This document shows, piece after piece, positions 1 through 64,000 of a DNA stretch of 64,000 nucleotides. Under the pieces are notes generated by a model, which had not been told where the DNA came from, did no database searches, and saw nothing but the letters and a program-made list of their open reading frames with translations. Origin of the DNA: an uncultured Pseudokineococcus sp. (lineage in GTDB: Bacteria; Actinomycetota; Actinomycetes; Actinomycetales; Quadrisphaeraceae); assembly GCF_947499845.1 (NCBI RefSeq), contig NZ_CANMPM010000001.1, positions 310,001-374,000 on the forward strand, given 5' to 3'. Positions within the stretch are counted from its first letter, which is position 1; the number at the start of each line of letters is the position of its first letter. A program made the position numbers and the translations under genes.

Positions 1-719
1 ACCCGTCGACCAAGAAGCAGTCCGCGCTGGTGACGACGGCGTCGGTCTCGGCGAACAACGCCATCAAGACCCCGCAGTTCTGGCTGCTGTGGGTCCTGCT
101 CTTCTGCAACGTCACCGCGGGCATCGGCATCCTCGAGCAGGCCGCCCCGATGATCCAGGACTTCTTCCGCGACGGCAGCACCACCGCGATCTCCGCGGTC
201 GCCGCCGGCGGCTTCGTCGGGCTGCTCTCCCTGGGCAACATGGCCGGCCGCTTCGTCTGGTCCTCGACGTCCGACGTCATCGGCCGCAAGCGGATCTACA
301 TGGTGTACCTCGGCGTCGGCGCCGTCCTCTACGTCCTGCTGGCCCTCGTCGGGCAGACGGCGACGGCGCTCTTCGTCCTGCTGGCGCTCGTCATCATCTC
401 CTTCTACGGCGGCGGCTTCGCGACGATGCCGGCCTACCTGCGCGACCTCTTCGGCACCTACGAGGTCGGCGCCATCCACGGCCGCGTGCTCACCGCGTGG
501 TCGGCGGCCGGCGTGGCCGGGCCGCTCATCGTCAACGGCTTCCTCGACGCCCAGGGCACGCCGGGCGAACTCGTGGCCGCGGACTACCGGCCCGCGCTGC
601 TGACGATGGTCGTGCTGCTCGTCATCGGCTTCGTGGCCAACCTCCTCATCAAGCCCGTGGCCGAGCGCTTCCACGAGCCGTCCGACCAGGCGGCGCCCGC
701 GCCGGCCGCCGCCCGCTGA
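1..719 (+). CDS. MFS transporter, oxalate/formate-antiporter-like, C-terminal part (5' truncated)
   Basis: Carboxy-terminal half of a major facilitator superfamily permease. The frame is open from base 3 with no stop, so the gene begins before the window; a GTG at 30 is only an internal codon. About six hydrophobic helices are visible. The inter-helix loop near bases 240-295 reads RFVWSSTSDVIGRKR, the family's D-x-x-G-R-K type loop. The GGGFATMPAYLRDLFG stretch near 410-455 is typical of OFA-group transporters. A 55-residue partner gene follows 25 bases later, an arrangement usual for this group. The substrate (oxalate, formate or another small organic anion) cannot be told from this half. 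Confidence 0.85.
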   Translation, partial: PSTKKQSALVTTASVSANNAIKTPQFWLLWVLLFCNVTAGIGILEQAAPMIQDFFRDGSTTAISAVAAGGFVGLLSLGNMAGRFVWSSTSDVIGRKRIYMVYLGVGAVLYVLLALVGQTATALFVLLALVIISFYGGGFATMPAYLRDLFGTYEVGAIHGRVLTAWSAAGVAGPLIVNGFLDAQGTPGELVAADYRPALLTMVVLLVIGFVANLLIKPVAERFHEPSDQAAPAPAAAR

Positions 720-744
720 CCCAGACCGCCACCAGGAGACCGCC

Positions 745-912
745 ATGTCCAGCACCGCCGCCGAGCCGGAGCGCGAGAGCGCCGGCCGCAACGACCCGTC
801 CGCGGGCGTCCAGAAGGTCCTGCTCGGGGTCGGGTGGACGCTCGTCGGCGTCCCGCTCGTCTACGGGCTCGTCCAGACCCTGCGCCGCGTGGTGACGCTC
901 TTCACCGGCTGA
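745..912 (+). CDS. small single-helix partner of the MFS transporter
   Basis: A 55-residue protein starting at ATG 745 behind an AGGAG ribosome site (734-738). It has a charged, proline-containing amino-terminal tail of about 20 residues. One membrane helix follows (VLLGVGWTLVGVPLVYGLVQ), then a short basic end. Small proteins of this size and shape sit directly after OFA-type MFS genes in many actinobacteria and are annotated as a small subunit; their biochemical role is not settled. The position right behind the transporter, and a terminator right after this gene, indicate that the two form the end of one transcript. Confidence 0.75.
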   Translation: MSSTAAEPERESAGRNDPSAGVQKVLLGVGWTLVGVPLVYGLVQTLRRVVTLFTG

Positions 913-928
913 GCGCCGCACCTCCCGC

Positions 929-964
929 GACGGCGGGTCGCCCCTGCGGGGGCGGCCCGCCGTC
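929..964 (+). terminator. hairpin terminator after the MFS pair
   Basis: Inverted repeat with 16-base arms (929-944 and 949-964) that pair fully apart from one G-U, around a TGCG loop. It begins 16 bases after the small-subunit stop. No T-run follows, as is common in GC-rich actinobacteria. Confidence 0.75.
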
Positions 965-1130
965 GTCGTGCCCGCCCTCGTCCACCAGCCGCTGTCGTCC
1001 ACCGGCCGCGGTCGTGCCCCGCCGTCGTCGGGCGGGGGCGAGGGGGCGAGGGGACGAGCCGGGCGAGCCGGACGGGGCCCCGGGGCCGCGGCCGGCCGCC
1101 GCCGCGTCGGGCGGGCCGGCGCAGCGCCGA

Positions 1131-1136
1131 TAGGGT
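1131..1136 (+). promoter_or_regulatory. -10 element for sucCD
   Basis: TAGGGT matches the actinobacterial housekeeping -10 consensus TAnnnT and lies about 50 bases before the sucC start. The resulting leader carries a GAGGTGAGGA ribosome site. No convincing -35 element is seen. Confidence 0.5.
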
Positions 1137-1188
1137 CGCCCGCGGTGCCGCCGACCGGCGGCGGCAGACCCCGAGGTGAGGATCGCTG

Positions 1189-2355
1189 GTGGACCTCTTC
1201 GAGTACCAGGCCCGGGACGTCTTCGAGCGGCACGGCGTCCCCGTGCTGCGCGGGGTCGTCGCGACGACGCCGCAGGAGGCGCGCGACGCGGCGGAGCAGC
1301 TGGGCGGCGGCGTGGTCGTCGTCAAGGCCCAGGTCAAGACGGGCGGCCGCGGCAAGGCCGGCGGCGTCAAGGTCGCGAAGGGCCCCGAGGAGGCGCAGGC
1401 GCACGCCGAGGCGATCCTCGGCATGGACATCAAGGGCCACGTCGTGCACCGCGTGATGGTCGCCGAGGGCGCCGCCATCGCCGAGGAGTACTACTTCTCC
1501 ATCCTCCTCGACCGCTCGGAGCGCCGGCTGCTGGCCATGGCGTCCGTCGAGGGCGGCGTCGAGATCGAGCAGCTCGCGGTCGAGCGCCCCGAGGCCCTCG
1601 CCCGGGTGCCCGTCGACGCCCGCACGGGCGTCGACCGCGCCAAGGCCGAGGAGATCGCGGACGCCGCCGGCTTCGGCGCCGACGTGCGCGAGCAGGTCGT
1701 CGAGGCCTTCCAGAAGCTGTGGGACGTCTACCGCGAGGAGGACGCCACGCTCGTCGAGGTGAACCCGCTCGTGCGCACCGAGGGCGGCGACGTCATCGCC
1801 CTCGACGGCAAGGTGACGCTCGACGAGAACGCCTCCTTCCGCCACGAGGACCACGCCGAGCTGGAGGACGCCGCGGCGGCCGACCCGCTCGAGGCGAAGG
1901 CCGCGGCCAAGGGCCTCAACTACGTCAAGCTCGACGGCGAGGTCGGCATCATCGGCAACGGCGCGGGCCTCGTCATGAGCACGCTCGACGTCGTCGCCTA
2001 CGCCGGCGAGGCGCACGGCGTGAAGCCGGCGAACTTCCTCGACATCGGCGGCGGCGCCTCGGCGCAGGTGATGGCCGACGGCCTCGACGTCATCCTCGGC
2101 GACGAGCAGGTGCGCAGCGTCTTCGTCAACGTCTTCGGCGGCATCACCGCCTGCGACGCCGTGGCGAACGGCATCGTGTCGGCGCTGGAGATCCTCGGCG
2201 ACTCCGCCACCAAGCCCCTCGTCGTGCGCCTCGACGGCAACAACGTCGTCGAGGGGCGGCGCATCCTCGACGAGGCGGCCCACCCGCTCGTGACCCTCGT
2301 CGACACCATGGACGGGGCCGCCGCGAAGGCGGCCGAGCTCGCGGCTGCGAAGTAA
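1189..2355 (+). CDS. sucC: succinyl-CoA synthetase, beta subunit
   Basis: ADP/GDP-forming succinate-CoA ligase beta subunit of the TCA cycle, which makes succinate and a nucleoside triphosphate from succinyl-CoA together with SucD. The 388 residues match the family length. The amino-terminal ATP-grasp domain has GGRGKAGG at residues 52-59 and VNPL near 189. The carboxy-terminal ligase domain has [19 protein letters not shown] and VRLDGNN. The GTG start at 1189 is set by [12 protein letters not shown], the normal family start, and by the GAGGTGAGGA ribosome site just upstream. sucD follows after 13 bases, so the two are co-transcribed. Confidence 0.97.
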
Positions 2356-2368
2356 GGACGGCACTGAC

Positions 2369-3277
2369 ATGGCGATCTTCCTCGACGACAGCAGCAAGGT
2401 CCTCGTCCAGGGCATGACCGGCTCCGAGGGCACCAAGCACACGACGCGCATGCTCGCCTCGGGCACGCAGGTCGTCGGCGGCGTCAACCCCCGCAAGGCC
2501 GGCACGTCGCAGGACTTCACCTTCACGACGGCCGACGGCGAGGAGCGCACCGCCTCCGTGCCCGTCTTCGGCTCCGTGGCCGAGGCCATGGAGCAGACCG
2601 GGGCGAACACCTCGGTGCTCTTCGTGCCGCCCGCCTTCACGCGGGCCGCCGTGGTGGAGGCCGTGGACGCGGGCATCCCGCTGGCCATCGTCATCACCGA
2701 GGGCGTGCCGGTGAAGGACACGGCCGAGTTCTACGCCTACGCGGCCGAGAAGGGCACCACCCGCCTGGTCGGCCCGAACTGCCCGGGCGTCATCAGCCCC
2801 GGCAAGGCCAACGCCGGCATCATCCCGGCCGACATCACGGGCCCCGGACGCATCGGCCTGGTCTCGAAGTCGGGCACGCTGACGTACCAGATGATGTACG
2901 AGCTGCGGGACCTCGGCTTCTCCACCGCCGTGGGCATCGGCGGCGACCCGGTCATCGGGACGACGCACATCGACGCCCTCGCGGCCTTCGAGGCCGACCC
3001 CGAGACCGACGCCGTCGTCATGATCGGTGAGATCGGCGGGGACGCCGAGGAGCGCGCGGCCGCGTACATCCGCGACCACGTGACGAAGCCGGTCGTCGGC
3101 TACGTCGCCGGGTTCACCGCCCCGGAGGGCAAGACGATGGGCCACGCGGGCGCCATCGTGTCCGGCTCCGCCGGCACCGCCCAGGCGAAGAAGGAGGCCC
3201 TCGAGGCCGCCGGCGTCAAGGTGGGCAAGACCCCCTCGGAGACGGCGCGGCTGCTGCGCGAGGTGCTCCCCGCCTGA
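2369..3277 (+). CDS. sucD: succinyl-CoA synthetase, alpha subunit
   Basis: Alpha subunit of succinate-CoA ligase. It binds CoA and carries the histidine that is transiently phosphorylated. The 302 residues begin [21 protein letters not shown], a CoA-binding Rossmann start typical of the family. The phosphohistidine is in [14 protein letters not shown], at about residue 259. The PNCPGVI motif lies near residue 138. It is placed 13 bases behind sucC and followed by a strong terminator, so the transcript is probably just sucC-sucD. Confidence 0.97.
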
Positions 3278-3292
3278 GCGGCCCCGTCCCGG

Positions 3293-3329
3293 CGAGCGCC
3301 CGTCACCCCCGCGGGGTGGCGGGCGCTCG
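3293..3329 (+). terminator. hairpin terminator after sucCD
   Basis: Long inverted repeat: CGAGCGCCCG-T-CACCCC pairs with GGGGTG-G-CGGGCGCTCG across a 3-base loop. It starts 16 bases after the sucD stop. Confidence 0.75.
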
Positions 3330-3392
3330 TGCGTCCCGGTGCGGGCCGCGGCGGCGTGGCGCTCTCCGTCGCCCGGGCTCGCGTCGGGGACC

Positions 3393-5000
3393 ATGGCCGG
3401 GATGTCCACGCCGCGCCCGCCCCGACCTCCTGCCGCGCCGCCCGCCGACGACGCCGCGGCGCACCCGCGCGTCGAGGGCGAGCCGCTCGACGCGGTCTCG
3501 CCGGCGGAGGCGCCCCAGCAGGAGGTGCTCGAGGAGGAGGAGCTCGAGCAGGGGCTCGAGGGGGACGCGGTGGGGCCCGGTGCGCCCGGGGACACGCCCC
3601 CGTCGTCGGCGCGCGCGAGCGCCGACGTCGTCGTCCCGGCCGCGCCGGGCGGGGCGCTCCTGCGCTCGCCGATGCTCATCGGCCTGCTCGCGGGCGCCCA
3701 GGCGGTGCTCGGGTCGCTGCTCTGCGTCGTGGCCCCGGTCATGGCCGTCTGGCTCGTGGCGTCGCGGACGGGCGCCACGTGGGACGGCGCGCTGCGCGTC
3801 GCCGCCGACGGGTGGCTGCTCGCGCACGGCACCGCGCTCGCCGTCCCCGGCGGCAGCCTCGCGCTGTGGCCCCTGGGCCTCGCCCTGCTGCCCGTGGCGT
3901 GGTGCGTCTCCGCCGGCCGCCGGACCGCGGTGGCGCTCGAGGCCACGCACCCGGCGTCCCGGTCGGCCCGCTCGGGCCTGGACGGCGCGCTCGCCGTGGC
4001 GATGGCGGGCGTCGTCGCCTCCTACGTCGTGCTGACGACGGCCGTGGCCCTCGTCGCCGGCTCACCGGTCGTGCGGCCCGGTCCGGGGTCGGCCGCCCTC
4101 GGCGCGCTCGTCGTGGCGGGCGCGTCCGCGGGCGCCGCCATGGCGGCGGCCCGCCTGCGCCTGTCCGCCGCGGGCCCGCGCCGGCGCGCCGTCCCGGCCC
4201 CGCGCCTGCTGCCCGCGCTGGCGGACCTCCTGCGCGTCCCGCTCGCCGCCCGGCCGGTGGCCGCGGCCGGTGGCCGCGCCCTGGCCTGGTGCCTCGTCGG
4301 GGCGGGCGCCTGCCTCGTCGTGTCCCTGGCCGCGGGCGCCCCCCAGGTGCTCGACCTGCACCGCGCCCTCGACGCGGGGGTGGTCGGCGGTGCCGTGCTC
4401 GTGCTCGGCCAGCTCCTCCTGCTGCCGACGGCGCTCGTGTGGGCGCTGTCGTGGACGGCGGGCCCCGGCTTCGCCGTCGGCGCGGGCACGTCGGTGACCC
4501 CGGGGGGCACCGACCTCGGGCTGCTGCCGGCGCTGCCCCTCCTCGGCGGACTGCCGCAGCAGGGCACCGGCGGGGGGTGGCTGTGGGTGGTCGTCGTCCT
4601 GCCGGTGGCCGCGGGCGCCGTCGCCGCGGCGCGGCTGCGGCTGCTCGCGCCGCTGGCCGCCCCCCACCCCGCCCCCGCCGGGTCCGACGTCGACGGCGAC
4701 GGGGGCGAGGAGGACGCCGGCGCGGCGCGGCACCTGCGGCGCGAGCTGGCCCGGCGCGCCCTCCCCGCGCTGCTGCGCGCCGCGGGGACGGGCGCGGTCG
4801 CCGGGGCCAGCGCCGCCCTCCTCGCCGCCCTGTCGTCGGGCCCGGTGGGGCCGGGGGCCCTGGGGCGCGTGGGACCCGTCGCCTGGGAGACCGGGGGGGC
4901 CGTCGGGCTCCTCGTGGCCCTGGGCGCCGCCGCGGTGCTGCTCGTGCCGGCGGGCGTCGGCCCGCGGCGGGCGGGGCGGGCGCGCAGCGGCGAGGGCTGA
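3393..5000 (+). CDS. perM: DUF6350 / PerM-like polytopic membrane protein
   Basis: A protein of about 535 residues with a proline- and acid-rich cytoplasmic start (to about residue 90), then roughly nine hydrophobic helices and a charged loop near bases 4670-4740. Family: DUF6350. Its mycobacterial member PerM is a membrane protein linked to cell division and lies between sucD and purN, as this one does; the name rests mainly on that position and topology. Two start codons are close together, ATG 3393 and ATG 3402; the frame also runs further upstream, but that part is poor in start signals. There is no enzyme motif. I infer a role in envelope or division function from family knowledge only. 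Confidence 0.7.
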   Translation: MAGMSTPRPPRPPAAPPADDAAAHPRVEGEPLDAVSPAEAPQQEVLEEEELEQGLEGDAVGPGAPGDTPPSSARASADVVVPAAPGGALLRSPMLIGLLAGAQAVLGSLLCVVAPVMAVWLVASRTGATWDGALRVAADGWLLAHGTALAVPGGSLALWPLGLALLPVAWCVSAGRRTAVALEATHPASRSARSGLDGALAVAMAGVVASYVVLTTAVALVAGSPVVRPGPGSAALGALVVAGASAGAAMAAARLRLSAAGPRRRAVPAPRLLPALADLLRVPLAARPVAAAGGRALAWCLVGAGACLVVSLAAGAPQVLDLHRALDAGVVGGAVLVLGQLLLLPTALVWALSWTAGPGFAVGAGTSVTPGGTDLGLLPALPLLGGLPQQGTGGGWLWVVVVLPVAAGAVAAARLRLLAPLAAPHPAPAGSDVDGDGGEEDAGAARHLRRELARRALPALLRAAGTGAVAGASAALLAALSSGPVGPGALGRVGPVAWETGGAVGLLVALGAAAVLLVPAGVGPRRAGRARSGEG

Positions 5001-5067
5001 GGCCGAGGCCGCCCGGGGAGGCGGCGGGCGGGCCGCCGGCGCACCTGTGGGAGCCGGGAGCCGGCGC

Positions 5068-5580
5068 TCAGCCGCCGGACGTGAGGCCCCGCAGCCCCTC
5101 CGCCCAGCGGGTCAGGTCCTCGACGGACTGCTGCTGGCAGGCCGCCTGCGCCTGCTCCGTGACGGCGCCGGCGAGGCAGTCCCGCAGGCCGTCCTGGAGC
5201 GGCCACACGACCAGCGCGACCACCTGCGCCACGAGGACGAAGAGCGCCAGCACCAGCCCGCCCGCCAGCACCACGAGGGTTCCGCTGCGCCGGGCGCGCA
5301 CCGCGTCGGCGAGGGCGAGGCCGCCCGCGACGAGCGCGCCGGCCGTGAAGAGCAGGCCGACGCCCGACCACGGGAAGGGGAGGCGCTCGGCGAGCAGCGC
5401 CCCGAGGAGCAGCAGCGAGAAGAGGAGCGAGCGCCGCACCGCGTCGGCGGCCGGGCCCCGCTCCGGGGCGTCGCGCCGTCCACCGGGCTCGCCGGGCCCG
5501 CCCCGGCCGTCGGGGCCACCGGGGCCACCGGGGGAGCGGCGGGGCGGGGTGCTGCCGGGGGCGGCCACGGTGTCCTCCAT
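5068..5580 (-). CDS. small membrane protein of unknown function
   Basis: 170 residues: a glycine/proline/arginine-rich start (residues 1-45), three hydrophobic helices (about 50-68, 72-90 and 98-127), and a hydrophilic tail with two cysteines (residues 133 and 146) and three consecutive glutamines. It is convergent with the perM-like gene and divergent from purN, with only about 50 bases to the purN start. I do not recognise a named family. Codon use is like that of its neighbours and the frame is hydrophobic in the expected pattern, which supports a real gene. Confidence 0.6.
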
Positions 5581-5617
5581 GGGCTCGTCGCGCTCCGGCG
5601 GTCGCCGGGCGTGCCGC

Positions 5618-5623
5618 TATGGT
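5618..5623 (+). promoter_or_regulatory. -10 element for a leaderless purN transcript
   Basis: TATGGT ends 8 bases before the GTG start at 5632, so transcription would begin at or next to the start codon. No ribosome site is present between them. Confidence 0.6.
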
Positions 5624-5631
5624 CTCCGACC

Positions 5632-6345
5632 GTGACGGCAGGCGGCACCGCGGCACCCGGGGAGCCGTCGGCGCCCGACCCCGCAGGAGGTCGTCCCGGG
5701 GGGCCCCCGGCGCGCCGGGGCGGGTCGGCCCGCCGGTCCCGCGTCGTCGTCCTCGTCTCGGGGGCGGGCACGAACCTCGGGGCCCTGCTCGAGGCCTCCG
5801 GCCGGCCCGGCTGGGGCGCCGAGGTCGTCGGCGTGGTCGCGGACCGCGCGGACGCGCCGGCGCTGCACCGGGCCCGCGCGGCCGGGCTGCCCGCCGAGGT
5901 CGTCGCCCTGCGCGACCACCCCGACCGCGCCGCCTGGGACGTCGCGCTGACCCGCGCGGTCACGGCGCTCGAGCCCGACCTCGTCGTGCTCGCCGGCTTC
6001 ATGAAGCTCGTCGGGCCCGCCTTCCTCGCCCGCCTCGGCGGGCGCGTCGTCAACACCCACCCGGCGCTGTCGCCGTCCTTCCCCGGCACCCGCGCCCCCG
6101 CGGACGCGCTCGCCTACGGCGTCAAGGTCACCGGCGCCACCGTGCTGCTCGTCGACGAGGGCGTCGACACCGGTGCGGTGCTCGCCCAGGTGGCGGTCCC
6201 CGTGCTGGAGGACGACGACGTCGCGACCCTCCACGAGCGCATCAAGGCCGCCGAGCGGCCCCTGCTCGTCGACGTCGTCGGGCGCATGGCCCGCGGCGGC
6301 TGGACCACCTCGCCCGACGACCCCCGGAAGGTGCACCTCCCGTGA
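5632..6345 (+). CDS. purN: phosphoribosylglycinamide formyltransferase 1
   Basis: Third step of purine synthesis: it transfers a formyl group from 10-formyl-THF to GAR. 237 residues, about 35 longer than the usual enzyme because of a disordered proline/glycine-rich start. The core opens with [17 protein letters not shown]. The formyltransferase triad is visible in [14 protein letters not shown] (Asn and His) and in [14 protein letters not shown] (Asp). The start at GTG 5632 is chosen because a TATGGT -10 lies 8 bases upstream. The stop overlaps the purH start by four bases (GTGA), so the two are translationally coupled. Confidence 0.95.
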
Positions 6346-8045
6346 GCTCCCCGACCACCGCCGACGCCTCGCCGTCCGCCGCCCCCACCAGCACCGAGGC
6401 CGGCGGCCGGCGGCCGCTGCGCCGGGCCCTCGTCTCCGTCTGGGACAAGACGGGCCTGGAGGACCTGGCCCGGGGGCTGCACGACGCGGGCGTGGCCCTC
6501 GTCTCGACCGGCTCGACGGCGTCCCGCATCGCGGCCGCGGGCGTCCCCGTGACGGCGGTGGAGGACCTCACGGGCTTCCCCGAGTGCCTCGACGGCCGGG
6601 TCAAGACCCTGCACCCCCGCGTGCACGCCGGGATCCTCGCCGACCGCCGGCGGCCGGAGCACGAGGCCCAGCTCGCCGACCTCGGCGTCGAGCCCTTCGA
6701 CCTCGTGGTCGTGAACCTGTACCCCTTCGAGCGGACGGTCGCGAGCGGCGCCGGCGTGGACGAGTGCGTCGAGCAGATCGACATCGGCGGCCCCTCGATG
6801 GTCCGGGCCGCCGCGAAGAACCACCCGAGCGTGGCCGTCGTCACGAGCCCGGACGCCTACGACGAGGTCCTCGCGGCCGCCGCCGGCGGGGGCTTCGACC
6901 TGGCGGCCCGCGCGCGGCTGGCCGCGCGTGCCTTCGCGGCCACCGCCGCCTACGACGACGCCGTCGCCGCGTGGACGCGCGACGTGCTCGTGCCGTCGAC
7001 GACGGGGGAGGCGCCGACGGCCGAGGGCGGCCCCGCGGGGGCGGCCGGCGACGGCAGCGGTGACGTGAACGAGCAGGGCGCTCCGCCCGAGCGGCTCGAG
7101 CTCTCCTACGCGCGGACGGCGTCCCTGCGGTACGGGGAGAACCCGCACCAGCGTGCGGCGCTGTACCGCCCCGTGGCGGCCGCGGGGTCCGCGGCGGCGG
7201 CCGGGCTCGCCGGGGCCGAGCAGCTGCACGGCAAGGAGATGAGCTTCAACAACTGGACGGACGCCGACGCCGCCTGGCGGGCCGCCCACGACCACGACGA
7301 GCCGTGCGTGGCGATCATCAAGCACGCCAACCCCTGCGGCATCGCCGTGGCCGCCGACGTGGCGACGGCGCACCGCGCGGCGCACGCCTGCGACCCCGTG
7401 TCGGCGTTCGGCGGCGTCATCGCCGTCAACCGGCCGGTCACCGCGGCCATGGCCGAGCAGGTCGCCGAGGTCTTCACCGAGGTCGTCGTCGCCCCGGCGT
7501 TCGACGCCGACGCCCTCGAGGTGCTCACCCGCAAGAAGAACGTGCGGCTCCTGCGCGCCGACGCCCCCGCGGGCGGCGACCGGCTGGAGGTCAAGCCCGT
7601 CGACGGCGGTCTCCTGGTCCAGACCGCCGACCGGCTCCAGGCGCCCGGCGACGACCCGGGCGGGTGGACGCTGGCGGCCGGGGCGCCCGTGGGGCCCGAC
7701 GTGCTCGCCGACCTGGCCTTCGCCTGGCGCGCGGTGCGCGCCGTGCGCTCCAACGCCATCCTCCTGGCGTCCGGGCGCGCCACCACGGGCGTCGGCATGG
7801 GTCAGGTCAACCGCGTCGACTCGGCGCGGCTCGCCGTCGCGCGCGCCGGCGAGCGCGCCGCCGGGTCGGTGGCCGCCTCCGACGCCTTCTTCCCCTTCGC
7901 CGACGGCCTGCAGGTGCTCCTGTCGGCCGGCGTGCGCGCCGTCGTCCAGCCGGGCGGGTCCGTGCGGGACGAGGAGGTCGTGGCCGCGGCGCAGGCCGCC
8001 GGGGCGGCGCTGTACCTCACCGGCGCCCGCCACTTCACGCACTGA
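6342..8045 (+). CDS. purH: bifunctional AICAR formyltransferase / IMP cyclohydrolase
   Basis: Last two steps of IMP synthesis; the first uses 10-formyl-THF. 567 residues. The amino-terminal cyclohydrolase (MGS-like) domain has [38 protein letters not shown] and [11 protein letters not shown]. The formyltransferase domain has [16 protein letters not shown], the catalytic IIKHANPCG and [11 protein letters not shown] low-complexity insert of about 30 residues lies near bases 6990-7090, between the two domains. The GTG start overlaps the purN stop. Its substrate AICAR (ZMP) is the precursor of the ligand sensed by the riboswitch at 14800. Confidence 0.96.
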
Positions 8046-8050
8046 GCCCC

Positions 8051-8413
8051 GTGCCGGAGGAGGGGCCCCCGGACGGGGCCGAGGGCGCGGTGCCCGACGT
8101 CCCCGAGGTCCGGGGACGGGCGTCGGAGGTCGACACGACGGCGGGGCGGCGGGGGAGCGCCGTGCTCCTGGCGGTGGCGGCGCTCGTCGCGGGCGCCCTG
8201 GTCGCCGGCGTGGTCCTCGGCTTCCGGGCCACGGGACTCGTCCTCGGCGCGGGCCTCGTCGTCGTCGCGGTGGTGCGCCTGACGGGGTCCACCCGCGCCG
8301 CGGGGCCGCTGGCGGTGCGCTCGCGGGCGGTGGACGCCGCCGTCGTCCTCGTGCTGGCGGCCGCCCTCGTCGTGCTCTCGCTGCTGACGCCCGGCGGGGA
8401 GCCCCGCGTCTGA
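8051..8413 (+). CDS. DUF3017 membrane protein
   Basis: 120 residues with an acidic 35-residue start and three hydrophobic stretches (about residues 37-58, 61-76 and 93-113). The middle contains VRLTGSTRAAGPLAVRSR, recognisable as the DUF3017 family, which sits next to purH in other actinobacteria. The GTG start at 8051 is five bases after the purH stop, so it is the third gene of the purN-purH operon. Its function is unknown; co-location with purine genes is the only clue. Confidence 0.75.
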   Translation: MPEEGPPDGAEGAVPDVPEVRGRASEVDTTAGRRGSAVLLAVAALVAGALVAGVVLGFRATGLVLGAGLVVVAVVRLTGSTRAAGPLAVRSRAVDAAVVLVLAAALVVLSLLTPGGEPRV

Positions 8414-8466
8414 CCCCGCGTCCGACCCCGCATCCGACCGGGGGGCCGTCCGGACCCGCGGACGAC

Positions 8467-8508
8467 GACGGCCCGCGACCGACCCCTGCGGGTCGGTCGC
8501 GGGCCGTC
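8467..8508. terminator. bidirectional hairpin between DUF3017 and mdh
   Basis: Perfect 19-bp stem (8467-8485 with 8490-8508) around a CTGC loop, placed between two convergent genes. Confidence 0.85.
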
Positions 8509-8522
8509 GCGGTCGCGGTGGG

Positions 8523-9536
8523 TCAGCCGAGCAGGCCCATGCCCGCCACGGCGTCGCGCTCCTCGCCGAGCTCGGCGACGGAGGCGTCGATGCGCGAGCG
8601 CGAGAAGTCGTCGACGTCGAGCCCCTGGACGATCTCGTAGGAGCCGTCGCGCGTCGTCACGGGGAAGCTCGACACGAGGCCCTCGGGCACGCCGTAGGAG
8701 CCGTCGGAGCGCACCGCCATGGACGTCCAGCCGCCCTCCGGGGTGCCCGTGAGCCAGGTGCGGACGTGGTCGATGGCGGCGTTGGCCGCGGACGCCGCGG
8801 AGGAGGAGCCCCGCGCCTCGATGATGGCCGCGCCGCGCTTCTGCACGGTGGGGATGAAGTCGGACTCGACCCACGGCTGGTCGACGACCTCGAGCGCCGG
8901 GCGGCCGCCCACGACCGCGTGCGTGAGGTCGGGGTACTGCGTCGCCGAGTGGTTGCCCCAGATGGCGACGCGCTCGACGTCGGCCACCGGCGCGCCGGCC
9001 TTCTTCGCGAGCTGGGCGACGGCGCGGTTGTGGTCCAGGCGCGTCATCGCGGAGAAGCGCTCGGCGGGCACGCCCGCGGCGTTGTTCATGGCGATGAGGC
9101 AGTTGGTGTTGGCGGGGTTGCCGACGACGAGGACGCGCAGGTCGTCGGCCGCGGACTGCGCCAGCGCCCGGCCCTGGCCGGTGAAGATGGCGCCGTTGGC
9201 CTCGAGGAGGTCACCGCGCTCCATGCCCTTGGTGCGGGGGCGGGACCCGACGAGCATCGCGACGCTGGCGCCGTCGAAGGCCGTGGCGGCGTCGTCGGAG
9301 ATGTCCACCGACTGCAGCAGCGGGAAGGCGCAGTCGTCGAGCTCCATGGCCACGCCCTCGGCCGCGCCCAGCGCCGGGGTGATCTCGAGGACGCGCAGGC
9401 GCACGGGCACGTCCGGCCCCAGCAGTGCCCCGCTCGCGATGCGGAAGAGCAGGCTGTAGCAGATCTGCCCCGCGCCGCCGGTGACGGCGACGGTGACGGG
9501 ACGGCGGCTGCCGGTCTCGGCGGTGCTGGAGGTCAC
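8523..9536 (-). CDS. mdh: malate dehydrogenase
   Basis: NAD-dependent malate dehydrogenase of the TCA cycle. 337 residues, including a short extra amino-terminal tail. The Rossmann start is [21 protein letters not shown], the form seen in the cytosolic-type MDHs of actinobacteria. Further motifs are [13 protein letters not shown], the substrate-binding TRLDHNRA and the catalytic histidine in [12 protein letters not shown]. The ATG start is preceded by an AAGGAG ribosome site. A TAGCGT -10 on the minus strand at 9605-9600 would give a leader of about 60 bases. It is divergent from icd. Confidence 0.96.
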
Positions 9537-9599
9537 GCTGCGCTCCTTCGAGGGTCTGCGGGGGTCCTGCGGGGGACGGGGGCGTCCCCGGGCACCGCG

Positions 9600-9605
9600 A
9601 CGCTA
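9600..9605 (-). promoter_or_regulatory. -10 element for mdh
   Basis: TAGCGT read on the minus strand, 64 bases before the mdh start, in the divergent mdh-icd gap. Confidence 0.45.
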
Positions 9606-9668
9606 TCGGCACCGGGGTCGCGGCGCGGGGCGGGCGGCCGGCGGGGGCGCCGCGACCGCGCCGACCGG

Positions 9669-9674
9669 TAGTTT
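9669..9674 (+). promoter_or_regulatory. candidate -10 element for icd
   Basis: TAGTTT 44 bases before the icd ATG. The leader holds a GAGGAGAG ribosome site at about 9702. No clear -35 is seen. Confidence 0.4.
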
Positions 9675-9718
9675 GACGTCGAGACACCCACCGCTCGCGA
9701 CGAGGAGAGTGCTACCGC

Positions 9719-10933
9719 ATGGCCAAGATCAAGGTCGAGGGGACCGTCGTCGAGCTCGACGGCGACGAGATGACGCGGATCATCTGGCAGTTCATCAAGG
9801 ACCGCCTCATCCACCCGTACCTCGACGTCGACCTCGAGTACTACGACCTCGGGATGGAGCACCGCGACGCGACCGACGACCAGGTGACGGTCGACGCGGC
9901 GAACGCCATCAAGAAGCACGGCGTGGGCGTCAAGTGCGCCACCATCACGCCCGACGAGGCCCGCGTCGAGGAGTTCGGGCTGAAGAAGATGTGGCGCTCG
10001 CCCAACGGGACGATCCGCAACATCCTCGGCGGCGTCATCTTCCGCGAGCCCATCGTCATCTCGAACATCCCCCGCCTGGTGCCGGGCTGGACCAAGCCGA
10101 TCATCGTCGGCCGCCACGCCTTCGGCGACCAGTACCGCGCCACCGACTTCCGCTTCCCGGGCGAGGGCACGCTCACCGTGTCCTTCCAGCCGGCGGACGG
10201 CTCCGAGCCCATCGAGCACGAGGTCTTCCAGGCGCCCGGCGCCGGCGTCGCCGTGGCGATGTACAACCTCGACGAGTCGATCCGCGACTTCGCGCGCAGC
10301 TCGATGAACTACGGGCTCGACCGCGGCTACCCGGTCTACCTGTCGACGAAGAACACGATCATGAAGGCCTACGACGGGCGCTTCAAGGACATCTTCGCCG
10401 AGGTCTTCGAGGCCGAGTTCAAGGAGAAGTTCGAGGCGGCGGGCATCACCTACGAGCACCGCCTCATCGACGACATGGTCGCCGCCTCCCTCAAGTGGGA
10501 GGGCGGCTACGTCTGGGCCTGCAAGAACTACGACGGCGACGTGCAGTCCGACACCGTCGCGCAGGGCTTCGGCTCGCTCGGCCTCATGACGTCGGTCCTC
10601 ACCTCGCCCGACGGCCGCACGGTCGAGGCGGAGGCGGCCCACGGCACGGTGACGCGCCACTACCGCCAGCACCAGCAGGGCAAGCCGACGTCGACCAACC
10701 CCATCGCGTCGATCTACGCCTGGACGCGGGGCCTCGCGCACCGCGGGCGCCTCGACGGCACGCCGGCCGTCACCGAGTTCGCGGAGACGCTCGAGGACGT
10801 CGTCGTCAAGACCGTCGAGAGCGGCAAGATGACGAAGGACCTCGCGATGCTCGTCGGCCCCGACCAGGGCTGGCTCACCACCGAGGAGTTCCTCGCGGCG
10901 CTCGACGAGAACCTCTCGGCCCGCCTGGGCTGA
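9719..10933 (+). CDS. icd: NADP-dependent isocitrate dehydrogenase, homodimeric eukaryote-like type
   Basis: Oxidative decarboxylation of isocitrate to 2-oxoglutarate. The 404 residues begin [20 protein letters not shown], the start of the homodimeric class shared with eukaryotic IDH, not the long monomeric form found in some other actinobacteria. Isocitrate-binding residues lie in [10 protein letters not shown], and the metal-binding aspartates in [26 protein letters not shown]. The cofactor motif is near [14 protein letters not shown]. It stands alone between a divergent promoter region and a strong terminator. Confidence 0.96.
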
Positions 10934-10946
10934 CCGCCCCGCCCGA

Positions 10947-10990
10947 CGACGAGGGCCCGCCACCGCCGACGCGGTGGCGGGCCCTCGTCG
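10947..10990 (+). terminator. hairpin terminator after icd
   Basis: Perfect 19-bp stem (10947-10965 with 10972-10990) and a 6-base loop, 13 bases after the icd stop. Its 3' arm is the first copy of the repeat that follows. Confidence 0.85.
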
Positions 10991-11048
10991 CGTCCTGGCC
11001 CTCGTCGCGTCCTGGCCCTCGTCGCGTCCTGGCCCTCGTCGCGTCCAG
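10981..11048. repeat. 17-bp tandem repeat, four copies
   Basis: Unit GCCCTCGTCGCGTCCTG, repeated four times head to tail; the last copy ends CCAG. The first copy overlaps the 3' arm of the icd terminator. The array ends four bases before the stop codon of the convergent cation transporter gene. Confidence 0.9.
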
Positions 11049-11051
11049 GGC

Positions 11052-12101
11052 CTACCCGGCGACGGGCGCGTCCGGCCGGTCGCCGTCGGCCGGGGGCTCC
11101 CGCGGCAGGTCGGGCTCGAGGTAGATGACCCGGGCGATGGGCACCGCGGCGCGCACGCGGCGCTCGGCGGCGTCGATGGCGTGCGCCACCTCGGCGGCGG
11201 TGATGGCGTCGGGCACGGCGATCTTGGCGCCCACGAGGAGCTCCTCCGGGCCGAGGTGCAGCGTCCGCAGGTGGATGACGCCCGTGACCCCGTCGCCCGG
11301 CAGCGCCTCCTCGATGGCCCGCACCTGCGCGGGGCGGGCGCCCTCGCCGACGAGGAGTGACTTCATCTCCACGGCGAGGACGACGGCGACGGCGGTGAGC
11401 AGCAGCCCGATGGCGGCGGTCCCCGCGGCGTCCCAGCGCCCGTCCCCGGTGAGGAGGGTCAGCCCCACGCCGGTGAGGGCGAAGAGGATGCCGAGGAGGG
11501 CGGCGCTGTCCTCGAGGAGGACGACGGGCAGCTCGGGGGCGCGGGCCGTGCGGACGAAGCGGGGCAGGCTCTGCTCGCCCCTCACCTCCCCGGCCTCCCG
11601 CACGGCCGTGCGCAGGCTCAGGCCCTCCATGACGCCCGCCACGAGCAGGACGACGACGGGCACCCAGCGCCATGCGGTGATGGGCTCCGGCTCCTGGAAC
11701 TTCTCGTAGGCCTCGTAGAGCGCGAAGAGCCCGCCGAGGGTGAAGAGGACGACGGCGACGACGAAGCCGTAGACGTAGCGCTCGTGGCCGAAGCCGAAGG
11801 GGTGCTCCGGCGTGGCCGCGCGGCGCGAGCGCGCCCCGCCGACGAGCAGGAGCACCTGGTTGCCGGAGTCGGCGAGGGAGTGGATCGACTCGGCGAGCAT
11901 GGCCGAGGAGGACGTGAGCAGGTACGCGACGAACTTCGTCACCGCGATGCCCACGTTGGCGGCGAGGGCGGCGAAGATCGCGGTGCGCGAGCCGGCGTGG
12001 CCGCCGCTGGCGGACCCCTCGTGGCCTCCGCCGCCCTCGCGGGTCTCGTGGTCCTCAGAAGCCTCGTCGCCCTCACGGGTGGTTGCCCCGGGTGTCGTCA
12101 T
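11052..12101 (-). CDS. cation diffusion facilitator family transporter
   Basis: Proton-coupled divalent cation exporter of the CDF family, about 349 residues. A histidine/glycine/glutamate-rich cytoplasmic start (residues 1-40) precedes about six helices. The helix-2 metal-site motif is ESIHSLADSGNQ, and the helix-5 counterpart is LLEDSAALLG. This pairing resembles the ZnT9-like branch more than the classical HxxxD/HxxxD zinc exporters. The carboxy-terminal cytoplasmic domain ends VARVIYLEPDLP, with an appended acidic tail. The start is ambiguous: ATG 12101 is preferred over GTG 12119, and neither has a clear ribosome site. The metal (Zn, Mn or Fe) cannot be decided. Confidence 0.85.
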   Translation of the reverse strand: MTTPGATTREGDEASEDHETREGGGGHEGSASGGHAGSRTAIFAALAANVGIAVTKFVAYLLTSSSAMLAESIHSLADSGNQVLLLVGGARSRRAATPEHPFGFGHERYVYGFVVAVVLFTLGGLFALYEAYEKFQEPEPITAWRWVPVVVLLVAGVMEGLSLRTAVREAGEVRGEQSLPRFVRTARAPELPVVLLEDSAALLGILFALTGVGLTLLTGDGRWDAAGTAAIGLLLTAVAVVLAVEMKSLLVGEGARPAQVRAIEEALPGDGVTGVIHLRTLHLGPEELLVGAKIAVPDAITAAEVAHAIDAAERRVRAAVPIARVIYLEPDLPREPPADGDRPDAPVAG

Positions 12102-12149
12102 GCGCTGAGGGGAGCACACCTGCGCCGCACGGGCGACGCGGGCGTCCCG

Positions 12150-12791
12150 TCATCCGCCGAAGACGTCGTCCTCCAGCCGGGCGTCGAGCTCCTCGACCGC
12201 GAGCACCAGGCGGGGGAGAGCCCCGCTGCTCCCCACCGACAGCGGCAGGCCGCTGGCGCGCTCGAGGACGACGTCCGTGGGGTCGACGTCGCCGTGGCGG
12301 TCCGTCGGCGCCGGGCGGCGCAGCCCCCCGCCGCTCGGCCCCCCGCCGGACAGGAGCCCGGAGACCGCCGCGACGCCGTCGACGACGACCTCCCGCGCGT
12401 GCTCGACGACGAGCCCCGCCACGACCGCGCGTCGCTCCGGCGACGGGAGGGCCCCGACGGCGGGCGGCAGACCGGTCGCCAGGGCGAGCGGGTCGAGCAG
12501 CGCCCGCAGGTCGTCGTCGAGGTCGGCGCCCAGGCCGACGGCGAGCACGCGCCCGCCGGCGTCCTCGACGCGCACGCCCGCGGGCACGCCCATGAGCGGG
12601 CGGCGCAGCAGCAGTCGCCCCGCCCCCGCCGGCAGCAGGCCGTCCGCACGGCGGAGGGCCAGGCGCGCCGTGGACCACCACCCGCCGGTGCCGGCGAGGA
12701 GGTCGCGCAGGAGGGCCTCCGCGCTCGAGGAGACGTCCGGGGGTGCGTCCGAGGGGGCGGGGCCACCGGGAGGCTCGGTCGGCGTCGGCAC
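12150..12791 (-). CDS. hypothetical protein, no family recognised
   Basis: 213 residues, soluble, rich in Ala, Gly, Leu and Arg. A proline/serine-rich start of about 25 residues is followed by helical segments such as SSSAEALLRDLLAGTGGWW and LVVEHAREVVVDGVAAVSGLL. There are no catalytic motifs I can name. The start at GTG 12791 is chosen because a minus-strand TAGCGT -10 lies 7 bases before it, suggesting a leaderless message. It faces away from the SDR gene, and the two promoters share a gap of about 80 bases. Confidence 0.6.
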   Translation of the reverse strand: MPTPTEPPGGPAPSDAPPDVSSSAEALLRDLLAGTGGWWSTARLALRRADGLLPAGAGRLLLRRPLMGVPAGVRVEDAGGRVLAVGLGADLDDDLRALLDPLALATGLPPAVGALPSPERRAVVAGLVVEHAREVVVDGVAAVSGLLSGGGPSGGGLRRPAPTDRHGDVDPTDVVLERASGLPLSVGSSGALPRLVLAVEELDARLEDDVFGG

Positions 12792-12798
12792 GGCCGTG

Positions 12799-12804
12799 AC
12801 GCTA
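12799..12804 (-). promoter_or_regulatory. -10 element, leaderless start of the hypothetical gene
   Basis: TAGCGT on the minus strand ends 7 bases before GTG 12791. Confidence 0.5.
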
Positions 12805-12860
12805 GCGCCGGGTCCCCACCGCCGGGTCTGCGACCCGGCGGCACCCGGCGCCCCGGCCCC

Positions 12861-12866
12861 TAGGGT
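12861..12866 (+). promoter_or_regulatory. -10 element, leaderless start of the SDR gene
   Basis: TAGGGT ends 7 bases before ATG 12874; there is no ribosome site between. Confidence 0.6.
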
Positions 12867-12873
12867 GCGCCGC

Positions 12874-13662
12874 ATGGACCTGGGACTGGCGGGGACGCAG
12901 GCGCTCGTGACCGGCGCGAGCCGGGGGATCGGGCTGGCGGTGGCCGACGCCCTGGCCGCGGAGGGCGCCGACGTCGCCCTGCTGGCCCGGGGCGCCGAGG
13001 GCCTCGCCGCGGCGGCGGAGCAGGTCGGCCGGCACGGGACGCGCGTCGTCACGGCGGCCGTCGACGTCACCGACTTCGCCGCGCTGGCGCGCGAGGTCGA
13101 CGCCGCCGCGGAGGCGCTCGGCGGGCTCTCGCGCGTCGTCGCCAACGCGGGCGGGACGGTCGGCGGCGGCAACCTCCTCACCGGGACCGCGCAGGAGTTC
13201 GTCGACACCTACGCGCTCAACGTCGGCCACGCCGTCGCGCTGCTCGGCGCGGCCGCGCCGCACCTGGCGGCGGCCGGCGGCGGGGCGGCCGTCGTCGTCT
13301 CCTCCGTCACCGGGCAGCGACCGGCGCCGCGCACCGCGTACGCGGCGGCCAAGGCGGGGGAGACCCACCTGGCCGCGACGCTCGGGCGCGAGCTCGCCGT
13401 CCAGGGCACGCGCGTGAACTCCGTGAGCCCCGGCTCGATCCGCTTTCCCGGCGGCGGCTGGGAGTCCTTCGAGGCCTCCCACCCCGAGCGCTACGCCGAC
13501 TTCGTCGAGCGGGAGTTCCCCCTCGGCCGCCTCGGGCGCCCCGAGGAGGTCGCCGGGGTCGTCGCCTTCCTGCTCTCGGACCGCGCGTCGTGGGTGTCGG
13601 GCACCGACGTCGTCGTCGACGGCGCGCAGGGCTACCCGAGCGGCCGGCGCTTCGACGACTGA
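12874..13662 (+). CDS. short-chain dehydrogenase/reductase
   Basis: Classical SDR oxidoreductase, 262 residues, acting on an unknown alcohol or ketone with NAD(P). Visible motifs are the cofactor loop TGASRGIG (residues 14-21), NAGG near residue 90, the catalytic serine in VVVSSVTGQ, and YAAAK for the catalytic Tyr and Lys. The end has the usual RPEEVAGVVAFLLSDRAS followed by a G-x-D-x-x-V-D-G motif. The start at ATG 12874 fits a leaderless transcript from TAGGGT. Neighbours (a convergent purU, a divergent unknown gene) do not suggest a substrate. Confidence 0.88.
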   Translation: MDLGLAGTQALVTGASRGIGLAVADALAAEGADVALLARGAEGLAAAAEQVGRHGTRVVTAAVDVTDFAALAREVDAAAEALGGLSRVVANAGGTVGGGNLLTGTAQEFVDTYALNVGHAVALLGAAAPHLAAAGGGAAVVVSSVTGQRPAPRTAYAAAKAGETHLAATLGRELAVQGTRVNSVSPGSIRFPGGGWESFEASHPERYADFVEREFPLGRLGRPEEVAGVVAFLLSDRASWVSGTDVVVDGAQGYPSGRRFDD

Positions 13663-13742
13663 GCGCTCCCACGACGGGGCGCTCCCACGACGGGGCGCTC
13701 CCACGACGGGGCGCTCCCACGACGGGGCGCTCCGACGGACGG
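13663..13742. repeat. 16-bp tandem repeat, four copies plus a degenerate fifth
   Basis: Unit GCGCTCCCACGACGGG starts directly at the base after the SDR stop and repeats perfectly at 13679, 13695 and 13711, then degenerates. It fills the gap between the convergent SDR and purU genes, where a terminator would be expected. Confidence 0.9.
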
Positions 13743-13760
13743 GGCGGGTGCCGCTGCGGC

Positions 13761-14657
<897 letters not shown>

Positions 14658-14665
14658 GGTCGAGG

Positions 14666-14671
14666 AGGCTA
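14666..14671 (-). promoter_or_regulatory. -10 element, leaderless start of purU
   Basis: TAGCCT on the minus strand ends 8 bases before GTG 14657. Confidence 0.5.
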
Positions 14672-14697
14672 GCCAGCGCCGGGCCCCTCGTCGGGCA

Positions 14698-14762
14698 CAG
14701 GGCTCGGGCGCAGGGCTCGGGCACAGGGCTCGGGCGCAGGGCTCGGGCGCAGGGCGCGGGCG
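14698..14762. repeat. 13-bp tandem repeat, about five copies
   Basis: Unit CAGGGCTCGGGCG with single-base variants, lying between the purU promoter and the glyA promoter. Confidence 0.85.
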
Positions 14763-14789
14763 CGCCCCCACGGCGGACCGCCGTGCGTC

Positions 14790-14795
14790 TACCCT
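14790..14795 (+). promoter_or_regulatory. -10 element for the glyA-folD transcript
   Basis: TACCCT about 6-8 bases before the first bases of the riboswitch, so the RNA would start at or near its 5' stem. Confidence 0.5.
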
Positions 14796-14799
14796 GGCC

Positions 14800-14905
14800 C
14801 CGCCGCGACTGGCGAGGGTGGGACACCACCGGGGAGCGGCGAGCGAGGTCGGGCGCCGCCACCGGGCGCGCCCGGGCAGCGCGGTCGTCCGCCTGGGCCG
14901 CCTGC
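14800..14905 (+). ncRNA. ZTP (pfl) riboswitch controlling glyA-folD
   Basis: The conserved cores of the ZTP/ZMP riboswitch are present in order. First is GACTGGCG (14807-14814). A short helix GGTGG-GACA-CCACC follows, then GGGGAGCG. After a variable arm comes the 3' core CCGCCTGGGC (14889-14898), whose CGCC can pair back with GGCG of the first core to form the pseudoknot. The class senses ZMP/ZTP, which accumulates when PurH lacks 10-formyl-THF, and switches on folate one-carbon genes. It lies about 50 bases ahead of glyA, whose GAGGAG site is at the end of the leader. The exact ends are estimated. Confidence 0.88.
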
Positions 14906-14949
14906 CGTCCGTGCCACCGGCCCGTGCCCGCCAGCCACGAGGAGACGCG

Positions 14950-16317
14950 ATGACGACGGTCGAGCCCGTCCAGCCCATGAGCCCCGAGCAGGTGCACGAG
15001 GACCCGCCGGGCGCGCCCGCTCCGGGGGCCTCCCGCACGCCGGTCGAGGGGGGCGTCACCGACCGCCCCCTCGCCGAGGTCGACCCCGAGATCGCCGAGG
15101 TCCTCGAGCGCGAGCTGGGCCGCCAGCGCGGCACCCTCGAGATGATCGCCAGCGAGAACTTCGCCCCCCGCGCGGTCCTCGAGGCGCAGGGCTCGGTCCT
15201 CACGAACAAGTACGCCGAGGGCTACCCGGGGCGCCGCTACTACGGCGGCTGCGAGTTCGTCGACGTCGCCGAGGAGCTGGCCCGCGAGCGCGCGAAGGCC
15301 CTCTTCGGCGCCGAGCACGTCAACGTGCAGCCGCACGCGGGCGCGCAGGCCAACGCCGCTGTCATGCACGCCCTCATCCGCCCGGGCGACACGATCATGG
15401 GTCTCGAGCTGGCGCACGGCGGCCACCTCACGCACGGCATGAAGATCAACTTCTCCGGGCGCCTCTTCGACGTCGCGACGTACGGCGTCGACGAGCGCAC
15501 CCACCTCGTCGACATGGACCGCGTCCGCGAGACCGCGCTCGAGCGGAGGCCGAAGCTCATCATCGCCGGCTGGTCGGCCTACGCCCGCCACCTCGACTTC
15601 GCCGCGTTCCGGGCGGTCGCCGACGAGGTCGGCGCGCTGCTCATGGTCGACATGGCGCACTTCGCCGGCCTCGTCGCCGCGGGCCTGCACCCCTCGCCCG
15701 TGCCCTACGCCGACGTCGTCACCTCGACGGTGCACAAGACGCTCGCGGGCCCGCGCAGCGGCGTCATCCTCTGCCGCGCCGAGCACGCGAAGAAGATCGA
15801 CTCGGCGGTCTTCCCCGGCCAGCAGGGCGGACCGCTCATGCACGCCGTGGCGGCCAAGGCGGTCGCGTTCAAGATCGCCGCGAGCGCCGAGTTCCGCGAG
15901 CGCCAGGAGCGCACGCTGCGCGGCGCGAAGGCCGTCGCCGCCGCCCTGACGACGGACGCCGCCCGCGCGGCCGGCGTCAACGTCATCACGGGCGGCACGG
16001 ACGTCCACCTCGTGCTCGCCGACCTGCGCGAGTCCGCGCTCGACGGCCAGCAGGCCGAGGACCGGCTCCACGAGGCGGGGATCACGGTCAACCGCAACGC
16101 CGTCCCCTTCGACCCGCGGCCCCCGATGGTCACCTCGGGCCTGCGGATCGGGACGCCGGCGCTCGCCACCCGCGGGTTCGACGACGCCGAGTTCGCCGAG
16201 GTCGGCGACGTCATCGCCGCCGCCCTGCAGCCGGAGTGCGACGTCGCCGGCCTGCGCGCCCGTGTGGCCGACCTCGCCGAGCGCTTCCCGCTCTACCCCG
16301 GCCTCGAGGAGTGGTGA
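14950..16317 (+). CDS. glyA: serine hydroxymethyltransferase
   Basis: PLP enzyme converting serine and THF to glycine and 5,10-methylene-THF. 455 residues, with an unusual disordered start of about 45 residues before the conserved [20 protein letters not shown]. Substrate and PLP motifs are [23 protein letters not shown] and [13 protein letters not shown]. The PLP lysine is in [13 protein letters not shown]. The start at ATG 14950 has a GAGGAG ribosome site at -9. Its stop overlaps the folD start, and the upstream riboswitch ties it to the state of the folate and purine pools. Confidence 0.95.
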
Positions 16318-17216
16318 GCGCCCCCGCGACCACGGGCGGGCGGGCGGTCGTCCTCGACGGGAGGGCGGCGGCCGCGGCCGTGAAGGCCGACCTGGCGCAG
16401 CGGGTGGCGGCGCTGCGCGAGCGCGGCGTGGTCCCCGGCCTCGGCACGGTGCTCGTCGGCGACGACCCGGGCAGCGCGACGTACGTGCGGGGCAAGCACC
16501 GCGACTGCGCCGAGGTCGGCATCGCCTCGATCCGCGTCGACCTGCCGGCCGACGTCACGCAGGCGGAGGTCGAGGAGCAGGTGGAGCGGCTCAACGCCGA
16601 CCCGGCGTGCACGGGCTACATCGTCCAGCTGCCGCTGCCGGCGGGGATGGACGCCAACCGCCTCCTCGAGCTGGTCGACCCGGCGAAGGACGCCGACGGC
16701 CTGCACCCGACCAACCTCGGGCGCCTCGTCCTGCGGGTGCGCGAGGAGGTCACCTCGCCCCTGCCGTGCACGCCGCGCGGCGTCATCGACCTGCTCCAGC
16801 GGCACGAGGTGCCGCTGGACGGCGCCGAGGTCGTCGTCGTCGGGCGCGGCACGACGGTGGGCCGCAGCATCGGCCTGCTGCTGACCCGGCGCGACGTCAA
16901 CGCCACGGTCACGCTGTGCCACACCGGGACCCGCGACCTCGCGGCGCACCTGCGCCGGGCGGACGTCGTCGTCGCGGCGGCCGGCGTGCCGGGGATCGTG
17001 CGCCCCGAGGACGTCAAGCCCGGTGCCGCGGTCCTCGACGTCGGCGTGAGCCGCGTCGTCGACACCGAGGGGACCGCCCGTCTCGCGGGCGACGTCGCCC
17101 CCGGCGTCGAGGAGGTCGCGGGCTGGCTCTCGCCCAACCCCGGCGGCGTCGGGCCCATGACGCGGGCGCTGCTGCTCGCCAACGTCGTCGAGGCCGCGGA
17201 GCGCGCGGCCGGCTGA
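16314..17216 (+). CDS. folD: methylenetetrahydrofolate dehydrogenase / methenyl-THF cyclohydrolase
   Basis: Bifunctional NADP enzyme making 10-formyl-THF from 5,10-methylene-THF, and so supplying PurN and PurH. 300 residues. Motifs: [20 protein letters not shown] (active-site Tyr and Lys region), [33 protein letters not shown], the NADP loop [13 protein letters not shown], and [10 protein letters not shown]. The start at GTG 16314 overlaps the glyA stop (GTGA); a GTG one codon earlier is possible. Second and last gene of the riboswitch-led operon. Confidence 0.95.
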
Positions 17217-17240
17217 CGCCCGACGACCTGCGGGGACGAC

Positions 17241-17297
17241 CGACGCCGACGGGGCGCGGACCCGGGCCCTCGCCCGGTCCGCGCCCCGTCGGCGTCG
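17241..17297. terminator. bidirectional hairpin after folD
   Basis: Perfect 22-bp stem (17241-17262 with 17276-17297) and a 13-base loop, between the convergent folD and SDR genes. Confidence 0.85.
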
Positions 17298-17347
17298 TGC
17301 CCCTTCGTCGCGCCCCGCGTCGTGCCTGGGGGGTCGTGAGCGCGTGG

Positions 17348-18178
17348 TCAGCCCTCCCGGTGCACCCGGTGCTGGGCGGCCTGGGCGAGGGGCCGGACGA
17401 CGAGCAGGTCGACGTCGACGTGCGGGGGGCGGGTGACGACCCAGGAGACGCAGTCGGCGACGTCCTCGGCGACCAGCGGCGCGGCGACGCCCTCGTAGAC
17501 CTTCGCGGCGGCGTCGGCGTCGCCGCGGAAGCGGTTGGTGGAGAACTCGTCCGTGGCGACCATGCCCGGGGCGATCTCGCTCACGCGCACCGGCCGCCCC
17601 AGCAGCTCCAGGCGCAGGGTGCCGGCGAGCGCCGTCGTCCCGTGCTTGGCGGCGGTGTACCCGCCGCCGCCCTCGTAGACGACGTGCCCCGCCGTCGAGG
17701 ACATGACGACCACGTGCCCCGCCCCGCTCGCCACGAGGGCCGGCATGAGCGCCTTGACCACCCGCAGGACGCCGAGGACGTTGACCTCGTACATCCAGCG
17801 CCACTCCTCGACGTCGGCGTCGACGACGGCGTCCACGCCGACCGCGCCGCCGGCGTTGGCGACGAGGACGGCGCACTCGCCGACCTCGCGGGCCAGCGCG
17901 GCGACGGACGCGTCGTCGGTGACGTCGCAGACGACGGCGCGCCCGCCCACCTCCTCGGCGAGGGCGCGGAGCCGGTCCTCGCGACGGGCGGCGAGGACGA
18001 CGTCGAAGCCGTCGGCGGCGAGGCGGCGCGCGGTGGCCGCGCCGATCCCGCTGCTCGCCCCCGTGACGACGGCGGTGCGGCGCCCGCCGGCCCCTCCGGA
18101 GGAGCCCGAGGTGGGCTGGGCGGCGGGCTGGGGGGCGGGGGGTCCTGCGGCGGGGGAGCGCGGTTCGTCGGCGGCCAT
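17348..18178 (-). CDS. short-chain dehydrogenase/reductase
   Basis: 276-residue SDR with a disordered proline/alanine-rich start of about 32 residues. The NAD(P) loop is TGASSGIG, followed by LAARREDRL (the Arg pair suggests NADP), NAGG, and the catalytic Ser in VVMSSTAG. Tyr and Lys lie in YTAAKHG. GMVATDEF is the usual substrate-loop end. The late CVSWVVTRPPHVDVDLL stretch is common in SDRs related to serine or 3-hydroxy-acid dehydrogenases (YdfG-like), so that activity is possible but unproven. It is divergent from the exonuclease gene, with only 22 bases between the two start codons. Confidence 0.87.
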   Translation of the reverse strand: MAADEPRSPAAGPPAPQPAAQPTSGSSGGAGGRRTAVVTGASSGIGAATARRLAADGFDVVLAARREDRLRALAEEVGGRAVVCDVTDDASVAALAREVGECAVLVANAGGAVGVDAVVDADVEEWRWMYEVNVLGVLRVVKALMPALVASGAGHVVVMSSTAGHVVYEGGGGYTAAKHGTTALAGTLRLELLGRPVRVSEIAPGMVATDEFSTNRFRGDADAAAKVYEGVAAPLVAEDVADCVSWVVTRPPHVDVDLLVVRPLAQAAQHRVHREG

Positions 18179-18188
18179 GGGTGCTGCC

Positions 18189-18194
18189 TAGCAT
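18189..18194 (+). promoter_or_regulatory. -10 element, leaderless start of xthA
   Basis: TAGCAT ends 6 bases before GTG 18201. Confidence 0.55.
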
Positions 18195-18200
18195 CCCCCG

Positions 18201-22720
<4,520 letters not shown>

Positions 22721-22724
<4 letters not shown>

Positions 22725-23839
22725 GCGCGGGCGCCGACGAGCAGCAGCCGGGCGTGGTGGGGCGCGTGCTCCACGTGCGCCCGGTGCGCGCCTACCTGCA
22801 CTACAGCGCCAACCGCGGCAACGTCCTGGCGGGTGGGGTCGCCTTCGTCGGCCTGTTCTCCCTCGTCTCGCTCCTCGTCGTCGCCGTGTCCGTCCTCGGG
22901 CTGCTCTTCGGGTCGCGCCCGGCCCTTCAGGACGAGGTCTACGCGCAGGTCAACGCCGCGGTCCCGAACCTCCTCCAGCTGGACGGGCCCGACAGCGGCC
23001 TGCTCGACCCGAGCAGCCTGCTGCGCTCGGACGTCCTCAGCGTCACGGGCGGCGTGGCGCTGCTCGTGGCGCTCGTGACGGGGCTGGGGTGGCTGGACGC
23101 CCTGCGCGAGGGCATCCGGTCGGTGTTCACGGAGCCGCCGGACCGCCGGCCCTTCCTCGCCAAGAAGGGCCGGGACCTCCTCGTCCTCCTCACCCTCGGC
23201 CTGGTCGTGCTGGTCTCCGGGTCGGCCACGGTCGTCGTCGGCGCGGCGGCGGGGCCGCTCCTGCAGGCGGTGGGGCTCCAGGGCTCGACGGTCGGGGCGG
23301 TGGCGCTGCGCGTGGCGACCTTCGCCGTCGTCGCCGCCCTCGACACGGCCGTCTTCCTCCTGCTGTTCCGGGTCCTGTCCGACCTGCGGCTCCCCGTGCG
23401 CGACGTGCGCCAGGGCGCGGTCGTCGGCGGCGTCGCCCTCGCGCTCATCACGACGATCGGCGGGGCGCTGCTCCAGCTGGTCGGCGGGAACAACCCCGTC
23501 GTCGCGGCCAGCGCCACCCTCGGGGCCATCCTCGTGTGGCTCAACCTGCTGTCCCGGGTGACCCTCGTCGCCGCCGCCTGGGCCGCGACGACCGCCGAGG
23601 ACGCCGGGAGCGTGCGCCTGGAGCGGCGCGAGGACGCCCGCGGCGCGCAGGCGCCGCGGGAGGACCTCGACGTCCCCGCCGGCCCGCGCCCGCGCGCAGC
23701 CGTGGCCTTCGACCAGCGCACCACGGACCGCACGACGCTCGCGGCGGGCGCCCTGCTCGGGGTCGTGGGCGCCGGCCTCGTGACGATGACGACGGGCGCG
23801 GTGCGCGCCGTCGTGCACGGCCTGCGCGACCGCGGCTGA
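22721..23839 (+). CDS. YihY/BrkB-family membrane protein
   Basis: 372 residues. About six helices lie between residues 30 and 290, with the family pattern RAYLHYSANRGNVLAGGVAFVGLF at the first helix, a W-L-D-x-L-R-E-G-I-R loop near residue 125 and ILVWLNLLSRVTLVAAAWAA at the last. The hydrophilic end carries a last helix. Family members were once called ribonuclease BN, but that activity belongs to another protein; they are membrane proteins of unknown transport or envelope role. The start overlaps the phosphoesterase stop (GTGA). Last gene of the trpS operon. Confidence 0.85.
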
Positions 23840-23930
23840 CGACGACCGCCCTGGCACCGGGCGCTCTAGCACCCACCGAGCGCCCCAGGCCCGGCCGCTC
23901 CTCCGGCCCCGGGACGGCAGGAGGGGCCAC

Positions 23931-23977
23931 GACGCACGACGGCCCGGCCCCCGCGGGGGACCGGGCCGTCGTGCGTC
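23931..23977. terminator. bidirectional hairpin between brkB-like gene and sdhB
   Basis: Long inverted repeat: GACGCACGACGGCCCGG, then a few mismatches and CCCC, pairs with GGGG, CCGGGCCGTCGTGCGTC. It is in the convergent gap, 10 bases from the sdhB stop. Confidence 0.85.
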
Positions 23978-23987
23978 GGGCGAGCGG

Positions 23988-24845
23988 TCAGACGCTGCGC
24001 GTCAGCAGCGCCCGCTTGACCTCGTGGATCGCCTTGGTGACCTGGATGCCGCGCGGGCAGGCCTCCGAGCAGTTGAAGGTGGTGCGGCAGCGCCACACGC
24101 CCTCGCGGTCGTTGAGCACCTCGAGGCGGACGTCGGCGCCCTCGTCGCGGCTGTCGAAGATGAAGCGGTGCGCGTTGACGATGGCGGCGGGGCCGAAGTA
24201 CTGGCCGTCCGTCCAGAACACCGGGCACGAGGACGTGCAGGCGGCGCAGAGGATGCACTTCGTCGTGTCGTCGAAGCGCGCGCGCTCCTCCTGGCTCTGC
24301 TTCCGCTCGCGCGTCGGCTCGTGGCCGGAGGTGATGAGGAAGGGCATGACCTCGCGGTAGGACTGGAAGAACGGCTCCATGTCCACGACGAGGTCCTTCT
24401 CGACGGGAAGGCCCTTGATGGGCTCGACCGTGATGGGCTTGTCGGGGTTGACGTCCTTGACGAGGACCTTGCACGCGAGCCGATTGACGCCGTTGATCCG
24501 CATGGCGTCGGAGCCGCAGACGCCGTGCGCGCAGGAGCGGCGGAAGGTCAGCGAGCCGTCCTGCTCCCACTTGATCTTGTGGAGGGCGTCGAGCACGCGG
24601 TCGGTGCCGTTGACGGTGACGGTGAACTCCTGCCACCGGGCCTCGGCGGGCTTCCCGTCCTCGGCGTCCTCGGCGCTGTACCGGCGGATGCGCAGCGTGA
24701 CGTCGAAGCGGGGGATCGCGCCGAGCTGGCCGCCGTCGGCGGACGCGCTCTCGCCCGCCCTCCCGTGCGGGCGGCCGTCGCCGTCGACCTGCTCGTCGTT
24801 GCGGTCCGCGGCGGCCTCGACGGCCTCGCTGTCGGTGCTGCTCAT
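23988..24845 (-). CDS. sdhB: succinate dehydrogenase iron-sulfur subunit
   Basis: Electron-transfer subunit of complex II. 285 residues, with a 45-residue acidic start not present in typical SdhB. [2Fe-2S] ligands: C105, C110, D113 and C125, with Asp at the third place as in E. coli. [4Fe-4S] and [3Fe-4S] ligands: C197-x2-C200-x2-C203, C207, C253 or C259, and C263-P. The ATG start follows an AGAGGAG ribosome site. Directly upstream is sdhD, not sdhA; the gene for the flavoprotein subunit, which normally lies between them, is absent from this window. Confidence 0.95.
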   Translation of the reverse strand: MSSTDSEAVEAAADRNDEQVDGDGRPHGRAGESASADGGQLGAIPRFDVTLRIRRYSAEDAEDGKPAEARWQEFTVTVNGTDRVLDALHKIKWEQDGSLTFRRSCAHGVCGSDAMRINGVNRLACKVLVKDVNPDKPITVEPIKGLPVEKDLVVDMEPFFQSYREVMPFLITSGHEPTRERKQSQEERARFDDTTKCILCAACTSSCPVFWTDGQYFGPAAIVNAHRFIFDSRDEGADVRLEVLNDREGVWRCRTTFNCSEACPRGIQVTKAIHEVKRALLTRSV

Positions 24846-24879
24846 GGGGCGGCGGGTCTCCTCTGGCGGGTGCGGTGGG

Positions 24880-25341
24880 TCAGCTCGTGCAGAAGGACGG
24901 GACGCCCTCGAGGAAGGCGCCGTCGGGGCCGACCGGGCACGGCTCGAAGGTGAAGATGACGAGCGTGCCGAGGACGACGGTGAAGACGAGCGCCACGAGC
25001 ACGAGCGTCTTCAGCACGATGCGCGTCATGTCGCGCTGCGCGTAGTCGTTGATGATCGTCCGGACGCCGTTGCTGCCGTGGATCATCGCGAGCCACAGCA
25101 TGGCGAGGTCCCAGACCTGCCAGAAGGGGCTCGCCCACTTGCCGGCGACGAAGCCGAAGTCGAGGCCGCTGATGCCGTCGCCGACCATGAGGTTGACGAA
25201 GAGGTGCCCGATGACGAGCACGACGAGCACGGCGCCCGACAGCCGCATGAAGAGCCAGCTGTACATCTCGTAGTTCGACCGCCGGGACGCCGAGCGCCGG
25301 TACGGCGTCGAGCGCGGGGCCTCGAGCGAGGGAGCGGCCAC
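24880..25341 (-). CDS. sdhD: succinate dehydrogenase membrane anchor subunit
   Basis: 153 residues with three membrane helices (about residues 30-50, 72-92 and 108-130). The family pattern SWLFMRLSGAVLVVLVIGHLF contains the haem-side His, and LAMIHGSNGVRTIINDY lies before the third helix. The GTG start is two bases after the sdhC stop, so the two anchors are tightly coupled. After its stop, 34 bases lead straight to sdhB. The carboxy terminus carries a Cys-Pro and a Cys-Thr-Ser end, possibly periplasmic. Confidence 0.92.
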   Translation of the reverse strand: MAAPSLEAPRSTPYRRSASRRSNYEMYSWLFMRLSGAVLVVLVIGHLFVNLMVGDGISGLDFGFVAGKWASPFWQVWDLAMLWLAMIHGSNGVRTIINDYAQRDMTRIVLKTLVLVALVFTVVLGTLVIFTFEPCPVGPDGAFLEGVPSFCTS

Positions 25342-25343
25342 GG

Positions 25344-25742
25344 TCAGCCTCCGAAGACGTTGGAGAGGTGGCGGACCAGGAACGGCACCATGAGCAGCAC
25401 CCACAGGGCGCCGACGGCCCAGAGCATCTGCCGGTGGAAGCGCGGACCCTGGGACCAGAAGTCGACGAGCATCACGCGGATGCCGTTGAAGGCGTGGAAG
25501 AGGACGGCGCCCACGAGGCCCGCCTCCCCGAGGCCGACCACGGGGTTCTTGTAGGTCTCGATGACCGCGTTGTACGCCTCCGGGGCCACGCGCACGAGCG
25601 AGGTGTCGAGCACGTGCACGAGCAGGAAGACGAAGATGAGCAGGCCGGTGATCCGGTGGGCGACCCAGGACCACATGCCCTCGCGGCCCCGGTACAGCGT
25701 GCCCTGCGGCACCACCGACCGGGTGCTTGTCTCGGTCGCCAC
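25344..25742 (-). CDS. sdhC: succinate dehydrogenase cytochrome b556 subunit
   Basis: 132 residues, three helices. The quinone/haem motif W-S-W-V-A-H-R-I-T-G near residue 25, the His in LLVHVLDTSLVR and the His of LFHAFNGIRVML are all present. The GTG start at 25742 has a GAGGAG ribosome site. A minus-strand TACGAT about 95 bases upstream is a likely -10. First gene of an operon reading sdhC-sdhD-sdhB. Confidence 0.93.
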   Translation of the reverse strand: MATETSTRSVVPQGTLYRGREGMWSWVAHRITGLLIFVFLLVHVLDTSLVRVAPEAYNAVIETYKNPVVGLGEAGLVGAVLFHAFNGIRVMLVDFWSQGPRFHRQMLWAVGALWVLLMVPFLVRHLSNVFGG

Positions 25743-25836
25743 GGCTGGCTCCTCGGAGGACGTCTCGGCGCGGGGAGCCGAGCGGCGCCCCGGGGGCCGG
25801 TGTCGCGAGGCCCTCCTCGCCACCCAGCCGGGACAC

Positions 25837-25842
25837 ATCGTA
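25837..25842 (-). promoter_or_regulatory. candidate -10 element for the sdh operon
   Basis: TACGAT on the minus strand, with a leader of roughly 85-90 bases to the sdhC start. Confidence 0.4.
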
Positions 25843-25931
25843 CGGAGCCGCCCGGGTGGCGCGGCACCCGGGCGGGTGCGGACCCGGCCGGTGCGGCGCA
25901 CCGCTCCCCGTCGCCGTGCCATCGTGAGCCC

Positions 25932-27074
25932 ATGCCGAGCCCCGCACCGAGCAAGGGCACGTCCCTGGACCACTTCTGGGCCGTCGTGCCCGCCGGCGGG
26001 TCGGGCACGCGGCTGTGGCCGCTCTCGCGCGCCGGGGCGCCCAAGTTCCTCCACGACCTCACGTCCTCGGGCCGCACGCTCGTGCAGTCCACGTGGGACC
26101 GGCTGGTGCCCCTCGCCACCCCCGAGCGGCTCCTGCTCGTCACCGGCGAGGTGCACGCGGGCGCCGTCCGCGGGCAGCTGCCGCAGCTGGAGCGCGGCAA
26201 CCTCCTGCTCGAGCCCTCGCCGCGCGACTCGATGGCGGCCATCGGCCTCGCGGCGGCCGTGGTGGCCCGCCGCGACCCCGAGGCCGTGGTGGGCTCCTTC
26301 GCCGCCGACCACCTCATCCCCGACGCGCGGGCCTTCGGCGGCGCCGTGCGCCAGGCGGTCGCCGTCGCGCAGGAGGGCCACGTCGTCACCATCGGCATCC
26401 AGCCGACCTCGGCGGCCACCGGCTTCGGCTACGTCCGCACGGGGGAGCCGCTCGACGTCGAGGGCGCCCCGGACGCCGTCCGGGCCACCGGCTTCACCGA
26501 GAAGCCGGACGCCGCGACGGCCGAGCGCTACGTCGCCGGCGGCGACCACCGGTGGAACGCGGGCATGTTCGTCGCCCGGGCGGACGTCCTGCTCGGGCAC
26601 CTGCAGGCGCAGCTGCCGCAGCTGCACGCGGGCCTGCTCGAGCTGGCGGAGGCGCACGAGGACCTGCCCGCGCACAAGGCGGCGGACGTCGTCGAGCGGG
26701 TGTGGCCCACCCTCACGAAGATCGCCATCGACCACGCCATCGCCGAGCCCGTGGCGGCCGCCGGGGGCGTCGCCGTGGTCAAGGGCTCCTTCTCCTGGGA
26801 CGACGTCGGCGACTGGGACGCGCTCGCCTCGCTCGTGCCCGACCTCGACGGCTCGTCGCTGCGGGTCCTCGGCGACCTGGACTCCGTCGTCGTCCAGGAC
26901 TCGACCGGCGTCGTGGTGCCGCGGGGGCAGCGGACCGTCGCCGTCATCGGCCTGGACGACGTCGTCGTCGTCGACACCGACGACGCCGTGCTCGTGACGA
27001 CGCGCGCCCGCGCGCAGGAGGTCAAGGGCGTCGTCGAGGCGCTGCGGGCCAAGGGGCGCGGCGACCTGCTCTGA
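25932..27074 (+). CDS. manC: mannose-1-phosphate guanylyltransferase
   Basis: Makes GDP-mannose from GTP and mannose-1-phosphate for mannolipids, mannans or protein mannosylation. 380 residues. The nucleotidyl-transfer loop is [18 protein letters not shown] followed by PKFLHD. Other signatures are [35 protein letters not shown] and [12 protein letters not shown]. There is no carboxy-terminal isomerase domain, so it is the single-function type. ATG start at 25932. It is divergent from the sdh operon, and no other mannose gene lies in the window. Confidence 0.92.
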
Positions 27075-27127
27075 CGCCCGGGACCGGCTCGCGGCCGCCG
27101 GTCGGCCCCGCCGTCGGCGGCGGCGCC

Positions 27128-27133
27128 TAGCAT
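27128..27133 (+). promoter_or_regulatory. -10 element, leaderless start of the mutase gene
   Basis: TAGCAT ends 8 bases before GTG 27142. Confidence 0.55.
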
Positions 27134-27141
27134 CGGCGGCC

Positions 27142-31361
<4,220 letters not shown>

Positions 31362-31365
<4 letters not shown>

Positions 31366-32420
31366 CGCCTGATGCCGGCGGGGCCGCGGGCGGGGCCGCC
31401 GACGGGGGAGGAGCCGCGCCGCCGCGCCGGGCGCCGGTCGACGTGCCGGCGCTCGCGGAGGGCGTGCTCGCCGGGCGGCGGGGCGACGTCGCCCGGGCGC
31501 TGACCCTCGTCGAGTCGCGCCGACCGGACCACCGCGAGCGGGCCGGCGAGCTGCTCACCGCTCTGCTGCCGCACGCGGGGGGAGCGGTGCGCCTCGGCGT
31601 CACGGGCGTGCCGGGCGTTGGCAAGTCGACCTTCGTCGAGGCGCTGGGGACCCGCCTCACCGGGGTGGGGCACCGCGTGGCGGTCCTCGCCGTCGACCCG
31701 AGCTCGAGCCGCACCGGCGGTTCGATCCTCGGCGACAAGACGCGGATGGGGCGCCTGGCCACCGACCCCGCGGCCTTCGTCCGCCCGTCCCCGACGGCGG
31801 GGACCCTCGGCGGCGTCGCCCGGGCCACGCGGGAGGCCGTCGTGGTCCTCGAGGCCGCGGGCCACGACGTCGTCGTCGTCGAGACCGTCGGCGTGGGCCA
31901 GTCCGAGGCCGTCGTCGCGCAGATGGTCGACACCTTCTGCGTGCTCGTCCTCGCCCGGACGGGGGACTCGCTGCAGGGCATCAAGAAGGGGGTGCTCGAG
32001 CTCGCCGACCTCCTCGTCGTGCACAAGGCCGACGGGCCCCACGCCGCCGACGCCCGCGCCGCGGCGTCCGAGGCGCGCTCGGCGCTGCGGCTCGTGACGC
32101 CGCCCGACGCGCTGTGGCACCCGCCCGTCCTCGAGGCCAGCTCGGTCGAGGACCGGGGCGTCGCCGAGGTGTGGGAGGCCGTGCTCGCGCACCGCCGGAC
32201 GCTCGAGGGCGCCGGGGAGCTGGCGCGCCGGCGCGGGCAGCAGCAGGTCGACTGGATGCGCGCCGCCGTGCGCGACGCCCTCCTCGCGCGCCTGGAGGAG
32301 CCCGCCGCGCGGGAGGAGCTCGCGACCGCCGCCGAGCGGGTGCGGTCGGGCGAGGTGCCCGCCACGCAGGCCGCCCGGGAGGTGCTGGCCGCCCTCGGCG
32401 CCCCGCCGCACGCGTCGTGA
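31362..32420 (+). CDS. meaB: methylmalonyl-CoA mutase-associated GTPase
   Basis: G3E-family GTPase that guards cofactor loading of methylmalonyl-CoA mutase. 352 residues. Walker A is GVPGVGKS (residues 82-89). [18 protein letters not shown] is the family switch region, and [11 protein letters not shown] supplies the Walker B/G3 loop. HKAD stands where the guanine-specificity N-K-x-D normally is: His replaces Asn. The carboxy-terminal dimerisation helix is present. GTG start overlapping the mutase stop. The first 25 residues are a Gly/Ala-rich tail. Confidence 0.92.
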
Positions 32421-32483
32421 GCGCGGCGGGCCGCCCTCGCGCCCGGCCCCTGGTCGCGCGGGGAGCCGCCGCCCGGTGCGCGG

Positions 32484-32489
32484 TAGCGT
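32484..32489 (+). promoter_or_regulatory. -10 element, leaderless start of the M20 gene
   Basis: TAGCGT ends 8 bases before GTG 32498. Confidence 0.5.
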
Positions 32490-32497
32490 CGACGCCC

Positions 32498-33802
32498 GTG
32501 ACGAGCTCCTCCCCGGACCCGGTGACCGGCGCGATGGTCGGCCCGGTGGCCGGTCCGCCGGCCGGGCCGGGCCCCGGGGCCGAGCCCCTGCCCGACCCGG
32601 GCGAGGCGGCCGCGGCGGCGCTGCGGGAGGCCGACGTCCGGGCCCTCGTCGACGCGACGGTGCCCGAGCTGGTCCCCGAGCTCCTCGCGGTGCGGCGCGA
32701 CGTCCACGCCCACCCCGAGCTGGGCCACCACGAGCACCGGACCACCCGCCTGCTGGCCGAGCGGCTGGAGGCGGCCGGTCTGGCGCCGCAGCTGCTGCCG
32801 GGCACGGGTCTCGTCGTCGACGTCGGCGACCCGGACGCGCCCCCCGTCGTCCTGCGTGCGGACATCGACGCGCTGCCGGTGACCGAGACGAGCGGGGTGC
32901 CCTTCGCCTCCACGGCGCCCGGCACGACCCACGCCTGCGGCCACGACGTGCACACGGTCGTCGTGCTCGGCGCCGCCCTCGTCCTCGTCGAGGCCCACCG
33001 CCGGGGGCTCCTGCCCGGTCGCGTCCGGCTGCTCTTCCAGCCGGCGGAGGAGGTGACGCCCGGCGGCGCGGTCGAGGTGCTGGCCACGGGGGTGCTCGAG
33101 GGGGTCCAGCGCTTCTACGCGGTCCACTGCGACCCCCGCCTCGACGTCGGCCGGGTCGGGCTGCGGCACGGCCCCATCACGTCGGCGTCGGACCACGTGC
33201 GCGTCCGGCTGCGGGGGCGGGGCGGGCACACCTCGCGCCCGCACCTCACGGGCGACCTCGTCTTCGCGCTGGGGCAGGTCATCACGGCGCTGCCCGCCGT
33301 GCTGTCGCGCCGTCTGGACCCGCGCACCGGCGTCAACCTCACCTGGGGCCGCGTCGAGGCCGGCGGCGCCCCCAACGCCATCCCGGTCGAGGGGTGCGTC
33401 GAGGGGACATTGCGCGTGCTCGACGTCGCCGCGTGGAAGGAGGCGGGCGAGCTGCTCCAGGAGGTCGTGGCCTCCGTGGCCGCCCCCTACGACGTCGAGG
33501 CCGTCGTCGAGGTGACGCCCAGCGTCCCGCCCGTCGACAACGACGAGGACAGCGTGCGCGTGCTCCAGCACGCGGCCCGCCTCGTGCTCCCCGAGGGCGC
33601 GGAGGCGCGCACCGAGCAGAGCCTCGGGGGCGAGGACTTCGGCTGGTACCTGCAGGACGGCGCGCCGGGAGCCCTGGCGCGCCTCGGCACCCGCAGCCCG
33701 GGCGGCCGCACCTTCGACCTGCACCAGGGCGACTTCGTCGCCGACGAGGGCGCCGTCGAGGTCGGCGTGCGCCTCCTCGCGGCGGTCGCGCTGCTGGGCT
33801 GA
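32498..33802 (+). CDS. M20-family metal-dependent amidohydrolase
   Basis: Zinc amidohydrolase of the M20D group (hippurate, IAA-amino acid or N-acyl-amino acid hydrolases), 434 residues. A low-complexity start of about 40 residues precedes RRDVHAHPELGHHEHRTT. Metal-site motifs: ADIDALPV, TTHACGHDVHTVVVLG, LFQPAEE, and GGEDFGWYLQ near the end, with the lid/dimer domain in between (GRGGHTSRPHLTGD). The natural amide is unknown. Leaderless-type GTG start; followed by a perfect palindrome terminator. Confidence 0.88.
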   Translation: MTSSSPDPVTGAMVGPVAGPPAGPGPGAEPLPDPGEAAAAALREADVRALVDATVPELVPELLAVRRDVHAHPELGHHEHRTTRLLAERLEAAGLAPQLLPGTGLVVDVGDPDAPPVVLRADIDALPVTETSGVPFASTAPGTTHACGHDVHTVVVLGAALVLVEAHRRGLLPGRVRLLFQPAEEVTPGGAVEVLATGVLEGVQRFYAVHCDPRLDVGRVGLRHGPITSASDHVRVRLRGRGGHTSRPHLTGDLVFALGQVITALPAVLSRRLDPRTGVNLTWGRVEAGGAPNAIPVEGCVEGTLRVLDVAAWKEAGELLQEVVASVAAPYDVEAVVEVTPSVPPVDNDEDSVRVLQHAARLVLPEGAEARTEQSLGGEDFGWYLQDGAPGALARLGTRSPGGRTFDLHQGDFVADEGAVEVGVRLLAAVALLG

Positions 33803-33813
33803 TCGCGGGGTGC

Positions 33814-33833
33814 CGCCACCCGGCCGGGTGGCG
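33814..33833 (+). terminator. 20-bp palindrome after the M20 gene
   Basis: CGCCACCCGG directly followed by its complement CCGGGTGGCG, 11 bases after the stop codon. Confidence 0.75.
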
Positions 33834-33843
33834 CCGGGCGTCA

Positions 33844-33860
33844 AGACCGGGTAACGGTCT
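33844..33860. promoter_or_regulatory. inverted repeat upstream of the nucleoside operon, possible operator
   Basis: AGACCG-N5-CGGTCT, about 45-60 bases before the -10 of the BMP gene. The size and symmetry suit a dimeric repressor, but no regulator gene is nearby. Confidence 0.35.
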
Positions 33861-33905
33861 CGTCTCCCCGGGCTCGGGCGTGCTCGAGCACCCCCGCGCG
33901 CTGCC

Positions 33906-33911
33906 TATAGT
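33906..33911 (+). promoter_or_regulatory. -10 element for the nucleoside uptake operon
   Basis: TATAGT, the best -10 match in the window, about 50 bases before the start of the BMP gene. No TTGAC-like -35 at 16-18 bases. Confidence 0.6.
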
Positions 33912-33959
33912 CCACCGACCGCCGAGGACGGGCCCGGCGGCGCCCCACTGGAGGACGAC

Positions 33960-35054
33960 GTGAAGAAGACCGTGCGCGGAGCCGCGCTCGTCGGCGCGAT
34001 CGCGCTGGCGCTGACCGCCTGTGGCGACGCCCCGGAGGAGACCGACGCCGGCGGGTCGGGCGGCACCGCCGCCCCCGAGGGCGGCAGCGACTACCTCGCC
34101 TGCCTCGTCTCCGACCAGGGCGGGTTCGACGACCAGTCCTTCAACCAGTCGGCGCGCGAGGGCGCCGAGGCCGCGCGCGACGAGCTCGGCGTGGAGCTGC
34201 GCGAGCTGGAGTCCCAGAGCGCCTCGGACTTCGAGCAGAACGTCCAGCAGACGGTCCAGCTCGGCTGCGACCAGACCATCTCCGTCGGCTTCCTCCTCGC
34301 CGACGCGACCGCGGCGGCGGCCGAGGCGAACCCGGACCTCAGCTACGCCCTCGTGGACGCGGCGACGGAGCAGTCCTACGACAACCTGCGCCCGCTGCTC
34401 TTCGACACCGCGCAGGCGTCCTTCCTCGCGGGCTACCTCGCCGCCGGGACCACCGAGACGGGCACGATCGCCACCTTCGGCGGCCTGCAGATCCCCTCGG
34501 TCACCGTCTTCATGGACGGCTTCGCCCGCGGCGCCGAGTACTACGACGAGCAGAACGGCACCGACACGACGGTCCTCGGCTGGGACCCGGAGGCGCAGAC
34601 CGGCTCCTTCACCGGCGACTTCGAGAACCAGACCAACGGCGTCAACACGACGCAGAACTTCATCGACCAGGGCGCCGACATCGTCCTGCCGGTGGCGGGC
34701 CCGGTCGGCCTCGGCGCGGCGTCGGCCGCGCAGGGCGCCGACGGCGTCAAGCTCATCTGGGTCGACTCCGACGGCTACGAGTCCACCGAGTACGGCGACA
34801 TCATCCTCACGAGCGTCGTGAAGGAGATCGGCGCCGCGGTGCAGGACTCCATCTCGGCGGGCGTGGACGGCACCTTCTCCGGCGAGCCGTACGTCGGCAC
34901 GCTGGAGAACGGCGGCGTCGCCCTGGCCCCGTACCACGACTTCGAGGACCAGGTCCCGGCGGAGCTGCAGGACCAGATCACGCAGCTGCAGGAGCAGATC
35001 GTCTCCGGCGAGGTGACGGTCGAGTCGCCGTCCTCGCCGAGCACCGACGGCTGA
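33960..35054 (+). CDS. BMP-family nucleoside-binding lipoprotein
   Basis: Extracellular substrate-binding protein of an ABC importer for nucleosides (purine-nucleoside/BmpA family). 364 residues. A short basic start, hydrophobic core and lipobox LTAC give the lipidated C21, then an acidic glycine/serine tether. The mature part opens with LVSDQGGFDDQSFNQSA, the family signature, and has the late ILTSVVKEIGAAVQDS. The GTG start has a GGAGGACGAC ribosome region. Two strong hairpins separate it from the ATPase gene, which would favour higher levels of this subunit. Confidence 0.92.
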   Translation: MKKTVRGAALVGAIALALTACGDAPEETDAGGSGGTAAPEGGSDYLACLVSDQGGFDDQSFNQSAREGAEAARDELGVELRELESQSASDFEQNVQQTVQLGCDQTISVGFLLADATAAAAEANPDLSYALVDAATEQSYDNLRPLLFDTAQASFLAGYLAAGTTETGTIATFGGLQIPSVTVFMDGFARGAEYYDEQNGTDTTVLGWDPEAQTGSFTGDFENQTNGVNTTQNFIDQGADIVLPVAGPVGLGAASAAQGADGVKLIWVDSDGYESTEYGDIILTSVVKEIGAAVQDSISAGVDGTFSGEPYVGTLENGGVALAPYHDFEDQVPAELQDQITQLQEQIVSGEVTVESPSSPSTDG

Positions 35055-35069
35055 CCCGCCCGGCCCACC

Positions 35070-35134
35070 GCGGCGCCGACCCGAGCCCCCGGGCCCGGGT
35101 CGGCGCCGCTGCGCGCCCCGACCTCGGGGCGCGC
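35070..35134 (+). terminator. two consecutive hairpins between binding protein and ATPase genes
   Basis: First stem: 14 bp (35070-35083 with 35096-35109). Second stem: 11 bp (35111-35121 with 35124-35134). They probably act as partial terminator and/or 3' stabiliser for the binding-protein message. Confidence 0.65.
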
Positions 35135-35159
35135 CCGCGAGACCGGCACCACCCACGGC

Positions 35160-35190
35160 GCGCCCGACGAGGGGCGCCCGACGAGGGGCG
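35160..35190. repeat. 14-bp direct repeat, two copies
   Basis: GCGCCCGACGAGGG twice in tandem, then GCG, ahead of the ATPase ribosome site. I see no further structure in it. Confidence 0.6.
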
Positions 35191-35221
35191 TGAGAGCCCC
35201 CAGGGCGAGCAGGAGGACGAC

Positions 35222-36853
35222 GTGAGGCTCGAGCTCCGCGGCATCACGAAGCGGTTCGGGCCGCTCGTGGCCAACGACGCCATCGACCTGGTGGTGGAGC
35301 CGGGGGAGATCCACTGCCTCCTGGGGGAGAACGGCGCCGGCAAGAGCACGCTGATGAACGTGCTGTACGGCCTCTACACCCCCGACGAGGGCGAGCTCCT
35401 CCTCGACGACCGGGCCGTCACCTTCGACGGCCCCGGCGAGGCCATGGCCTCCGGCATCGGCATGGTCCACCAGCACTTCATGCTCGTGCCCGTCTTCACC
35501 GTCGCCGAGTCCGTCGTGCTGGGCCACGAGCGCACGCGGGGCCCGCTGCTCGACCTCGACGCCGCGCGCGCCCAGGTGCGCGAGGTCTCCGACCGCTACG
35601 GCTTCGGCGTCGACCCCGACGCGCGGATCGAGGACCTCCCCGTCGGCGTCCAGCAGCGCGTCGAGATCATCAAGGCGCTCGTCGGCGACGCGAAGGTCCT
35701 CATCCTCGACGAGCCCACCGCGGTCCTCACGCCGCAGGAGACCGACGAGCTCATCGACATCATGCGCCAGCTCAAGGCGGGCGGGACGTCGGTCGTCTTC
35801 ATCACCCACAAGCTCCGCGAGGTCCGCGCCGTCGCGGACCGGATCACGGTCATCCGCCGCGGGAAGGTCGTCGGCACCGCGACCCCCGACGCCTCCGAGA
35901 ACGAGCTCGCGTCCCTCATGGTCGGCCGGTCCGTGAGCCTCGGCGTCGGCAAGGAGGCGCCGCAGCGGGGGGAGGAGCACCTCGTCGTCGAGGGCCTCGT
36001 GGTGCGCGACCCGCGCGGCGCCCGCGCCGTCGACGGCGTCTCGCTGTCCATCGCCCGCGGCGAGGTCCTCGCCGTCGCCGGCGTCGACGGCAACGGCCAG
36101 AGCGAGCTCGCGGAGGCCGTCGTCGGGCTCGTGCCCGCCGAGTCCGGCTCCGTGCGGCTCGGCGGTCGGGAGCTCCTCGGCCTCAGCACCCGCGAGGTGC
36201 TCGACGCCGGCGTCGGCTTCGTCCCCGAGGACCGCTCGACCGACGGCGTCGTCGCGTCGCTGTCGGTCGCGGAGAACCTCGTCCTCGACCTCGTCCGCTC
36301 CCCGGAGTACCGGCGCGGCCTGAGCCTGCGCCGCGACGCCATCCGCGCGAACGCCGAGCGGCGGGTCGAGGAGTTCGACGTCCGCACGACCGGCGTCGAC
36401 GCCCCCGTCGGCACCCTGTCCGGCGGCAACCAGCAGAAGGTCGTGCTCGCGCGCGAGCTCTCCCGCCCCCTCGAGCTCTTCATCGCCTCCCAGCCGACCC
36501 GCGGGCTCGACGTCGGCTCGATCGAGTTCGTGCACCGGCGGATCGTCGCCGAGCGCGACGCCGGCACGCCCGTCCTCATCGTCTCGACCGAGCTCGACGA
36601 GGTCGTCGAGCTCGCCGACCGCATCGCGGTGATGTACCGCGGCCGCGTCGTCGGCGTCGTCGACGGCGACACCGACCGCGACGTGCTCGGCCTCATGATG
36701 GCCGGCGTCCCCGAGGACGAGGCGCGCCGCCAGGCGGGGGACCACCCCACCCGCACCGACCACCCCGACGCCCAGCAGCCCCGAGCCGGGACGGGCGCCG
36801 CCGCGGAGCCGCGCACGGCGCCCGCGCAGGAGACCGTGGAGGAGAGCCCGTGA
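35222..36853 (+). CDS. nucleoside ABC importer, ATP-binding protein (two domains)
   Basis: 543 residues with two ABC domains, as in sugar and BMP-type importers. First domain: Walker A GENGAGKST (35-43), signature LPVGVQQRVEI, Walker B VLILDEPTAVL. Second domain: degenerate Walker A GVDGNGQSE, signature LSGGNQQKVVLARELS, and SQPTRGLDVGS replacing a full Walker B. A disordered tail of about 40 residues ends the protein. The GTG start has an AGGAGGACGAC ribosome site. The stop codon overlaps a 13-codon frame that leads into the permease gene. Confidence 0.93.
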   Translation: MRLELRGITKRFGPLVANDAIDLVVEPGEIHCLLGENGAGKSTLMNVLYGLYTPDEGELLLDDRAVTFDGPGEAMASGIGMVHQHFMLVPVFTVAESVVLGHERTRGPLLDLDAARAQVREVSDRYGFGVDPDARIEDLPVGVQQRVEIIKALVGDAKVLILDEPTAVLTPQETDELIDIMRQLKAGGTSVVFITHKLREVRAVADRITVIRRGKVVGTATPDASENELASLMVGRSVSLGVGKEAPQRGEEHLVVEGLVVRDPRGARAVDGVSLSIARGEVLAVAGVDGNGQSELAEAVVGLVPAESGSVRLGGRELLGLSTREVLDAGVGFVPEDRSTDGVVASLSVAENLVLDLVRSPEYRRGLSLRRDAIRANAERRVEEFDVRTTGVDAPVGTLSGGNQQKVVLARELSRPLELFIASQPTRGLDVGSIEFVHRRIVAERDAGTPVLIVSTELDEVVELADRIAVMYRGRVVGVVDGDTDRDVLGLMMAGVPEDEARRQAGDHPTRTDHPDAQQPRAGTGAAAEPRTAPAQETVEESP

Positions 36854-36891
36854 CCGCCCCCGCAGGCCGACGCCAGCAGGCGCACCGGTGA
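36850..36891 (+). CDS. 13-codon bridging frame between ATPase and permease
   Basis: GTG at 36850 overlaps the ATPase stop (GTGA), and its own stop at 36889-36891 overlaps the permease GTG (GTGA). The product would be MTAPAGRRQQAHR. Its likely use, if translated, is to carry ribosomes from one gene to the next. It could also be chance. Confidence 0.35.
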   Translation: MTAPAGRRQQAHR

Positions 36892-38126
36892 GCGCCCAGC
36901 AGACCGAGGCCCACGCCGACGACCCCGACCAGCAGGCGCCGCCGTCCGGGCGCGAGCCCGGCCGCTTCGGCGCGGCGCTCGCCGCCGTCCGCGACGGCTC
37001 CGGGCTGCTCTCGCTGCTCGCCGTCGTGCTCGCCCTCGTCGTGGGCGCCGTGCTCATCGCGGCCGCCGACCCGCGCGTGCAGGAGACGGCCACCTACCTG
37101 ACGGCGCGCCCCAGCGACTTCTTCGCCGCGGTGGGCAGCGCGGTCGGCGGCGCCTACACGGCGCTGCTGCAGGGCTCCTTCCTCGACTGGACGGCCGGGT
37201 CGGCGACCCGCGTCGTGCGGCCCCTCACCGAGACCCTCACGGTGGCGACGCCGCTCATCGCCGCGGGCCTCGGCGTGGCGCTGGGCTTCCGCGCGGGCCT
37301 GTTCAACATCGGCGCCCAGGGCCAGATCATCCTCGGCGCCGTCCTCGCCGGTTGGATCGGCTTCGCGCTCGACCTCCCCGTGGGCCTGCACCTGCTGCTG
37401 GCGCTGGTCGGGGGCGTGGTGGGCGGCGCGCTGTGGGGCGGGATCGCCGGTGGCCTCAAGGCCCGGACGGGCGCCCACGAGGTCATCGTCACGATCATGC
37501 TCAACTACGTCGCGCTGCGGCTCGTGGAGTTCCTCCTCACCCTCGGCGCCTTCCAGCGCGAGGGGCAGGCCAACCCCATCAGCCCGCCGGTCGAGGCGTC
37601 GGCGCAGCTGCCGCAGCTCCTCGGGTCCGGCTTCCGCCTCCACGCGGGGCTGCTGCTGGTGCTCCTCGCGGCCGCGGGCGTGTGGTGGCTCCTCGAGCGC
37701 AGCACCGTCGGCTTCGGCCTGCGCGCCGTCGGGGCCAACCCCGCGGCCGCCCGCACCGCGGGCATCTCCGTGCCGCGCTCCTACGTCACGGTGATGCTCC
37801 TGTCCGGCGGTCTGGCCGGCCTCGCGGGCGCCGTCCACCTGCTCGGCACGGAGGACTCGCTGACGGCCGGCATCGCCGGGTCCTTCGGCTTCGACGCCAT
37901 CACCGTGGCGCTGCTCGGCCGCTCGCGGCCGGGCGGGGTCGTGCTGGCCGGCCTCCTGTTCGGCGCGCTGCAGGCCGGCGGGGTGTCGATGCAGGCGCGC
38001 ACCGGGACGCCGATCGACATCGTCCTCGTCGTCCAGTCCCTCATCGTCCTCTTCATCGCCGCGCCGCCGCTCGTGCGCGCGATCTTCCGACTGCGCGACC
38101 CGCAGGCGAGGGGAGCCCGGGCATGA
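36888..38126 (+). CDS. nucleoside ABC importer, permease 1
   Basis: 412-residue inner-membrane permease of the BMP/branched-chain type (BPD_transp_2 fold), with about nine helices after a 35-residue hydrophilic start. Family stretches: LTVATPLIAAGLGVALGFRA, GLFNIGAQGQIILGA, the coupling loop GGLKARTGAHEVIVTIMLNY, RAVGANPAAARTAGI and GFDAITVALLGRSRPGG. No ribosome site precedes its GTG; translation probably depends on coupling through the 13-codon frame. The end overlaps permease 2 (ATGA). Confidence 0.92.
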   Translation: MSAQQTEAHADDPDQQAPPSGREPGRFGAALAAVRDGSGLLSLLAVVLALVVGAVLIAAADPRVQETATYLTARPSDFFAAVGSAVGGAYTALLQGSFLDWTAGSATRVVRPLTETLTVATPLIAAGLGVALGFRAGLFNIGAQGQIILGAVLAGWIGFALDLPVGLHLLLALVGGVVGGALWGGIAGGLKARTGAHEVIVTIMLNYVALRLVEFLLTLGAFQREGQANPISPPVEASAQLPQLLGSGFRLHAGLLLVLLAAAGVWWLLERSTVGFGLRAVGANPAAARTAGISVPRSYVTVMLLSGGLAGLAGAVHLLGTEDSLTAGIAGSFGFDAITVALLGRSRPGGVVLAGLLFGALQAGGVSMQARTGTPIDIVLVVQSLIVLFIAAPPLVRAIFRLRDPQARGARA

Positions 38127-39418
38127 GCCTGCCGTCCGCCACCAGCACCGCCCCCACGGCGGCGTCCGCCGACGGGGCCGACGCGGCGCGCCCGTCGCGG
38201 CGCGCGTCCGTCGTCATGGCCGTCCTCACGGCCGTCGGGCTGCTCGTCTTCGTCCTCCTCGCGAGCGGGGGCACGAGCACGCTCTCCCTCGCGAGCGGCC
38301 GCGACGTCGTCTCGCTGCCCGACCTCGTGCTGCCCAGCCGGTGGGCCTCCGCCGTCCTGCTCGTCGGCTGCGCCGCGCTCACGGGGCTCGCCGTCGCGCG
38401 GACGGCCGCCGGGCGCCGCACGCCCGGCTGGGTGGTGCCCGTCTTCGGCGTGCTGCTCGTCCTCGCCTTCCTCGTGTGGGTCGTCACCGGCTCACGGGTC
38501 TCCGTCGTGAGCCTGCTGGGCGGGACGCTCCTGCTCGGGGCTCCGCTCGTCTTCGGCGCCATGGCCGGCGTCGTCAGCGAGCGCTCGGGCGTCGTCAACA
38601 TCGCCATCGAGGGGCAGCTGCTGCTCGGCGCCTTCCTCGGCGCGGTCGTGGCCTCGCTCACGGGGACGGCCTACCTCGGGCTCGTCGCGGCGCCCGTCGG
38701 CGGCATGCTCATCGGGCTGCTGCTCGCGGTCTTCACCGTGCGCTACCTCGTCAACCAGATCATCGTCGGCGTCGTCCTCAACGTCTTCGCCATCGGGCTG
38801 ACGAGCTTCCTGTACTCGACGGTGCTCAGCGACAACGCGGGGTGGAACTCGCCGACGGGGCTGCCGCAGCTGCCGATCCCCGTGCTCTCGGCCATCCCCG
38901 TCGTCGGGCCGGTGCTCTTCGCGCAGAACCTCCTCGTGTACCTCATGTACGTCGTCGTCGCGGTGCTCAACGTCATGCTCTTCCGCAGCCGCTGGGGCCT
39001 GCGGCTCCGGGCCGTCGGCGAGCACCCCAAGGCGGCCGACACGGTGGGCATCCCCGTGGCGCGCACCCGGTTCCGCGCCGTCGTCCTCGGCGGCGCCATC
39101 GCCGGCCTCGGCGGGGCGTCGTTCACCCTCGGCGCGTCCGCGGCGGGCCTGGCCTTCAACCGCGAGATGACGGCGGGCAGCGGCTACATCGCCCTGGCCG
39201 CCATGATCTTCGGCCGCTGGAGCCCGCTGGGCGCGCTCGGGGCGGCCCTGCTCTTCGGGTTCGCCTCGAACCTGCAGAACGTGCTGTCCGTCATCGGCAC
39301 GCCGATCCCCAGCCAGTTCCTGCTCATGGCGCCCTACCTCGCGACGATCTTCGCCGTCGCCGGGCTCGTCGGCCGCGTGCGGGGACCGGCCGCGGCCGGC
39401 GTCCCCTACGAGAAGTGA
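38123..39418 (+). CDS. nucleoside ABC importer, permease 2
   Basis: Second permease, 431 residues, with an extra amino-terminal region (about residues 30-120, three helices) before the conserved GAPLVFGAMAGVVSERSGVVNIAIEGQLLLGAF core. The coupling loop contains RYLVNQIIVGVVLNVFAIG, and RAVGEHPKAADTVGIPV matches permease 1. ATG start in ATGA overlap with permease 1; its stop overlaps cdd by GTGA. The tight chain ATPase-permease-permease-cdd links uptake to deamination. Confidence 0.92.
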   Translation: MSLPSATSTAPTAASADGADAARPSRRASVVMAVLTAVGLLVFVLLASGGTSTLSLASGRDVVSLPDLVLPSRWASAVLLVGCAALTGLAVARTAAGRRTPGWVVPVFGVLLVLAFLVWVVTGSRVSVVSLLGGTLLLGAPLVFGAMAGVVSERSGVVNIAIEGQLLLGAFLGAVVASLTGTAYLGLVAAPVGGMLIGLLLAVFTVRYLVNQIIVGVVLNVFAIGLTSFLYSTVLSDNAGWNSPTGLPQLPIPVLSAIPVVGPVLFAQNLLVYLMYVVVAVLNVMLFRSRWGLRLRAVGEHPKAADTVGIPVARTRFRAVVLGGAIAGLGGASFTLGASAAGLAFNREMTAGSGYIALAAMIFGRWSPLGALGAALLFGFASNLQNVLSVIGTPIPSQFLLMAPYLATIFAVAGLVGRVRGPAAAGVPYEK

Positions 39419-39843
39419 GCGACGACGTGGGCGCCTCGGCCGAGACCGGCCCGGCGGTCGACTGGGACGCCCTGCGCGCCGCGGCCACCGACGTCATGCG
39501 GCGGGCGTACGCGCCCTACTCGGGGTTCCCCGTGGGGGTCGCCGGGCTCGTCGACGACGGGCGCGTCGTCGTCGGGTGCAACGTGGAGAACGCCGGCTAC
39601 GGCGTCACGCTGTGCGCCGAGTGCGGGATGGTCAGCTCGCTGCACGCCACCGGCGGCGGGCGGCTCGTCGCCGTCGCGTGCGTCGACCGGTCGGGGACGG
39701 CGCTCATGCCGTGCGGGCGGTGCCGGCAGCTGCTGTGGGAGAACGGCGGCCCCGACTGCCTGCTCGAGACGCCCGAGGGCGTGCTGCCGATGAGCGACGT
39801 GCTGCCCCAGGCCTTCGGTGCGAGCGACCTCGAGACGCGCTAG
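39415..39843 (+). CDS. cdd: cytidine deaminase
   Basis: Deaminates cytidine and deoxycytidine for pyrimidine salvage. 142 residues, homotetrameric class. Zinc site: C67-A-E69 in TLCAECGMVSS, and C100-x2-C103 in MPCGRC. The entry FPVGVAGLVDDGRVVVGCNVENAGYG is normal for the family. GTG start overlapping permease 2. In related actinobacteria deoA usually follows; here it is 4.65 kb away. Confidence 0.94.
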   Translation: MSDDVGASAETGPAVDWDALRAAATDVMRRAYAPYSGFPVGVAGLVDDGRVVVGCNVENAGYGVTLCAECGMVSSLHATGGGRLVAVACVDRSGTALMPCGRCRQLLWENGGPDCLLETPEGVLPMSDVLPQAFGASDLETR

Positions 39844-39911
39844 GTGCTCCTCGGCGCGGACGGCGCCGCCCGGGCCAGGAGGACGTCGAGGCGCTCGGCG
39901 TGCGCGCCCCG

Positions 39912-40559
39912 TCAGAAGACGTGGCCGCAGCGGGCGCAGCGCGTGAAGGCGTCGTAGCTGCGCCGCGTGCCCGCGGGCAGGCGGTCGGCGACGTCGGCCT
40001 TCGCGAGGGGCTCGAGGTGGCCGCCGCAGCGCGTGCACCGCGTCATCGGGGCGAGCGGCGGGGCGAAGCGGTCCAGGACGTCGGCGAGCTGGTCGTCGGG
40101 GTCGTCGCCGCGCACGAGGGCGCCGGCGGGCAGGGCGCGACGGCGCAGGAGGCCCCGGTCGCGCGTGAGCAGCAGGCGGTCCTCGGCGGCCGCCCGCCCG
40201 ACGAGGCCGGCGTCGTCGAGGGCCGGGTCGTCGGCGGCGTCGAGGCCCAGCAGGCGCAGCCGACGGGCGAGGGTCCCGAGGTGGACGTCGAGCAGCAGGC
40301 CCCCGGCGGGCAGCGGCTGCGGGCGCGAGGGCGGGGCGACCTCGACGACGTCGCCGTCCTCGAGCCGGGCCGCCGGGTCGAGCGGGGCGCCGCGCCGGCG
40401 CAGCGCGCCGACCTCGGTGCGGGGGACGCCGGCGGCCTCGACGACGTGCCGCGCCGTGGCGTCGGGGTCGTGGCGCAGGCGGCGGCCGTCCTCCCGGTCG
40501 CGCGGCGGCAGCAGCCAGCGCAGCGACGGGTCCGGGAGGACGACGACCGTGCCGGGCAC
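39912..40559 (-). CDS. Mut7-C RNase-domain protein with ubiquitin-like N-terminus
   Basis: 215 residues in three parts. Residues 1-75 are a MoaD/ubiquitin-like fold (PGTVVVLPDPSLRWLLPP ... GDVVEVAPP). About 85-165 form a Mut7-C PIN-like nuclease domain (LLLDVHLGTLARRLRLLGLDA, LLTRDRGLLRRR). A zinc ribbon follows, with two C-x2-C pairs (CTRCGG and CARCGH). The family is annotated as Mut7-C ubiquitin/RNase; its RNA target is unknown. GTG 40559 is the first usable start; the frame upstream is open but lacks start codons nearby. Confidence 0.8.
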   Translation of the reverse strand: MPGTVVVLPDPSLRWLLPPRDREDGRRLRHDPDATARHVVEAAGVPRTEVGALRRRGAPLDPAARLEDGDVVEVAPPSRPQPLPAGGLLLDVHLGTLARRLRLLGLDAADDPALDDAGLVGRAAAEDRLLLTRDRGLLRRRALPAGALVRGDDPDDQLADVLDRFAPPLAPMTRCTRCGGHLEPLAKADVADRLPAGTRRSYDAFTRCARCGHVF

Positions 40560-40682
40560 CCCGTCAGCCTGCGGCGCGAGCGCGGTCGCGGCGACCTGCT
40601 CGTCTCCGCTGACCGTGCGCGACCCGGAGTGGTGACCAGGTCGGCGGTGGGGTGGCGCCCCGTGGCGTGCGACGGTGGGGGC

Positions 40683-42077
40683 GTGGCACGAGCGGGGAGG
40701 GTGACGCGCGCGGCGGCACCGGTGGCGCTCCTGGCGCTGGTCTCGGCGGGGTGCACGGGCGGGTCGGAGCCGGGGAGCGGGGCGACCGGTGCGCCGTCGC
40801 CGCCCGCGGCGAGCCCGTCGGCGGTGGCGCTGCCCGGCACGCCCGTCGGCGAGGCGGCCGGGTGGGTGCTCGACCAGCTGGCGGCCGGTGCGGGGCCGAC
40901 GCCCGAGGAGGCGCGGCAGCGCTTCTCGCCCGGCTTCCTCGACCAGCTCGGCGCGACGCCGGTGGCCGAGGTCTTCGACGGGCTCCGGGCCCTGGGGCCG
41001 TGGACGCCGACGGCCTTCGACGGCTCGGACACCGAGGCCCTGGTGTCCCTGGCCACCGGCTCGGGCACGGCCTACCGGATGCAGGTGGTCGTCGATGCCG
41101 ACGGCGTCATCGGCGGCCTCCTCTTCACCGAGGACACCGTCGCGGGGCGCGAGGCGGCGACCTCGTGGAGCGAGGTCGCCGACGACCTGGCGGGCCTGGC
41201 CGAGGAGACCCACCTGCTGGCCGCCCGGGTCGAGGAAGGCGCGTGCGTGCCGGTCGACCCGGCCGCCGTCGTCGCGGCCGACGAGCCGGCGCCCCTGGGC
41301 TCGGTGTTCAAGCTCTACGTCCTCGGGGCCGTCGCCGCCGCGGTCGAGGACGGGTCGCTGGCGTGGGACGACGAGCTCGTGGTGACCGACGACGTCCGGA
41401 GCCTCCCGTCGGGGGAGCTGCAGGACGCCCCGGAGGGCGCCGCCGTCAGCGTGCGCGAGGCGGCCGGCGGCATGATCGCCATCAGCGACAACACGGCGGC
41501 GGACCTGCTGGCGACGACGGTGGGGCGCCCCGCCGTCGAGGCGGCCGTGACGGCGCTCGGCGCCCAGGACGCCTCGGGCCTCGTGCCGTTCCCGACCACG
41601 CGCGAGGTCTTCACCCTCGGGTGGGGCGCGCCCGAGCTGCTCGAGCGGTGGCCCGACGCGGACGTCGCCGAGCGGCGCGAGCTCCTCGCCGAGCTGCCGC
41701 CGGACCTCGGCGGGGTCGAGGCCGCCGACGTCACGACGCCGGTGTGGCAGCGGGACGTCGGGTGGCGGGCCTCGGCGGAGGACGTGTGCCGCGCGCACGT
41801 CGGCCTGCAGGAGCTGGCCGCGCAGCCCGGCCTCGAGCCGGTGCGCGAGGTGCTCGCCGAGAACCCCGGCCTCCCGCTCGACGAGGACGTCTGGGACTAC
41901 GCCGCCTTCAAGGGCGGCAGCGCGCCCGGCGTCCTCGCGGCGTCGTGGTACCTCGAGCGCGCCGACGGCGAGCAGCTCGTGCTCGTCGCACAGGCGGCGG
42001 ACGGCGGGGCCGTGGACCAGCCGCTGTTCTTCGCGGTGGTGCAGGACGCGCTGGGGCTGCTCGCGGAGGGCGTGTGA
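40683..42077 (+). CDS. beta-lactamase-fold serine hydrolase lipoprotein (LpqF/ORF12-like)
   Basis: 464 residues. The signal peptide ends in lipobox VSAGC (C24). A small alpha+beta domain (about 55-160) resembles the steroid-isomerase-like domain found in this family. The class A beta-lactamase fold then shows S207-V-F-K210, S268-D-N270 and K410-G-G412. Family knowledge: mycobacterial LpqF and the ORF12 protein of clavulanate clusters share this architecture; true beta-lactamase activity is often weak or absent. GTG 40683 is taken as start; GTG 40701 is also possible. The last 150 bases recur almost unchanged at 44266-44420. Confidence 0.87.
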   Translation: MARAGRVTRAAAPVALLALVSAGCTGGSEPGSGATGAPSPPAASPSAVALPGTPVGEAAGWVLDQLAAGAGPTPEEARQRFSPGFLDQLGATPVAEVFDGLRALGPWTPTAFDGSDTEALVSLATGSGTAYRMQVVVDADGVIGGLLFTEDTVAGREAATSWSEVADDLAGLAEETHLLAARVEEGACVPVDPAAVVAADEPAPLGSVFKLYVLGAVAAAVEDGSLAWDDELVVTDDVRSLPSGELQDAPEGAAVSVREAAGGMIAISDNTAADLLATTVGRPAVEAAVTALGAQDASGLVPFPTTREVFTLGWGAPELLERWPDADVAERRELLAELPPDLGGVEAADVTTPVWQRDVGWRASAEDVCRAHVGLQELAAQPGLEPVREVLAENPGLPLDEDVWDYAAFKGGSAPGVLAASWYLERADGEQLVLVAQAADGGAVDQPLFFAVVQDALGLLAEGV

Positions 42078-42178
42078 GCCGTCCCCGACGCCCGCGGTGG
42101 AGGTGCCGGACGTCCTCGTCGTCGGGCAGGTGAGCCCTCGCCGCGCTGGACGGTCGGCGTGCTGGGCACCTGCCGCCG

Positions 42179-42787
42179 TCAGGCGGGGGGCGACGAGCCG
42201 TCGTCGTCCTGGAGGCGCTGCACGGCGTCGGCGACCGTCGTCGCCGTGTCCAGTGCTCCGACCACCGCCGTGCCGCTGGCGCCGACGACCACGACCTCAC
42301 GGCCGACGACGGCGTAGGCGCGCCAGCCCGGTGTCTCCTCGGGTCCCTTCCGGAGCAGCCGGACGTCGTCGGCGGCGAGCCCCGCCTCCGCGGCCGCAGC
42401 GGACGCCGCATCCGTGTCGAGCAGCACCTCGCGGTCCGACGTCTCGCAGGCACGGGGAGCGCTGTCGAGGAAGTCGAGGAGGTCGGTGGTCAGCTCCGCC
42501 GGCGGGGCGAAGGCGCCGGTCACCACGATGCCGTCCTCGTCGTCGACCTCCACCCGGTACTCGGCGTGCACGCCCGTCGCGGCGAGCTCCTGCTGGGGGT
42601 CGGTGAGGAGGTCGCACGGCAGGAAGCGGCCGAGCGGGAGCTCGTCGTCCATCTCGAGCACGTCCACGCCGTCGAGATCATCCGGCTGAAGGAGGGGCGC
42701 GGGCGGCGACGGAGAGGAGGCGCAGCCGCTCACCAGGGCGACGGCTGCGACGGTGGTCGCCGCGTTCCTGCGCAGTGGGAAGGTCAC
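42179..42787 (-). CDS. lipoprotein of unknown function (1)
   Basis: 202 residues. Signal peptide with basic start and lipobox VSGC (C22), then a proline-rich tether and an acidic folded part with a further pair of cysteines (FLPCDLL and RACETS). It ends VVGREVVVVGASGTAVVGALD plus a helix. GTG 42787 is chosen because a GAGGTGGA ribosome-like site lies 7 bases before it; GTG 42799 is the alternative. It is convergent with the serine hydrolase. It looks distantly similar to the lipoprotein at 43404: same size, and a C-x-T-x3-R/L-x-D segment, then an A-G-L, then a V-V-V strand. Confidence 0.7.
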   Translation of the reverse strand: MTFPLRRNAATTVAAVALVSGCASSPSPPAPLLQPDDLDGVDVLEMDDELPLGRFLPCDLLTDPQQELAATGVHAEYRVEVDDEDGIVVTGAFAPPAELTTDLLDFLDSAPRACETSDREVLLDTDAASAAAAEAGLAADDVRLLRKGPEETPGWRAYAVVGREVVVVGASGTAVVGALDTATTVADAVQRLQDDDGSSPPA

Positions 42788-43403
42788 CCGGCGATCCACC
42801 TCTCGTGCAGGCGAGCGGCAGTCGCGACGCCGCTCCCGGTCCTCCGCCGGTCCGGCGCGACGCTACCGGGCTCGCGGGGGACGGGGAGCAGTCCGCCGGC
42901 TCGTCACCGGTCAGGTAGCACCGTCACGCCGTCGAGTCGTCCGTCGACGTCTCGCCACGCCGCTGCTCCCCGGCTCCGGGTCGGCGCTACGGCCGTCGGT
43001 CGAGGAGCAGGACGTCGAAGGGCTCGCCCGCGTCAGCGCTGCGGGCGCTCCACGCGCAGCAGGACCCAGGGCGTTCGGTCTCCTGACGGGGCGGGACGTC
43101 CTTCAGCGCAGCGGCCGGAGGTCCTCCGGTCCGCCCGGGGTCGTCCGTCGCCGCCGTCGGTCGACCCTCCGGAGGGCCCAGTCGAGCGAGGCGGGCGTGC
43201 CAGGCGACTCGCGCAGGCGCGGGTCGTCGACGAGCACGTCGAGGGCGAGCTCGACGAGGACGGGGTGCTCGGCGAGGTGGGACGGCGACGACCGGGGACC
43301 CCTGCTGCACCGCCGGTCACCCGGACGGACGCCGTCGGGCCGGGCGCGCGTCGAGGGCGGGCTGCCCGGACCGGTGGCGCGGGCGACGGCCGCCGCCCAG
43401 ACG
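42788..43403. other. gene-poor stretch between two lipoprotein genes, partly decayed coding sequence
   Basis: 616 bases with no intact gene I can support. Protein-like but frame-broken text lies on the minus strand in 43104-43414, and short fragments (for example GEPFDVLLLDRRP near 42990-43025) lie in other frames. G/C bias at codon positions is weaker than in neighbouring genes. No RNA gene or mobile-element end is recognisable. Confidence 0.5.
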
Positions 43404-43414
43404 TCAGCGTCTCG
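43104..43414 (-). pseudogene. possible remnant of a short gene
   Basis: On the minus strand one frame reads HLAEHPVLVELALDVLVDD and then SPGTPASLDWALRRVDRRRR before a stop at 43103. This is well-formed protein sequence, but it lacks a usable start codon or ribosome site and seems to continue in other frames after the stop. No family recognised. It could instead be chance. Confidence 0.3.
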
Positions 43415-44015
43415 GCACCCCGGTGACCTCGCGGGCGCTCTCGACGGCTGCGAGAGCCTGCTGCTGCAGGAGGCCGTCGGCCACGTCGCCGGTCGTGACG
43501 ACGACGACCCGGCCGTCACCGAGGTCGGCGGCCGCTCTCCGGTACACCGAGACCGGCCCGGAGGTGCCGTCCTCGCCGGTCAGCACGACCACCGCGGACT
43601 CGTCGAGGCCGGCTCCGGAGGCGATCGCCGCTGCCACGTCCTCGTCGAGCTGCAGTCGAGTCCGTCGTGTCGAGCAGACCTCGGGAGCGGCACGGGCAGC
43701 AGCGACGACGTCCTCGACCTGGCTCGCCCCCAGCTCGAACAGGCCGACGACGGGTCGCTGCTCGGAGACGTACCGGACCTGGCGGCCGTTCGTGGCGCTG
43801 AGGGAGGAGAAGGGCTCGGCTCCCACGGGGCACGAGCCGACGGTGCTGACGAGGGAGTCCTCCTCGACAGCCTGCAGGTCCTGCACGCCCATCGCGTCGC
43901 CGGAGGGGAAGCCGTCCGGCGGCGCGGGAGAGCCGCAGGCGGCGATCAGACCGGTCGAGACCAGGAGAGCGGCGGCTCGCGTCATCGCTCGCCGTGCGCA
44001 CCGGCTCCTCCGCAC
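43404..44015 (-). CDS. lipoprotein of unknown function (2)
   Basis: 203 residues starting at GTG 44015, which has a GGAGGAGG ribosome site 7 bases upstream, the strongest in this block; ATG 43985 would also keep the signal peptide. The basic start is followed by a hydrophobic core and lipobox IAAC (C27). The mature part has two further cysteines (about residues 59 and 111), a Glu/Asp-rich entry, and a last third with RVVVVTTGDVADGLLQQQAL. The closest relative in the window seems to be the lipoprotein at 42179. The function is unknown. Confidence 0.7.
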   Translation of the reverse strand: MRRSRCARRAMTRAAALLVSTGLIAACGSPAPPDGFPSGDAMGVQDLQAVEEDSLVSTVGSCPVGAEPFSSLSATNGRQVRYVSEQRPVVGLFELGASQVEDVVAAARAAPEVCSTRRTRLQLDEDVAAAIASGAGLDESAVVVLTGEDGTSGPVSVYRRAAADLGDGRVVVVTTGDVADGLLQQQALAAVESAREVTGVPRR

Positions 44016-44213
44016 CACGTGGCCTCCTCCGGGCGTCATCAGGTCCAGGCGTCGGCCTGCACCTGCAGGCGCCGCGACCATCCCACCGGCGCGGTCGGTG
44101 AGGACGCCAGCTCGGGCGCCCTGCGGCCGGAGCCCGCTCCCGGGTCGTCGTCACCCTCCTCACCCGCTCGCGTCGTCGCCGGACCCGTCGGTCGACGACG
44201 CCGCAGCGCGCGT

Positions 44214-44420
44214 GACCCGCTCGAGCAGTGGCCGGACGCGAGGCTCAGGAGGGGTCGGCAGAAGCGCCCCGGCGTCCTCGCCGCGTCGTGGTACCTCGAG
44301 CGCGCCGACGGCGAGCAGCTCGTGCTCGTCGCGCAGGCGGCGGACGCCGGGGCCGTGGACCAGCCGCTGTTCTTCGCGGTGGTGCAGGACGCGCTGGGGC
44401 TCCTGGCGCAGGCGGGCTGA
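44214..44420 (+). pseudogene. decayed copy of the beta-lactamase-fold lipoprotein gene
   Basis: 44266-44420 is nearly identical in DNA to 41925-42077, the carboxy-terminal end of the serine hydrolase, differing at only a few bases over about 150. Protein of the remnant: RPGVLAASWYLERADGEQLV and onward to a stop at the same point. Just upstream, LEQWPDA (44220-44240) matches LERWPDA of the intact gene (41640-41660). About 250 bases between them, including most of the path to the KGG box, and everything amino-terminal are gone. There is no start codon or signal peptide, so it is not functional as a hydrolase. Confidence 0.85.
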
Positions 44421-44485
44421 CCGGGTCGGCGGGGACCAGCGGGCGACGGGGCCGGGCGGGACGGAGGAGGGGGCCGCGGCGGTCG

Positions 44486-44491
44486 TAGGGT
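44486..44491 (+). promoter_or_regulatory. -10 element, leaderless start of deoA
   Basis: TAGGGT ends 6 bases before GTG 44498. Confidence 0.6.
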
Positions 44492-44497
44492 CCCGTC

Positions 44498-45832
44498 GTG
44501 AGCACCGAGCCCGCCGCCCAGCCCGAGCCCGCCGCCCAGCCCGAGCCCTTCGACGCCGTCGACGTCATCCGCGCCAAGCGCGACGGCGGGGCGCTGACCG
44601 ACGCCCAGGTGGACTGGGTCGTCGACGCCTACACCCGCGAGGTCGTCGCCGAGGAGCAGATGTCGGCGCTCGCCATGGCCGTGCTGCTCAACGGGATGAC
44701 CCGCGCCGAGACGGCGCGCTGGACGGCGGCGATGATCGCCTCGGGGGAGCGGCTCGACCTCTCCTCGGGCCTGTCGCGCCCCACGGCGGACAAGCACTCC
44801 ACCGGCGGGGTCGGCGACAAGATCACGCTCCCGCTGGCGCCCCTCGTCGCCGCCTGCGGCGCGGCCGTCCCCCAGCTGTCCGGGCGCGGCCTCGGCCACA
44901 CGGGCGGGACGCTCGACAAGATGGAGGCGATCCCCGGCTGGCGGGCGTCGCTGTCCACCGACGAGGTGCGCCGCCAGCTCGAGGACGTCGGCGCCGTCGT
45001 GTGCGCCGCGGGGGCCGACCTCGCGCCGGCCGACAAGCGCCTCTACGCGCTGCGCGACGTCACGGGCACGGTCGAGTCGGTGCCGCTCATCGCCAGCTCG
45101 ATCATGAGCAAGAAGATCGCCGAGGGCACCGACGCCCTGGTGCTCGACGTCAAGGTCGGCTCCGGCGCCTTCATGAAGGACCTCGAGCGCGCCCGCGAGC
45201 TCGCGGAGACCATGGTGGCGCTCGGCTCCGACGCCGGTGTGCGCACGGTGGCGCTGCTCACCGACATGTCGACGCCGCTCGGGCTGACGGCGGGCAACGC
45301 CCTCGAGGTGCGCGAGTCCGTCGACGTGCTCGCCGGCGGCGGCCCCCGCGACGTCGTCGACCTCACCCTGGCGCTGGCCCGCGAGATGCTCGCGGCCGCG
45401 GGCGTGGACGGGACGGACCCGGCCGACGCGCTCGCGGACGGGCGGGCGATGGACGTCTGGCGGCGCATGGTCGCCGCGCAGGGCGGGGACCCGGGCGCCG
45501 AGCTGCCCCGCGCCCGCGAGACGGACGTCGTCCTCGCGCCCGCCGACGGCGTCCTCGTGCGCCTCGACGCGCTCGCCGTCGGCGTCGCCGCCTGGCGCCT
45601 CGGGGCCGGGCGCGCGCGGCGGGAGGACCCGGTGCAGGCGGGGGCCGGCGTCGAGCTGCACGCCAAGCCGGGCGACGCCGTCCGCGCCGGCCAGCCGCTG
45701 ATGACCCTGCACACCGACACCCCGGAGCGCTTCGGGCGCGCCCGCGAGGCGCTCGAGGGCGCCGTGGACGTCGCCCCCGAGGGCTCCCGCCCCGACGTCC
45801 CGGAGCTCGTGCTCGACCGCGTCGGCGGCTGA
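44498..45832 (+). CDS. deoA: thymidine phosphorylase
   Basis: Phosphorolysis of thymidine (and other pyrimidine deoxynucleosides) to base and deoxyribose-1-phosphate. 444 residues, with a short EPAAQPEPAAQPEPF repeat at the start. Signatures: DVIRAKRDGG, KHSTGGVGDK (phosphate and nucleoside site), SGRGLGHTGGTLDK (family signature), LIASSIMSKK and DVKVGSGAFMK. The carboxy-terminal PYNP domain is present. GTG start with a leaderless-type promoter of its own, which fits its separation from cdd by the inserted block. Confidence 0.95.
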   Translation: MSTEPAAQPEPAAQPEPFDAVDVIRAKRDGGALTDAQVDWVVDAYTREVVAEEQMSALAMAVLLNGMTRAETARWTAAMIASGERLDLSSGLSRPTADKHSTGGVGDKITLPLAPLVAACGAAVPQLSGRGLGHTGGTLDKMEAIPGWRASLSTDEVRRQLEDVGAVVCAAGADLAPADKRLYALRDVTGTVESVPLIASSIMSKKIAEGTDALVLDVKVGSGAFMKDLERARELAETMVALGSDAGVRTVALLTDMSTPLGLTAGNALEVRESVDVLAGGGPRDVVDLTLALAREMLAAAGVDGTDPADALADGRAMDVWRRMVAAQGGDPGAELPRARETDVVLAPADGVLVRLDALAVGVAAWRLGAGRARREDPVQAGAGVELHAKPGDAVRAGQPLMTLHTDTPERFGRAREALEGAVDVAPEGSRPDVPELVLDRVGG

Positions 45833-45985
45833 GGCCCCTGCGGGGCCCGGGCTCCCCGTCGTGCTCGCCCCGCCCTGCTCGCCCGTCGTGCTCACCCCGT
45901 CCTGCTCGGGCTCGCGCTCCTCGGGCGGGACGCCCAGGGTGGGGCGCGTGCGGGCGGACGCCCGCCGAGGACACCAGGAGGACGC

Positions 45986-46306
45986 GTGAGCGAGCAGACG
46001 GGCAGCACCGGGGCCGACGGGACCGAGGGGGACCGCGCGGAGGAGCCGCGCGACGTCGACGTCTTCGACAACGCCGAGGTCGAGACCGTCCAGGCGGACC
46101 AGACGAACTACGTCTCCCGCTCCTCGGGCGGCGGCTCGGTCCCCGAGGACCAGGACGAGACCACCCACCTGCCGGACTCCACGGGCACCGCGGGCGGCGA
46201 CCCGCTGGCGGGCGTCACCGCGGGCGAGGACGCGCCCTCGACCGACGGGGCCGTCAGCGGTGACACCGGCCCCGAGCACCACGGCCAGCAGGGCGGCGGC
46301 TACTGA
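45986..46306 (+). CDS. acidic disordered protein of unknown function
   Basis: 106 residues, almost all Asp, Glu, Gly, Ser and Thr, with no hydrophobic core, no cysteine and a glycine-tyrosine end (HHGQQGGGY). The middle has VFDNAEVETVQADQTNYVS. The GTG start at 45986 has a clear AGGAGGACGC ribosome site. The clear start signal and frame argue for a real gene, but I recognise no family. It may be a soluble intrinsically disordered protein. Confidence 0.55.
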   Translation: MSEQTGSTGADGTEGDRAEEPRDVDVFDNAEVETVQADQTNYVSRSSGGGSVPEDQDETTHLPDSTGTAGGDPLAGVTAGEDAPSTDGAVSGDTGPEHHGQQGGGY

Positions 46307-46342
46307 CCCCCACCGCGCCGGGCCGGGGCCCGGGCGCCGGCG

Positions 46343-47092
46343 TCAGGACAGCTCGACCGGGTGCCCGAGGGTGATGCGCAGCAGCTCCTCGTAGCTGGTG
46401 CTCATCGCCGTGCCCGGGCGGCCCGCGGGCGCCCACAGGACGGCGTGGTCGCCCAGGGCGGTGTCGACGAGGACGACGTCGACCCGCAGGACGTCGGTCG
46501 GCAGGCCCGTCGGCGGGAGGTCCTCCGGGGCGCAGCCGGTGAGCGCCAGCACCTCGTGGGGGGCGGCGGCGCGGACGGCGGTGACGCCGAGGCCGGACGC
46601 CGCCCCCGCCACGTCCGTCGCGCGCACGCGCCGCCGCTGGGGCGCGAGGACGAGGACGGCCGGCACCTCGGCGTCACCGGCGGCGCGGCGCTCGGCCCCG
46701 CCGGCGGGCGGCGGCCACGGGCCCTCGTCCGGTTCCCCGCCGTACCGGGTGGCGGTCGGCGCGGACGGGTCCTCCTCCTCGACGAGCAGCAGGTGGCAGC
46801 GCACGAGCGCCCCGACGGGGACCCCCAGCTCGTCGGCGAGGTCCTCGGGGGAGCGGGCCACGTGGTCGAGGACGACGACGTCCGCCTCCGCCCCCGCGTC
46901 GGCGAGCGCCTGGCGCACCCGCGTGGTCCGGGGGTCGGCGTCCGCGAGCGCGACGACGTCGTCGCGGGCCGGGAGGCCCTCGGCGGCCGCAGCGGTCGAC
47001 GGCGTCGGCGGCGTGGCGCCCGGCGCCCCGGCGGCGACCTCGGGCGGCGTGGCGCCCGGCGCCCCGGCGGCGACGGCCTCGGGCGGCGACAT
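46343..47092 (-). CDS. YbaK/EbsC-type aminoacyl-tRNA deacylase domain protein
   Basis: 249 residues. Residues 1-40 are a low-complexity tail with a 12-residue repeat (VAAGAPGATPPE). The YbaK core follows: VVVLDHVARSPEDLADELGV, VRCHLLLVEEED, VRAAAPHEVLALTGCAPEDLPPTGL, VDVVLVDTALGDHAVLWAPAG and MSTSYEELLRIT. A hydrophilic insert of about 40 residues interrupts the core (about residues 105-145). The family removes wrongly attached amino acids from tRNA (Cys/Ala on tRNA-Pro), but some members are regulatory. The expected active Lys is replaced in LLLVEEED, so activity is uncertain. Confidence 0.75.
   Translation of the reverse strand: MSPPEAVAAGAPGATPPEVAAGAPGATPPTPSTAAAAEGLPARDDVVALADADPRTTRVRQALADAGAEADVVVLDHVARSPEDLADELGVPVGALVRCHLLLVEEEDPSAPTATRYGGEPDEGPWPPPAGGAERRAAGDAEVPAVLVLAPQRRRVRATDVAGAASGLGVTAVRAAAPHEVLALTGCAPEDLPPTGLPTDVLRVDVVLVDTALGDHAVLWAPAGRPGTAMSTSYEELLRITLGHPVELS
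47007..47074 (-). repeat. 36-bp coding direct repeat in the YbaK gene
   Basis: A segment of at least 32 bases at 47007-47038 recurs exactly at 47043-47074, giving two copies of a 12-residue AAGAPGATPP block. Confidence 0.85.
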
Positions 47093-47098
47093 GCGCGG

Positions 47099-47104
47099 AG
47101 GCTA
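47099..47104 (-). promoter_or_regulatory. -10 element, leaderless start of the YbaK gene
   Basis: TAGCCT on the minus strand ends 6 bases before ATG 47092. Confidence 0.5.
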
Positions 47105-47271
47105 GTGGGGCCGGGCCCCGGCGCCGCCACCGCCCGGGCGCGACGCGCCGCGGTGCCCGCCGTGCGCCCGTGGTCCGCGCCCCGGTGCCCTCGCCCGTGC
47201 CCTCGCCGGGTCGTCCTCCGCCGGCCCACCGGCGTGTCCTCGGGACGCCCGCGGCGTGTCCTCGGCTCGTC

Positions 47272-47301
47272 TTGACGGCTGTCGGTGGGCCGCGCTTCAC
47301 T
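47272..47301 (+). promoter_or_regulatory. promoter of the DUF6504-HEPN-dnaE2 cassette
   Basis: -35 TTGACG (47272-47277), 18-base spacer, -10 TTCACT (47296-47301). The LexA box starts 9 bases later, over the expected start point of the RNA. Confidence 0.55.
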
Positions 47302-47309
47302 CCTGTGCG

Positions 47310-47325
47310 TCGAACAGGTGTTCGA
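47310..47325 (+). promoter_or_regulatory. LexA (SOS) box
   Basis: TCGAACAGGTGTTCGA: GAAC-N4-GTTC with flanking TC/GA symmetry, the actinobacterial and Gram-positive SOS-box consensus. It sits on the predicted transcription start of an operon containing dnaE2, which is an SOS gene in mycobacteria. Confidence 0.88.
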
Positions 47326-47371
47326 CACGAGGTGGGCCTCCGTCGGCGGGGCCCGGGCCGGAGGGGGCAGC

Positions 47372-47767
47372 GTGGCACGCACCTACGACGACGAGGTCGA
47401 CGTCCGCACCGCACCGCGGGCGGGGGCGTCCGAGGGCGAGCCCGCGGACGGCGCCGCCGCCGAGCAGCCCGCGGCCTTCGTCTGGCACGGCCGGCTGCAC
47501 GTCGTGCGCGCCGTCCTCGGCCGGTGGTACGAGCGCCGGGCCTGGTGGGAGCAGGACCCCCAGCGCGCGGAGGAGGCGCCCGTGCTGGTGGCCGCCGGGT
47601 CGGCCGCGCCGAGGGCCTCGCGGGCCGTCCGGGCGCCGTCGCTGGACCGGGAGGTCTGGCAGGTCGAGGCCAGCGCCGGTCGGGCCGCCGGCAGCGGCGT
47701 GTACGAGCTGTGCCGCGAGGACCCCGCCGTGCCCGGCGGGTGGACCCTGCGCCGCGTGGACGACTGA
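47372..47767 (+). CDS. DUF6504 protein of the mutagenesis cassette
   Basis: 131 residues. Core text: MARTYDDEVDVRTA, AAFVWHGRLHVVRAVLGRWYERRAWW, VWQVEASAGRAAGSGVYELC and GWTLRRVDD. This is recognisable as DUF6504, a small family found beside dnaE2/imuB-type genes in actinobacteria. GTG 47372 is preferred; an in-frame earlier start would run through the LexA box. First gene of the SOS transcript, 9 bases ahead of the HEPN gene. Its biochemical role is unknown; position suggests a helper of translesion synthesis. Confidence 0.78.
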   Translation: MARTYDDEVDVRTAPRAGASEGEPADGAAAEQPAAFVWHGRLHVVRAVLGRWYERRAWWEQDPQRAEEAPVLVAAGSAAPRASRAVRAPSLDREVWQVEASAGRAAGSGVYELCREDPAVPGGWTLRRVDD

Positions 47768-47776
47768 GGGGGCCCG

Positions 47777-48361
47777 GTGACGACGACGAGCACGACCAGC
47801 AGGACGAGCACGACGGGCAGGACGAGCACGACGGGCGCGGCGGTGCGCGGCGCGGCGCCCACGGGTCGGGGCGGGAGCGCCGACCGGGGGGCCGGGCCGG
47901 TGCTCGCAGGCCGGCCGGCCGCCGCCGCGGCCGACCTGCTGGCGCGCGCCCGTGACGGCCTCGGGGCCGCGCGCGCCGCCGGCAGCCCGGGCGAGCGCTA
48001 CGTGGCCGCGCACCTGGCGGCCCTGCGCAGCGCCGCCGCCGTCCTCGCGGTGCGGGGGCGCCCGCGGCGCGGCGCCGTCCTCGGGGTGTGGCAGGTGCTC
48101 CCGCGGGTCTGCCCGGAGCTCGCCGAGTGGGCGCTGCTGTTCGCGGCCGGGGCGCCGCGCCGGGCCGCCGTCGAGGCGGGCCGCACCGGCGTCGTCAGCG
48201 CGCGCGACGCGGACGACCTGCTGCGCGACGCCGAGGCGTTCACCGGGGTGGTCGCCGACGTCCTCGGGCTGCCGCGCCCGGTGCCGACGGGGCCGGTCGG
48301 GCTCGTCGCGGCCGGCGCCCGGCCCGGACGCGTCGGTGCGCCCGGCGCCGGCGGAGGCTGA
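47777..48361 (+). CDS. SAV_6107-type HEPN-domain protein
   Basis: 194 residues. The first 45 are a Ser/Thr/Gly/Arg low-complexity tail built on a DNA repeat. The helical HEPN domain follows, with LLARARDGLGAARAA, then ERYVAAHLAALRSAAAVLAV, which holds an R74-x4-H79 motif of the kind used by HEPN ribonucleases, and CPELAEWALLFAAGA and SARDADDLLRDAEAF. This family occurs next to dnaE2 and dinB in actinobacteria. GTG start 9 bases after DUF6504; dnaE2 starts 3 bases after its stop, so it is SOS-controlled. Confidence 0.78.
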   Translation: MTTTSTTSRTSTTGRTSTTGAAVRGAAPTGRGGSADRGAGPVLAGRPAAAAADLLARARDGLGAARAAGSPGERYVAAHLAALRSAAAVLAVRGRPRRGAVLGVWQVLPRVCPELAEWALLFAAGAPRRAAVEAGRTGVVSARDADDLLRDAEAFTGVVADVLGLPRPVPTGPVGLVAAGARPGRVGAPGAGGG

Positions 48362-48364
48362 GCC

Positions 48365-51300
48365 GTGCCCTTCCCGCACCTGCACGTCGCGTCGGGGTAC
48401 TCGCTGCGGCACGGGGTCTCGAGCCCCGACGCGCTCGTGGCCCGGGCCGCCGAGCTGGGGCTCGACACCCTCGCCCTCACCGACCGCGACGGCCTGTACG
48501 GCGCCGTCAAGCACGTCACGGCCTGCTCGGAGGCGGGCCTGGCGCCGGTCCTCGGGGTCGACCTCGCGGTCGAGCCGTCCGGGCTGGCCGACGGGCTGCC
48601 CGCGTGGGCCGACCCCTCCCGGGCCGTGCGCGAGCGCGCGGCGGCGGGGGGCCCGGCGCGGGGCGGCGCGGCGGTCGACCCCCGCCTGCCCCGCGTGACC
48701 GTCCTCGCCCACGCGGGCGGCACCGACGCCGACGGGCGTCGGCACCGGCGGTCGGCCCCGGCGGGCTCCGAGGTGCTCGCCCCCGGCGAGGGGTGGGCGG
48801 CGCTGTGCCGGCTGGTCTCGGCCACCCACCTGCGGGGCGAGCGCGGCGCGCCCGTCACCGCTCTCGACCTCGTCGCCGAGCACGCCACCGGCGCCCGCAC
48901 GGGGGCCCCCGCGCTCACCGTGCTGCTCGGCCCGGCCTCCGAGCTCGGCCGCGCCGTCCTCGCCCGGCGCGACGACGTCGCGCGCGCCGTCCTCGCCCGC
49001 TGGTACGACGCGCTGCCGCTGGGCTCGCTGGCCGTCGAGGTCGTCTGCCACGACGGACCCCCGGGCAGCGCGGGCAGCCTCGCCCACGCCGGGCGCATGC
49101 TCGCCCTCGCCCGCGCCGCGGGGCTGCCCGCCGTGCTCACCGGCGCCGTCCGCCACGCCCGCCCCGAGGGTGCGCGCACGGCCGACGTGCTCGACGCCAC
49201 CCGGCGCCTCGTGCCGCTCGACCTGCGCCACCTGGACCGCACGAGCTCGCGGGCGCACCTCACCGGCACGGCGGAGATGCGCGACGTCGCCGCCCGCGTC
49301 GAGGACGCCGCCGGCGCCGCGGGGGAGCGGACCGCCCGCGGGGCGGGCGGGGCGGGCGGGCCGGGGCTCCTGCGCTGCACGGACCGCCTCGCCGAGCGGT
49401 GCCGCCTGGACCCGGCGGCCGACCTCGGCATCGGCCGGGTGCACCTGCCGGAGGCCTCGGTGCTCGGCGTCGAGGGCGACCTCGACCTCGCCCTGCGGCT
49501 GCGGTGCGAGGGCGCCGTGGGCTCCCGCTACCCGGGGGCGTCGGCCGCGCACCTGCGCCGCGTCACCGACCGGCTGGAGGAGGAGCTCGCCGTCATCCGC
49601 CGGCTCGGGTACCCGTCGTACTTCCTCACCGTGGCGCAGGTCTGCGACGAGGTCCGCGGCCTCGGGGTGCGCGTGGCCGCGCGCGGGTCCGGCGCGGGGA
49701 GCCTCGTCAACCACCTGCTCGGCGTCTCCGGCGTCGAGCCGCTGTCCCAGGGCCTGCTCATGGAGCGTTTCTGCACCGTGCAGCGGGCCCAGCTGCCCGA
49801 CATCGACGTCGACGTCGAGTCCGCCCGCCGCGAGGAGGTCTACGCCCGCGTCGTCGAGCGCTTCGGCGGCGAGCGGGTCAGCGCCGTCTCGATGATGGAC
49901 ACCTACCGGGTGCGCCACGCCGTCCGCGACGTCGGGGCGGCGCTCGGCATGCCGCCGTCCGAGGTCGGCGCCATCGCCACGTCCTTCCCGCACGTGCGGG
50001 CGCGCGACGCCCGGGCGGCGATCGCCGAGCTGCCCGAGCTGCGCGCCTCCGGGCTGGGCCACGAGCGCCTGTCCCTGCTGCTCGACCTCGTCGAGGACCT
50101 CGACGCCCTGCCCCGCCACGTGGCCCTGCACCCCTGCGGGGTGCTGCTGTCCGACGCGGGCCTCGGGGACCGCACGCCCGTCGAGGCCAGCTGGGCGGGC
50201 TTCCCCATGAGCCAGTTCGACAAGGACGACGTCGAGGTCCTCGGGCTGCTCAAGCTCGACGTCCTCGGCATCCGCATGCAGTCCGCCATGGCCCACGCCG
50301 TCGCCGAGGTCGAGCGGGTCGACGGGCCGGCCGCGGCCGCGGCCGGCGGGCACGGCGAGGACGCGCCGTACCTCGACCCGGCCACCGGCCGGATCGACCT
50401 CGACGCCGTCCCCCTCGACGACGAGCCCACCTACCGGCTCGTGCGCTCCGCGCGCACCCTCGGCTGCTTCCAGATCGAGTCGCCCGGCCAGCGCGAGCTC
50501 GTGGGCCGTTTCGCGCCGCAGGACTTCGCCGACCTCGTCACCGACATCTCGCTGTTCCGGCCCGGACCGGTGAAGTCCGACATGATCACCCCCTTCCTGC
50601 GCGCCCGGCAGGGCTGGGACCCGCCGCAGCGGGTGCACCCCCTCGTCGACCCGGCGCTGGAGGAGACCTGCGGGGTCGTCGTCTTCCACGAGCAGGTCAT
50701 CCGGCTCGTGGCCTCCACCACGGGCGTCGACCTCGCCGAGGCCGACGAGGTCCGCCGGCGCCTCGGCACCCGCGAGGGGCAGGCCGAGGTGCGCGAGCAG
50801 TGGTTCCCCCTCGCGGCCGCCCGCGGGCTGGACGGCGCCGAGGCCGAGCGGGTCTGGGAGGTGCTGGCCGCGTTCGCCTCGTTCGGGTTCTGCAAGGCCC
50901 ACGCCGCCGCCTTCGCCCTGCCCACCTACCAGTCCGCGTGGCTCAAGACCCACCACCCGGCGGCCTTCCTGGCCGGGGTGCTCACCCACGACCCCGGCAT
51001 GTACCCCAAGCGGCTCGTGCTCGACGACGCCCGCAACCTCGGCATCGCCGTGCTCGGCCTCGACGTCAACGCCTCCGACGCCGTGTACCGGGTCGAGCGG
51101 GTCGAGGTCGGACGCGACGGGGACGAGCGGGACGGGGGCGACGGGGCAGAGGAGGACGGAGCCGGTGAGGGCCGCGCAGCCCCGCGCCGCCCCGGAGCGC
51201 GAGCCGTCGACCCGCCGGCGCCGGACGACGGGCCACGCGTCCCCGTGCCGGGGCGGGACGGCGAGCCGCCGTGGCGGGGCGCCGCCCTGCGCACCGACGC

Positions 51301-52999
51301 GGCCGTCCCGGACGCCCGCGGGTACGGCATCCGGCTCTCCCTCGCCGACGTCAAGGGCATCAGCGACGCCGAGGTGGCGCGGATCGTGGCGGGGCGGCCC
51401 TACGCCTCCCTGCAGGACCTGTGGGAGCGGGCACGGCCCAGCCGCCCCGTCGCCGAGCGGCTCGTGCTCGCGGGGGCGCTGGACTCGGTCCACGGCACGG
51501 GCCCCGGGGCGCCCGCGCGGCGCCGGGGCGTCGTCACCCGCCGGGACCTGCTGCTGCAGCTCGGCGACCTCGACCGGTGGACGCGCGGCGCCGACCGGGC
51601 CGCCGTCCGCGCCGGGGGTCGGCGCGGGCGCCCGTCCGTGTCGTCCTCCGTGTCGCCCCCCGGGCCCGCGGGGCGGGTGTCCGCACCGCTGCCCGCGCGG
51701 CCGGGGTCCCGCGACGCCGGGCGGGCGGGCGGGCCGACCGGGCCGGGGCGGTGGGGAGGTCCGGACGTCGCCGCCGCCGCGGCCCGCCAGTCGCGGGCGG
51801 CGGCGCCCGCCCCGGCCGCGGGCGCGCTCGAGGTCCAGCTGGCGCTCGACGTCGGTGGCCCGGGGGAGGCGCCCCCGTCCGGCCTGCCGGAGATGACGGG
51901 CGCCGAGCGGGTGCGCGCCGAGCTCGACGTGCTGGGCCTGGACGCGAGCGCTCACGTGCTCGACTTCTACGCCCCGCTGCTGCGGGCGCTCGCCACCACC
52001 GGCTCGCGCGAGCTGGTGGGGCGGCGCGCGCGCAGCGAGGTGCTCGTGGCCGGGGTCAAGGTGGCCACGCAGACGCCGCCGATCCGCTCCGGGCGGCGGG
52101 TGGTGTTCCTCACCCTCGACGACTCGACGGGCCCCGTCGACGCGACGTTCTTCGAGGACGTGCAGGGGCCCTGCGCCGCGACGGTCTTCGGCTCGTGGCT
52201 GCTCGTCGTGCGGGGGGTGCTGCGCCGCACGGGCCCCCGCGGGGTGTCCCTGCGCGCCACCGGCGCCTGGGACCTCCCGGCGCTGTGGGCGGTCTGGTCC
52301 GCGGGCGGGGACCGGGCGCTGCGCGAGGCCCTCGCGGCCCTGCCCGGCCCCGGGGAGGCCACCGCCTACGACGAGGCCGCCGTGGTCGGCGCGGCGGGCT
52401 CGCGCTCCCCCCGACCGGTGGCGGCCGGGGCCCCGGACCGGGCGCGCCACCTCGGGGCGCCCGCCGCCCGGTGGATCGCCGTGGAGCAGCGCACCGGGCG
52501 CACCGTCGGCACCGGGCGCGACGACGGCGCTCTGCGCGACGACGGGCCCAGCCGCGCGGCGGGCGCCGAGGCGGAGCGCTCGGCCGCCGCGGCCTTCCGC
52601 CGGGCCGTGGCCGTCGCGTCGCGCTCGGCCGCCGCGGCCGCCGCCGTGGAGGAGGCCGAGGAGGCGGCCGCCGTCTCGGCCGCGTCCGGGCTCGGGGCGG
52701 GGGCCACGGGCACCGAGGGGGCCCCGAGGGCGCGCCGCGTCCTGGTCCACGCCAGCGGCTTCCGGCAGTCGCCGTACAGCGACGTCGGGCCGCCCGGGGG
52801 CGACGTGCGCGACACCCGCGGGATGGCCCGCGGCGGCCGTCCGGGCGGAGCCGCTCGTGGCTCCGCCGGCTCCGACCGCGCCGCCCAGGACCGGGCAGCC
52901 CAGGACCGGGCAGCCCAGGACCGGGCAGCCCAGGACCGGGGGGCGGCCGGGGCGCCCCGCAAGCTCTGGCACTCCAGCTCCGGGAGCTCGGGCCGGTGA
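48365..52999 (+). CDS. dnaE2: error-prone DNA polymerase III alpha subunit DnaE2
   Basis: Damage-inducible translesion polymerase. 1544 residues, against about 1050-1150 for the family. PHP domain: FPHLHVASGYSLRHGVSSPD, LALTDRDGLYG. Polymerase palm: catalytic D481 and D483 in PDIDVDVES, third Asp D632 in KLDVLGIRMQ. Fingers and thumb: FRPGPVKSDM, FGFCKAHAAAFA. Extra length comes from an insert near 910-970, a linker of about 100 residues near 1090-1180 and a long tail with DRAAQ repeats, after which the normal end KLWHSSSGSSGR returns. GTG start 3 bases behind the HEPN gene. Confidence 0.94.
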   Translation: MPFPHLHVASGYSLRHGVSSPDALVARAAELGLDTLALTDRDGLYGAVKHVTACSEAGLAPVLGVDLAVEPSGLADGLPAWADPSRAVRERAAAGGPARGGAAVDPRLPRVTVLAHAGGTDADGRRHRRSAPAGSEVLAPGEGWAALCRLVSATHLRGERGAPVTALDLVAEHATGARTGAPALTVLLGPASELGRAVLARRDDVARAVLARWYDALPLGSLAVEVVCHDGPPGSAGSLAHAGRMLALARAAGLPAVLTGAVRHARPEGARTADVLDATRRLVPLDLRHLDRTSSRAHLTGTAEMRDVAARVEDAAGAAGERTARGAGGAGGPGLLRCTDRLAERCRLDPAADLGIGRVHLPEASVLGVEGDLDLALRLRCEGAVGSRYPGASAAHLRRVTDRLEEELAVIRRLGYPSYFLTVAQVCDEVRGLGVRVAARGSGAGSLVNHLLGVSGVEPLSQGLLMERFCTVQRAQLPDIDVDVESARREEVYARVVERFGGERVSAVSMMDTYRVRHAVRDVGAALGMPPSEVGAIATSFPHVRARDARAAIAELPELRASGLGHERLSLLLDLVEDLDALPRHVALHPCGVLLSDAGLGDRTPVEASWAGFPMSQFDKDDVEVLGLLKLDVLGIRMQSAMAHAVAEVERVDGPAAAAAGGHGEDAPYLDPATGRIDLDAVPLDDEPTYRLVRSARTLGCFQIESPGQRELVGRFAPQDFADLVTDISLFRPGPVKSDMITPFLRARQGWDPPQRVHPLVDPALEETCGVVVFHEQVIRLVASTTGVDLAEADEVRRRLGTREGQAEVREQWFPLAAARGLDGAEAERVWEVLAAFASFGFCKAHAAAFALPTYQSAWLKTHHPAAFLAGVLTHDPGMYPKRLVLDDARNLGIAVLGLDVNASDAVYRVERVEVGRDGDERDGGDGAEEDGAGEGRAAPRRPGARAVDPPAPDDGPRVPVPGRDGEPPWRGAALRTDAAVPDARGYGIRLSLADVKGISDAEVARIVAGRPYASLQDLWERARPSRPVAERLVLAGALDSVHGTGPGAPARRRGVVTRRDLLLQLGDLDRWTRGADRAAVRAGGRRGRPSVSSSVSPPGPAGRVSAPLPARPGSRDAGRAGGPTGPGRWGGPDVAAAAARQSRAAAPAPAAGALEVQLALDVGGPGEAPPSGLPEMTGAERVRAELDVLGLDASAHVLDFYAPLLRALATTGSRELVGRRARSEVLVAGVKVATQTPPIRSGRRVVFLTLDDSTGPVDATFFEDVQGPCAATVFGSWLLVVRGVLRRTGPRGVSLRATGAWDLPALWAVWSAGGDRALREALAALPGPGEATAYDEAAVVGAAGSRSPRPVAAGAPDRARHLGAPAARWIAVEQRTGRTVGTGRDDGALRDDGPSRAAGAEAERSAAAAFRRAVAVASRSAAAAAAVEEAEEAAAVSAASGLGAGATGTEGAPRARRVLVHASGFRQSPYSDVGPPGGDVRDTRGMARGGRPGGAARGSAGSDRAAQDRAAQDRAAQDRAAQDRGAAGAPRKLWHSSSGSSGR
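52874..52939 (+). repeat. 15-bp coding tandem repeat in the dnaE2 tail
   Basis: Unit GACCGGGCAGCCCAG, four copies (the first diverged) plus a partial one, encoding DRAAQ repeats. Confidence 0.9.
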
Positions 53000-53126
53000 G
53001 CGCGCACGAGCCCGCCGCCGCGCCGGCCCGCGGCCACCGGGGCGCGGCCGCGCCCGTCCGCCGCCCGCGGGGAGCGGTCGCGCCCGTCCGCGGTCCGCGG
53101 GGCTCCGCCGTGCCGGGAGGCCTCAC

Positions 53127-53148
53127 TAGGGTGGGTGGGCGCCCACCC
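53127..53148 (+). promoter_or_regulatory. -10 element with a 16-bp palindrome at the start point
   Basis: TAGGGT (53127-53132) is immediately followed by GGGTGGGC joined to its complement GCCCACCC (53133-53148), then a GGAGGAGG ribosome site for the methyltransferase gene. The palindrome could be an operator or a 5' hairpin. Confidence 0.5.
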
Positions 53149-53163
53149 GGAGGAGGCCCCGAC

Positions 53164-54045
53164 GTGGCAGCTGACGCAGCGGCCGGCGCCGACCGCCGGC
53201 CCGACGCCCATCCCGTGACCGAGCCCGTGCCGCCCTCGGGGTCCCCGTCCGGAGCCCCGTCCGGAGCCCCTGCCGCGCCGCCGTCGGGGCAGGCGCGCGC
53301 CGAGCGCCGCGGCGCCCGGCCCGCCGCGCCGTCGCTGCTGCTCGAGGGCGTCGACGACCTGCTCGCCGCCGCGGCGCCCCGCGACGGCGCCCCCGCCCGC
53401 GTCCTCGACCTCGGGGGCGGCACCGGCGGGCTCGCCGTCCGCCTCGCCGCCGCGGGGCACGAGGTCGTCGTCGTCGACCCCAGCCCGGACGCGCTCGCCG
53501 CCCTCGCGCGGCGGGCCGACGACGTGGGGGTCGGCGCCCGGTTGACCGGCGTGCAGGGGGACGCGGAGGACCTGCCCGACCACGTCGCCGACGGGAGCGT
53601 CGACCTCCTGCTGTGCCACGGGGTGCTCGAGGTCGTCGACGACCCGGGGCGCGCGCTGGTCGCGTGCCGGCGGGCCCTGCGGCCGACGGGCCGCCTCAGC
53701 GCGCTCGTCGCCGCCCGCGGGGGAGCCCTCCTCGCCCGCGTGGCCTCCGGCCACCTGCGCCAGGCGCGGGCCCTCCAGCGCGACCCCGACGGGCGCTGGG
53801 GCGCGCAGGACCCCCTGCTGCGCCGCTTCGACGCCGACGGCGCCCGCCGGCTCCTCGCCGGCGCGGGCTTCTCCGTGCTGCGCGCCGACGGCGTCGGGGT
53901 GCTGCCGGCGCTGGCCCCCCGCGGCGGGTCGGCCCTCGACCCCGCCGCCGTCCAGGCGCTCGAGGACCTCGAGAGGGTCGCCGGCACCGACCCCGCCCTC
54001 CTCGGCGCGGCCGGGCAGCTCCACCTGCACGCCGCGCCCGTCTGA
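53164..54045 (+). CDS. SAM-dependent methyltransferase, class I
   Basis: 293 residues. A disordered start of about 60 residues (PSGSPSGAPSGAP repeats) is followed by a Rossmann methyltransferase fold: motif I RVLDLGGGTGGLAVRLA, acidic motif II VVVVDPSP, GDAEDLPD, and motif IV VDLLLCHGVLEVVDDP with ALVACRRALRPTGRLSAL. The end is less conserved. The GTG start has GGAGGAGG at -7. A homologous methyltransferase accompanies dinB in other actinobacteria; the substrate is unknown (possibly a small molecule or tRNA). Confidence 0.87.
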   Translation: MAADAAAGADRRPDAHPVTEPVPPSGSPSGAPSGAPAAPPSGQARAERRGARPAAPSLLLEGVDDLLAAAAPRDGAPARVLDLGGGTGGLAVRLAAAGHEVVVVDPSPDALAALARRADDVGVGARLTGVQGDAEDLPDHVADGSVDLLLCHGVLEVVDDPGRALVACRRALRPTGRLSALVAARGGALLARVASGHLRQARALQRDPDGRWGAQDPLLRRFDADGARRLLAGAGFSVLRADGVGVLPALAPRGGSALDPAAVQALEDLERVAGTDPALLGAAGQLHLHAAPV

Positions 54046-54226
54046 CGCCGTCACCGGCGCGCACTGCCCGAGAGATCCGCCGGAGAGACTCGCCCGAGCC
54101 CCCGCCCGAGAGGTCCCGGCCGCCCCGCGGCCCGGACGCAGCACCGGAGATCCGTCGTCGCGGCCCGTCGTCGGACCCCGCCGTCAGGCTGGCCGTCGGA
54201 CCAGGACGTCGCCGAGAGGAGGTCCC

Positions 54227-55510
54227 GTGGGGCGCTCGCAGCTCGACCGCACCGCGGGGGCGGGGAGGGCCGACCCGGTCGGCGGCGCCCCCGTCGCGGG
54301 CCCGGACGCCGACGACACGGGCTGCACCGTCCTGCACGTCGACATGGACGCCTTCTACGCGTCCGTCTCCCTGCTGGACCACCCCGAGCTCGTCGGGCAG
54401 CCGGTCGTCGTGGGCGGCGCCGGCACCCGCGGCGTCGTCCTGTCCGCCACCTACGAGGCGCGCGCCCTCGGGGTGCACTCGGCCATGCCCATGGGGCGGG
54501 CCCGCCGCCTCGCGCCCCACACCGTCGTCCTGCCGCCGCAGCACCGCCGGTACGCCGAGGTCTCGGCCGGGGTCATGGAGGTCTTCCGCTCCGTGACCCC
54601 CCTCGTGGAGCCCCTCAGCCTCGACGAGGCCTTCCTCGACGTCAGCGGCGCCCTGCGGCGCCTCGGCAGCCCCCGGGAGATCGCCCAGCAGGTGCGTCGC
54701 CGCGTCGAGGACGAGCAGGGCGTCACCTGCTCGGTGGGGGTGGCCTCCACCAAGCACGTCGCCAAGCTGGCCTCCTCCCGCTGCAAGCCCGACGGGCTGC
54801 TCGTGGTCCCGGCCGACCGCGTCGTCGACTACCTGCACCCGCTGCCGGCGTCGGCGCTGTGGGGCGTGGGCGAGCGCACCGCGGAGCAGCTCGAGCGGCT
54901 CGGCCTGCGGACCGTCGGCGACATCGCCCACACCCCGCGCGCCACGCTCGTGCGCGCCCTGGGGGAGGCGAGCGGCGCGCACCTCGCCGCCCTCGCGTGG
55001 GGGCGCGACCCCCGGCCCGTCGTGCCGTCCGCGCCGGAGAAGAGCGTCGGGGCGGAGGAGACCTTCTCCTCCGACGTCGACGACGAGGCGGTGGTCCTCC
55101 GGGAGGTGCTGCGGCTCTCCGAGCTGACCACGGCCCGGCTGCGCGCCGCGGGCACCGTCGGGCGGACGGTCGTGCTCAAGGTCCGCTTCGCCGACTTCAC
55201 GACCATCACGCGGTCTCGCACCCTCGACGAGCGCACCGACGTGAGCCGCGAGGTCTACGCGGCCGCGCGCCGGCTCTGGGAGGGCCTGCGGCTGGACCGC
55301 GCCCGCATCCGCCTCGTGGGCGTGCGCGTCGAGGGGCTGGCGCCCGCCGGCACGGCCCACCGCCAGATGCGGCTCGACGAGCCCGACCGCGGCTGGCGCG
55401 AGGCCGACCGGGCCGCCGACCGGGCCGCGGCGCGCTTCGGCGGCGGCAGCGTGACGTCCGCGAGCCTCCTGCGGGGCGGCCGCGGCGACCCAGGCGGACG
55501 CCCGCGCTGA
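54227..55510 (+). CDS. dinB: DNA polymerase IV
   Basis: Y-family translesion polymerase, 427 residues. Catalytic acids: D39 and D41 in LHVDMDAFYASV, D133-E134 in PLSLDEAFLDV. The thumb and little finger follow (SVGVASTKHVAKLASSRCKPDG, LWGVGERTAEQLERLG, VGRTVVLKVRFADF). A possible beta-clamp motif, QMRLDEP, lies near residue 383. The GTG start has GAGGAGG. I see no LexA box directly upstream, so it may have its own promoter or be read through from the SOS cassette and methyltransferase gene. Confidence 0.95.
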   Translation: MGRSQLDRTAGAGRADPVGGAPVAGPDADDTGCTVLHVDMDAFYASVSLLDHPELVGQPVVVGGAGTRGVVLSATYEARALGVHSAMPMGRARRLAPHTVVLPPQHRRYAEVSAGVMEVFRSVTPLVEPLSLDEAFLDVSGALRRLGSPREIAQQVRRRVEDEQGVTCSVGVASTKHVAKLASSRCKPDGLLVVPADRVVDYLHPLPASALWGVGERTAEQLERLGLRTVGDIAHTPRATLVRALGEASGAHLAALAWGRDPRPVVPSAPEKSVGAEETFSSDVDDEAVVLREVLRLSELTTARLRAAGTVGRTVVLKVRFADFTTITRSRTLDERTDVSREVYAAARRLWEGLRLDRARIRLVGVRVEGLAPAGTAHRQMRLDEPDRGWREADRAADRAAARFGGGSVTSASLLRGGRGDPGGRPR

Positions 55511-55755
55511 CCCGTCCCCCTCCCGCCCCGGCGTGCCCCCAGGAGGGGGTCGACGAGCACCGACGGGCCTGCGCGGGCGCTCGGGGACGGTCTGGGCGGG
55601 GTCAGGGCGGACCTGTCGACGACTCGCCGAGCGACGCTCGACCACGCCGTCCGGAGGACGTGGTAGACCCGGCTTTCCAGGGCGCGGACGGCGACATACT
55701 CTGGTGCACGGACGCGCCGCTGGTGGCGGTCGCGCCGCCACACCGGGGAGGTCCT

Positions 55756-56184
55756 GTGCCGCTGTCCGAGCACGAGCAGCGCCTGCTCTCGCAGATGGAG
55801 CAGCAGCTCCTCAACGACGATCCGAAGTTCGCCTCGGCGATGAAGGGCTCCCACCGCCGCGGCGGTTCGGCCGGCCGCCTGCTGCTCGGCGGCGCGGGCA
55901 TCGTCGTGGGTCTGCTCCTCCTCGTCGTGGGCGTGGCCTCCCAGCAGGTGCTGGTCGGGGTCGTCGCCTTCGTCCTCATGCTGGCCGGAGCCGCCTACGC
56001 CATCTCGAGCCCGCGCCGTGCGCCGGCGCCCGGGCCCGTCGGCGTGGTCCAGGGCGACGGCCGCACCGCACGTCGGCCGGGCCGCACCGTCCGCGGCGGC
56101 AAGGGCGCTCCCGGGTCCTCCGGCTCCTTCATGGAGCGCATGGAGGAGCGGTGGCAGAAGCGCCGCGACGAGGGCGGTCGCTGA
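55756..56184 (+). CDS. DUF3040 membrane protein
   Basis: 142 residues beginning MPLSEHEQRLLSQMEQQLLNDDPKFA, the DUF3040 signature. Two membrane helices follow (about 38-58 and 62-82), then a basic tail. GTG start at 55756 with GGGGAGGT ribosome site; an upstream CATACT near 55695 may be its -10. Found between dinB and mraZ in many actinobacteria, which suggests a link to cell-envelope or division functions. The mechanism is unknown. Confidence 0.85.
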   Translation: MPLSEHEQRLLSQMEQQLLNDDPKFASAMKGSHRRGGSAGRLLLGGAGIVVGLLLLVVGVASQQVLVGVVAFVLMLAGAAYAISSPRRAPAPGPVGVVQGDGRTARRPGRTVRGGKGAPGSSGSFMERMEERWQKRRDEGGR

Positions 56185-56200
56185 CCGCACGACGGCACCC

Positions 56201-56240
56201 GTGAGGGCCGGGAGGACCGAGAGGTCCGCCCGGCCCTCAC
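56201..56240. terminator. hairpin terminator after DUF3040
   Basis: 12-bp outer stem (56201-56212 with 56229-56240), one mismatch, then a 5-bp inner stem closing a GAGA tetraloop. Confidence 0.85.
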
Positions 56241-56529
56241 GACGTCGTGCCTCTGGGTGTTCGTGCGCGCCCGTCACCGACCGGGTCGCCGACGTCGCGG
56301 CGCGCGCCCGTCCCGCTGCGGCGCCCGGGCGACGTCGTCCTCGGAGGGCTGCGGTGAGAGGGGTCGCCGCCGGGAGCGGGCGCGGTCCTCGAGCTCGAGC
56401 CGTACGACGGCCGGCTCCGAGAGCGGCGACGCGCACCTCTGTCGCTCTGTCCGCCCAGGCAGGCGTGCTGAGGCCTGGGGCGATGTGCGGTCCTGACGCC
56501 CCCTGCGGGCCGCCGCCCCGCCGGCCGGG
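56241..56529. other. non-coding gap between convergent genes
   Basis: Nothing supported here beyond the terminator just before it. Open frames in this stretch lack ribosome sites and look like chance frames rich in Arg and Ser. Confidence 0.5.
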
Positions 56530-59097
56530 TCAGCGCCGCAGCCGCGCCATCGGCACCCAGCGGGCGCGCCAGCGCTGCCGGCGCGGGCACCGGGCCGCGA
56601 CGGCGGCGAGCACGACGTCGACGTCGACCCGCGCCTCGCGGGCGGCAGCTCTCGCGCGCCGCCCGCGGTCGTCCACCGCTCCCGGACCCTCGACCTCGAT
56701 CTCGACCTGAGGCTGAGGGACGCCGTAGTGCGCGGCCTCGAGCGCCTCGCGCTGCCGCCGCAGCCGGTCGCGGACGCCGACCGCCTCCTCCACCTCCGCC
56801 GCCTCCTGAGGGAGCGGCGCCGTGGTCGAGGCGGGGCGCGGGTCCGCCACGGTCGGGCGGGAGGAGCCGGTGCCCTCGCCCGCGCCGTGGGCGGCGACGC
56901 CCGCGAGGACGGGCGACCGGTCCCCGTGCCCGTCACCGTCGTCCGGCTCCACGCCGGCGAGCCGGGCGCGGCGCCGCTCCTCGGCGCGCGGGGTGTCGGA
57001 CGCCTGCGGGGCGAGGCCCAGGTCGGCGAGGCCGCGCCGCAGGTCCTCCTCGGCGCGCTCGACGAGGGCGGTGGGCGAGCCCGCCGCGGCCGCCCTCCGA
57101 GCCGCCCGCCACCGGCGCCGCCGCAGCACGCCGGCCGCGGCGGCGGGACCGAGGGCGACGACCAGGAGCAGCGCACCCGCGAGGAGGGACAGGGCGAGGA
57201 CAGGGGCCCCGGCGTCGGCCGCCGGGTCCGACGCCCCGGGGGCGGCGCCGTCCGCCTCCGGCACCTGGCCCACCGGTCCTGGCTCGGCGGGGGCAGGCGC
57301 GGGCGCGGGGGCGGGGGACTGCGCCTCCTCCTGGGCCGCGACCGCCGCGTCCGCCGCGTCGACGGTGCTCCAGCGCGGCGCCGCCCCGGTGCGGACGCCG
57401 GGCGTCGGCTCGAAGCGCACCCAGCCGTCGCTGCCGAGGTACACCTCGGGCCAGGCGTGCGCGTCGCTCAGGCGCACGCGGTAGCTGCCGTCCGCCTGCG
57501 CCGTCCCCGGCAGGAAGCCCACGGACACGCGCGCGGGGAGCCCGAGGGAGCGCGCCATCAGCGCCATGGCCGAGGCGAAGTGGACGCAGTAGCCGGAGCG
57601 GCGGTCGAGGAAGGCCGCCACCGAGCCGGCGCCGGTGCCGCCCGGCGCCTCCTCGCTGTAGGTGAAGCCGCCGTCGTCGCGGAAGAAGGCCTGCAGGCGG
57701 GCCACGCGCTGCAGGGGCTCGCCGTCGCCCGCCACCTGCTCGGCGAGCTCGCCGATCGCCGGCGGCAGGTCGTCCGGCAGCTCGGTCCACGTGGTCCGGA
57801 CCGAGGCCGGGGGGCCGCCCACCTCGACGAGGTCGGCGGCATCCGGCACGAGGCGCAGGGAGCGGACGGTGTAGGTCTGACCCTCGGTCGTCGTCGTGCC
57901 GCCCTCGCCGACGAGGTCGAGCGTGCCCGGGCGCACCCCCCAGTCGCCGGCGTCCGGCTGCAGCTCCACCGCGGTGGCGGGGTAGGGGGCGGGCAGGTAC
58001 TCCTGCCGGAGCGCGGCCACCTGGACCTGCAGCACCTGCGGCACGGCGACGCCCGCGTCGACGGCCGCCCCGACGTCGAGGCCGGGCGGCTCGGGCACGC
58101 CCTCCTCGAGGGGCTGCAGGGGGCTGCCGTCGTCGCGGGGGCGCCAGGTGTCGCCGTCGAAGACGTCGACCGTCACGAGGCGCAGGGGCTCGGTGGCCGG
58201 GCCGCCGCCCTCGAGGCGGTAGGTGAGGGCCGTCGCGTCCGAGCGCTCGCCGAGGTCGTCCGCCAGGCTCAGCAGCGGGTTGACGCGGGCCCCGCCCGGC
58301 CCGCTGCCGGCGGGCCCGCCGCCCCAGCCCTGCGCCCCGAGGAGGCCGGTGCCGCCCCACGGCCCGAGGGCGGGCACGACGACGGCGGCGAGCAGGGCGA
58401 CCGCCGCCGTCGCCGCGACGGCCACCAGCGGCGGGCGCGGGCGGGTCGCCCGTCCGCCGCCGCGGCGCCACCGGGTGGCCGTGCGCCCCCAGCGCCCCTC
58501 GCGCCAGCGGCTCTCCGCGCGCAGGAGGAGGAGGTAGGGCACCGCGGCGACGACGAAGGCCGCCACGGGCAGCCCGGTGCGCTGCAGCGCGGCGGCGGTG
58601 GCGACGAGGGCCAGCAGCGGCGCGCCGGCGGCGCTCACGCGCCCGAGGCGGACGGCCAGCAGGTCGACCGCCACCGCGACGGCCCCGACGCCCCCGACGA
58701 CGAGCAGCCGCAGGCCCTGCGGGTCGGCGACGGGCGGCAGGGAGGACCGGACCACGGCCATGCCCTCGTCGACGAGGAGGCGCCCCGACGCGACGGCGCC
58801 GGGGCCCGGCAGCAGCCCCAGGACGCCGCTGCCGGGGGCGTAGAGGGCGGTCAGGACCATGAGCGCCGCGAGGACCTGCGCGCCGGTGCGGACGAGCGCC
58901 GACGACGTCAGCGCGTCGAGGACGACGCCGACCAGGCCGACCACGACGATGACGACGACGGCGTCGACGAACCAGCCGGGCCCGTCGACGAGCGGCAGGA
59001 CCGAGAGGGCCGCCGCGAGGACGGCCACGCCGGCGAGGAGCGAGGGGGCGCCCGGCGGCACGCCCTCGCGCCCGCCGGGGCGGCGCTCGGCGCTCAC
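56530..59097 (-). CDS. membrane-bound transglutaminase-domain protein (TgpA-like)
   Basis: 855 residues. About six amino-terminal helices are followed by an extracytoplasmic region and a transglutaminase core with catalytic C504 in RRSGYCVHFASAMALMARSLG, H547 in SDAHAWPEVYL, and WVRFEPTPG at the third position. A proline/alanine spacer, one more helix and a long charged cytoplasmic tail end the protein. The GTG start overlaps the DUF58 stop (GTGA). The MoxR-DUF58-transglutaminase trio is a widespread envelope-associated set; the protein substrates are unknown. Confidence 0.88.
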   Translation of the reverse strand: MSAERRPGGREGVPPGAPSLLAGVAVLAAALSVLPLVDGPGWFVDAVVVIVVVGLVGVVLDALTSSALVRTGAQVLAALMVLTALYAPGSGVLGLLPGPGAVASGRLLVDEGMAVVRSSLPPVADPQGLRLLVVGGVGAVAVAVDLLAVRLGRVSAAGAPLLALVATAAALQRTGLPVAAFVVAAVPYLLLLRAESRWREGRWGRTATRWRRGGGRATRPRPPLVAVAATAAVALLAAVVVPALGPWGGTGLLGAQGWGGGPAGSGPGGARVNPLLSLADDLGERSDATALTYRLEGGGPATEPLRLVTVDVFDGDTWRPRDDGSPLQPLEEGVPEPPGLDVGAAVDAGVAVPQVLQVQVAALRQEYLPAPYPATAVELQPDAGDWGVRPGTLDLVGEGGTTTTEGQTYTVRSLRLVPDAADLVEVGGPPASVRTTWTELPDDLPPAIGELAEQVAGDGEPLQRVARLQAFFRDDGGFTYSEEAPGGTGAGSVAAFLDRRSGYCVHFASAMALMARSLGLPARVSVGFLPGTAQADGSYRVRLSDAHAWPEVYLGSDGWVRFEPTPGVRTGAAPRWSTVDAADAAVAAQEEAQSPAPAPAPAPAEPGPVGQVPEADGAAPGASDPAADAGAPVLALSLLAGALLLVVALGPAAAAGVLRRRRWRAARRAAAAGSPTALVERAEEDLRRGLADLGLAPQASDTPRAEERRRARLAGVEPDDGDGHGDRSPVLAGVAAHGAGEGTGSSRPTVADPRPASTTAPLPQEAAEVEEAVGVRDRLRRQREALEAAHYGVPQPQVEIEVEGPGAVDDRGRRARAAAREARVDVDVVLAAVAARCPRRQRWRARWVPMARLRR

Positions 59098-60599
59098 GCG
59101 GCGCCCCGCGCGCCCGCGGGACGGCTCCGGGCCGCCCGGCTCGCGGAGGGGGCGGCGCGCCGGTCGTCCGGCGCGCCCGCTCCGCCGCCGCCGCGCAGCG
59201 CGGCGGCCCAGGCGCCGGAGAGGTCGTCGTCCGGGCCGAGGCGCGCGGCGCCCCAGCCGGCGGCCCGGAGGGCGCGCACGGCGTCCCCGACCTGGTCCGC
59301 GCCCGCCTCGGCGGTGCCCGTGCCGGCGGCGCCGCTCCTGGCCGGGGACGACCGGGCCGGCTCCTCGCCGCCCGAGGCGCCCGTCCCGGCGCCCTCGTCC
59401 CCGCGCGCGACGACGAGCGCGAGCCGTCGCCGCGCCGGCGCGGCGGCCAGGGCGCGCGCCTCCCGAGGGCCGCAGACGACGACGAGCAGGTCCTCCCGGC
59501 GGCCGCGGAGCTCCCTGACCGCCGCCTCCGCCGCGTCCTCGCCCCTCCCACCGCCGCCCGGGCGACCGGGGTCCGGTGCGCCCGCCTCGTCGGCGCGCTC
59601 CGCAGCGGCCTGCGGCGTCGTGCCCGCAGCGGCCTCGGGCGTCACGAGGGCCAGGCGCTCGAGCCGGGCGGCGCGACCGCGGGCGTCCGCGCGCACCGCG
59701 TCCCCGGGGCCGCCGAGCAGGAGGCGGACGGCGAGGCCGTCGCGCGCCAGGCGCTCCGCGGCCGAGGCCGCCGCCGCGACGGCGCGCTCGAAGGCCGCGA
59801 CGCCCCGGGCGTCGTCCGCGCCCGTCACCGCGCCGGCGCGGCGGTCGAGCAGCACCGAGGCGCCCGCGCGGCGCGGGCGCTCGTCGCGCCGGACCATGAG
59901 CTCGCCCCGGCGGGCGCTGGTGCGCCAGTGCACCCGGCGCCGGTCGTCGCCGGGGCGGTACTCGCGCGGCACGACGTCGTCCTCGCCCGCGCCCGGGTCC
60001 ACGGACGAGGCGCCCGCGGAGTCCCCGCGCACGGCGACCGGCGCCAGCGGCACGAGCGCGGGCACGACGAGGAGGGGGTCGACGGCGGTCGTCGAGCGGG
60101 TGACCGCCACGAGGCCGAAGGGGTCCTGCACCACGAGCCGCAGCGGCCCCACGGGGTGGCGGCCCCGGCGCTCGCCCCGCAGGGCGTACCGCACGGAGGC
60201 CGACGTCCCCTCGGGCAGCGCCTCGACGACGAAGCGGGGGCTGGCGCGCAGCGCCGGCGGCACGAGGTCCTCGGCCAGCAGGGTGCGGCCGCCCCGGCCG
60301 CGGCCGTGGAGGTCGAGGCGCACCGAGGCGCTCCCGCCGACCGGGACGACGCCGGGGGAGACGGCGCGGTCGACGACGAGCGACGGCGACGCGGCGCGGG
60401 CCCCGACCCAGGCGGCGAGGGGGAGGACCAGCAGGAGGACGGCCAGGCGCACGAGGTCGCGGTGGCCCAGGGCGACGCCGAGGGCGGCGGCGACGACGCC
60501 CGTGGCGGTGATCGCCGCCCCCCGTGCCGTGAGCGCGCCCCAGGAGGCGCGGGCGCGCGCGGCGGCCCCGCGCCGCCGACCCCGCGCCCGTCCGGTCAC
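59094..60599 (-). CDS. DUF58 protein
   Basis: 501 residues. Two short hydrophobic helices lie near the start (about 28-62), followed by a beta-rich domain and the DUF58 core: VPREYRPGDDRRRVHWRTSARRGELMVR, then ASVLLDRRAGA, which gives a von Willebrand-A-like fold. The second half carries a low-complexity Gly/Glu stretch (near bases 59300-59400). Works with MoxR ATPases, probably as their membrane-linked partner. GTG start 6 bases after the moxR stop; its own stop overlaps the transglutaminase gene. Confidence 0.87.
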   Translation of the reverse strand: MTGRARGRRRGAAARARASWGALTARGAAITATGVVAAALGVALGHRDLVRLAVLLLVLPLAAWVGARAASPSLVVDRAVSPGVVPVGGSASVRLDLHGRGRGGRTLLAEDLVPPALRASPRFVVEALPEGTSASVRYALRGERRGRHPVGPLRLVVQDPFGLVAVTRSTTAVDPLLVVPALVPLAPVAVRGDSAGASSVDPGAGEDDVVPREYRPGDDRRRVHWRTSARRGELMVRRDERPRRAGASVLLDRRAGAVTGADDARGVAAFERAVAAAASAAERLARDGLAVRLLLGGPGDAVRADARGRAARLERLALVTPEAAAGTTPQAAAERADEAGAPDPGRPGGGGRGEDAAEAAVRELRGRREDLLVVVCGPREARALAAAPARRRLALVVARGDEGAGTGASGGEEPARSSPARSGAAGTGTAEAGADQVGDAVRALRAAGWGAARLGPDDDLSGAWAAALRGGGGAGAPDDRRAAPSASRAARSRPAGARGAA

Positions 60600-60605
60600 G
60601 GCTCC

Positions 60606-61634
60606 TCAGCCGCCCCGGACCGGCGTGCGGGCGAGGACGTCGTCGAGCGCCGACCGCGCGGCCCGCTCGTCGGCGAGGAGGTCGCCGCGGTCCACCGTGA
60701 CGAGCCGGTGGGACAGCACGGGGCCGCAGAGCGCCTGCACGTCGTCGGGCAGCGCGTGCGGCCGGCCGGCGAGCAGGGCCCGGGCGCGAGCGGCGCGCAG
60801 GAGGTGCAGGGCCGCGCGGGGGGAGGCGCCGAGCACCACGGAGGGGTGCTCGCGCGTCGCGGCCGCGAGGTCCACGACGTAGCGCACGAGCGCGGGCGCC
60901 GCGTGCACGCGGGCCGCCAGGTCCACCAGGCGCCGCACGTCGGCGGCGTCCGCGACGGGGCGGACGGCGTCCAGCGGGTCGACCGCGGCCCCGCCGCTGC
61001 GCGCGAGGAGCACGGCCACCTCCTCGTCGGGAGCCGGGTAGCCCACCGACACGCGCGCGAGGAAGCGGTCCCGCTGCGCCTCGGGGAGGGGGTAGGTGCC
61101 CTCCATGTCGGCGGGGTTCTGCGTGGCGACGACGAAGAAGGGGGTCGGCAGGGCGTGGGTCGTGCCGTCGACGGTGACGTGGCCCTCCGCCATGCACTCC
61201 AGCAGCGCGGACTGCGTCTTGGGGGAGGCCCGGTTGATCTCGTCGGCGACCACGAGCCCGGCGAAGACGGCGCCGGGGGTGAAGGTGAAGCGGCGCTCGC
61301 CCGGGTCCCAGATGCTCACGCCGGTGACGTCGCTGGGCAGCAGGTCCGGCGTGAACTGGATCCGCCGCACGCTGAGGTCCACCGAGCGGGCGAGGGCCGT
61401 CGCGAGGACGGTCTTGCCGACGCCGGGGACGTCCTCGAGCAGGAGGTGCCCGCCCGCGACGAGCGTCGTGACGGCGGTGCGGACGACCTCGTCCTTGCCG
61501 CGCACGACGGCCCGCACCTCGTCCACGACGGCAGTGGCGACCCGCCGCGCCTGCTCGAGCTCCTCGGGGGAGGGCGGGGGCGGCGACGCCGCACCCGCCG
61601 TGCCGGCGCTCGGTGGCGCGGTCGTCGACGTCAC
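60606..61634 (-). CDS. MoxR-family AAA+ ATPase
   Basis: 342 residues, chaperone-like ATPase. Walker A is EDVPGVGKTVLATALA and Walker B is GLVVADEINRASPK. Further family motifs are RRIQFTPDLLPSDVTG, TQNPADMEGTYPLPEAQRDRF and GASPRAALHLLRAARA. A proline/serine-rich tail of about 30 residues begins the protein. First gene of the trio on the minus strand. The GTG start has a leaderless-type -10. Its substrate is presumably the DUF58/transglutaminase complex (inference from gene order). Confidence 0.93.
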   Translation of the reverse strand: MTSTTAPPSAGTAGAASPPPPSPEELEQARRVATAVVDEVRAVVRGKDEVVRTAVTTLVAGGHLLLEDVPGVGKTVLATALARSVDLSVRRIQFTPDLLPSDVTGVSIWDPGERRFTFTPGAVFAGLVVADEINRASPKTQSALLECMAEGHVTVDGTTHALPTPFFVVATQNPADMEGTYPLPEAQRDRFLARVSVGYPAPDEEVAVLLARSGGAAVDPLDAVRPVADAADVRRLVDLAARVHAAPALVRYVVDLAAATREHPSVVLGASPRAALHLLRAARARALLAGRPHALPDDVQALCGPVLSHRLVTVDRGDLLADERAARSALDDVLARTPVRGG

Positions 61635-61640
61635 CCGCGC

Positions 61641-61646
61641 ACGGTA
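61641..61646 (-). promoter_or_regulatory. -10 element, leaderless start of moxR
   Basis: TACCGT on the minus strand ends 6 bases before GTG 61634. Confidence 0.5.
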
Positions 61647-61718
61647 CGTGAGCCCCCTCCCGGGCACGAGGCCCTCCCGCGGCGTCCCCCGGACGGGGCG
61701 CGCTCGGAGCCCCCCCGC

Positions 61719-61842
61719 TCCCCACCGGCCGCCCCGCCCGTTCCCCACCGGCCGCCCCACCCGACGCCACCCGCCGCCCCACCCGACGCCACCCGCCGCC
61801 CCACCCGACGCCCCACCCGACGCCCCACCGGCCGCCCCACCG
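61719..61842. repeat. C-rich imperfect repeat tract
   Basis: Alternating units close to CACCCGACGCC, CACCCGCCGCCC and CACCGGCCGCCC, about ten in a row. Strong strand bias: nearly all C on the plus strand, with regularly spaced CA steps. Confidence 0.8.
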
Positions 61843-62129
61843 GTCCCCGACCGTGCGCCCGGCCCGCCCACCACTTCCCTCCACCCGAGCTCCGCGGCCA
61901 CCCGGCGGGCGACCTCCCCGCCCCTGCCGAGGCCCCGACAGGGCACCGGCAGGGCACCAGCGGGGCTCTGCGGCCGGGCGGCCGGACGACGGCGCCCCTC
62001 GAGGTGCCGCGCGCCCCCACCGGCCCTCCACCGCCCCCCACCGCCGCCCGTCTGCCGTCTTGACGCGCTGACCTGCGCAGACGTCGACCGCACTGCTCCG
62101 GACGGGTGGTCCGACGGGCGCGCGGCGCG

Positions 62130-62161
62130 TTGACGGTGGGGCGAAGTGGAGTACGGTGGGG
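62130..62161 (+). promoter_or_regulatory. mraZ promoter with overlapping MraZ operator
   Basis: -35 TTGACG (62130-62135), 16-base spacer, -10 TACGGT (62152-62157). Over it lie three direct repeats at exactly 10-base spacing: TGGGG at 62137, TGGAG at 62147 and TGGGG at 62157. This matches the known MraZ site architecture, TGGGN repeats separated by 5 bases. Confidence 0.82.
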
Positions 62162-62243
62162 GACGTCGGAGCGGGAGAGCGCCGACCGGCCCTCCCGGGC
62201 ACCGGGGGAGGGGTGGTCGGGGCTCGCAGGGGAGGAGCGGCCG

Positions 62244-62675
62244 GTGTTCCTCGGCACTCACTCGCCGCGCCTCGACGACAAGGGCCGACTGATCCTCCCG
62301 GCGAAGTTCCGGGACCAGCTGGCCGACGGCCTGGTGGTCACGAAGGGGCAGGAGCGCTGCCTCTACGTGTTCCCGGAGCGGGCGTTCGAGGAGCTGCACG
62401 AGCAGCTCCGCCAGGCGCCCGTGACGAGCAAGCAGGCCCGGGACTACGCGCGCGTCCTCCTCGCGGGGGCGTTCGACCAGGTCCCGGACCGGCAGGGGCG
62501 CATCACGGTGCCGCAGCCCCTGCGCACCTACGCGGGCCTCGAGCGCGACGTCGTCGTCATCGGGGCCGGCACCCGCATCGAGGTGTGGGACGCCGCCGCC
62601 TGGGAGGCCTACCTGGCCGAGCAGGAGGAGTCCTTCGCCAGCACCGCCGAGGAGGTCGTGCCCGGCCTCTTCTGA
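62244..62675 (+). CDS. mraZ: transcriptional regulator MraZ
   Basis: 143-residue AbrB-fold regulator of the division and cell-wall cluster, made of two similar halves. Each half has the D-x-K-G-R or D-x-Q-G-R motif: [14 protein letters not shown] and [14 protein letters not shown]. The GTG start at 62244 gives the normal [11 protein letters not shown] beginning and has a GGGAGGAG ribosome site 8 bases upstream. The leader is about 80 bases from the TACGGT -10. Repeats over the promoter indicate autoregulation. Confidence 0.95.
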
Positions 62676-63005
62676 GGGGGGGTCCCGCGCCGGTCCGACC
62701 GGCACGGCCCCGGGGCGACGCGCCGCGCGCCTCCCCGGCCCGCGGGCCCCTGACCTGCACGATCGGTCAGCACAGCGTGACGGGCAGCACAGCCGGTCAC
62801 ACGGTTCACAGCAGTCACACGAGTCACACGAGTCACACGAGCACCACCCGGCGCCCGGTCCGGCCTCCAGCCGCTCCCGCCGCCCCAGGTCCTGGCGCAC
62901 TTCCCCGGCGCCAGGCCCCGGGACCGGCCGGAGCGGATGGGGACCAGTCCCGGCGGCGGGACGCGGCGGACGCGCGGCCCCCGGGCCGCGGGAGAGGGGG
63001 CGGGC
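62676..63005. other. gap between mraZ and rsmH
   Basis: 330 bases without a supported gene. It contains CAC-rich repeats around 62770-62845 and a G-rich stretch before rsmH. A promoter for rsmH may lie here, but I cannot point to a good -10. Confidence 0.5.
62813..62839. repeat. 9-bp tandem repeat, three copies
   Basis: AGTCACACG three times without mismatch, preceded by related GGTCACACG and GTTCACAG segments, in the mraZ-rsmH gap. Confidence 0.85.
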
Positions 63006-64000
63006 ATGGGCGAGCAGCCCGACGCGGTCGCGCCCCCGGCGGGAGACCGCCTCCCCGACGAGCCCCCTCGCGGCGCCGCGACCGAGCGCGGCACCGCCGA
63101 CCGCCACGTGCCCGTCCTCCTCGAGCGGTGCGTCGACCTCCTCGCCCCCGGGCTCGCGGCGGAGGGCGCCGTCGTCGTCGACGCGACGCTGGGGATGGGC
63201 GGCCACGCCGAGGCGCTGCTGCGCCGCTGCCCGGGCGCGGTGCTCGTCGGGCTCGACCGGGACCCGCAGGCGCTCGCTCTGGCGGGGGAGCGCCTGGCCC
63301 CCTTCGGCGACCGGGTCCACCTCGTCCGCACGGTCTTCGACGGCCTGCCCCGCGCCCTGGCCGACCTCGGCGTGCGCGAGGTGGGCGGCGTGCTGCTCGA
63401 CCTCGGCGTCTCGTCGCTGCAGCTCGACGAGGTCGACCGGGGCTTCTCCTACGCCCGCGACGCGCCTCTCGACATGCGCATGGACCCCACCGGCGGCCCG
63501 ACGGCGGCGGACGTGCTCGCCACCTACCCGGCCGGCGACCTGGCGCGCGTCCTGCGGGAGTACGGCGAGGAGCGCTTCGCCCGCCGCATCGCCGACCGCG
63601 TCGTCGCGGCGCGCGAGGCCGCGCCGCTGCGGACGACGCGGGAGCTCGCCGACCTCGTGCGCGACGCCGTGCCGGCGGCCACGCGCCGCACGGGCGGCAA
63701 CCCCGCCAAGCGGACCTTCCAGGCGCTGCGCGTGGAGGTCAACGGGGAGCTCGACGCCCTGCGCCGCGCGCTCCCGGCGGCGGTGGACGCGCTCGCCGTC
63801 GGCGGCCGCGTCGTCGTCATGAGCTACCAGTCCCTCGAGGACCGGATCGCCAAGCAGGTGCTGGCCGCCGGTGCGGCCAGCACCTCACCGCCCGACCTCC
63901 CGGTCGAGCTGCCCGAGCACGCGCCGCTGCTGCGCCTGCTCACCCGGGGCGCCGAGACGGCGCCCGAGCCCGAGACCGCCCGCAACCCCCGAGCCGCGTC
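63006..64000 (+). CDS. rsmH: 16S rRNA (cytosine-1402-N4) methyltransferase, 3' end outside window
   Basis: At least 331 residues (the frame is open to the last base). It methylates C1402 of 16S rRNA; formerly mraW. A hydrophilic start of about 30 residues is followed by [18 protein letters not shown], the SAM loop [45 protein letters not shown] and PLDMRMD. The insert region ([14 protein letters not shown]) and [18 protein letters not shown] are also present. The text RNPRAAS at the end is close to the usual carboxy terminus, so only a few residues are missing. ATG start with a GAGAGGGGG site. Confidence 0.95.

What the first reader, a model, noticed from the sequence alone, without database searches (positions are those of the whole stretch)
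24843..24882. Succinate dehydrogenase operon lacks sdhA
sdhC, sdhD and sdhB are contiguous and intact, but the roughly 1.75-kb flavoprotein gene normally between sdhD and sdhB is gone. Only 34 bases separate the sdhD stop from the sdhB start, and they contain a normal ribosome site and no remnant. Complex II cannot work without SdhA. Either sdhA is elsewhere in the genome, another flavoprotein has taken over, or the junction is a precise deletion or assembly fault.
Basis: partly seen in the sequence, partly recalled or inferred. Interest (0 to 1): 0.7.

Follow-up and report, generated by a model that had tools for sequence, protein, structure and literature searches.

The report
Relocated sdhA completes respiratory complex II
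The gene missing from this energy-metabolism operon is not lost: in all four genomes of this genus held here it sits intact elsewhere, so the enzyme is very probably complete and only its gene order is unusual.

Summary
In detail: sdhC, sdhD and sdhB are contiguous and intact, with 34 bases between sdhD and sdhB. The suspicion of a broken complex II is not supported. A full-length SdhA (TIGR01816, 908 bits, cut-off 727) lies on another contig, G000:C9:30266-32017. It is the only SdhA found, and the window holds the only SdhB found. All four subunits have chains of one solved complex, 6LUM, as best relatives. It is not an assembly fault: 4 of 4 genomes of the genus are split, while 9 of 9 other family genomes keep sdhA beside sdhB. 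Elsewhere 55 of 58 order genomes (the 3 exceptions are this genus), 63 of 65 class places and 80 of 80 named loci are unsplit. The remote sdhA lies near ilvC, divergent from a LysR gene and followed by a strong hairpin, in all four. Best reading: one ancestral relocation, SdhA made in trans. Replacement by transfer from a near family is not excluded. Split sdhA/sdhB is known in a cyanobacterium (PMC5160925, passages).

The parts
25344..25742 (-). sdhC, cytochrome b556 subunit, 132 aa
   Evidence: TIGR02970 92.3 bits, cut-off 52.3; only solved relative found 6lum_C
24880..25341 (-). sdhD, membrane anchor subunit, 153 aa
   Evidence: TIGR02968 42.6 bits, cut-off 41.8; best solved relative 6lum_D
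24846..24879 (-). 34-base sdhD-sdhB spacer where relatives hold sdhA; carries a ribosome-site-like AGAGGAG
   Evidence: sequence; near in length to the sdhD-sdhA leaders of G007 and G103, which also carry a GAGGAGGA stretch
23988..24845 (-). sdhB, iron-sulfur subunit, 285 aa, with an N-terminal extension of about 45 residues
   Evidence: TIGR00384 250.8 bits, cut-off 88; PRK05950 344.6, cut-off 228; 6lum_B 372.8 bits

Best explanation
The genome encodes a complete, ordinary succinate dehydrogenase of the E. coli/mitochondrial type, but from two places. The window holds sdhC-sdhD-sdhB. sdhA was moved, once, before the genus radiated, to a site between ilvC and leuB, where it looks like a single-gene unit: its own leader and ribosome site, divergent from a LysR-type regulator, closed by a strong hairpin before the convergent neighbour. 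SdhA is then made separately, flavinylated, and assembles in trans with SdhB and the SdhCD anchor. Shown: both loci, intact reading frames, one copy of each found, the same arrangement in 4 of 4 genus genomes. Inferred: that the moved gene is the native one, that it has its own promoter, and that the parts assemble.
For: Remote SdhA is full length (584 of 584 model positions, 908 bits) and matches 6lum_A (978 bits) and E. coli 1nek_A over nearly the whole length, with the SHT motif kept. One SdhA and one SdhB in the genome; the second flavoprotein match looks like NadB. Split in 4 of 4 genus genomes, unsplit in 9 of 9 other family genomes. LysR divergent from sdhA and ilvC downstream in 4 of 4; leuB beyond the LysR gene in 3 of 3 genomes where it can be seen, the contig of the fourth (G101) beginning inside the LysR gene. 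In 5 of 5 relatives whose fetched stretch holds both ilvC and leuB, no sdhA lies between them (L174-L178). Downstream hairpin in 4 of 4, z -7.2 in the window's genome. The best SdhA tree puts the genus beside the other 9 family rows (support 91/81, short of the tool's star).
Against: Native origin of the moved gene is not proven. AU tests do not reject trees that hold the genus's SdhA with Kineococcus and G014 (p 0.155), with Jiangellaceae and G001 (p 0.496), with G004 (p 0.29) or with Actinotalea and Sanguibacter (p 0.355); a fifth test did not finish. Identity does not single out the family: members are 83-85% identical, but G023, G004 and G017 of other families reach 83-84%. No sigma-70 consensus promoter and no terminator with a T run was found at the new site. 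The LysR gene matches no NCBIfam regulator over its cut-off among the 25 families shown. No expression or assembly data exist here.
Confidence: 0.72

Rival explanations
1. Xenologous replacement: the operon's own sdhA was lost, and the copy between ilvC and leuB came from another, fairly near actinobacterial family, perhaps together with the LysR gene. Function is the same; only the origin differs.
For: The LysR neighbour has no close relative in the other 9 family genomes (6 of 9 have a match at E <= 1e-20, all 40% identity or less). AU tests leave several outside placements of SdhA open. G023, G004 and G017 of other families are 83-84% identical to it, as much as its own family. The genus's stem is long in the SdhA tree (0.23).
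Against: The best tree keeps the genus with its own family (91/81). SdhB, which stayed in place, also has a long stem (0.27), so rate, not transfer, can explain it.
Confidence: 0.23
2. Assembly or local deletion artefact at 24843-24882 that hides a normal sdhCDAB operon.
For: The window comes from a draft genome of 76 contigs.
Against: Four assemblies of the genus agree; the remote sdhA has the LysR gene and ilvC as neighbours in all four; only one sdhA per genus genome was found.
Confidence: 0.01
3. SdhCDB works with a different flavoprotein, or as a non-succinate enzyme, and the remote SdhA serves something else.
For: Only that the two loci are unlinked.
Against: No other SdhB was found for the remote SdhA, and no other SdhA-like flavoprotein than the NadB-like one. 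All four subunits match the four chains of one solved complex, 6LUM.
Confidence: 0.02

Closest known systems
Succinate dehydrogenase of PDB 6LUM (recalled as Mycobacterium smegmatis Sdh2)
   Same: All four subunits match its four chains best.
   Different: Gene order here: sdhC-sdhD-sdhB plus a remote sdhA. The order of the 6LUM genes was not looked at in any call.
   Same: Same enzyme type, same sdhC-sdhD start of the operon; SdhA 84% and SdhB 84% identical to the window genome's.
   Different: sdhA lies between sdhD and sdhB, six bases before sdhB.
Split sdhA and sdhB of the cyanobacterium Synechococcus sp. PCC 7002
   Same: sdhA (A2569) and sdhB (A1094) have distant locus tags, and the paper concludes that loss of either abolishes the activity (PMC5160925, passages).
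   Different: A distant phylum. Here sdhC, sdhD and sdhB stay together and only sdhA is apart; where cyanobacterial anchor genes lie was not looked at.

Membership tests
Succinate dehydrogenase flavoprotein SdhA, TIGR01816 equivalog | Score over curated cut-off across the whole model | tested here: met
   908 bits, cut-off 727.35, positions 1-584 of 584
Succinate dehydrogenase flavoprotein SdhA, TIGR01816 equivalog | FAD-linking histidine and active-site regions | tested here: met
   The SHT motif at query residue 46 aligns with that of E. coli 1nek_A, and the HPTG and HGxNRLGxNSLLD regions align; the roles of these residues are recalled
Succinate dehydrogenase iron-sulfur subunit SdhB | Cluster-ligand cysteines | tested here: met
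   The CAHGVCGSD, CILCAACTSSCP and CSEACP regions align with 6lum_B; the ligand roles are recalled
Complex II (four-subunit succinate:quinone oxidoreductase) | All of SdhA, B, C and D encoded in the genome | tested here: met
Complex II (four-subunit succinate:quinone oxidoreductase) | Assembled, active complex | not testable with these tools
   Needs biochemistry
Canonical sdhCDAB operon | sdhA between sdhD and sdhB | tested here: not met
   34-base spacer only; sdhA on contig C9

The most novel reading that the evidence does not exclude
By leaving the operon, the catalytic subunit of complex II came under a dedicated LysR regulator that reads a metabolite near the branched-chain amino acid genes. 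SdhA supply, not the whole operon, would then set complex II activity in this genus.
Probability: 0.15. Interest if true: 0.45.

Novelty: new variant of a known kind. Interest (0 to 1): 0.22.

Why it matters
It is a clean, genus-wide case of one subunit gene of a membrane complex leaving an otherwise strictly kept operon with no loss of any subunit. It offers a natural test of whether co-transcription of complex II subunits matters. It also warns that a gene missing from an operon should be looked for genome-wide before a pathway is called broken.

Tried and rejected
Loss of complex II: rejected, sdhA found.

Assembly fault: rejected, four genomes agree.

NadB or another flavoprotein as substitute: rejected. 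The second match in the genome is best matched by L-aspartate oxidase models. Only a 428-residue part of it was scanned, and its scores stay under the cut-offs (for example 397.5 against 452.75 for nadB).

Transfer from another family: not favoured by the best SdhA tree, but not rejected by 4 of 4 finished tests; a fifth did not finish.

Mobile-element cause: no transposase was recognised by eye in the gene calls around the new sdhA. I saw the first residues of the calls, nine translations and three neighbours plus IlvC and LeuB scans (one search scanned four proteins). This is weak; most neighbours were not searched against a library.

Shared operator between the sdhC and sdhA leaders: none evident by eye. 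Consensus promoter and terminator scan: nothing found; in such G+C-rich DNA this says little.

Literature: 'Pseudokineococcus' with 'succinate dehydrogenase' gave 0 papers. Among the titles listed (20 of 58; 12 of 13; 10 of 45; 10 of 12; 9 of 9) I saw none about a relocated sdhA in Actinomycetes. Passages only were seen of PMC5160925, PMC3879981 and PMC10408702; all other papers only as listings.

For that reason the odds were moved from 0.75 to 0.72 (native gene moved) and from 0.20 to 0.23 (replacement).

Full report
Observation. In the window sdhC (25344-25742), sdhD (24880-25341) and sdhB (23988-24845) lie in a row on the minus strand. The spacer between sdhD's stop and sdhB's ATG, 24846-24879, is 34 bases and carries a ribosome-site-like AGAGGAG. 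The three genes pass curated cut-offs of their families, sdhD only just (42.6 bits against 41.8).

Where sdhA is. A search of the window's own genome with the SdhA equivalog model TIGR01816 found a full-length gene at G000:C9:30266-32017, 908 bits against a cut-off of 727, with no stops. The only other match at E <= 0.001 (C31) is best matched by L-aspartate oxidase models. The SdhB model found one gene, the window's. The genome is rated 97.55% complete, so a further copy in a gap is possible but unlikely. The remote SdhA and the window's SdhCDB are thus the parts at hand for a complex II. The four proteins find as best solved relatives the four chains A, B, C and D of one complex, 6LUM (that it is from Mycobacterium smegmatis is recalled). 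The FAD-linking histidine region and the cluster-ligand regions are kept in the alignments (the roles of these residues are recalled).

Is it an artefact? No. The family search covered 13 genomes. In 4 of 4 of the window's genus sdhA and sdhB are on different contigs; in 9 of 9 others they are neighbours on one contig and strand. In G026 and G043 both loci are deep inside long contigs; G101 is a fragmented assembly, but its sdhD-sdhB junction and its whole sdhA with neighbours on both sides lie inside contigs. The sdhD-sdhB spacer is 34 bases in G000 and G101, about 50 in G043 and about 76 in G026.

How rare is it? In the order sample (99 genomes) 58 have this SdhA type over the cut-off. In 55 of these sdhA is directly followed by sdhB (gap 62-377 bases between model matches), and the 3 others are all of this genus. 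In a class sample (148 genomes, overlapping the first in part) 65 SdhA places in 62 genomes passed E <= 1e-150, and 63 of the 65 have an sdhB next to them. The two others are the window's genome and G144, whose match begins 501 bases from the start of its contig and which has no sdhB match at the threshold used. Of 80 named loci from the genome collection, 80 of 80 have sdhB beside sdhA.

Anatomy of the new site. In all four genomes sdhA is divergent from a LysR-type gene (in G101 the contig begins inside that gene). The leader keeps a CGATAGGC box, a CCTAC(C/T)CTGG stretch that could be a -10 region, and a purine-rich ribosome site. Just after the stop there is a long G+C-rich hairpin, -59 to -66 kcal/mol for the first 75 bases in the four genomes; in the window's genome z is -7.2 against shuffles. 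It lacks the T run that the terminator scan asks for. Downstream lie an ASCH-like gene and ilvC, with an alcohol dehydrogenase-like gene in between only in G000 and G101. leuB and ilvE lie beyond the LysR gene in the three genomes where this can be seen (IlvC and LeuB were confirmed, the ASCH, QOR, ilvB and ilvE labels are mine and come from no call). The ilvC-leuB stretch was fetched from 8 of the 9 other family genomes (G073 was not). In 5 of the 8 (L174-L178) leuB lies 5 to 7.5 kb past ilvC with no sdhA or LysR match between. In L179 there are 15 kb past ilvC without leuB or sdhA, and L180 and L181 end about 6 kb and 0.6 kb past ilvC. The LysR gene has no close relative in the other 9 family genomes (6 of 9 match at E <= 1e-20, 40% identity or less).

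Origin. The best SdhA tree places the four genus sequences beside the nine other family sequences (support 91/81, not starred), which fits a native gene that moved. This is not firm. Constrained trees with other actinobacterial groups were not rejected (p 0.155, 0.496, 0.29, 0.355; a fifth test did not finish). G023, G004 and G017 of other families are as close by identity (83-84%) as the family (83-85%). The SdhB tree does not resolve the family either. So a moved native gene is favoured, a replacement from a near family possible.

How it probably works. sdhCDB and sdhA are made as two units and assemble in trans. The sdhB gene, which in the five relatives read begins at or within six bases of sdhA's stop, here has its own leader, resembling the sdhD-sdhA leader of G007 and G103 (that it is that leader is inference). 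Subunits coded apart are known to work: in Synechococcus sp. PCC 7002 sdhA and sdhB have distant locus tags and both are needed (PMC5160925, passages).

Taxonomy. A GTDB naming paper of 2023 lists Quadrisphaera and Pseudokineococcus as the genera of Quadrisphaeraceae (PMC10408702, passage); the tool's family now has four genera. The window's genus is therefore perhaps Pseudokineococcus, but no tool named it.

Verdict. The alarm is not: complex II is encoded in full. What remains is an unusual, genus-wide gene order, a variant of a known kind, of modest interest.

Noticed in passing
window 24708-24845 (-): SdhB of the window genome carries an N-terminal extension of about 45 residues before the conserved domain; it is of similar length in G043 and shorter in G026 and in the relatives G007, G059 and G103.
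   Followed up: partly
L069 7982-9160: A zinc alcohol dehydrogenase-like gene (no NCBIfam model over its cut-off) lies between sdhA and the ASCH-like gene in G000 and G101 but not in G043 and G026, so this site varies further within the genus.
   Followed up: partly
L001 3408-4295 (+): A LysR-type regulator found in all 4 genus genomes, divergent from sdhA, with only distant relatives (40% identity or less) in the rest of the family.
   Followed up: partly
L108: A contig binned as Bifidobacterium breve carries an sdhA-sdhB pair with SdhA 76% identical to this one; this is probably a binning error, since bifidobacteria are not expected to have this enzyme (recalled).
   Followed up: no
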